DNA of 28,755 bases from a virus. Positions 1 to 28,755 of this stretch are shown one piece after another (the stretch's first letter is position 1; each line of letters opens with the position of its first letter). Made by a program: the position numbers and the translations under genes. The notes below the pieces were generated by a model. It worked only from the letters and a program-made list of their open reading frames with translations. It searched no databases and had not been told where the DNA came from. The stretch covers positions 1 to 28,755 of the IMG/VR virus record IMGVR_UViG_3300036719_001263, one strand, 5' to 3'.

Positions 1-695
1 AGTATAAAATTAGCGCGATCACAACTGAACATATCGCTGAAGCTGGCTGTGAAGCTGAAGTTAACGGCGCTTCATTCCGCGCGTATTCAACTAATGCACC
101 GATTTCAGCCGATCCGTCTAAAAGAATAATGGTTGGTGTATCCGCCATCGCGCAAACCAACACGGGCGCTGGAACTACGCCGTGGGATGTGTTCGGCGCC
201 AACATCATCGCAGCACAGACTTCTGGAAATGCGCCAACAAACGTCGTTGGAATTGAAGTCGATGTCATTAATTTCTCCTCGTCTGCTGGGCTTCGCCCCG
301 GTCAGGTCGGTGCCAGCAATTATACAGCTTATTGGGCGCAATCTGATGCGGCATCAGGGTCGCAATCAGACACCGCATTTTATGCTTCCAACACGGCAAC
401 GTCGGCTGGCTGGCGTCAAATTCTTCAGGCAGAGGGCAAGATAAACAACTGGATGGTCTACCTCACTACATCAGTTAACGAAGTGTCCGCGCGCGGTATT
501 CGCGTCGAAACGAAATGGCAGGCGTCCACTGGACGGTTGTTAGAATTGTGGGTCGACACAAACGAGCAAATGCGGGTAGATGGGGCTGCCGATAACCCTG
601 TGTGGATACGGGTAGGAAGTACTCTCAAGCAAATTACACAGGACGCAGCAGACACTGCCGGGGTAGGGTTCCGCTCCCTAAGAGTGGTAAATTGA
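1..695 (+). CDS. Tail fibre/spike-like protein, C-terminal part (partial at window edge)
   Basis: The reading frame is open from the first bases of the window (codons in phase from position 3) to the TGA at 693-695, so about 231 residues are seen and the N-terminus is missing. The internal ATG at 129 is probably not the start, because coding sequence of similar composition continues upstream. The visible part is rich in Ser, Thr, Ala and Gly with regular beta-type patterns, and it ends in a segment (VWIRVGSTLKQIT, then GVGFRSLRVVN) that resembles the closing domain of many phage fibre or spike proteins. It lies directly upstream of the gp10-like tail gene in the late block, which fits a virion role. 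The exact function and any receptor specificity cannot be read from what is present. Confidence 0.7.
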   Translation, partial: YKISAITTEHIAEAGCEAEVNGASFRAYSTNAPISADPSKRIMVGVSAIAQTNTGAGTTPWDVFGANIIAAQTSGNAPTNVVGIEVDVINFSSSAGLRPGQVGASNYTAYWAQSDAASGSQSDTAFYASNTATSAGWRQILQAEGKINNWMVYLTTSVNEVSARGIRVETKWQASTGRLLELWVDTNEQMRVDGAADNPVWIRVGSTLKQITQDAADTAGVGFRSLRVVN

Positions 696-853
696 ACCCG
701 CTTCCGATTGATTTTGATTCTCTTGCGCGCGCTCTTGGTGAGCGCGACTTGGAAATCATCCAGCTTCGTCATCAGATGCGCTTGATGAACGAAAAACTTG
801 CGGAGATTTGTGATGCTCCTCAACCGCCGGGCAACACACAAGAAAGTGTTTGA
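692..853 (+). CDS. Small helical protein of the tail-gene block
   Basis: A 53-residue protein that starts at a TTG overlapping the stop of the preceding gene (aaTTGA arrangement) and ends just before the gp10-like gene. A purine-rich stretch (AGAGTGGT) precedes the TTG. The centre (ALGERDLEIIQLRHQMRLMNEKLAEI) has a heptad-like distribution of Leu, Ile and Met, predicting one amphipathic helix or short coiled coil, and the tail is Pro-rich. The upstream extension of the frame to 602 lies entirely inside the previous gene and is dropped. The tight packing between two virion genes suggests translation coupling and a role in virion assembly, but no function can be assigned. Confidence 0.6.
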   Translation: MNPLPIDFDSLARALGERDLEIIQLRHQMRLMNEKLAEICDAPQPPGNTQESV

Positions 854-858
854 TTAAC

Positions 859-2385
859 ATGAAAACGCCCATCCTTGGTTCCGCGTATGTCGCTAGAAGC
901 GTCAATGCCGCCAACAACCGCATGGTTAACTTGTTTCCTGAGATCGTTCCTGAAGGCGGCAAGGAGCCAGCGTTTCTTCAGCGCGCGCCGGGGCTGACTG
1001 TTCTAGCTACCGTTGGCATTGGTCCTATCCGCGGTATGTGGACGTATGGCGGCTACGGCTATGTTGTCTCAGGCCCGACACTGTATCAGATCGACAGCAG
1101 CTGGAACGCAACCGCTAAAGGTAGTGTGGGGGGTTCGGGCCCTGTCAGCATGGCTGACAACGGAACGCAACTATTTATTGCGGCTAATCCGCAAGGCTAC
1201 ATCTATAACGCCAGCACCAACGTATTTCAGCAAATTGGCGACCCAGATTTCCCCGGCGCAGGCACGGTGGGTTACATCGACGGATATTTTACGTTCAATG
1301 AACCTAACAGCCAAAAAATCTGGGTTACGCAATTACTTGATGGAACCAGTATTGACCCACTGGAATTTTCCAGCGCTGAAGGCAATCCAGACAATGTTGT
1401 TGCGGTCTTTGTGGATCACCGCGAAGTCTGGGTGTTTGGCACAAACTCAACCGAAGTCTGGTATGACGCAGGGCTGCTCGACTTTCCGCTGGCGCGTATC
1501 CAAGGTGCGTTTAACGAACTGGGGTGCGCCGCGCCTTACAGCATCGCCAAAATGGACAACCAAGTCTACTGGCTAGGTAGGGACGCGCGCGGTCAAGGGA
1601 TTGTTTACAAAGCTGCGGGTTACATCGGACAGCGCGTTTCGACGCACGCTATCGAATGGCAGATGCAAGAGTATGCTGACATTTCAGACGCGACAGGCTA
1701 CACATATCAGCAGGATGGCCATAGCTTTTACGTTTTAAACTTCCCCAGCGCCGACACAACATGGGTGTATGATGTTGCTACTGGTGCGTGGCATGAGCGC
1801 GCATCGTTTGCTAACGGTGATTTTAACCGTCACCGCGCCAATAACCAGATGTTCTTTAATAATACCACGGTTGTTGGCGACTACGAAAACGGCAAGATTT
1901 ACGAGTTTGATTTGAATGTGTACGCTGACGATGGCGAACCACAGAAATGGCTGCGGTCGTGGCGCGCGTTGCCAACAGGCGCTAACAACCTCTCGCGCAC
2001 TATTCAACATTCAATGCAGCTTGACTGCGAAACTGGTGTAGGACTTGAATTGTCTCCCGGCGCAGGCGAACAAGAGTTAGTTACTGAAACGGAAGTTAAC
2101 ATAACCACAGAAGATGGCACTTTTCTTGTGACAATGGCGTATCCCGACACGCCGGGGTATAACCCACAAGTCATGTTGCGTTTTTCCGATGACGGCGGCC
2201 ATACATGGTCTAATGAACATTGGAAGTCGATGGGGAAAATTGGCCGGTTTGGCTTCCGAACAATATGGCGTCGCCTTGGCGCAACGATGAAGATACGCGA
2301 CCGCGTCTACGAAGTGTCTGGCACAGACCCTGTACGGATTTATATCATGGGCGCTGAACTGATACTTAGTGGGACAAACGCCTGA
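859..2385 (+). CDS. P22 gp10-like packaged-DNA stabilisation (tail) protein
   Basis: This 508-residue protein matches the P22 gp10 type (Phage_stabilise family). Its N-terminus, with ILGSAYVARSVNAANNR, then VNLFPEIVPEGG and APGLTVLATV, is the signature of that family, followed by several beta-rich, propeller-like repeats and a C-terminal beta domain. In P22, gp10 joins the tail machine below the portal and gp4, helps close the channel and keeps packaged DNA from leaking. An in-frame TTG at 850 would add three residues. The ATG at 859 is preferred because its spacing from AGAAAG at 841 is workable and the family N-terminus begins near here. The gene overlaps the following fibre gene by one base (TGATG). 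Confidence 0.85.
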   Translation: MKTPILGSAYVARSVNAANNRMVNLFPEIVPEGGKEPAFLQRAPGLTVLATVGIGPIRGMWTYGGYGYVVSGPTLYQIDSSWNATAKGSVGGSGPVSMADNGTQLFIAANPQGYIYNASTNVFQQIGDPDFPGAGTVGYIDGYFTFNEPNSQKIWVTQLLDGTSIDPLEFSSAEGNPDNVVAVFVDHREVWVFGTNSTEVWYDAGLLDFPLARIQGAFNELGCAAPYSIAKMDNQVYWLGRDARGQGIVYKAAGYIGQRVSTHAIEWQMQEYADISDATGYTYQQDGHSFYVLNFPSADTTWVYDVATGAWHERASFANGDFNRHRANNQMFFNNTTVVGDYENGKIYEFDLNVYADDGEPQKWLRSWRALPTGANNLSRTIQHSMQLDCETGVGLELSPGAGEQELVTETEVNITTEDGTFLVTMAYPDTPGYNPQVMLRFSDDGGHTWSNEHWKSMGKIGRFGFRTIWRRLGATMKIRDRVYEVSGTDPVRIYIMGAELILSGTNA

Positions 2386-4853
2386 TGGCATTGGCGCCGA
2401 TCAACCCCACCCAGCTAACGCCGCCGCGCGTCGCTTTTATTGACGAACGGTCAGGCGCGATTAGTCGTGAATGGTACAGGTTTTTTCTGTCACTGTTGAC
2501 TGCTACGCAGGCTAATCAAGAAGAAGTTACGTTAGGGCCAGACACAGCATCACTGTTAGCTACCTACGACGCCATGCTGGCAACAGCTACACAAGCGTCC
2601 GCAATTACGTCTGATGGTATGGTGGCAAGCCTAGAGAGTAGCTTAAACAATCTGCAAAATGCTTTCGGTGTTACGCCGCCTGATCTTGGCGGCACTGTCA
2701 CTTCAGTTGCTGCGTCTGGTGGAACAACTGGCCTGACCTTTACAGGCTCCCCGATCACGACAAGCGGCACGCTCACACTTGGCGGCACGTTGGCTGTAGC
2801 CAATGGCGGCACGGGCCAGACTACCTATACAGACGGCCAGCTTCTGATTGGCAACACAACAGGCAACACGCTAACCAAAGCCACTCTGATTGCTGGCACA
2901 AACATCAGCATCACTAACGGTTCAGGCTCAATTACCATTTCCTCTACAGCGGGAACTGGAACGGTTACAAGCGTTTCTGTTGTTTCAGCTAATGGATTTG
3001 CAGGAACCGTTGCTACTGCCACTACAACGCCTGCAATCACTTTATCCACGTCAGTTACAGGTCTGATAAAGGGTAACGGAACCGCGCTGTCCGCAGCGGT
3101 CGCGGCAACTGACTATGTTGCCCCCAGTGCGTATGCTTCTGCCAATGGCCTTACGATGTCTACCAGCCGTCTATTAGGTCGCACTACAGCCAGCACAGGC
3201 GCAGCCGAAGAGATCAGCGTAGCTGGCGGTTTGACGTTGTCTGCTGGCGTTTTGACCGGCGCATCAGGAACTGTCACTAGCGTCACAGGAACGTCCCCCG
3301 TTGTATCTAGCGGCGGTACGACACCCGCCATTAGTATGCCTGCCGCGACAACTTCGGTTAACGGCTATCTTACCAGTACCGATTGGACTACTTTTAACAA
3401 TAAAGGGTCGGGAACGGTTACTAGCGTCAGCGGCACAGGTACGGTAAATGGAATTACGCTGACAGGAACGGTAACGTCTTCAGGGTCACTAACGCTTGGC
3501 GGCACACTGTCTGGTGTAAGCCTCACAACACAAGTCTCAGGCACGCTCCCTATTGCCAATGGCGGCACTAATGGAACATCTGCACCGACGGCAGGGGCTG
3601 TGCCTTATGGAACAGGAACAGCATACGCGTTTACGGCTGCTGGCACATCTGGACAAGTGCTTACATCCGCAGGGGCTGGCGTTCCTACATGGACAACACC
3701 AACCACAGGCACGGTCACCAGCGTCACTGGCACGGCCCCTGTTGTGTCTTCTGGCGGCACCACTCCGGCTATTAGTATGGCCGCAGCTACAGCTTCGGTC
3801 AATGGATACCTGACTAGCACTGATTGGACTACATTCAATAATAAGGGTTCTGGCACTGTAACCAGCGTCAGCGGTACGGGAACTGTCAACGGTATTACGC
3901 TTACAGGAACGGTAACGTCTTCGGGATCGCTTACGCTTGGGGGCACTCTATCAAACGTCAGCCTTACAACTCAAGTCACAGGTACACTGCCTGTAGCCAA
4001 CGGCGGCACGGGTGCAACCACGCTCACATCCGGTTATCTGGTAAAGGGTAACGGCACATCAGCCGTCAGCGCATCTATTGTTTACGACACGGGCACAAAT
4101 GTCGGGATTGGCACAACTTCACCGCAGCAACGTCTTGACGTATCTGTATCGGGGGGAAGTGCTTTCGCTGGTATTCGCTCACAAAACAGCAATAGCGGAT
4201 CGGGTATCGGCGGTATTGAGTTCTCTTCCGACGCCACTTACGCAAAAGCTGCAATCGGCTTGGTTCGCGGTGCCGCCAACGGTGTAGGCACACTAGCTTT
4301 TTATAATGCCAGCAGCACAGGCGCGGCTAACTGGGCTACTACAGACGAGCGTATGCGTATAGATAGCAGCGGCAATGTCGGAATTGGTACGACTTCGCCG
4401 CAACAACGTCTTGACGTATCTGTAGCGGGCGGAAGTGCTTTCGCCGGTATTCGGTCACAGAACAGCAATAGCGGGTCAGGTATCGGCGGTATTGAGTTTT
4501 CATCTGATACCACATATTCCAAAGCTGCAATCGGTATTCTTCGGCAAAACGCTAACGGCCAAGGCTCGTTAATTTTCTATAACGCCAGCAGCGCAGGCGC
4601 GGCTAACTGGACTACCGCAGATGAGCGTATGCGTATTGACGGCAACGGTAACGTCGGAATTGGGGCTACGGCAAACGCATCCGCAATTTTGGATGTGCAG
4701 TCAACTACCAAAGGTTTTCGTCTACCCAACATGACAACCGTTGAAAAGAACGCTATATCTAGCCCTGCGGCTGGTCTTATGGTATTTGATACTACGCTTT
4801 CCAAAGCCTGCGTATATAGCGGTGCAGCTTGGCAAACAATTACTTCGCTATAA
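2385..4853 (+). CDS. Large repeat-rich tail fibre protein
   Basis: An 822-residue protein. The N-terminal 45 residues (PRVAFIDERSGAISREWYRFF) resemble the virion-attachment heads of many podovirus fibres. The long middle is built of Gly/Ser/Thr/Val strands of the type GTVTSVSGTGTVNG, expected to form a slender trimeric beta fibre. Residues 572-755 contain two 92-residue repeats beginning NVGIGTTSPQQRLDVSV, with a third partial start at 756. The C-terminus (GFRLPNMTTVEKNAI, then AGLMVFDTTLSKACVY) is a motif seen at the ends of many phage fibre proteins. In P22 synteny the slot after gp10 holds the tail needle gp26; no coiled-coil needle is apparent here, so a side or central fibre for host recognition is inferred. 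Translation is coupled to the gp10-like gene by a TGATG overlap. Confidence 0.8.
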   Translation: MALAPINPTQLTPPRVAFIDERSGAISREWYRFFLSLLTATQANQEEVTLGPDTASLLATYDAMLATATQASAITSDGMVASLESSLNNLQNAFGVTPPDLGGTVTSVAASGGTTGLTFTGSPITTSGTLTLGGTLAVANGGTGQTTYTDGQLLIGNTTGNTLTKATLIAGTNISITNGSGSITISSTAGTGTVTSVSVVSANGFAGTVATATTTPAITLSTSVTGLIKGNGTALSAAVAATDYVAPSAYASANGLTMSTSRLLGRTTASTGAAEEISVAGGLTLSAGVLTGASGTVTSVTGTSPVVSSGGTTPAISMPAATTSVNGYLTSTDWTTFNNKGSGTVTSVSGTGTVNGITLTGTVTSSGSLTLGGTLSGVSLTTQVSGTLPIANGGTNGTSAPTAGAVPYGTGTAYAFTAAGTSGQVLTSAGAGVPTWTTPTTGTVTSVTGTAPVVSSGGTTPAISMAAATASVNGYLTSTDWTTFNNKGSGTVTSVSGTGTVNGITLTGTVTSSGSLTLGGTLSNVSLTTQVTGTLPVANGGTGATTLTSGYLVKGNGTSAVSASIVYDTGTNVGIGTTSPQQRLDVSVSGGSAFAGIRSQNSNSGSGIGGIEFSSDATYAKAAIGLVRGAANGVGTLAFYNASSTGAANWATTDERMRIDSSGNVGIGTTSPQQRLDVSVAGGSAFAGIRSQNSNSGSGIGGIEFSSDTTYSKAAIGILRQNANGQGSLIFYNASSAGAANWTTADERMRIDGNGNVGIGATANASAILDVQSTTKGFRLPNMTTVEKNAISSPAAGLMVFDTTLSKACVYSGAAWQTITSL
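3267..4010 (+). repeat. Two 303-bp tandem-type repeats in the fibre shaft
   Basis: Copies at 3267-3569 and 3708-4010 encode 101-residue units (residues 295-395 and 442-542). Each runs from GTVTSVTGT through NGYLTSTDWTTFNNKGSG to VANGGT or IANGGT. The protein sequences are nearly identical while many third codon positions differ, so the copies are not recent perfect duplications and are held by selection on the protein. The offset is 441 bp. Confidence 0.8.
4098..4649 (+). repeat. Two 276-bp direct repeats in the distal fibre
   Basis: Units at 4098-4373 and 4374-4649 each encode 92 residues, starting NVGIGTTSP and ending near DERMRID. They include the strings GIRSQNSNSGSGIGGIEFSS and FYNASS. 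A third copy begins at 4650 (NVGIGATANASAILDVQS) but diverges after about 17 residues. This repeat could change fibre length by recombination. Confidence 0.85.
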
Positions 4854-4863
4854 GGAATAAGAT

Positions 4864-5199
4864 ATGGCCGTATCTATCAGTAACATCATTCCCGCTAAGA
4901 CAGCGGAAGCAACTCAAGTGACGCAGTACACGTCAAATGGTGTGCAAACTATCATCGACAAGTTTACGGCTACGAATTATTCGGCGTCGGCAGCAACGAT
5001 CAGCGTCAACCTAATTACGGCTGCTGGCTCCGCCGGCAACGACAACTTGATTGTCAAGACCAAAACGCTCCAGCCATCAGAGACGTATACGTTTCCTGAA
5101 CTGGTCGGCCATGTGCTGCCGAACAATGGTTTTATCAGCACCATCGCTGGCACGGCATCCGCCATCAACATCCGCGCGTCAGGTCGTCTGGTTAGCTAA
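4864..5199 (+). CDS. Small beta-rich virion-associated protein, unknown function
   Basis: A 111-residue protein starting at an ATG ten bases after the fibre stop, preceded by TAAGGAATAAGAT, which contains an AAGGA ribosome-binding site. The sequence alternates Thr/Ser/Val/Ile and contains NYSASAATISVNLI and SETYTFPELVGHVL, which suggests an all-beta fold. No signal peptide, cysteine or catalytic motif is visible. Proteins of this size and composition often lie between fibre and ejection genes of P22-like podoviruses. A structural, perhaps fibre-associated or decoration, role is inferred only from position. It overlaps the next gene by one base (TAATG). Confidence 0.7.
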   Translation: MAVSISNIIPAKTAEATQVTQYTSNGVQTIIDKFTATNYSASAATISVNLITAAGSAGNDNLIVKTKTLQPSETYTFPELVGHVLPNNGFISTIAGTASAINIRASGRLVS

Positions 5200-5633
5200 T
5201 GCTTAAAAGGTGCTTTGATGTGGATCGGATCAATGGGGTAGCTAACCACCCTGACGTCCGTCCATTCATAGGCGCAGTTAGTGTGGGTGAGTTAGATTTT
5301 ACCGACGCGGTCCAGTTTGATAAGAATTGGTTTTTAATGGGTGAGCACGGCGGTTACGTGTTGGCGTGGACATCACCCAACGTATACGAAGTGCATGTAA
5401 TGATATTGCCGAAAGGCCGCGGTAAGTGGGCTGCTAAGGCGCGTCAATTTACTATTGACTTTGCCGTAGAAAACGGTGCTGAGACTCTGTGGGCACGGAT
5501 TGCCCCTAACGCCCCTAGCGTGTATATGTACGCGCGCAAGGGGGGTATGCAACCCACAGGTGAGATGATATATACACTTGGGTCCGCATACGACCTGTAT
5601 AAGATGGAGTTACCGAAATGCCACCAGCAGTAA
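5199..5633 (+). CDS. GNAT-acetyltransferase-like protein in the P22 gp14 position
   Basis: A 144-residue protein. The segment YVLAWTSPNVYEVHVMILPKGRG (about residues 51-73), followed by WAAKARQFTIDFAVENGAETLWARI, follows the beta4, pyrophosphate-loop and helix pattern of GNAT acetyltransferases, with the GRG-K-W-A stretch in the acetyl-CoA loop position. The C-terminal part (NAPSVYMYARKGGM, then GEMIYTLGSAYDLYKMEL) also fits the fold. In P22-like phages the gene between the tail needle and the first ejection protein is 14, described as a head-assembly or internal protein, and this gene occupies that slot. Whether it is an active acetyltransferase or only keeps the fold is open. It overlaps the previous gene by one base and the next by 16 bases. 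Confidence 0.65.
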   Translation: MLKRCFDVDRINGVANHPDVRPFIGAVSVGELDFTDAVQFDKNWFLMGEHGGYVLAWTSPNVYEVHVMILPKGRGKWAAKARQFTIDFAVENGAETLWARIAPNAPSVYMYARKGGMQPTGEMIYTLGSAYDLYKMELPKCHQQ

Positions 5634-6352
5634 TCGCAGCAGGGATCGGCGCCGCAAGCGCAATCGGCGGCGGGATGATCGCCTCTAGTGGCGCTAAAAA
5701 AGCAGCCAGAACGCAAGAGCGCGCCGCGCAAGACGCGACCGCAGCGCAGGAGCGCATGTTCCAGCGGCAGACGGAACTGCAAGAGCCGTTTCGCCAAGGT
5801 GGCCTGACAGCGCAGCAAGAGATTATGCAGTTGCTGGGCATCGGCGGCGACAAGACCGCCGCTGGCTACGGCAGCATGGCGAAATCCTTTGGCACAGATC
5901 AATTCCAGCAAGACCCCGGCTATGCTTTCCGTCAAGCTGAAGGCATGAAGGCGCTAGAGCGGTCGGCAGCCGCACGCGGCAATCTGCTGTCCGGCTCCAC
6001 CTTGAAGGGTGTGCAGCGTTTCGGCCAAGACTTAGCCAGCCAAGAATATCAGAACGCGTTTAACCGCTATCAGGTCGAGCGGTCGGCGCGTCTTAATCCG
6101 CTGCAATCGCTGATGGGTTCGGGTCAGTCAGCAACCAACGTGCTTACAGGCGCTGCTGGACAGATGGGCCAGAACCAAGCGTCGAACATCTACAACGCTG
6201 GCGCTGCACGCGCGTCAGGCTACATCGGTCAAGCTAACGCGCTTAACACCGCCCTTGGTCAAGTTGGCGGTATTGCGACAAACTATCCAATGCAGAACGC
6301 TATGATGAACTATTACAATAGCGGCGCCCCCGGCGGTATCCCAAAAGGTTAA
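5618..6352 (+). CDS. Ejection/DNA-transfer protein 1 (P22 gp7 position)
   Basis: A 244-residue protein. Residues 4-25 form a Gly/Ala/Ile-rich hydrophobic segment of the glycine-zipper type (VIAAGIGAASAIGGGMIASS), followed by a long charged helix (KKAARTQERAAQDATAAQERMF). The middle, with DPGYAFRQAEGMKALERSAAARG and YQNAFNRYQ, is typical of phage DNA-transfer proteins carried in the capsid and injected with DNA. The C-terminus is Asn/Gly-rich. The gene is the first of three in a row that sit where P22 has the ejection genes 7, 20 and 16, and the glycine-rich N-terminus fits insertion into the host envelope. The start ATG lies within the end of the preceding gene. Confidence 0.75.
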   Translation: MPPAVIAAGIGAASAIGGGMIASSGAKKAARTQERAAQDATAAQERMFQRQTELQEPFRQGGLTAQQEIMQLLGIGGDKTAAGYGSMAKSFGTDQFQQDPGYAFRQAEGMKALERSAAARGNLLSGSTLKGVQRFGQDLASQEYQNAFNRYQVERSARLNPLQSLMGSGQSATNVLTGAAGQMGQNQASNIYNAGAARASGYIGQANALNTALGQVGGIATNYPMQNAMMNYYNSGAPGGIPKG

Positions 6353-6358
6353 TTGAAC

Positions 6359-7990
6359 ATGGCAAACCAAATGATAGCCCTTCAGGCGCGTAACCCACAG
6401 CTTCCCGATCCGGCGCGTGTAACCGCGCAGATGGGCCAGATGCTAAACACGGTGGCGCAGCAGCGCGCGGCTGAGCGTCAAGCACAGCGTTTATCGCAGG
6501 AAATGGATTTTGCTGCTAGGGCAGAAGAGCGCGCAGCGCAGACGCAAACGGCGACTATCCGCGAAAAAGAGTTAAGCTATCTTAAAGATTTAACGGCACA
6601 GTACCGCGATAGGTTGGCTACTATTAACCCTGCGGACAAAGCACGGTACGGCGTTTTACGCCAAGAGATTGTCACAAACATCCCTGCGTTTGCAAATGAG
6701 TTGCCGCTTCCTGACGAGTGGAACCAAAACTCAAAAATTCTTACTATCGCAAAAGCCGACGACGTACTCAAATATTCGCTTGCAACGCCAGTTGCCAGCT
6801 TGGAACTTTCTAGAGAAGGGCTGCCTAGGTCGGTTGTTGTCGGCGGTCTTAACCCTGAGCAACGCGCCGTATACGACGCGCCAGAAACACCTGTTGCGCC
6901 GCGCGCGCCTGCCGCTGCTGCACCCATGAGCGCCGCGCCGCAATCGACCGCAGATGCCGATCCCGGATCGCTGGGCCTAGTAGTAGCGTCGGCGTTGGAA
7001 ACGGGCGTCATGTCCAAATCCGATTACGATAAAATCCTTTCGATTGCACAGCCACAAAGCCGCGCCAAGATCGCAGCATGGGTGCAGCAGAACAACATCC
7101 AAGTGACGCCAAATACGCCCGGCGTAACTGACAATCAAATGCGTGGGGCGCCAGCCGACTTTGAAGTGTCGCCGATGGCGTATGATGGCCGCACACCGGA
7201 GTCGCAGTTTGCTGTTTACCGCGGTGAGCCGATGGAGTCGCAGACCGCTGGCCTGCGCGGCGCGCCGCCGATGGAACAGACGCTGGCACAGACGCGCACA
7301 AGCACGCCGCTTCAGATGCGTAACCCTAACGTGTCGCCGCTGCCCGGCTCGTCACAGGTGCCTATTGAACGTGTGCGTCAAGAAGCAATTGCAGGGCGTG
7401 AGTCGCCCGCAGAGGCAGCAGCTAAAGCGGCAGCGGCAGCCCGCGCTACCGCGATTGTTGAAACCGAAAAGAAAGCCGCTGAAAAATTGCCGGGGCGCAA
7501 ACAGGTAAGCACGCTAATCAAAAAAGTCCGCGCCGCCTATGAGCAGTTGGATAAAGCCAAAGCTATCCCATCAGAAACCCGCGGTGGTTTTGAAAACGCG
7601 ATGGACTATTTTGCTTCTTCAAGCCTTGGCCGCGAAGCGCAAAAGATGGTAGGTACAAAAACGTCGAAATATCTATCAGAAATTATCAACTCGCGTAAGC
7701 TGTTGGCGACCGCCATCAAGAACGCGACAGGTATGTCCGCGCAAGAAATGAACTCGAACGTAGAACTTCAGTTGACATTGGATGCGTTGACTGACCCTAC
7801 GCAGGGAATTGAAGCGGCGCGCACTACTCTGGACACGCTAGAAGACTTGTACGGTGCGCCGCGTACCGCACCCGCGCAAGGCGCGCGGCGCACGCCCACC
7901 CTTCAGACTTTGACGCCAGAACAAGTGCGCGCCAACCCAAATATCAAGCGTTGGAAGACCACCGATGGAAGGATCATGACGCGGCCATGA
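6359..7990 (+). CDS. Ejection/internal virion protein 2 (P22 gp20 position)
   Basis: A 543-residue protein rich in Ala, Gln and Arg. Residues about 20-80 are a strongly charged helical region (QRAAERQAQRLSQEM, then ARAEERAAQTQT) expected to form a coiled coil. The middle is low complexity and Pro/Ala-rich (APRAPAAAAPMSAAPQ), and the C-terminal third (PGRKQVSTLIKKVRAAYEQL onward) is again helical. No enzymatic motif was found. Length, composition and place between two other ejection-type genes support a capsid protein ejected with the genome. The start is placed at ATG 6359 rather than the in-frame TTG at 6353, because AAAAGG at 6343-6348 gives a better spacing to the ATG. The last four bases overlap the next gene (ATGA). 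Confidence 0.7.
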   Translation: MANQMIALQARNPQLPDPARVTAQMGQMLNTVAQQRAAERQAQRLSQEMDFAARAEERAAQTQTATIREKELSYLKDLTAQYRDRLATINPADKARYGVLRQEIVTNIPAFANELPLPDEWNQNSKILTIAKADDVLKYSLATPVASLELSREGLPRSVVVGGLNPEQRAVYDAPETPVAPRAPAAAAPMSAAPQSTADADPGSLGLVVASALETGVMSKSDYDKILSIAQPQSRAKIAAWVQQNNIQVTPNTPGVTDNQMRGAPADFEVSPMAYDGRTPESQFAVYRGEPMESQTAGLRGAPPMEQTLAQTRTSTPLQMRNPNVSPLPGSSQVPIERVRQEAIAGRESPAEAAAKAAAAARATAIVETEKKAAEKLPGRKQVSTLIKKVRAAYEQLDKAKAIPSETRGGFENAMDYFASSSLGREAQKMVGTKTSKYLSEIINSRKLLATAIKNATGMSAQEMNSNVELQLTLDALTDPTQGIEAARTTLDTLEDLYGAPRTAPAQGARRTPTLQTLTPEQVRANPNIKRWKTTDGRIMTRP

Positions 7991-9630
7991 AACAGAACGA
8001 TCCCTACGCAGGGCTAGGCGTTTACGAAGAGATAGATGTAGACCCTTACGAAGGTTTGGGCGTCGTCGAAATAAAAACGCCCCGCGCTAAGGCACCCCGC
8101 AAAGGTATGGACAAGGTCACGCAAGTGACCGGCGTCACTACCGGCGCGCTGCTGCCCTATGCAACTGCGGCAGGGCTTGGTGCTGCGGCTGGCGCACCAT
8201 TTGCGGGCGTCGGTGCTATCCCCGGTGCTGCGGGCGGCGTTCTGTCGTTGGGTGTCGGCGACATCGGCACCGGCCTATACAACATAGCTGCACCGCTATT
8301 TGGTGGTGAGCGTGTTCCGTTGCCGTCAGAGACTATCCGCCGCGGTTATGAAACTGTCGGCGTCGGTCGGCGCCCTGAGACGCGCGGTGAGCAAGTGTAC
8401 AGCGACGTTCTGGCGGCAGGCGCTGGTGGATTCGGTCAGGCGCAAGGCTTTAAGACGTTAGCTGACGTAGCTGCATCGCCGCAGTCGCAGAACTTTATGC
8501 GCTTGTTGAGCCAGAACGCCAGAGGCCAAACAGCCGCGTCAATGGGCGCTGCCGCTGCGCCGTCTGTTGCGTCGAACTATTTTGATGTCACAAACCCGCT
8601 TGCATTAGCAGGGCTTTCTTTAGCTGGCGGCGGGCTGGGTGCTAAAGCTGGCACACCTAAAACTAAACCAGTGACCGCGTCCGCGCTAAAAGAAGAGTCC
8701 GGTAAGCTATATCGTGCAATGGAAGCCGAAAACGTAAACGTCGCGCCGCAAGCGATGACCGACTTGGCAGCCGCCGCGCGTACAAAACTAAGCGGTTTGC
8801 GGTTTGATCCTGACACGGACAAAGTGGTCAACGAAGCCCTAAAGCTGTTTGATGTAAAGTCCGGCAAGCCAATGACATTTGATATGCTGGAAAAGTTTAG
8901 GCGGTCAGTCCGCGACCTTCCGTACAGCGAAGCCGGCGGCAAGCGGGGCACGCCGGATGAGCGCGCTATGGTGCAGGCGCTTGAAGAAGTCATCGACGAT
9001 TTCATGGACGGTTTGACGCCAGCGCAAACAACGGCTGGCGACGCGGCAGCGGCTAACGCGTTTCTTAGGCAAGCGCGTACCGTTCGTGGGCGGGGCTATC
9101 AGACGGAAACGCTTGAAAATGCGTTTGATGCTGCAACACGAACATCAAGCGCCGCCGACAGCACTAAAACATTCCCCCGCGCGTTGCGCGATGAGTTTAC
9201 CAAGATAGCCAAGAACGAACGTAAGCTGTCGCGGTTTGATAAGCCAACGCAAGAGTTGATCAAAAAGGTTGCTAACGGCACAGTCACCCAAAACATTTTG
9301 ATGACACTAGGCAAACTGTCGCCTAGCGCGCGCCTGTTCGGCACGCAGATGCCGGTCTATGGTGCAGGCTATGGTGGCTTGGCGACGATGTCACCTACCG
9401 CCGCAGCCGTTGTAGGCGGGACGCAAACCGCAGCCGCGCTTGCAAAAGGCGCCGCGAACCGGATGACGCGCACCCAAGCGAACCGTGCGCTTGTCAGCGC
9501 CGCCCAACCCGGCGGCGGTGTAAAGCCCGGCGGACGTGGCTTCTTTGCGCTTTCGCCTGTCGCGCAGCAAAACGTATTAGCACAAGACCGGGCCAAGAAA
9601 GCGGAAGAACGCCGCCGTCTTGGCTTTTAA
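7987..9630 (+). CDS. Ejection/internal virion protein 3 (P22 gp16 position)
   Basis: A 547-residue protein. The N-terminus carries two short related motifs (DPYAGLGV and DPYEGLGV), followed at about residues 42-90 by long Gly/Ala-rich hydrophobic segments (TGALLPYATAAGLGAAAGAP, then GAIPGAAGGVLSLGVGDIG). Such segments are typical of ejected proteins that enter the bacterial envelope. The rest is mostly charged helix, with a second hydrophobic Ala/Gly region near residues 465-500. The ATG at 7987 overlaps the previous stop as ATGA; the frame extends upstream to a TTG at 7951, but that would lie wholly within the previous gene. Assignment as the third ejection protein rests on order and composition, not on a recognised domain. 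Confidence 0.7.
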   Translation: MKQNDPYAGLGVYEEIDVDPYEGLGVVEIKTPRAKAPRKGMDKVTQVTGVTTGALLPYATAAGLGAAAGAPFAGVGAIPGAAGGVLSLGVGDIGTGLYNIAAPLFGGERVPLPSETIRRGYETVGVGRRPETRGEQVYSDVLAAGAGGFGQAQGFKTLADVAASPQSQNFMRLLSQNARGQTAASMGAAAAPSVASNYFDVTNPLALAGLSLAGGGLGAKAGTPKTKPVTASALKEESGKLYRAMEAENVNVAPQAMTDLAAAARTKLSGLRFDPDTDKVVNEALKLFDVKSGKPMTFDMLEKFRRSVRDLPYSEAGGKRGTPDERAMVQALEEVIDDFMDGLTPAQTTAGDAAAANAFLRQARTVRGRGYQTETLENAFDAATRTSSAADSTKTFPRALRDEFTKIAKNERKLSRFDKPTQELIKKVANGTVTQNILMTLGKLSPSARLFGTQMPVYGAGYGGLATMSPTAAAVVGGTQTAAALAKGAANRMTRTQANRALVSAAQPGGGVKPGGRGFFALSPVAQQNVLAQDRAKKAEERRRLGF

Positions 9631-9645
9631 CTAGAAAGTACTTTT

Positions 9646-9816
9646 ATGGCTACTATCGACGAAACACAAGCACAACTCAACACGCACGAACAGGTCTGTG
9701 CATTTCGTTATGAAAGTATCTGCGCGCGGTTGAAGCGTCTTGAAACCATCGGCATGACTGTAGCTGGCACAATCATTATGCTGTTGGTCGGCATAATATT
9801 AAGAGGCGCTGCATGA
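9646..9816 (+). CDS. Small single-span membrane protein of the lysis cassette (XhlA-like)
   Basis: A 56-residue protein with a charged N-terminal helix (residues 1-32, ending CARLKRLETI) and one C-terminal membrane span, MTVAGTIIMLLVGIIL. This layout of a soluble helix followed by one span at the very end resembles haemolysin XhlA-type proteins that assist holins. AGAAAG at 9633-9638 serves as a ribosome-binding site. The stop overlaps the endolysin start (ATGA), so the two are translationally coupled, which supports a lysis role. It could be a holin itself, an antiholin or an accessory factor. Confidence 0.7.
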   Translation: MATIDETQAQLNTHEQVCAFRYESICARLKRLETIGMTVAGTIIMLLVGIILRGAA

Positions 9817-10205
9817 CCATCATACTAGGTCAACGCAGCCTGTCGCGGCTTGAGGGCGTCCACCCTGACCTAGTACGCGTTGTCAAGAAAGCCGCAGCCG
9901 TGTCCGACCTTGACTTCACAGTGCTGGAAGGCTTGCGTACCACCGACCGCCAAGTGCAGTTGGTCAGGCAGGGCGCATCAAGGACAATGAACTCGCGTCA
10001 CCTCACCGGACACGCCGTCGATCTGGCACCGATGATTGACGGAAAAGTATCATGGGATTGGCCGCTGTATCACCGGCTGGCTAAAATCGTGAAAGCCGCC
10101 GCTGCGAACGAAAAAGTCCCGCTCGTATGGGGCGGCGATTGGCGCGCTTTCAAGGACGGCCCACACTGGGAACTGCCTTGGAAGTTTTATCCGAAGGGAA
10201 AATAA
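9813..10205 (+). CDS. Endolysin, M15-family peptidase (VanY/L-Ala-D-Glu peptidase type)
   Basis: A 130-residue zinc peptidase that would cut the peptide part of peptidoglycan at the end of infection. The M15 signature SxHxxGxAxD is present as SRHLTGHAVD at residues 61-70, giving zinc ligands His63 and Asp70; the third ligand is His118 in GPHWEL, and Asp109 in WGGDW is the likely catalytic acid. The length matches short phage M15 endolysins with no cell-wall-binding domain. There is no signal peptide or N-terminal membrane anchor, so export must rely on a holin, in line with the small membrane proteins coded on both sides. Confidence 0.9.
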   Translation: MTIILGQRSLSRLEGVHPDLVRVVKKAAAVSDLDFTVLEGLRTTDRQVQLVRQGASRTMNSRHLTGHAVDLAPMIDGKVSWDWPLYHRLAKIVKAAAANEKVPLVWGGDWRAFKDGPHWELPWKFYPKGK

Positions 10206-10206
10206 C

Positions 10207-10383
10207 ATGAACTTTGTATCTTGGTTACTAAACCGTTTGAAAGAGCCTAGCACATACGCAGGCTTTGCCGGTCTTGCGCTGGCATTTGGTTTGACTGACG
10301 CTGAATGGACCGCCATCTCAGCAGCCGCGGCTGGTCTGGCCGGTGCAGCCGCCGTGTTCTTGGCAGAGAAGCCAGCCGAATAA
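10207..10383 (+). CDS. Holin-like small membrane protein
   Basis: A 58-residue protein with two hydrophobic segments, TYAGFAGLALAFGLT (about residues 15-29) and WTAISAAAAGLAGAAAVFLA (about 34-53), and a short charged tail (EKPAE). Two-span proteins of this size immediately after the endolysin are commonly holins, which open the inner membrane at a set time. The start ATG lies one base after the endolysin stop region, and the stop overlaps the next ATG (TAATG). The name is based on size, topology and neighbourhood, not a sequence motif. It competes with the 9646-9816 product for the holin role. Confidence 0.7.
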   Translation: MNFVSWLLNRLKEPSTYAGFAGLALAFGLTDAEWTAISAAAAGLAGAAAVFLAEKPAE

Positions 10384-10595
10384 TGAAGTTTCTGACGCTC
10401 TTGCTGGGTGTTCTGGACAAGCTGTTGGGTGCTTGGGCAGAGCATCGTTGGAAGCAGCGAGGGCGTCAGGAAATCATTAAGGAAACAACCGATGCCATCA
10501 ACGAGCAAATCCAACTTGGCGAAGCTGCCATTGCCATTCCTGATCCTGAGCGCACTGAGCGGCTGCGCGACCGTTTCGACCGTTCCCGTCAATAG
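10383..10595 (+). CDS. Inner-membrane spanin candidate (Rz-like)
   Basis: A 70-residue protein with a short hydrophobic N-terminus (FLTLLLGVLDKLLGAW), followed by a charged helical domain (KQRGRQEIIKETTDAINEQI, then ERTERLRDRFDR). This is the plan of i-spanins: an N-terminal membrane anchor and a periplasmic coiled coil. The strongest support is that a lipoprotein o-spanin gene begins inside it in another frame. It is shorter than lambda Rz (153 residues), and the N-terminal span is weak, so a peripheral or amphipathic anchor is possible. Confidence 0.65.
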   Translation: MKFLTLLLGVLDKLLGAWAEHRWKQRGRQEIIKETTDAINEQIQLGEAAIAIPDPERTERLRDRFDRSRQ

Positions 10596-10725
10596 CTATT
10601 GTGCTATCGCAAAACCAATTAGTTACGATGCAACAAAAGATTCATCAGAAACTGTCACAGAAATAGAGGCGCATAACAGCGCCTTTGTTTGTATCTGCGA
10701 AGCGGATTGCCCGAAAGGCAAATAA
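10492..10725 (+). CDS. Outer-membrane lipoprotein spanin (Rz1-like)
   Basis: A 77-residue protein starting at ATG 10492, inside the Rz-like gene and in another frame, with AAGGAA eight bases upstream. Residues 12-24 are hydrophobic (LPLPFLILSALSG) and end in the lipobox LSGC, so Cys25 would be lipidated after signal-peptidase II cleavage. The mature part is about 52 residues and includes the motif CAIAKPISY and the pattern TVTEIEAHNSAFVCIC, which recurs in phage o-spanins. With the overlapping i-spanin it would link the inner and outer membranes and fuse them at lysis. The last 130 bases run past the Rz-like gene. Confidence 0.82.
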   Translation: MPSTSKSNLAKLPLPFLILSALSGCATVSTVPVNSYCAIAKPISYDATKDSSETVTEIEAHNSAFVCICEADCPKGK

Positions 10726-11904
10726 ATGCCATCGACTATATCAATAGACGAAAATCTGTACAGATATTGTACGCCTCGTCAGCGTGAAATCTTAGAAGCC
10801 ATAGAACGTCTTGGTAGTGCTAGGGCCGCGTCTGTTGAGCTAGGCATGAACGTCGGCGGCGCAAGCGAAACCTATCTGGCTGTCAAACGCAAGGCTGCAA
10901 AGTTCGGCTATGCGCCTGAACATGACTTCACTCGGCCAGTGCCAGAAGGCTTTGTCGCCAAGGGCGTCTCCACCTACTACAACTCCGAAGGCAAACCATC
11001 GGGTCAATGGGTAAAGGCGTCTCTTAGCCACGAGGCGCTCATGGACGCCATGCGCGAGACAATCAAAGGCTTCAAGGATGAGATACCGCCCGCGGTATCA
11101 ACTGTTGCTCCAGTGGCTTCTGAAGAGCAGCTATGCAACCTGTACACATTCACCGACTATCACCTTGGTATGCTGGCATGGCATCAAGAGGGCGGCAGCG
11201 ATTGGAACGTATCACTGGCAGAGAAAACCATCATCGCTGCGCTGGTACAGATGGTCAATCAAAGCCCAAATGCACACACAGGAGTGCTCAACATCCAAGG
11301 CGACTTCTTGCACACTGACGGCAAGACGCCAGTAACACCGACAGCTAAACATGTTCTGGACGCTGACAGCCGCTTCCCCAAGATACGCCGCGCAGCGATC
11401 CGCATCATCCGCTCACTGGTGGCAATCTGTCTGCAACGCCATCAAGAAGTCTATCTGATTATCGCCGAAGGCAATCACGATGAAGAGAGCGCCGGCTGGC
11501 TGGCCGACCTGTTCGCGGTGCATTACGAAGAAGAATCCCGCGTCACTGTCAACGACAGCATCCTGCCGTTCTACGTGTTCGAGTGGGGCAACACTATGCT
11601 GGGCGTCCACCACGGCCACAAAGTCAAGAACGAAAATCTACCGCTGCTGTTCGCCGCGCAGTTCCCGCAAGAGTGGGGCCGCACTACGCGCCGTGAAATA
11701 CACTGCGGCCACCGCCATCACCGCGACGAAAAAGAATATAATGGTGTGACAGTTGTGCAACACCCTACCCTTGCTGCGCGGGATGCCTACGCTGCGCGCG
11801 GCGGCTGGATTGCGGATCGCGCAGCATGGGCTATCACGTACCATAAAAAGTACGGAGCCGTAGGGCGTGTGATGATTACTACTGAAATGCTAGAGGTAGC
11901 TTAA
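10726..11904 (+). CDS. HTH-metallophosphoesterase (calcineurin-like)
   Basis: A 392-residue protein. The first 75 residues (TPRQREILEAIERLGSARAA, then SVELGMN) look like a helix-turn-helix segment. A calcineurin-like phosphoesterase domain fills residues about 138-375, with the full set of metal-binding motifs: TDYHLG (Asp144, His146), QGDFLH (Asp193), GNHDE (Asn250, His251), GVHHGH (His295-His298) and CGHRHH (His329, His331). The protein is therefore likely an active two-metal phosphatase or nuclease. The target is unknown; nucleic acid is plausible because of the HTH. Its place directly after the spanins (TAAATG junction) at the end of the late block is unusual for a replication nuclease. 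It is the last gene before the convergent hairpin at 11920. Confidence 0.87.
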   Translation: MPSTISIDENLYRYCTPRQREILEAIERLGSARAASVELGMNVGGASETYLAVKRKAAKFGYAPEHDFTRPVPEGFVAKGVSTYYNSEGKPSGQWVKASLSHEALMDAMRETIKGFKDEIPPAVSTVAPVASEEQLCNLYTFTDYHLGMLAWHQEGGSDWNVSLAEKTIIAALVQMVNQSPNAHTGVLNIQGDFLHTDGKTPVTPTAKHVLDADSRFPKIRRAAIRIIRSLVAICLQRHQEVYLIIAEGNHDEESAGWLADLFAVHYEEESRVTVNDSILPFYVFEWGNTMLGVHHGHKVKNENLPLLFAAQFPQEWGRTTRREIHCGHRHHRDEKEYNGVTVVQHPTLAARDAYAARGGWIADRAAWAITYHKKYGAVGRVMITTEMLEVA

Positions 11905-11919
11905 TTTTGTTTGAGGTGC

Positions 11920-11960
11920 ATATCCCGCAAACCTAAGCCACAAGCCAGTTTGCGGGATAT
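11920..11960 (+). terminator. Perfect 13-bp hairpin between converging operons
   Basis: ATATCCCGCAAAC at 11920-11932 pairs perfectly with GTTTGCGGGATAT at 11948-11960 across a 15-base loop. On the + strand it is followed by TGTTGTT, a weak U-tract, so it can end transcription of the late genes. On the - strand it lies about 20 bases after the last small gene, but no U-run follows. A bidirectional terminator is inferred from its place between two facing gene blocks. Confidence 0.75.
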
Positions 11961-11979
11961 TGTTGTTAGAAAAGTGAAC

Positions 11980-12066
11980 TTACCTATGGCGAGGATGCTT
12001 CCCGTTATCCTCTCCGCATATGTAAGCCGCGCCTATGATGAAGGCGAACATTAAAAACATTGTCAT
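11980..12066 (-). CDS. 28-residue membrane micro-protein
   Basis: A short frame read as MTMFLMFAFIIGAAYIC followed by a charged tail (GEDNGKHPRHR). The hydrophobic N-terminal half could span a membrane once. The ribosome-binding site AAGGAG is perfect, eight bases before the ATG, and is the main reason to regard it as real. It is the last gene of the - strand block headed by the VRR-NUC gene. No function can be proposed. Confidence 0.55.
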   Translation of the reverse strand: MTMFLMFAFIIGAAYICGEDNGKHPRHR

Positions 12067-12084
12067 TATCCTAACTCCTTAATA

Positions 12085-12216
12085 TCAAGTGCGCCGGGCC
12101 ATCAAGCGGCCCAGTAAGATGACGGCCTCACCTAAATCTTCTGGCGAAACCCCTGCCCGCAGCATGGCGATTATCTTTTCCAACGCCTCTACTGCGGCAG
12201 CCGCATGATCTGTCAT
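12085..12216 (-). CDS. Small helical protein, unknown function
   Basis: A 43-residue protein (starting MTDHAAAAVEALEKII and ending GRLMARRT) predicted to be two helices separated by GVSPEDLG. Its ATG overlaps the stop of the upstream gene as ATGA, so translation is probably coupled. The upstream GGGAATGAAGAA is purine-rich. It is too short for routine gene calling, but its phase with its neighbours makes it convincing. Confidence 0.6.
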   Translation of the reverse strand: MTDHAAAAVEALEKIIAMLRAGVSPEDLGEAVILLGRLMARRT

Positions 12217-12404
12217 TTCTTCATTCCCTTTATAATCTCAACGCGCTCCCGCGCCGTCCGCATTGCAGAGTACCGCTGATGCAGCCGCCGAGCAATGGCG
12301 GGCCGCTTATGCGTCTTCAGTTCAACGTCCAGCGCCTGCTTCAGTTCATCTTCCGTAAGGTCGGACAGCACGGCAATCATCGACCGCCAGTTCAGTTTAC
12401 TCAT
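12213..12404 (-). CDS. Small basic protein, unknown function
   Basis: A 63-residue protein, highly basic and helical, with LTEDELKQALDVELKTHKRP and ARRLHQRYSAMRTARERVEI. The charge pattern could suit nucleic-acid binding, though no classic HTH is evident. It lies downstream of the helicase and overlaps both neighbours by four bases (ATGA at each end). Similar small proteins follow SNF2 helicases in other uncultured podoviruses as far as I recall, but no function is known to me. Confidence 0.68.
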   Translation of the reverse strand: MSKLNWRSMIAVLSDLTEDELKQALDVELKTHKRPAIARRLHQRYSAMRTARERVEIIKGMKK

Positions 12405-12604
12405 TTGTCAAGCCCTACAATCTGCCTTGCCGATGCCGGCTGCATAAGATAGGCGATAGAGATTGCATCGCCTTCTTTAATTCCGGCGCCTTTGATCATC
12501 ATCGCTACAGGCCAATCAGCGCCGTCCTTGTCGTAGTAAGCGGCCAGCCACGCGCCTTCGTTATTAACATAACGGCATACGTAGGGTAAAAACTTAGTTC
12601 GCAT
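12401..12604 (-). CDS. Small protein downstream of the helicase, unknown function
   Basis: A 67-residue protein with mixed beta-type composition (FLPYVCRYVNNEGAWLAAYY, then WPVAMMIKGAGIKEGDAI). Its ATG overlaps the helicase stop by 11 bases, so ribosomes ending the helicase could restart here. No membrane span, cysteine cluster or catalytic motif is visible. It is supported by operon packing and coherent composition only. Confidence 0.65.
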   Translation of the reverse strand: MRTKFLPYVCRYVNNEGAWLAAYYDKDGADWPVAMMIKGAGIKEGDAISIAYLMQPASARQIVGLDK

Positions 12605-13910
12605 CTTTCAATTCCTCTAATGCTATGTCGGACACCGCACGCTTGTCGTGCAGCGCCGCCCATATACGTTCGTCAATACTTTTCTCGGTCAGCATCACGT
12701 AGACCCACACGTCCTTGGTCTGGCCGCTGCGGTGCAGGCGTCCAACCGTCTGTTCGTACAACTCCAGCGACCACGGCAGCGACAGAAACACCATGTGGCA
12801 TCCGCCATGCTGTAGGTTCAGGCCGTGGCCTGCCGACTTAGGGTGGACCAACAGCAACTCGACTTGCCCTGCGTTCCAGTGTTCGATGACGTTAGCGTCG
12901 TCCATCGTCTTTGCGTGCGGGAAGCGGCGCTTCAGTTCCGCCAACTCTTCCTGATAGGTGTAGGCAACGATGGTGTTGGCCCGCTGGTTCTCCGCCAGCA
13001 ACTCTTCCAGCCGGTCGAACTTGTGACTGCTGAACCATATCGAACCCGGTCCAGCGTCACGGTTGTAGACGAAGCCCGATGCCATCTGTTGCAGCTTAGT
13101 CGTCACCGACGCGGCGTTCTGCGCTACGATCTGGTCGTTGCCGAAGCGCACGACATAGTCACGCTTCATTCTTTCGTATGGCTTGCGGTCGTCCAGCGCG
13201 ACGCGCACCTCTGTGACGTGGCATGGCGGCAGCTTGTCCTTATACTCGCCCGGCTCCAACACGAACGTCGCTGGTTTAATCCGCGCCATCACCTGTTCGA
13301 GTGCGCCGGCTGCCGGAATCCACTGGCCGAACTCACGGTTGGTGCAGATAAAATACTGTTGCAGGAACGCACCCTTGGCACGGCCCAACAACCCTTGGTC
13401 AATGATCTTGCACTGACCGAAAACATCCTCAAGGCCGTTCGATGTAAACGAACCTGTCAACCCCCAACGTATCCTCATCGTAGACATAATTTTCTCCAAA
13501 GCCTTAAAGCGTTTGCCGCTGGGGTTTTTCAACCGCGTCAGTTCGTCAAACACAACTCCATCAAAACTCGATAAATTCTCTAGCTTATCTAAATTATCAT
13601 AGTTAATGACGACCACACTGGCGTCACTCCGTAACGCATCCACCCTTTGCGCTGGCGTGCCGACCGCCAACGCCGGAGTGATGCCAGACCATTTCGGTGC
13701 TTCGACCGGCCACACGTCTGTGCAGACGCGCTTCGGCGCCACCACCAGCCAGCGGTTGACAATGCCATCGCGCAGCATCTCATCCATCGCCGTCAAAGTA
13801 ATGGCAGTCTTGCCCGCGCCGACAGGCGCAAGGATCATGGCGCGGTCGTTCTCATACAGGAACGTCGCCGCCTGCTGCTGATACGGTCTTAGCTGAAGCG
13901 TTTGAGCCAT
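12594..13910 (-). CDS. SNF2/SF2-type DNA helicase-translocase
   Basis: A 438-residue protein with two RecA-like domains. The first has a Q-type start (LRPYQQQAATFL), Walker A APVGAGKTA (residues 28-36), motif Ia VVAPKRV and the Walker B box DELT (122-125) with RLKNPSGKRF after it. The second has motif V (SAGHGLNLQ) and motif VI (QTVGRLHRSGQ with its arginine finger). These are features of SNF2-family enzymes that move on double-stranded DNA. Phage versions next to a VRR-NUC gene occur in replication or recombination modules. The start at 13910 is preferred over the ATG at 13934 because AGAGG lies ten bases before it; the start overlaps the nuclease gene by 22 bases. Confidence 0.9.
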   Translation of the reverse strand: MAQTLQLRPYQQQAATFLYENDRAMILAPVGAGKTAITLTAMDEMLRDGIVNRWLVVAPKRVCTDVWPVEAPKWSGITPALAVGTPAQRVDALRSDASVVVINYDNLDKLENLSSFDGVVFDELTRLKNPSGKRFKALEKIMSTMRIRWGLTGSFTSNGLEDVFGQCKIIDQGLLGRAKGAFLQQYFICTNREFGQWIPAAGALEQVMARIKPATFVLEPGEYKDKLPPCHVTEVRVALDDRKPYERMKRDYVVRFGNDQIVAQNAASVTTKLQQMASGFVYNRDAGPGSIWFSSHKFDRLEELLAENQRANTIVAYTYQEELAELKRRFPHAKTMDDANVIEHWNAGQVELLLVHPKSAGHGLNLQHGGCHMVFLSLPWSLELYEQTVGRLHRSGQTKDVWVYVMLTEKSIDERIWAALHDKRAVSDIALEELKDAN

Positions 13911-14164
13911 TCGTCCACATCCTCTTTTGACCATAAGCAGGCGTAATGCTGCTTGGTGTGCGTCATCTCATCGCAAAAGATACGCTGCAACGCAGATAGG
14001 CGTCCGTTAGGTTGCTTCAGTTCCACGAACCAAGCCTCACCGTTGGGCATACAGGCTATGCGGTCGGCGACGCCGACTTGCGTAATGCTGCGGAATTTGT
14101 ACGCGAAACCGCCAACCGCACGCACGCGTTTGCAGAAGTACCGCTCTATTTCTTTCTCAGTCAT
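13889..14164 (-). CDS. VRR-NUC domain nuclease
   Basis: A 91-residue stand-alone VRR-NUC protein. The PD-(D/E)XK core is visible as GVADRIA (Asp34), then the strand WFVELKQPNG (Glu48 and Lys50), followed by the helix beginning RLSALQ with Gln60. The length is normal for phage and plasmid single-domain members; these act on branched DNA or single-stranded flaps, some as Holliday-junction resolvases. It is the first gene of the - strand block. The adjoining SNF2-type helicase suggests a joint role in recombination or in clearing replication intermediates before packaging. GGAG lies 12 bases before the ATG. Confidence 0.88.
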   Translation of the reverse strand: MTEKEIERYFCKRVRAVGGFAYKFRSITQVGVADRIACMPNGEAWFVELKQPNGRLSALQRIFCDEMTHTKQHYACLWSKEDVDEWLKRFS

Positions 14165-14202
14165 GCCAAAACGCTACTCCAAAATTTTTTGCATTTCAAG
14201 CC

Positions 14203-14230
14203 TTGCATCAAATTTTGTTGTCTGTATGAT
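14203..14230 (+). promoter_or_regulatory. Sigma70-like promoter for the replication genes
   Basis: TTGCAT at 14203-14208 and TATGAT at 14225-14230 are separated by 16 bases, in the gap between the divergent nuclease genes. The predicted RNA would begin about 20-25 bases before the ATG at 14261. A second TTGCAT sits at 14189, 14 bases upstream, making a short direct repeat that might bind a regulator. The promoter for the leftward genes must also lie in this 96-base gap, but no convincing pair was found for it. Confidence 0.5.
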
Positions 14231-14260
14231 GGCGGTTCAAACAGTAGAGTGAGGTATGAT

Positions 14261-15382
14261 ATGCAACATAGTAAGATAGTCGGCGGTTCGACCGCCAAAC
14301 GCGTCATCGCCTGCCCCGGCAGTGTGGCGCTGGTGGACACAGTACCGCCGAAGCCCAGCAGCAGCTACGCCGACGAAGGCACGCTCCTGCATGACACTAT
14401 AGCCACCATATTGGAGCGTGACCTTGACCCGTACAGCATGGTCGGCACCACCTATGAGAAAACCGTGCTGACTGAAGCACTGGTCGATGACAAGCTGATA
14501 CCGGCGCTGCGCGCGCTGGACGAAATAGACCCCAAGGGGGAGATGGAATATGCTGTTGAGAGCAGGGTTGGTTTTGGTGATTTTCTGCCTGACGTTTTTG
14601 GTTCTACCGATCTTCTTGGTCGCCTTGGTGATCGAGCGGTCGTTCTGGATTGGAAGTTTGGCGATGGCGTGGCTGTCGAAGTCGAGGAAAACAGCCAGCT
14701 ACTCTTCTACGCTGCGGCGGCTAAACGCACGGCGGAAACGGCGTGGGCCTTTGAAGGCGCCAAAGAAGTCGAACTAATCATTGTGCAGCCGCCCTACGTC
14801 AAGCGGTGGGTGACAGACCTTGCACGCGTTGACGCGTTCGAGAAAGAACTTGCCGCTGCCGTCAAGATTGCTGCGCGGCCAGACGCGCCGTTGGCGTCAG
14901 GCGACCATTGCAAGTGGTGCGCGGCCAAGCCCATCTGTCCTGTGATGACAGGCGCTGTAGACCGCGCACTGAAAGCCAAGATGGACGCGCTGCCGATTGA
15001 CCAGATTGCACACTATCTGGAACAGGCGCCGCTGATTGAAGCGTTCATCAAAGACTTACAGCAGATGGCGCACGGGCTTCTGGAAGAAGGCCGCAAAGTC
15101 CCCGGTTGGAAGCTGGTCAACAAACGCGCCACAAGACAGTGGACAAATGAGGATAAGGCTGTAGCATTTATGACCCAAGCGGGTATAGAGGCATGGGGTG
15201 AACCCAAGCCGCTGTCGCCAGCCCAAGCGGAAAAGGCTTTGAAGAAAGCTAAGATAGAATTGCCGGCGGACTTAGTTGCCGCCGTCTCAACAGGCTCTAC
15301 CCTTGCGCCGGAGAATGATCCTCGGCCAGCGGTTTTGCAAATCGGACAGACGCTCACAAAAGCTATGTCTAAAATCCAGTAA
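14261..15382 (+). CDS. DUF2800 Cas4/RecB-like exonuclease
   Basis: A 373-residue protein of the DUF2800 type. The PD-(D/E)XK nuclease core has His44 (EGTLLHD), Asp117 (GSTDLL), Asp130 and Lys132 (VVLDWKFGDG), and the Gln146 motif (SQLLFYA). Cys18 together with Cys217, Cys220 and Cys226 (HCKWCAAKPIC) could hold an iron-sulphur cluster, as in Cas4 and AddB. Such phage proteins are found beside the polymerase and are thought to process DNA ends in recombination-dependent replication. The start at ATG 14261 follows GAGTGAGG with six-base spacing; the open frame reaches back to 14012, but that part overlaps the opposite gene and is discarded. Confidence 0.85.
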   Translation: MQHSKIVGGSTAKRVIACPGSVALVDTVPPKPSSSYADEGTLLHDTIATILERDLDPYSMVGTTYEKTVLTEALVDDKLIPALRALDEIDPKGEMEYAVESRVGFGDFLPDVFGSTDLLGRLGDRAVVLDWKFGDGVAVEVEENSQLLFYAAAAKRTAETAWAFEGAKEVELIIVQPPYVKRWVTDLARVDAFEKELAAAVKIAARPDAPLASGDHCKWCAAKPICPVMTGAVDRALKAKMDALPIDQIAHYLEQAPLIEAFIKDLQQMAHGLLEEGRKVPGWKLVNKRATRQWTNEDKAVAFMTQAGIEAWGEPKPLSPAQAEKALKKAKIELPADLVAAVSTGSTLAPENDPRPAVLQIGQTLTKAMSKIQ

Positions 15383-15400
15383 AAGAAAAGGTACAATACA

Positions 15401-16063
15401 ATGTCGAATATCACTACTTTTGGCGGCGCTAACTTGCCGTCCGTTCAGTCTCTCTCTGGCGCTTTGCGTTCCATCCAATCGGAAGTTGCGCCGGGCGGCA
15501 CAGTCATCCTCAAGATGGACAAGACAGGCCATTGGGTTTTCGGTGCAGACCAGACCGAAGTTGAAGACGGCAGCCTGTGGGCCGCTAATCCGTTTTCGTT
15601 CGTGCATGGCTACATCGCATGGGGTAATGGCGAAGTGCTGGCTGAAAAGCTGGTGCCGGTGTCAGAGCCGCTGCCAGAGTTGGAACCAGCACCATCAGGC
15701 GCAACGCGCGGTTGGGAAATGCAAGTCGGCATGATGCTGGTCTGCACCAACGGCGAAGACAAGGACATGCAGGCGCGCTTCACGGCTACATCAGTCGGCG
15801 GCAAACGCGCTGTGCAGGCATTGGCTGTTGCCATTGCCGATCAGGTGGACAAGGACCAAACTAAGCCTGTGCCGTTGCTCTCGCTGTCGTCAGAGCATTA
15901 CCAGCACAAGACCTATGGTCGCATCTATACGCCTATTTTTGATATCACCGATTGGGTGTCAATGGATACCAATTCGGTTGCTGAACCAGAGGATGCGGAG
16001 TTGGAAGTCGCCGCTGAACCTGAAGCCGCTGAAGGTGCGCGTCGTCGTCGTCGCGTAGTTTAA
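15401..16063 (+). CDS. Replication-module protein, SSB-like candidate
   Basis: A 220-residue protein that sits between the DUF2800 nuclease and DNA polymerase. In many phages this slot holds a DUF2815-type single-stranded DNA-binding protein, but I cannot show direct sequence similarity. The body is beta-rich (GGTVILKMDKTGHWVFG, and GWEMQVGMMLVCTNG), consistent with an OB-like fold. A Pro/Glu-rich linker (PLPELEPAPSG) splits the protein near residue 95. The last 30 residues are acidic (EPEDAELEVAAEPEAAEGA), then end in a run of arginines (RRRRRVV). Classical SSB tails end in acidic residues followed by a hydrophobic tip, so this basic ending is distinctive. AAAGG precedes the ATG at good spacing. 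Confidence 0.65.
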   Translation: MSNITTFGGANLPSVQSLSGALRSIQSEVAPGGTVILKMDKTGHWVFGADQTEVEDGSLWAANPFSFVHGYIAWGNGEVLAEKLVPVSEPLPELEPAPSGATRGWEMQVGMMLVCTNGEDKDMQARFTATSVGGKRAVQALAVAIADQVDKDQTKPVPLLSLSSEHYQHKTYGRIYTPIFDITDWVSMDTNSVAEPEDAELEVAAEPEAAEGARRRRRVV

Positions 16064-16074
16064 GGGGCGTGAAA

Positions 16075-16098
16075 GCCGGGGTGATCCACCACCCCGGC
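16075..16098 (+). other. GC-rich hairpin before the polymerase gene
   Basis: GCCGGGGTG at 16075-16083 pairs perfectly with CACCCCGGC at 16090-16098 across a six-base loop. No U-tract follows, so it is not a normal terminator. It stands 25 bases before the polymerase ATG and could block exonucleases or tune expression between the SSB-like gene and the polymerase. Confidence 0.6.
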
Positions 16099-16123
16099 GA
16101 GTAGCGGAAGAGTGAGAACTTCT

Positions 16124-18079
16124 ATGTCTATTTTATGGGTTGACTTTGAGACGCGCAGCCGTTGCGACCTTCGCAGCCGCGGCGTCTACAACTACGCGCA
16201 GGACGCCAGCACCGACGTGTTGTGCATGTCCTACGCATTTGATGACGATGACGTGCGGACGTGGCTACCAAGTGAGCCTTTCCCGCAGGCCGTGCGTGAT
16301 CACAAGGGGCTGGTATACGCGCACAACGCAGCGTTCGAGCGCCTGATATTCTGGTATGTCCTTCAGGTCGAGTTCAAGCTGGAGCAGTTTTACTGCACCG
16401 CAGCGCAAGCCCGCGCCAACTGCGCGCCGGGTAGCCTTGAGGATGTGGGCCGCTTCGCTGGCGCGACCATGAAGAAAGACCATCGCGGCGGTCAACTGAT
16501 CCGCTTGCTGTCCATCCCGCAATCAGACGGCACGTTCCGCGAGGACGCAGGCTTGATGCAGGAAATGGTTGACTATTGCGAACAGGACGTGCGGGCCATG
16601 CGGGCCATCGCGCAGGCACAGCGTCCGCTGTCGGCTGAAGAGTTGGCCGATTATCACACCAACGAGCGCATCAACGACCGCGGCGTCCTGCTTGACAGGC
16701 CGCTGGCGCTGGCCGCTGTGCGCTACGCCCAAGAAGAGTTGGTCGAGATACAAGACATCGTCGCAGAGGTGACGAAGGGCGAGATTAAGTCCGTCCGCAG
16801 CCCCAAGATGAAGGTGTGGGTGCTGGACAGGGTAGGGCCGCAGGCGCTTGAACTGGCGACTATTTACAAAGACGGTGAAGCCAAGCTATCTATTGACAAG
16901 AACGTGCGCGCTAACTTGCTCACGCTGGCAGAGGAAAATCCAGATGAAGTTCCATCAGAAGTTGCAGAAGTCATCCAGTGCGCGGACGATCTGTGGGCAT
17001 CGTCCGTTGCAAAGTTCGAGCGGGCCGCGGCGCTTGCTGATGAGGAAGATTTTCGAGTTAGAGGAGCATTTGTTTTTGCAGGAGGCAGTGCTACTGGCCG
17101 CGCTTCATCATTTGGGCTTCAGGTCCACAACTTCCCAAGAAAGTGCGCCGCCGACCCGGCATTAGTGCGGCAGGCTATGGTGCGCGGTCACCAGATTGTC
17201 CCCGCGCATGGCCGCCGCGTAACTGACGTGCTGAAGGGTATGCTACGCCCTGCGCTGATGGCTGACAAAGGCAAGCGGCTGGTCGTTGCCGATTGGGCAG
17301 CCATCGAAGCGCGGGTGACGCCGTGGGCGTCCAACAGCACCTTCGGTGCTAACAAGCTAGACATCTTTGCCAAGGGTGAAGACGTTTACAAGCACAACGC
17401 TATGGCGACCTTCCATGTCGGTTACGGCGATGTCAACACAGACCAGCGCCAGATCGGCAAGGTTCAAGAGTTGGCGTGCGGCTTCGCCGGCGGCGTCGGT
17501 GCGTTTGCCAGCATGGGCCGCATCTACGGCTTGCTGATGTCGGAGAGCGACGCAAAGCGCATGGTGGACGCATGGCGCCGCGCTAACAAGTGGGCCGTGC
17601 CTTACTGGTCTGGCCTTGAGGACACCTATATGCGCGCCATGCGAAACAAGGGCCGTGAGTTCAAGATTGGCCGCGTTACATATTTATTTGACGGATTGCA
17701 TCTTTGGTATGCGCTTCCGTCTGGACGTGTGTTATGCTATCCTTTCGCCCGCTTCGACGAGGAAGGCAATCTGACCTATGCCAAGGCTTCATGGAAGCCA
17801 GCCGCAGACGCTAAAGAGTGGCCTAGGGCGCGGCTATGGCGCGGTCTGGCGTGTGAGAACATCACGCAGGCTGTCGCCAACGACTTGCTGCGCCATGCCT
17901 TGCGTCGATTGGATAACGTAGTGCTGCACATCCACGATGAAATCGTCTTGGAAGTGCCAGAGGATGAAGCCGAAGCCGCCGCAGCGCGGCTGGTGCAGAT
18001 TATGTGTGAGCCGCCACCTTGGGCGTCGGGGCTACCCCTGAACGCAGAAGTGGCGATTATGGAACGATATGGCAAATAA
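16124..18079 (+). CDS. Family A DNA polymerase with 3'-5' exonuclease
   Basis: A 651-residue replicative polymerase. The N-terminal DEDDy exonuclease has motif I WVDFETR (Asp7, Glu9), motif II YAHNAAFE (Asn68) and motif III DYCEQD (Tyr151, Asp155), so proofreading should work. The polymerase domain has motif A VVADWAAIEARV (Asp390), motif B around GKVQELACGFAGGVGAF (Lys446) and motif C HIHDEIVLEVP (Asp605, Glu606). In motif B the usual YG is replaced by FAGG, as in a group of phage Pol I-like enzymes. The start at ATG 16124 is favoured over GTG 16112, which lies too close to GGAAG. Translation probably uses the GAGTGAG stretch. The last 11 bases precede the strong AAGGAG for the primase gene. 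Confidence 0.93.
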   Translation: MSILWVDFETRSRCDLRSRGVYNYAQDASTDVLCMSYAFDDDDVRTWLPSEPFPQAVRDHKGLVYAHNAAFERLIFWYVLQVEFKLEQFYCTAAQARANCAPGSLEDVGRFAGATMKKDHRGGQLIRLLSIPQSDGTFREDAGLMQEMVDYCEQDVRAMRAIAQAQRPLSAEELADYHTNERINDRGVLLDRPLALAAVRYAQEELVEIQDIVAEVTKGEIKSVRSPKMKVWVLDRVGPQALELATIYKDGEAKLSIDKNVRANLLTLAEENPDEVPSEVAEVIQCADDLWASSVAKFERAAALADEEDFRVRGAFVFAGGSATGRASSFGLQVHNFPRKCAADPALVRQAMVRGHQIVPAHGRRVTDVLKGMLRPALMADKGKRLVVADWAAIEARVTPWASNSTFGANKLDIFAKGEDVYKHNAMATFHVGYGDVNTDQRQIGKVQELACGFAGGVGAFASMGRIYGLLMSESDAKRMVDAWRRANKWAVPYWSGLEDTYMRAMRNKGREFKIGRVTYLFDGLHLWYALPSGRVLCYPFARFDEEGNLTYAKASWKPAADAKEWPRARLWRGLACENITQAVANDLLRHALRRLDNVVLHIHDEIVLEVPEDEAEAAAARLVQIMCEPPPWASGLPLNAEVAIMERYGK

Positions 18080-18089
18080 GGAGCAAGCG

Positions 18090-20438
18090 ATGAGTGAGGA
18101 TCGCATCAAGTTTATCGAATATATAACCGGATTGGCGACAGACAATGTCGGCGAGACGGCTTTGGTCGTGCGTCAGAAGCCGCAGCACGACAGCGACGGC
18201 AACCTGATATTCCATGCAGACGGTGCACCGAAGGCCACCTTTCCTGCGTTCCTACCAGAAAAGACCCGCATGAAAGAAGGCGAGGCATGGTATGTCAACA
18301 CAGGTTCGTTCATCGTTGACCGCTTTGTAGACGGCAAGCCGTCCGCCAAGTCGAGCAACGTTGAGTATGTGTTGTTTATGATGCTGGACGATGTCGGCAC
18401 TAAGTCGAAAGAGCCACCGCTTGACCCGACATGGATATTGGAAACCAGCGAAGGTTCGTTTCAGTGGGGCTATGCGTTCAGCGAACAGCCAAAGAAGGGC
18501 GACTTCTGCGCTGCCATCAAGGCGATTGCCGATGCAGGCTACACCGATCCCGGCGCGACTAACGCTGTCCGCAACTGCCGCATCCCCGGCAGCGTCAACC
18601 TGAAGCGCGGACGCAATAACTTTCCTGCGCGGCTGGTCGAGTTCCACCCAGACCGTGAATACACGCTGGAGCAAATCTGCGAGGCGCTAGACGTTACGCC
18701 AGCCGAAGGCGACACAGCCGAATATAAAGCGGTGCAGTTGCGCGACAATGGGCTTGACAACGTCCTGACATGGCTTGCGGACAACAACCTAGTCCTTAGC
18801 CATCCTAACGCCGACGGCTGGTGCGGCATCGTCTGCCCTAACCATGAGCAACACAGCGACGGCATGATCGAGGCGCGCTACAAGCCGCTCGACCGTTCGT
18901 TCTGCTGCTATCATGGGCATTGTCAAGACCTTGACAGCCGGACATTCCTTGATTGGGTAGCCAACAACAACGGCCCCAAGGTAACGCCGGGCTTGCGTGA
19001 CGAGTTAATCGCAGAGCGTCTGGCGTCGATGTATGACAAGATTGCGCCGACCGAAGCCTTCCCAGATGAGGCCGCAGCGCGTGTGCGTGAGGTCGAAAAG
19101 AAAGAGGCAGGACGGCTGGAACAAAGCGAGTGGTTCGAGCGTTTCGCCTACATACAGTCCGATGACTGCTATTTCGACATGGTGACGCGTCAGGAGATAG
19201 CCCGCAACGTTTTTAACGCCCTGTTTCGTCACATTGACTGCCGCTCCGTCCACAAGAAGACGCAGCGCGTGCAGGCGTCCGTTTATTTTGACGAGCGCCG
19301 TCAGGATCGCGGCGCCCCTGCACTGGCAGCGGTGACGTTCGCCGCTGGCGATGACGTTCTGGTGACGCGTGACGGGTTGGTCTACGGCAACCGCTGGACA
19401 AACGCCCGTCCTGATGTAGCCCTTAGCGACACAATCGCGGATCACGATGTCGAGCCTTGGCTAGAGCATTGCCGCAGTCTGGTGTCAGATGATGTCGAGT
19501 TAGACCACATCCTTGATGCTATGGCGTTCAAGATACAGCACCCTAACGTCAAGATTAACCATGCCATCCTGATCGGCGGTGATGAAGGCGCTGGTAAGGA
19601 CAGTATGTTCCAGCCGTTCTTGTGGGCGCTTGGTGGCAAGCATTGGCGCAACCGGTCAGTCATTGAGGCTGGCGGGTTGGATAGCCAGTGGGGTTATTCG
19701 CTTGAGGCTGAAGTTGTCATCCTGAACGAGTTGAAGGAGCCAGAGGCACGCGAACGTCGCGCTATGGCTAACAAACTAAAGCCGCTCATCGCCGCACCGC
19801 CTGAAACGCTGTCGGTCAACCGTAAGGGGATGCATCCTTACGAGTTGGTCAACCGTTTGATGGTGGTTGCCTACACGAACGATCCGCTACCTATCACGCT
19901 GCCGACACAGGATCGTCGCTGGTTCTGCGTGTGGACACGCGCACCGCGTATGACGCCAGCCGCAGCCAATGCGCTGTGGGGCTGGTATCAGAATGGCGGC
20001 TATGAGAAGTGCGCCGCTTGGCTGCATCAGCGCGACGTGTCGGCGTTCAACCCTGCTGCTGCGCCGCCAGTGACCGAATGGAAGCTGAACATGGTCGAGC
20101 ATGGCATGAGCGTTGCGGAAAGCTACCTTGTGGACATGATGCGGACGCGGTCGGGCGTGTTCTCCGATGGCGTCATTGGTGGGCCTTTCCATCGCATCTG
20201 CGATGCACTGGCGGTCAACGTGCCGGCTGGTGTGAAGGTTCCGCAAGCTGCGCTGCTTCATGCGCTAAAGGAAGCCGGCTGGGTTGACATGGGGCGGGTT
20301 GGTTCGACCGAATTGCCTACCAAAAAGCACATCTTTGTCGCGCCTGATCTCGTTAAGAAGCACACCAAATCAGAGTTGCGCCGCATGGCGGAAGACTTGC
20401 CTAAGTCGGGCACACTGACAAACTTAGGCAGGAATTGA
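18090..20438 (+). CDS. Primase-helicase (AEP-like primase, zinc region, SF3/D5-like helicase)
   Basis: A 782-residue fusion. The N-terminal part resembles RepB/PrimPol-type archaeo-eukaryotic primases: LFMMLDDVGTKS (Asp100, Asp101), TSEGSFQWGY and CRIPGSVNLK. Residues 245-280 hold a Cys/His cluster (WCGIVCPNHEQHSDG and CCYHGHC) likely to bind zinc. The C-terminal part has Walker A GGDEGAGKDS (residues 496-505, Lys503) and Walker B VVILNELKE (Glu547), as in DUF5906/SF3 helicases, and an arginine-rich motif QDRRWFCVW. The start at ATG 18090 is set by AAGGAG at 18078-18083, which overlaps the polymerase stop; the earlier ATG at 18069 lacks a ribosome-binding site. It would unwind the origin and make primers, and is followed by a terminator. 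Confidence 0.88.
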   Translation: MSEDRIKFIEYITGLATDNVGETALVVRQKPQHDSDGNLIFHADGAPKATFPAFLPEKTRMKEGEAWYVNTGSFIVDRFVDGKPSAKSSNVEYVLFMMLDDVGTKSKEPPLDPTWILETSEGSFQWGYAFSEQPKKGDFCAAIKAIADAGYTDPGATNAVRNCRIPGSVNLKRGRNNFPARLVEFHPDREYTLEQICEALDVTPAEGDTAEYKAVQLRDNGLDNVLTWLADNNLVLSHPNADGWCGIVCPNHEQHSDGMIEARYKPLDRSFCCYHGHCQDLDSRTFLDWVANNNGPKVTPGLRDELIAERLASMYDKIAPTEAFPDEAAARVREVEKKEAGRLEQSEWFERFAYIQSDDCYFDMVTRQEIARNVFNALFRHIDCRSVHKKTQRVQASVYFDERRQDRGAPALAAVTFAAGDDVLVTRDGLVYGNRWTNARPDVALSDTIADHDVEPWLEHCRSLVSDDVELDHILDAMAFKIQHPNVKINHAILIGGDEGAGKDSMFQPFLWALGGKHWRNRSVIEAGGLDSQWGYSLEAEVVILNELKEPEARERRAMANKLKPLIAAPPETLSVNRKGMHPYELVNRLMVVAYTNDPLPITLPTQDRRWFCVWTRAPRMTPAAANALWGWYQNGGYEKCAAWLHQRDVSAFNPAAAPPVTEWKLNMVEHGMSVAESYLVDMMRTRSGVFSDGVIGGPFHRICDALAVNVPAGVKVPQAALLHALKEAGWVDMGRVGSTELPTKKHIFVAPDLVKKHTKSELRRMAEDLPKSGTLTNLGRN

Positions 20439-20496
20439 CATCTGATATCAGGCGATGATATACAGCTTGGGTTGGCAATGCTCCGCTAACCTGATT

Positions 20497-20535
20497 AAGC
20501 CCCCGGTGTCCTCACTCCGCCGGGGGCTTTTTATT
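20497..20535 (+). terminator. Intrinsic terminator after the replication operon
   Basis: AAGCCCCCGG (20497-20506) pairs perfectly with CCGGGGGCTT (20520-20529) around a 13-base loop and is followed by TTTTTATT. It is a standard rho-independent terminator for the + strand and stands between two converging gene blocks. The leftward direction has no U-run. Confidence 0.92.
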
Positions 20536-20540
20536 GTCTG

Positions 20541-20708
20541 TTAGCGCAGCCCTTTTTTCAGTTTCCTATAGCGGCCTTCAACAGAAGCAATGGTCAGCCC
20601 CATTTGCTCCGCCATGTAGGATGGTCTTAGGCCGTGTTCATAATAGCTTATCAATTCTGCATCCATTTCAGGTGTCCACATACGCCTAGTCCGTTTTACT
20701 ATTGGCAT
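20541..20708 (-). CDS. Small HTH protein (GcrA/Myb-like)
   Basis: A 55-residue protein read as a basic start (MPIVKRTRR), then MWTPEMDAELISYYEHGLRP and SYMAEQMGLTIASVEGRYRKL. The pattern of a Trp at the start of helix 1, an acidic helix, then a turn (GLRPSYMAEQMG) and a recognition helix (IASVEGRYRKL) is like GcrA-type or Myb/SANT DNA-binding heads. It is likely a small regulator or DNA-binding protein. It ends the leftward early-type block and stops six bases from the terminator. Its ribosome-binding site is weak. Confidence 0.7.
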   Translation of the reverse strand: MPIVKRTRRMWTPEMDAELISYYEHGLRPSYMAEQMGLTIASVEGRYRKLKKGLR

Positions 20709-20709
20709 T

Positions 20710-20907
20710 TTATTCGTCTTTCAGCGCCTTTTCGGCGTCCTCGATCAATTCGATGGGTGGGTAGCGCAGGTAAGACACATGGTCCTTGCCTATCACGCCC
20801 AGAAACTCCAGATATTCCATCAGGCGGTAGGCTAAGGTTTCGCCTGCGCGTTCGATGTATCGTTCGGGCAGTGCCAATTCGTCGTCGTCATCATCATAGT
20901 CTGTCAT
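20710..20907 (-). CDS. Acidic small protein, unknown function
   Basis: A 65-residue protein beginning MTDYDDDDDELALPERYIE. The first third is highly acidic, and the rest is helical (GETLAYRLMEYLEFLGVIG, then PIELIEDAEKALKDE). The start at 20907 is set by AAGGAG nine bases upstream and overlaps the previous stop (ATGA). A longer frame to 21003 overlaps the zinc-ribbon gene and is not used. Strong acidity could mean DNA mimicry, but that is a guess with no structural evidence. Confidence 0.72.
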   Translation of the reverse strand: MTDYDDDDDELALPERYIERAGETLAYRLMEYLEFLGVIGKDHVSYLRYPPIELIEDAEKALKDE

Positions 20908-21296
20908 GCTGCTAGTCTCCTTTCGCATGGGTTGCATATTTCGCCTGTCGTGCGCCTGAACAGGCGGCAGCGGGGGCATTTGTCGCCATTGGCGGGGAAC
21001 CACATCGCAGCAACGCGCGGCAGTTCAGGGTCGGAACGCTCGGCTTCATGCGCTGCTGGCGGAAACTTGTCGCCCATGACGATGCACACGCCTTCAATGC
21101 CGCTGGTCTTGCACATCGCAGCCATATCGGAATTGCGGGCGAACAACCCTGCCGTGGTCGGGTCGTCGGTATACAGCATGATGCTGCTATCCTCTTGCTC
21201 CGTCACACGTCCAAGGCGGCGCTGTTCTTCGCCAGCCAACAGCGCAGCGCGTCTGGCTAGGCGCATGACTGCGCCCCATTCGCTTATATTGGTCAT
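20904..21296 (-). CDS. Zinc-ribbon protein, unknown function
   Basis: A 130-residue protein. The C-terminus carries two CxxC knuckles, CPRCRLFRRTTGEICNPC at about residues 107-124, typical of a small zinc ribbon. The N-terminal part is helical and basic (MRLARRAALLAGEEQRRLGR). The start at 21296 overlaps the upstream stop (ATGA); the longer frame to 21338 is inside the neighbouring gene. Zinc ribbons in small phage proteins often contact nucleic acid or host RNA polymerase, but the role here is not known. Confidence 0.7.
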   Translation of the reverse strand: MTNISEWGAVMRLARRAALLAGEEQRRLGRVTEQEDSSIMLYTDDPTTAGLFARNSDMAAMCKTSGIEGVCIVMGDKFPPAAHEAERSDPELPRVAAMWFPANGDKCPRCRLFRRTTGEICNPCERRLAA

Positions 21297-21559
21297 TTGC
21301 TCTGCCCCTCTGTGTCGTGCAGCACTTCCACACGCCATTTCAAATCGGCATAGCCGCGCTTCCCGCCGTTGCCGTCTGCGAAGGGTTTAGCTGCTTCAAT
21401 CCGTCTGCCTTCGCTTTCGGCTTCATGCTGCGTATTAAATCCGTCAAACAGCGTAAACTTGCGCGCGTCGTGTCCGCCGCGATATTCGCAGACAAGGGCA
21501 TACGGCATACCTAACTTAGCAAGCGTTTCATGTGTCACTTGGCGTTCTGTGGCTTTCAT
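21293..21559 (-). CDS. Hypothetical early-type protein
   Basis: An 88-residue protein with a mixed alpha/beta pattern: ALVCEYRGGHDARKFTLFDG, then helical NTQHEAESEGRRIEAAKPF, then strand LKWRVEVLHDTEG. This looks like a compact soluble fold with no membrane span. It overlaps the next gene by four bases (ATGA) and is preceded by a weak GGATG ribosome-binding site. No family was recognised. Confidence 0.68.
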   Translation of the reverse strand: MKATERQVTHETLAKLGMPYALVCEYRGGHDARKFTLFDGFNTQHEAESEGRRIEAAKPFADGNGGKRGYADLKWRVEVLHDTEGQSK

Positions 21560-21563
21560 TTGC

Positions 21564-21749
21564 TTACATCCATCTAGTAATGAAGGTTACGCCGCCCACA
21601 GTGCGGCACTTGAACGCTTTGCCGTTACGGATGCCGTATTGGCTTACGTTGCGGCTAATGCGCTTGGCATCGCCCTTCTTGGTGGCTGGCATGGTGGCGA
21701 TCTCGCCAACCTCTAGCGTTCCCATTGGGTATACCATCGGGCGGCTCAT
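21564..21749 (-). CDS. Small basic protein, possibly nucleic-acid binding
   Basis: A 61-residue protein starting MSRPMVYPMGTLEVGEIATM and ending AFKCRTVGGVTFITRWM. The middle, with ATKKGDAKRISRNVSQYGI, has the turn and helix spacing of a possible recognition helix, and the protein is basic. The start is set by AAAAGGAG nine bases upstream; the frame extends to 21821 but overlaps the preceding gene. The ATG overlaps that gene's stop (ATGA). Function is unknown. Confidence 0.68.
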   Translation of the reverse strand: MSRPMVYPMGTLEVGEIATMPATKKGDAKRISRNVSQYGIRNGKAFKCRTVGGVTFITRWM

Positions 21750-21883
21750 TTGCTTTGCTCCTTTTCGCGCTCTGCGCGGCGTTCCGCGAAGGTCTTGCCG
21801 TCCAGCCCGCGCAGCGGCCATGCGCTGTCGGATGATATGCGATGCTTGCGCCCCATAGGCGCGGCTTGTTGTGTTTTGATCAT
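21746..21883 (-). CDS. 45-residue basic protein
   Basis: Starts MIKTQQAAPMGRKHRIS and ends FAERRAERE followed by KEQSK, with SSDSAWPLRGLDGKT in the middle. It is Arg/Lys-rich and probably mostly helical at the C-terminus. GGAG lies eight bases before the ATG, and the stop overlaps the next start (ATGA). It is too short for routine gene calling, but fits exactly between two genes in a coupled series. Confidence 0.6.
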   Translation of the reverse strand: MIKTQQAAPMGRKHRISSDSAWPLRGLDGKTFAERRAEREKEQSK

Positions 21884-21884
21884 G

Positions 21885-22223
21885 TTATAACTCCACTGTT
21901 GTCTTAGGTTTGGCGCGCTTGTCGTTTAGCCGTTCAAGCCAATATTTTTGTTCCGGCCCGAATGACCGTGCTGCATGGTATTTGAACAGCGCCAAGGCTA
22001 GCGGGTCGTATCCCTTATGCTTGTGCGTCACAATCAGCGGCGAGGGCGTCATGGGCCTATGGTCAGGGCAATAGAATTGCCGTTTGTTTTCGGCTGTCAC
22101 TTCCAGAATATCGCGCAGCGTCAGGTTCAGGCCGTGTTCGTTGTTGATATAGGCCGCAATGACGCTGCGGTCACTGATATATCCGGCAAGGTGCAGGATT
22201 TGCTTGCGTAGTGCGTAATCCAT
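21885..22223 (-). CDS. Hypothetical early-type protein, HTH-like start
   Basis: A 112-residue protein. Residues 5-50 (RKQILHLAGYISDRSVIAAY, then LTLRDILEVTAE) have the spacing of a helix-turn-helix fold. A central stretch FYCPDHRPMTPSPLIVTHKH contains one Cys and several His, perhaps a metal site. The C-terminus is helical. The start overlaps the previous stop as TGATG. A DNA-binding role is possible but not established. Confidence 0.68.
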   Translation of the reverse strand: MDYALRKQILHLAGYISDRSVIAAYINNEHGLNLTLRDILEVTAENKRQFYCPDHRPMTPSPLIVTHKHKGYDPLALALFKYHAARSFGPEQKYWLERLNDKRAKPKTTVEL

Positions 22224-22378
22224 CAGTCTTGCCTCTGCTTGATGTTCAGCAATTCAGTGCCCTCGCGCAGCCATGCGTTACGAAACCACTCACGGTCTAA
22301 ATGCGTCCGCCATAGAATGATTAAGGTAACGGCTTGCATGGCTAACAGTGCAATGATTGCAATTTGATATTGGTTCAT
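22223..22378 (-). CDS. Single-span membrane protein
   Basis: A 51-residue protein with a clear N-terminal membrane span (IAIIALLAMQAVTLIILW) and a charged cytoplasmic tail (RTHLDREWFRNAWLREG). Overlap of its stop with the next start (TGATG) places it in the coupled series. It may alter the host membrane or tether a protein early in infection; this is inference from topology. Confidence 0.65.
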   Translation of the reverse strand: MNQYQIAIIALLAMQAVTLIILWRTHLDREWFRNAWLREGTELLNIKQRQD

Positions 22379-22380
22379 AA

Positions 22381-22440
22381 TTAATCATCCAGTAATAAAG
22401 TTAATAGGAAAAGAGCGGCTCCAGCGATTACCGCGATCAT
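22381..22440 (-). CDS. 19-residue membrane micro-protein
   Basis: The frame reads MIAVIAGAALFLLTLLLDD, almost entirely hydrophobic with two acidic residues at the end, so it is long enough for one membrane span. The ATG overlaps the upstream stop (ATGA), and its stop lies three bases from the next ATG. Such a length is at the limit of what can be called; the coupling on both sides is the main support. Confidence 0.45.
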   Translation of the reverse strand: MIAVIAGAALFLLTLLLDD

Positions 22441-22670
22441 TTGGCCTCTAGTTGCGCTTGCAGGGTGTTGGCTTGTTCCATCCAACTGTCGAGCCGTGCG
22501 TTTAGTTCGTCAATCTCGCGCTTTGCATCCTCTAGTTGGTCGTCAACGCCTATCAGATGCTCCAGACGCTCCAACAGGATAAATTCTAATTCGGTGCGGA
22601 CGTTGTCTTGTGCGTAGCGCGTCAGTTCGCAGTCGTGCATCATGCGGAGATAATTGCGGTCGTTTGTCAT
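22437..22670 (-). CDS. Coiled-coil small protein
   Basis: A 77-residue protein, almost wholly helical. The C-terminal 40 residues (DDQLEDAKREIDELNARLDS, then EQANTLQAQLEAK) show a clear heptad pattern of Leu/Ile and would form a coiled coil. The stop overlaps the start of the 19-residue membrane protein (ATGA). Function unknown; oligomerisation is likely. Confidence 0.68.
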   Translation of the reverse strand: MTNDRNYLRMMHDCELTRYAQDNVRTELEFILLERLEHLIGVDDQLEDAKREIDELNARLDSWMEQANTLQAQLEAK

Positions 22671-22671
22671 G

Positions 22672-22761
22672 TTATGCTTCCCTCACTGTTTTAATGATTG
22701 CGTATATTGATAGGGCTAAGACGCCCCAAAAGAATGTGATGATTGTTAGGTGGGCTGTCAT
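22672..22761 (-). CDS. 29-residue membrane micro-protein
   Basis: Reads MTAHLTIITFFWGVLALSIY then AIIKTVREA, one membrane span with a short basic tail. AGGTGAGG lies directly before the ATG, and the ATG overlaps the previous stop (ATGA). The stop is one base before the next ATG region. The positive tail after the span predicts the N-terminus outside and C-terminus inside. Confidence 0.55.
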   Translation of the reverse strand: MTAHLTIITFFWGVLALSIYAIIKTVREA

Positions 22762-22985
22762 GCCTCACCTGCCAGCAGGCGGTCAGCGCCCACGATCGGC
22801 GCCATAGAGAACGAACCCCAAGGCTTGACCTGTTCGACGCCATCCCAGATTTTAATTTTAAGGCGATCGCCGGCGGCGGTCACGATCGTTTTGTCGGTGC
22901 GCTTTGCAACTGTGACGCGCACGATCGTGTCATAGTCCGCAACGCTGCGGGTGTAATAGGTTTTGCCTGTTTCAAACTTAGTCAT
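22758..22985 (-). CDS. Small beta-rich protein, unknown function
   Basis: A 75-residue protein (starting MTKFETGKTYYTRSVADYDT, then RVTVAKRTDKTIVTAAGDRL) with repeated short strands typical of a small beta barrel. Proteins with this beginning occur in many tailed phages and in some mobile elements, without a known role as far as I recall. AAAAGGAG lies eight bases before the ATG, and the start overlaps the previous stop (TAATG). Confidence 0.7.
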   Translation of the reverse strand: MTKFETGKTYYTRSVADYDTIVRVTVAKRTDKTIVTAAGDRLKIKIWDGVEQVKPWGSFSMAPIVGADRLLAGEA

Positions 22986-23191
22986 TAGTTTTGCTCCTTT
23001 TGTTGGCGGCGATCTAAACGGATAAGAAAAGCGGTCAGTTCATCAACCAGACGATCGGTTGTCACCTCATCTAGTTTGGAACTGAACGCATGGTTTACGT
23101 TTGCGCGTTTCAGCATATCAAAGAATGCGTCTGTCGCTATATCTGCCAGCCGTTCAAAGTTAGGCTCTGCTATTTGCTTTTCTGATAACAT
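22985..23191 (-). CDS. Small helical protein, unknown function
   Basis: A 68-residue protein, all helical (LADIATDAFFDMLKRANVNH, then TTDRLVDELTAFLIRLDRR). It starts after TAGGAGTGAGACACT, an extended ribosome-binding sequence shared with other early-type genes here, and its stop overlaps the next ATG (TAATG). No motif was recognised. Confidence 0.67.
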   Translation of the reverse strand: MLSEKQIAEPNFERLADIATDAFFDMLKRANVNHAFSSKLDEVTTDRLVDELTAFLIRLDRRQQKEQN

Positions 23192-23219
23192 AGTGTCTCA
23201 CTCCTATAATTGGCACTAG

Positions 23220-23264
23220 CGCCATAAATGCCGCGCGACGGTTAGCCGCGCGGCTAATATGGCG
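23220..23264 (-). other. Large imperfect hairpin after the clamp-like gene
   Basis: The outer arms CGCCATA (23220-23226) and TATGGCG (23258-23264) pair over seven bases. A 3x3 internal loop separates them from an inner eight-base stem, GCCGCGCG (23230-23237) with CGCGCGGC (23247-23254). It begins immediately after the clamp-like gene stop on the - strand. No U-run follows, so it is more likely an RNA-stabilising or attenuating element than a full terminator. Confidence 0.6.
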
Positions 23265-23834
23265 TTAGGCGGCGATCGCGTCCTGCCATGCTGTATCAGG
23301 CGCTGTATGGCTCGACCGTATAGGCATCAGCACAGCAAATGCGCTTGGATAGAGCGGGAAGGTAACACCAGCCGGTGACTGTCCGTTATGGTGCAAATGC
23401 GCTTCTAACGAGCTTTTACCGCCTAACAGCTTGCCGATCTTACCCATGTCCGCAACATAAGCAGGATTGAATTGTGCAACTTCACCGGACAGATCGCCGG
23501 TTGGAATAGCGCGACGCCAATCAGGAAACGATCCGTCGATCGACTGGCAGGACATGTCGCCGCAACGATTAGGGCTTATGTCGATCGTTTTGTTTTTATA
23601 ACCTGTCAGCGCGCGCTTGATAACGTCGCTAGGGATAATCCAACCTTTAAATTCGGGCATATCACTAACGTCGATCTTGCCACAGAATAGTCGGTGACCG
23701 TCGGTCGATACGACATAGCCTGTAGGATCCACATAAACGCCATTGAGATAATAGCGCGCTTGTTCTGTTGAAGCGCAGATCAGCGCAGCGCGCAATAGAT
23801 CGGCAGATATGGTGATTGTTGTTTCGTTAGTCAT
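23265..23834 (-). CDS. Beta sliding-clamp-like protein (DnaN type, shortened)
   Basis: A 189-residue protein. TEQARYYLNGVYVD (24-36), VVSTDGHRLF (41-50), the strand-helix GWIIPSDVIKRAL, DGSFPDWRR (100-108) and the closing VLMPIR (168-173) match signature sequences of bacterial DnaN domains II and III, where RYYLNG, TDGHRL, DGRFPDYRR and VMPMR occur. Domain I appears to be missing; bacterial clamps have about 366 residues. It may form a ring for the phage polymerase or interfere with the host clamp. AAAGGA precedes the ATG. It is flanked by two hairpins in the leftward early block. Confidence 0.8.
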   Translation of the reverse strand: MTNETTITISADLLRAALICASTEQARYYLNGVYVDPTGYVVSTDGHRLFCGKIDVSDMPEFKGWIIPSDVIKRALTGYKNKTIDISPNRCGDMSCQSIDGSFPDWRRAIPTGDLSGEVAQFNPAYVADMGKIGKLLGGKSSLEAHLHHNGQSPAGVTFPLYPSAFAVLMPIRSSHTAPDTAWQDAIAA

Positions 23835-23857
23835 TTTACTGTCCTTTACTGTATTGT

Positions 23858-23881
23858 AAGGCCGGCGGGATTGCCGGCCTT
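23858..23881 (-). other. Perfect 9-bp GC-rich hairpin upstream of the clamp gene
   Basis: AAGGCCGGC (23858-23866) pairs with GCCGGCCTT (23873-23881) with a six-base loop. It lies between the stop of the 111-residue gene and the clamp start on the - strand. No U-tract follows, so it may slow rather than stop transcription, or protect mRNA ends. Confidence 0.65.
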
Positions 23882-23887
23882 GGGTTG

Positions 23888-24223
23888 TTATGCGTCTACA
23901 GGTTGCGCTGCCTCAAACATGCGCTGGCAGATATCGTTGTCTGTGTGATCGGCAATTAGGCAGCTGCCGTCCTCTTCGTTGCCGTAAACAAGATAGAACG
24001 TTCCGACGCAATCGCCGGTAGGCGCATACATACGCAGCGTATCTTCGCCGGTCGTCGCTAGGGCGTCTAAAACAGTCTTTAGGCGCCATGCTTTTGTCAC
24101 CGTCCACTCTTCGCCGTCATACACACTGACAGACAATTCACGATCGAGAGCTGCCTTAACTAATTTACGCGCGACGCGCGCTTCGCCAATGGTGGCGTAT
24201 TGATGTAAACAAGATGTCGTCAT
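23888..24223 (-). CDS. Hypothetical early-type protein
   Basis: A 111-residue protein. The pattern (starting MTTSCLHQYATIGEARVARKL, then SVYDGEEWTVTKAW, then LRMYAPTGDCVGTFYLVYGN) suggests a small alpha/beta fold with an acidic tail and no membrane span. It begins after CTGGAGTGAGAACCA, the extended ribosome-binding sequence shared by several genes of this block. Hairpins sit at both ends. I do not recognise the family. Confidence 0.7.
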   Translation of the reverse strand: MTTSCLHQYATIGEARVARKLVKAALDRELSVSVYDGEEWTVTKAWRLKTVLDALATTGEDTLRMYAPTGDCVGTFYLVYGNEEDGSCLIADHTDNDICQRMFEAAQPVDA

Positions 24224-24248
24224 TGGTTCTCACTCCAGTTGAAAAGGT

Positions 24249-24274
24249 CAGCGTGGCGCAGCTGCACCACGCTG
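24249..24274 (-). terminator. Hairpin with short U-tract, possible attenuator
   Basis: CAGCGTGG (24249-24256) pairs with CCACGCTG (24267-24274) with a ten-base loop. On the - strand the stem is followed by ACCTTTTC, a short U-run. It lies between the first and second genes of the leftward block and may reduce, rather than end, downstream transcription. Confidence 0.5.
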
Positions 24275-24281
24275 CATAGGT

Positions 24282-24503
24282 TTACCATTCGCCGCCAGCG
24301 GCGCGGACTTCGTCGCGGCGCTCTGCCAGCGGCGCAAGCGCAGCGCGGACATTGGCGATTGCTTGCGCGATCGTTTCTGCGCCGTCGAGACATTCGAGAA
24401 TGTCGCCGTCTGACCAGCATTCGACAACATAGTCCCAACCGTCAGATTCGTATGTCCGCAGCGCGTGATTGCGGACGGCGTTTATAAGGTCTTGTTCGTT
24501 CAT
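24282..24503 (-). CDS. First gene of leftward early block, unknown function
   Basis: A 73-residue acidic protein (starting MNEQDLINAVRNHALRTYES, then DYVVECWSDGDILECLDGAE) with two helices around a short strand. It is the first gene downstream of the 864-bp control region and so probably the most strongly expressed early product. TAGGAGTGAACGAC precedes the ATG at 24503; the longer frame to 24539 lacks a ribosome-binding site. First-expressed phage genes often act against the host, but nothing here shows that directly. Confidence 0.68.
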   Translation of the reverse strand: MNEQDLINAVRNHALRTYESDGWDYVVECWSDGDILECLDGAETIAQAIANVRAALAPLAERRDEVRAAGGEW

Positions 24504-24546
24504 GTCGTTCACTCCTACAGCGTCATGCTGTGCCCTCATTCTACAC

Positions 24547-24684
24547 AGTTTGAGGGTATATAAAAGACACTATTTTGCATCGCCATGTCGATTTTCCAGA
24601 TTTGCACTAAATTGTGTGGCATTTTAGCACTACCCTCTAAAACCGATTTTAAAGCCCATACAGCGCGATTTGAGTTTGAGGGTA
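24547..24684. repeat. AGTTTGAGGGTA repeats beside the early block
   Basis: The 12-mer AGTTTGAGGGTA occurs at 24547-24558 and 24673-24684, and a related inverted copy (CTACCCTCTAAA) at 24630-24641. The first copy overlaps an AT-rich stretch (TATATAA) suited to the leftward early promoter. They may be operators for a phage regulator. A GGCATTTTAG 10-mer also occurs twice (24618-24627 and 24773-24782). Confidence 0.6.
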
Positions 24685-24777
24685 GTCTAACACCTAAAGA
24701 GGGCAAGTCTCAAAAGGTTCTGGTTCTGTTCTATCTCTGTTCCAATAGCCTAGAATCGCCTAGAAAAGACCAGGCAT

Positions 24778-24861
24778 TTTAGGGTGAAAATAAATCTGTG
24801 GATAAGTTATGTGCTGAAATAGGCGGAATAGTCATGAGTTAGGCTATGTTTTCACCCTAAA
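24778..24861. repeat. 13-bp inverted repeat enclosing the DnaA box
   Basis: TTTAGGGTGAAAA (24778-24790) and TTTTCACCCTAAA (24849-24861) are perfect inverted copies separated by 58 bases. The spacer holds the DnaA box. They could bind a dimeric protein with DNA looping, or form a large stem when melted. Confidence 0.75.
24797..24805 (-). promoter_or_regulatory. Consensus DnaA box
   Basis: TGTGGATAA on the + strand is the exact complement of the bacterial DnaA box TTATCCACA. It lies in the AT-rich repeat region, next to iteron-like units and inside the 13-bp inverted repeat. One nine-base match can arise by chance, but this setting makes it meaningful. Confidence 0.65.
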
Positions 24862-24954
24862 TAGCCTAGGAAAAAGTAACGGATTACGGCGCGTCTTGGA
24901 GATAGTTAGGCGATCTAGGCTATTGGTTATGTAGTCACTATCAAAAATAAAAAT

Positions 24955-24971
24955 GTTATATAGAATATAAC
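24955..24971. repeat. Hairpin-forming inverted repeat GTTATAT-AGA-ATATAAC
   Basis: Seven-base perfect arms around a three-base centre in an AT-only region of the control stretch. It may mark an easily melted site. Confidence 0.6.
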
Positions 24972-25037
24972 CTATACGGTTAGCGTTGTATTCGTGGCGA
25001 TTGAAAACCGATAGCCTAGATCGCCTAGATCGCCTAG

Positions 25038-25057
25038 ACTTTACGTTAACGTAAAGT
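25038..25057. repeat. Perfect 20-bp palindrome
   Basis: ACTTTACGTTAACGTAAAGT is identical to its own reverse complement with no loop. It directly follows the three tandem GCCTAGA units. A gapless 20-bp palindrome is typical of a dimer-binding operator. Confidence 0.85.
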
Positions 25058-25103
25058 AGCAACTCAACTCATCGCCGACTTGCAAACGCATAGCCTAGAC
25101 CGC

Positions 25104-25121
25104 CAATTGTGTTAACAATTG
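25104..25121. repeat. Inverted repeat CAATTGT-gtta-ACAATTG
   Basis: Seven-base perfect arms with a four-base spacer, starting immediately after the last iteron-like unit. Its spacing from the 20-bp palindrome, centre to centre, is about 65 bases. Confidence 0.75.
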
Positions 25122-25155
25122 TAAACTCTAATCCAGCCAGCAAAATGTGTTTTTA

Positions 25156-25171
25156 CTAACATCGATGTTAG
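25156..25171. repeat. Perfect 16-bp palindrome
   Basis: CTAACATCGATGTTAG equals its own reverse complement. It lies about 50 bases to the right of the previous inverted repeat. A further smaller one, CGTGAC-t-GTCACG, follows at 25263-25275. Confidence 0.8.
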
Positions 25172-25232
25172 CAGGAAAGGAAAGGCCAACCCAGAATCTA
25201 GCAGCAAGAACAAATCCAGAACGCGTCGAGCA

Positions 25233-25252
25233 GGGGGGTGGGGGGCGTAGGG
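25233..25252 (+). other. G-run tract, possible G-quadruplex or packaging signal
   Basis: Six G, one T, six G, CGTA and three G in 20 bases, the only such tract in the window. It could fold into a G-quadruplex. Its place about 115 bases upstream of the small terminase gene fits where cos or pac recognition DNA often lies, but there is no direct evidence of cleavage here. Confidence 0.4.
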
Positions 25253-25330
25253 CCGAGCGCCGCGTGACTGTCACGGGCACGGTACGCAAACAATTTTTAT
25301 TTTTTTAAAATGTCACTGCATCAAAGCCTG

Positions 25331-25359
25331 TTGCGTATCTGCGCCCAGTAGATTAGTAT
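25331..25359 (+). promoter_or_regulatory. Promoter for the terminase/late genes
   Basis: TTGCGT (25331-25336) and TAGTAT (25354-25359) are separated by 17 bases, a fair sigma70-type pair. The -10 hexamer ends only eight bases before the ATG at 25368, so the RNA would start at or next to the start codon. Confidence 0.55.
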
Positions 25360-25367
25360 GCGGCCCA

Positions 25368-25868
25368 ATGACATTTTACTCACTGCCATTTACGCCAGAG
25401 CGGACGCAGGCCACCGAGTCGCGGCTAGAGGCGATATACACCGCTGCCCGCTACGGCCTGAAGGGTGACAGCCTCGCTATGGCGGCTGGCATGACCCCAC
25501 GGCAATTCCGCGTGCTGGCCGACGCTGACCCGCTGGTCGAGATGGCCGAGATCAAAGGTCGCAGCGACGGCGAGTACACAGCGGCTAAGACCATGTACGA
25601 AGCGGCGCGCGATGGCGACAGCAAGGCCGCGCTGGAGATACTAAAGCATCAGCACGGCTGGGTAGCCAAGCAGCAGATCGACGTAAACATCGACCAACAG
25701 ATAAGCATTACAGGCGCGCTGGAAAAAGCACAGACGCGCGTCATCGAGGGGCTGTACACTGACGTGACGCCCCGCCTAGAGGATAACACACATGCAGCAG
25801 CCGATATATTCAGCGCAAGACGAGATGGAGTTGATGGCGCGGCTGTGGTCGCCCACACTAAAGGATGA
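25368..25868 (+). CDS. Terminase small subunit
   Basis: A 166-residue protein immediately upstream of the large terminase. The N-terminal helical region (RLEAIYTAARYGLKGDSLAM then AAGMTPRQFRVLADADP) looks like the helix-turn-helix DNA-recognition head of TerS proteins. The middle (EYTAAKTMYEAARDGDSKAA, then LEILKHQHGW) is the expected oligomerisation helix pair, with a family-typical KHQHGW motif. It would form a ring that binds the packaging site and regulates the motor. No Shine-Dalgarno sequence precedes the ATG (GCGGCCCA). Its last 77 bases also code for the start of the large subunit. Confidence 0.87.
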   Translation: MTFYSLPFTPERTQATESRLEAIYTAARYGLKGDSLAMAAGMTPRQFRVLADADPLVEMAEIKGRSDGEYTAAKTMYEAARDGDSKAALEILKHQHGWVAKQQIDVNIDQQISITGALEKAQTRVIEGLYTDVTPRLEDNTHAAADIFSARRDGVDGAAVVAHTKG

Positions 25869-27327
25869 CCCCCTAGCATTTGTGCTGTACACATTCCCGT
25901 GGGGCCAAGCCGGCACACCGCTAGAACATTTCCCCGGACCGCGCAAATGGCAACGCCAGATACTTGGCGATTTGCGTGACCACATCAAGGCGAACAACGG
26001 CAAGGTTGACTTTGACACAGCGCGACTGGCGATTGCGTCAGGACGCGGTATCGGTAAGTCGGCGCTGGTGTCATGGCTCACCATCTGGATGCTGTCATCA
26101 AGGATCGGCAGCACTACCATCGTGTCGGCAAACTCCGAAGCGCAGTTGCGCTCCGTCACATGGGCAGAAATTACTAAGTGGCTGGCGATGTCACTCAACA
26201 GTCATTGGTTTGAAATAGCAGCCACACGCATCATGCCAGCCAAGTGGCTGACGGAACTGGTCGAGCGCGACCTGAAGAAAGGCACGCGCTACTGGTCAGT
26301 CGAAGGCCGGCTGTGGTCAGAAGAGAACCCTGACGCATACGCTGGTGTCCACAACTTCGACGGTGTAATGCTGATCTTTGACGAAGCCAGCGGTATTCCA
26401 GACTCGATCTGGTCCGTATCGGATGGTTTCTTCACAGAGAACACACCACATAGGTTCCATCTGGCCTTCTCCAACCCGCGGCGTAACACAGGCTATTTCT
26501 ACGAGACGTTCCACAGCAAGCGGGCGTTCTGGACAACACGCACCATCGACGCCCGTGATGTCGAGGGTACAGACAAAAACCTGTACCAGCGCATCATCGA
26601 CGAGTACGGGCCAGACAGCTACCAAGCCAGCGTCGAAGTCTACGGTAACTTCCCGTCAGAAGGTGACGATCAGTTCATTGGCAGCAATCTGGTTGATGAT
26701 GCCATGAAGCGCCCACCCATCAAAGATGACAGCGCGCCCATCGTAATAGGTGTGGACCCTGCACGCTTCGGGGCGGACGCCACCGTCATCGCCATACGGC
26801 AGGGCCGTGACATCTTGGAACTGCGGAGACACCGCGGGGCTGACACTATGGAAGTGGCTGGGTACGTCATTGACGCTATAGAGCAGTTCAAGCCTGCGTT
26901 GGTCTGCATCGACGAAGGCGGGTTAGGCGCCGGCGTCGTGGACCGGCTGAAGGAACAGCGGTACAAAATACGCGGCGTGAACTTCGGCAATAAGGCCAAG
27001 AACCAGATCATGTGGGGTAACAAGCGCGCAGAGATGTGGGGCGCCATGCGGGATTGGCTCAAGACGGCGCACATCCCCAACGACAGGTTCCTGAAAACTG
27101 ACCTCATCAGCCCGCGCACCAAGCCGGACAGCAAGGGGACGCTGTTCCTTGAAAGCAAGAAAGATATGAAGTCACGCGGGCTGGCGTCGCCTGACGCAGC
27201 GGACGCCATAGCGGTGACATTTGCCTTTCCTGTAGCGTCACAGGATTTTCGACAAGGACGCGTTGACAGACGCTCGTCAAGCGGGTATTCTCCCGCCGGA
27301 GTATCTACAAGCTGGATGGGCAGTTAA
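25792..27327 (+). CDS. Terminase large subunit (ATPase and nuclease)
   Basis: A 511-residue packaging motor. The ATPase domain has Walker A SGRGIGKS (residues 83-90) and Walker B LIFDE (194-198, with Glu198 as the catalytic carboxylate). The C-terminal RNase H-like nuclease has Asp322 in IGVDPARFGAD, Asp374 in VCIDEGG and Asp468/Asp471 in SPDAADAI. The motor moves DNA into the procapsid and cuts it. The start at ATG 25792, within the small terminase gene, is supported by AGAGG eight bases upstream; an in-frame ATG at 25825 is the fallback. The stop overlaps the next gene (TAATG). Confidence 0.95.
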   Translation: MQQPIYSAQDEMELMARLWSPTLKDDPLAFVLYTFPWGQAGTPLEHFPGPRKWQRQILGDLRDHIKANNGKVDFDTARLAIASGRGIGKSALVSWLTIWMLSSRIGSTTIVSANSEAQLRSVTWAEITKWLAMSLNSHWFEIAATRIMPAKWLTELVERDLKKGTRYWSVEGRLWSEENPDAYAGVHNFDGVMLIFDEASGIPDSIWSVSDGFFTENTPHRFHLAFSNPRRNTGYFYETFHSKRAFWTTRTIDARDVEGTDKNLYQRIIDEYGPDSYQASVEVYGNFPSEGDDQFIGSNLVDDAMKRPPIKDDSAPIVIGVDPARFGADATVIAIRQGRDILELRRHRGADTMEVAGYVIDAIEQFKPALVCIDEGGLGAGVVDRLKEQRYKIRGVNFGNKAKNQIMWGNKRAEMWGAMRDWLKTAHIPNDRFLKTDLISPRTKPDSKGTLFLESKKDMKSRGLASPDAADAIAVTFAFPVASQDFRQGRVDRRSSSGYSPAGVSTSWMGS

Positions 27328-27593
27328 TGGCAGACAAGAAAAAATCTGTGTCGTTGTCCGTAGGCCGGGGTGAAAAGCTGCCTGTATCTAAGGGTGCAGG
27401 GCTTACAGCCGCTGGTAGAGCAAAGTATAATGCTGCAACCGGCAGCAAGTTAAAAGCGCCTGCGCCCAGCCCGAAGACAAAGGCTGATGCAGGACGCAAA
27501 GCATCATTCTGCGCCCGCATGGGTGCAGTAGCAGCTAAAGCTAAGAATGGCGAACGTGCCAAAGCTAGTTTGAAAAGGTGGAAATGCCCATGA
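27327..27593 (+). CDS. Lysine-rich small protein (DUF6321-like)
   Basis: An 88-residue, strongly basic protein with the motifs SLSVGRGEKLPVSKGAGLTA, GRAKYNAATGSKLKAP and KASFCARMGAV, ending RAKASLKRWKC. This set of motifs is conserved in a phage family I know as DUF6321, of unknown role. It overlaps the large terminase stop by one base. The charge suggests contact with DNA, perhaps during packaging. Confidence 0.78.
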   Translation: MADKKKSVSLSVGRGEKLPVSKGAGLTAAGRAKYNAATGSKLKAPAPSPKTKADAGRKASFCARMGAVAAKAKNGERAKASLKRWKCP

Positions 27594-27751
27594 AACCCGG
27601 TCTATATGCCAACATCAACGCCAAGAAAGCCCGCATCGCCGCTGGATCAGGCGAAAAAATGCGTAAGCCGGGCACTAAAGGCGCCCCTACAGCCAAAGCG
27701 TTCAAAGAGAGCGCCAAAACCGCTAAAAAACCAGCTAAGAAGGGTAAGTAA
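27584..27751 (+). CDS. Lysine-rich small protein, KPGLYANI type
   Basis: A 55-residue protein (MPMKPGLYANINAKKARIAA, then GSGEKMRKPGTKGAPTAKAF, then a Lys/Ala tail). The motifs KPGLYANI, AGSGEKMRKPG and KGAPT are typical of small basic proteins near phage terminase genes. The start at 27584 follows AAGG by five bases; ATG 27590 is a second choice. It overlaps the previous gene by ten bases and was too short for routine calling. Confidence 0.75.
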   Translation: MPMKPGLYANINAKKARIAAGSGEKMRKPGTKGAPTAKAFKESAKTAKKPAKKGK

Positions 27752-27982
27752 ATGCCAGCTAATAAGTTCACCAAAGCCCTGTACAAGTCTGGTACTGTCA
27801 AGGCTGAACGCAACGCAGAGATGCTCCGCGAACGCCTGAAGTCACCCATGCCAAAAGAAGGCACGACAAGCGCAGCCGGCGGACGCGCTCCCGTTAAAAT
27901 GCCGAAACCTGTACAGAAACCTGTACAGGTCACACGCACAACCGTGAACATGAAGCCCACACCGGCAAAGAAGAAGAAATAA
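27752..27982 (+). CDS. Lysine/proline-rich small protein
   Basis: A 76-residue basic protein with a helical start ([20 protein letters not shown]), then a Pro/Lys-rich tail with the doublet KPVQKPVQV and the end PAKKKK. It is adjacent to the previous stop (TAAATG) with AGAAGGGTAAG as a ribosome-binding site. It probably is disordered at the C-terminus. Function is unknown. Confidence 0.7.
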
Positions 27983-27983
27983 A

Positions 27984-28124
27984 GTGCCTTTGGTCAAGTC
28001 GCCCAGCAAAGCCGCGTTCCGCAAGAACATCAAGGCCGAGGTAAAAGCCGGAAAACCTGTCAAACAGGCGGTCGCAATCGCGTATAGCGTAAAACGTGAA
28101 GCCGCCAAAAAAGGTAAAAAGTAA
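27984..28124 (+). CDS. Small basic protein, AIAYSVKRE type
   Basis: A 46-residue protein that starts at GTG and reads [20 protein letters not shown], then [19 protein letters not shown] and ends AAKKGKK. The motif [17 protein letters not shown] is widespread in small phage proteins near the terminase and portal. The purine-rich AAGAAGAAG stretch precedes the GTG. It was missed by length and start-codon rules but is convincing from this motif. Confidence 0.8.
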
Positions 28125-28129
28125 CCGCA

Positions 28130-28755
28130 ATGGCTGATCCGACAGGAATTAACAAGGTAGGCGACGTAGCTGACATCGGTAGCGATCCAGCAAACACTCG
28201 CGGTGACCCTGATACAATGGCAACTATGCGCCATCGGCTACAGATGTCGATGGCAGCCTATTCGGACAGCCGTGAAGACGAACTGGACGACCTTCGGTTC
28301 ATGGCCGGCAGCCCTGACAACCAGTGGCAGTGGCCTGCTGACGTGTTGGCGACCCGCGGCGCGGTGCAAGGCCAGACAATTAACGCACGTCCCTGCTTGA
28401 CAATTAACAAACTGCCGCAGCACGTCCGTCAGGTAACGAACGAACAGCGCCAGAATCGCCCAGCCGGTAAGGTCATCCCTGTCGATGACAATGCTGACAT
28501 TGAAGTGGCAGCGATTTTTGACGGCGTCGTGCGGCATATTGAATATATGTCCGACGCTGACGTGGCTTACGACACAGCCTGCGACAACCAAGTAACGTAT
28601 GGTGAAGGTTACATTCGTCTAATTACAGAGTATTGTAACGAAGAAACCTTTGACCAAGACGTTCGCATCATGCGCGTCCGCAACTCCTTTAGCGTCTACA
28701 TGGACCCTACGATCCAAGACCCATGCGGCGCAGACGCTGAATGGTGCTTTGTCAC
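28130..28755 (+). CDS. Portal protein, P22 type (partial, cut by window end)
   Basis: The frame is open from ATG 28130 to the last base (208 full codons), so it has no stop here. The segment ARPCLTINKLPQHVRQVTNE followed by QRQNRPAGKVIPVDD is the hallmark N-terminal region of P22-type portals, with the clip/wing beginning (GVVRHIEYMSDADVAYDTA, then VTYGEGYIRL) next. P22 portals have about 725 residues, so roughly a quarter is visible. It forms the twelve-fold ring through which the terminase packs DNA and to which gp4 and gp10 attach, which matches the gp10-like gene at the other end of the window. Confidence 0.92.
   Translation, partial: MADPTGINKVGDVADIGSDPANTRGDPDTMATMRHRLQMSMAAYSDSREDELDDLRFMAGSPDNQWQWPADVLATRGAVQGQTINARPCLTINKLPQHVRQVTNEQRQNRPAGKVIPVDDNADIEVAAIFDGVVRHIEYMSDADVAYDTACDNQVTYGEGYIRLITEYCNEETFDQDVRIMRVRNSFSVYMDPTIQDPCGADAEWCFV

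Follow-up and report, generated by a model that had tools for sequence, protein, structure and literature searches.

A candidate iteron-type replication origin in a P22-like podovirus and its covariation with the predicted wing of a primase-helicase

Introduction

Origins of replication are almost never assigned in uncultured phages, and a repeat-rich stretch without a convincing gene in one such phage raises the question of whether it is an origin and, if so, which protein reads its repeats. The window, that is, the whole stretch of DNA analyzed (28,755 bases), is an IMG/VR record of an uncultured freshwater P22-like podovirus that was taken whole; the genome itself is incomplete, complete or near-complete relatives being ~37–39 kb, some with repeated ends. 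A sequence-only reading of the window had proposed positions 24504–25367 as a candidate origin whose iterons a phage protein would bind and had recommended comparing the region in related phages. That comparison was undertaken here; it decided the question and supports the proposal. In our assessment (probability roughly 0.84), the region is a replication origin and its ATAGCCTAGA-type repeats are iterons recognized by the predicted C-terminal winged helix of the phage’s own primase-helicase, an assignment of both an origin and its probable initiator from sequence alone.

Related Phages

Relatives were gathered by scanning with two queries, the large terminase and the primase-helicase; together with a pattern scan and the annotated record MW202483, this gave a comparison set of 107 distinct regions that precede the small terminase gene. 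Two further scans yielded 66 new, held-out regions, bringing the total compared to ~170 related phages. Annotated relatives are DSL-LC05 (OR003940) and the Manatee Spring podovirus (MW202483), and the family name “Luchaoviridae” was proposed in the DSL-LC05 paper (PMC10611076). The DNA of the origin region had no similarity match among annotated phages, an Rfam search returned nothing, and a search of a genome collection returned only MAG contigs and one remote Brevundimonas match (30% identity). Slight indications suggest freshwater betaproteobacteria as the hosts. One relative, L104, is represented by a contig of 58,385 bases, versus 37–39 kb in complete relatives, and could be a larger genome, a concatemer or a chimera.

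The Noncoding Region and Its Repeat Array

The gap, its borders and the elements within it are as follows.

24282–24503, minus strand: first leftward early gene, left border of the gap, no assigned function (ORF list)
24504–25367, unstranded: candidate noncoding origin/control region (ORF list; repeat array at the equivalent interval in nearly all of the 107 distinct relatives)
24745–24764, plus strand: two iterons with a 10-bp step, ATAGCCTAGA and ATCGCCTAGA (pattern scan)
24797–24805, minus strand: consensus DnaA box, TTATCCACA
24838–24847, minus strand: iteron with one mismatch, ATAGCCTAAC (pattern scan)
24861–24870, plus strand: iteron with one mismatch, ATAGCCTAGG (pattern scan)
24900–24999, unstranded: AT-rich stretch, 34% GC (flanking gene 52–71%), a candidate unwinding element
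24905–24923, minus strand: two iterons with a 9-bp step, ATCGCCTAAC and ATAGCCTAGA (pattern scan)
25011–25038, plus strand: three iterons with 9-bp steps (pattern scan)
25038–25057, unstranded: perfect 20-bp palindrome, ACTTTACGTTAACGTAAAGT
25090–25099, plus strand: iteron, ATAGCCTAGA (pattern scan)
25156–25171, unstranded: perfect 16-bp palindrome, CTAACATCGATGTTAG, as such not seen in relatives
25368–25868, plus strand: small terminase gene, right border of the gap

Most of what the sequence-only reading had described here was borne out. It had found no convincing gene, and the ORFs inside the gap have just 52–72 codons; one of them (24844–25062, minus strand) overlaps part of the array and recurs in genomes with the same repeat type (type A, below). 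Its count of about ten GCCTAGA-based copies, on both strands and in nine- and ten-base steps, agrees with the ten 10-mers of ATAGCCTAGA type that we located at 24745–25099 (pattern ATMGCCTARA, ≤1 mismatch). These begin at 24745, 24755, 24861, 25011, 25020, 25029 and 25090 on the plus strand and at 24838, 24905 and 24914 on the minus strand, with steps of 9 or 10 bp within clusters. Over the whole window there are 16 such sites versus 3.93 ± 1.87 expected, a number reached in none of 100 dinucleotide shuffles, while exact ATMGCCTAGA occurs seven times and the reversed control pattern not at all. The AT-rich stretches and palindromes that had been claimed are likewise present, and the core of the 20-bp palindrome, ACGTTAACGT, recurs 23 times as a palindrome across the 107 regions. 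The gap had also been placed between divergent early and late blocks. This holds for the units that flank it, the early genes pointing leftward and the terminase operon rightward, and requires one correction, as the early operon converges with the primase genes.

The consensus DnaA box is indeed there, but it is the single match in the window, where 1.9 would be expected by chance, and its enrichment is evident only in the relatives. Type A–E regions together contain 29 boxes versus 6.1 expected from base shuffles, irrespective of repeat type, a figure to be read with caution because these regions are not independent. Most of the relatives’ boxes are on the minus strand, ~570–790 bp before the terminase gene. 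With its one box, the window does not have the box cluster of a DnaA-dependent chromosomal-type origin, and no Rep_3-type initiator gene was found in a scan of window proteins that covered the replication genes and most early genes.

The sequence-only reading had held that a skew minimum elsewhere would speak against an origin at this site. In twelve near-complete or complete relatives, the minimum of the cumulative GC skew does nominally lie away from the array, usually ~10 kb upstream, and the array itself shows no skew switch. However, since the skew is shallow and its minimum roughly coincides with the switch in gene orientation, we consider it uninformative and have not counted it against the origin.

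A second short repeat, AGTTTGAGGGTA, is present in two exact copies (24547–24558 and 24673–24684) close to the leftward early genes; related CCCTC stretches lie in the vicinity, and the repeat is a possible early operator. Elsewhere in the window, the product of 23265–23834 (minus strand, 189 residues) resembles the beta clamp of DNA polymerase III in its central domain (PF02767, slightly under the cut-off) as well as the processivity factor PHROG 947, whereas PHROG 3007 labels it RusA-like; possibly, it is a small phage sliding clamp.

Repeat Types in Related Phages

Nearly all of the 107 relatives have a repeat array before the small terminase gene, the sequence of which varies even between close kin. 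About a third of the regions carry the GCCTA repeat in a similar layout, and most of the remainder have a different repeat at the same place, including phages that are 96% identical in the small terminase. In an unsupervised search, the commonest 9-mer had 3–16 copies per 900 bp, usually at least six, versus 3–5 in shuffles; over all such searches, most relatives had another 9–10-mer, as a rule in 6–18 copies. The repeats seen include ATAGCCTA(G/A), ATGACGTCC, ATGACCCAGA, ATGACCTACC, ATGACAAC, ATGACCCAAA, ATTGTCCACA and others, most types align in one common register, and 11 regions were untypable. The types are as follows.

Type A: ATAGCCTAgA
Type B: ATGACGTCC
Type C: ATGACCCAGA
Type D: ATGACCTACC
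Type E: ATGACAAC
Type F: ATGACCCAAA
Type G: ATGACCCACA
Type H: ATGACTCACA
Type I: ATTGTCCACA
Type K: ATGTAAACA

Apart from a stray site, the sites in complete type A relatives are confined to one stretch of ~0.5 kb. Of the 45 contigs carrying the paired motif, those with dense arrays (at least six copies) all belonged to this phage family and had the array next to the terminase; non-relatives had at most three copies, and none of the 45 was a satellite or unrelated element sharing the array. In the type D phages L142, L143 and L147, GCCTA repeats occur two or three times in addition to ATGACCTACC and are possibly left over from a previous origin type. The outlier L207 (MW202483), whose origin repeat is ATGTAAACA and whose wing (defined below) is CFAPELST, encodes at 31423–31719 (plus strand) a small protein with the C-terminal helix-turn-helix domain of DnaA (PF08299, E 1e-17).

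Domains of the Primase-Helicase

The protein that we propose as the initiator and the parts of it that matter here are listed below.

18069–20438, plus strand: primase-helicase, 789 residues, proposed initiator (Pfam, Foldseek, covariation with iteron type)
20106–20396, plus strand: predicted winged-helix domain, residues 680–776 (AlphaFold2)
20301–20324, plus strand: wing, residues 745–752 (GSTELPTK), of which 745, 747, 750 and 751 track iteron type

Its predicted layout is an AEP-type primase, a zinc-finger-like region, a D5/SF3-type helicase and a C-terminal winged helix. The helicase domain scored 37.4 bits against PF19263, above the cut-off of 27.6, and the primase domain, which is of AEP rather than TOPRIM type, scored 23.4 bits against PF16793, just below the cut-off of 24.3. 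In Foldseek searches with a full-length model, whose mean pLDDT was only 67, the helicase region matched the NrS-1 CTR, PriRep1 and D5, and the primase region matched the AEP domains of S-2L PrimPol and RepB’.

In the AlphaFold2 model, the C-terminal domain has helices at residues 682–692, 707–714 and 726–735 and strands at 702–704, 739–744 and 753–757, a helix-strand-helix-helix-strand-wing-strand topology, with a pLDDT of about 85 around the wing hairpin. Foldseek with the isolated C-terminal model matched no solved structure significantly (best E 0.3), which makes the winged helix a call from predicted topology, and a sequence profile of the domain had no plausible relative in the PDB. Helix 3 (726–735) is nearly invariant across the family, and the residues that covary with the repeats form the hairpin between strands 739–744 and 753–757.

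Covariation of Wing and Repeat Type

To identify the protein that changes with the repeats, we took relatives sharing ≥70% small-terminase identity with the window, clustered their ORFs of at least 50 codons and, for every family found in 25 or more of 66 genomes (types A–E), scored each alignment column for its prediction of repeat type. The primase-helicase ranked first by a wide margin (mean of its top four columns 0.48), followed by an ORF antisense to its 3′ end and by another frame over the same stretch, whereas the best family without overlap to that region reached 0.18. The excess normalized mutual information was 0.57 for residue 745, 0.51 for 747, 0.44 for 751 and 0.37 for 750, compared with 0.06 in the large terminase. 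It was at the level of residues that the signal was found; when whole-protein identity was compared with iteron type, no family stood out.

Three binders had been suggested by the sequence-only reading, and only the primase-helicase covaries with the repeats. The 112-residue protein (21885–22223) has subtypes that do not follow iteron type (0.18), and the same is true of the other conserved early proteins. The helix-turn-helix protein (20541–20708) does not track iteron type and was found in just 14 of the 66 genomes. As for the small terminase, its best value was 0.07, versus 0.57 for primase residue 745. The helix-turn-helix protein, encoded on the minus strand (55 residues) and present in only some relatives, is Myb/GcrA-like and related to a PHROG of D5-like regulators.

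The correspondence between wing and repeat is close. At residues 745–747, G-S-[TSV] is found in 21 of the 23 phages of type A, N-S-K in all 16 of types B and E, [AH]-S-[VI] in 6/6 of type C and G-S-K in 3/3 of type D. It is not one-to-one, as the NSK wing is common to types B and E and the two type A exceptions have A-C-V wings, with ATTGCC-like repeats.

Kinship alone does not account for these pairings. On a tree built from primase-helicase residues 1–690, with the C-terminal domain left out, the type A label shows almost no clustering and must have changed 13 times or more on supported branches. When phages of different type were compared as independent pairs, the wing was concordant in 11/11 for type A (p 0.001), 9/9 for types B/E (p 0.004) and 6/6 for type C (p 0.03). 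L102 and L118 differ at just 7 of the 690 core residues, yet their arrays are of type A versus type B and their wings are GSTELPT versus NSKDYMN. Conversely, the same pairings occur in divergent lineages with ~71–74% primase identity, L053 having a GSS wing with TAGCCTAAA and L154 an ASV wing with ATGACCCAGA.

Pairings for types F and I were initially read from a few genomes and then checked on the 66 held-out regions by an unsupervised repeat search. KSR wings accompanied ATTGTCCACA (the TTGTCCAC repeat) in 24/24 and ASG wings accompanied ATGACCCAA (GACCCAA) in 25/26. In the F/I clade, type changes only about five times, which gives four independent pairs, and an early protein of 66–71 residues also tracks type; it is therefore the A–E clade that assigns the covariation cleanly to the primase-helicase. 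The early protein, whose gene precedes that of the small terminase by ~2.9 kb (e.g., in L228–L305), has two allelic forms that co-segregate with origin type; it has no assigned function and no counterpart was identified in the window.

Alternative Explanations

Covariation of this kind could have other sources. It is unlikely that the repeats are operators through which the primase-helicase or another protein switches divergent early and late promoters while replication starts elsewhere. The array sits between divergent transcription units, there is a promoter-like site (24684–24713, minus strand), although at a frequency within chance, and operator-repressor pairs can covary too. However, the covarying protein is a replicative primase-helicase whose gene starts >6 kb away and is not flanked by the array, the small regulators in the window do not covary, and DnaA boxes are conserved in the region. 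Quite unlikely, too, is that the covariation reflects linkage, with the origin and the 3′ end of the primase gene inherited together as a single segment and the repeats read by a different protein, possibly one of the host. Against this, the intervening genes at 21564–21821, 21885–22223 and 22437–22670 do not track type in the A–E clade, and lineages as diverged as L053 and L154 reach the same pairings; in its favor are the location of wing and array on the same side of the genome, ~4.4 kb apart, and the small early protein of the F/I clade.

In P22-like phages, pac sites are near or in the small terminase gene, and the array is immediately 5′ of that gene. A role for the array in packaging (as a pac site) or in partition, with the small terminase or a centromere-binding protein as its reader, is nevertheless very improbable, as residues of the small terminase do not track iteron type, terminases up to 96–97% identical adjoin different arrays and no partition protein was recognized among the proteins scanned.

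Discussion

An origin read by the primase-helicase, with an unusually fast turnover of specificity, thus remains our preferred explanation; the tip of this protein is singled out as the probable reader by its repeated joint change with the repeats. Four things were computed directly: the array, its location in relatives, the replacement of its repeat between close relatives and the covariation of repeats with residues 745–751. Mechanistically, the initiator would bind the array through its predicted C-terminal winged helix, form a hexamer of D5/SF3 type, melt the neighboring AT-rich DNA and prime synthesis, with replication starting at this site. Host DnaA may perhaps help at the conserved DnaA box.

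Possibly, wing residues 745–751, and not the nearly invariant recognition helix, set origin specificity, in which case the many paired switches of wing and iteron would amount to a natural protein-DNA code, with switching potentially driven by competition between co-infecting phages or by an origin-directed antagonist. We hold this extension at even odds. The code suggested by the alignments would pair GS[TSV] with GCCTA, [AH]S[VI] with GACCCAG and NSK with GACGTC or GACAAC; for the F/I types, it would pair KSR with CCACA and ASG with GACCCAAA.

Within the open-access literature searched, the assignment of an origin in this phage family, the repeated turnover of its specificity and the location of that turnover in the wing appear to be new. 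The same logic yields many natural initiator-origin pairs, which would allow tests of how a winged helix changes its specificity and why phages change origin so often. Frequent change of origin has so far been argued mainly for satellites that are under attack at their origin (PMC8263062).

Comparison with Known Systems

The proposed arrangement has parallels in several systems. The alpha protein of P4 combines a primase, a helicase and a C-terminal winged helix that binds origin repeats in one protein (PMC4234260), as is predicted here. However, its primase is of TOPRIM type (PMC4234260) rather than AEP type, P4 is a satellite whereas the element studied here is a tailed phage, and searches with the C-terminal domain gave no sequence or fold match to the origin-binding domain of P4 alpha. 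SaPI Rep and SCCmec Cch2 have a D5-type helicase, as here, and a C-terminal domain that recognizes short origin iterons (PMC7581432), and our model matched PriRep1 (7pds) with an E of 6e-7. In those elements the helicase gene is followed immediately by the origin and does not encode the primase, which is a protein of its own, whereas in the window the array is ~4.3 kb away, across the early operon, and primase and helicase are fused.

The closest solved relative is the NrS-1 primase-polymerase (sequence E 1.7e-6; helicase-region fold E 7.7e-12). The work describing it reported a novel fold for the Tail domain and does not appear to mention a C-terminal winged helix that reads an iteron array (PMC7102993). 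For the AEP-helicase fusions PolpTN2 and PrimQH, a C-terminal winged helix was proposed from sequence to recognize the origin via helix 3 and the wing (PMC5862659). That proposal was speculation without origin data, whereas here covariation ties wing residues to the origin repeats. The closest precedent for joint exchange of iterons and an initiator domain is that of PLE, in which the origin iterons have been exchanged naturally together with the origin-binding domain of the initiator RepA, and which is attacked by the origin-directed nuclease Odn (PMC8263062). PLE differs in that RepA belongs to the RepA_N initiator family, that the exchange events are few and that a known antagonist is their likely driver.
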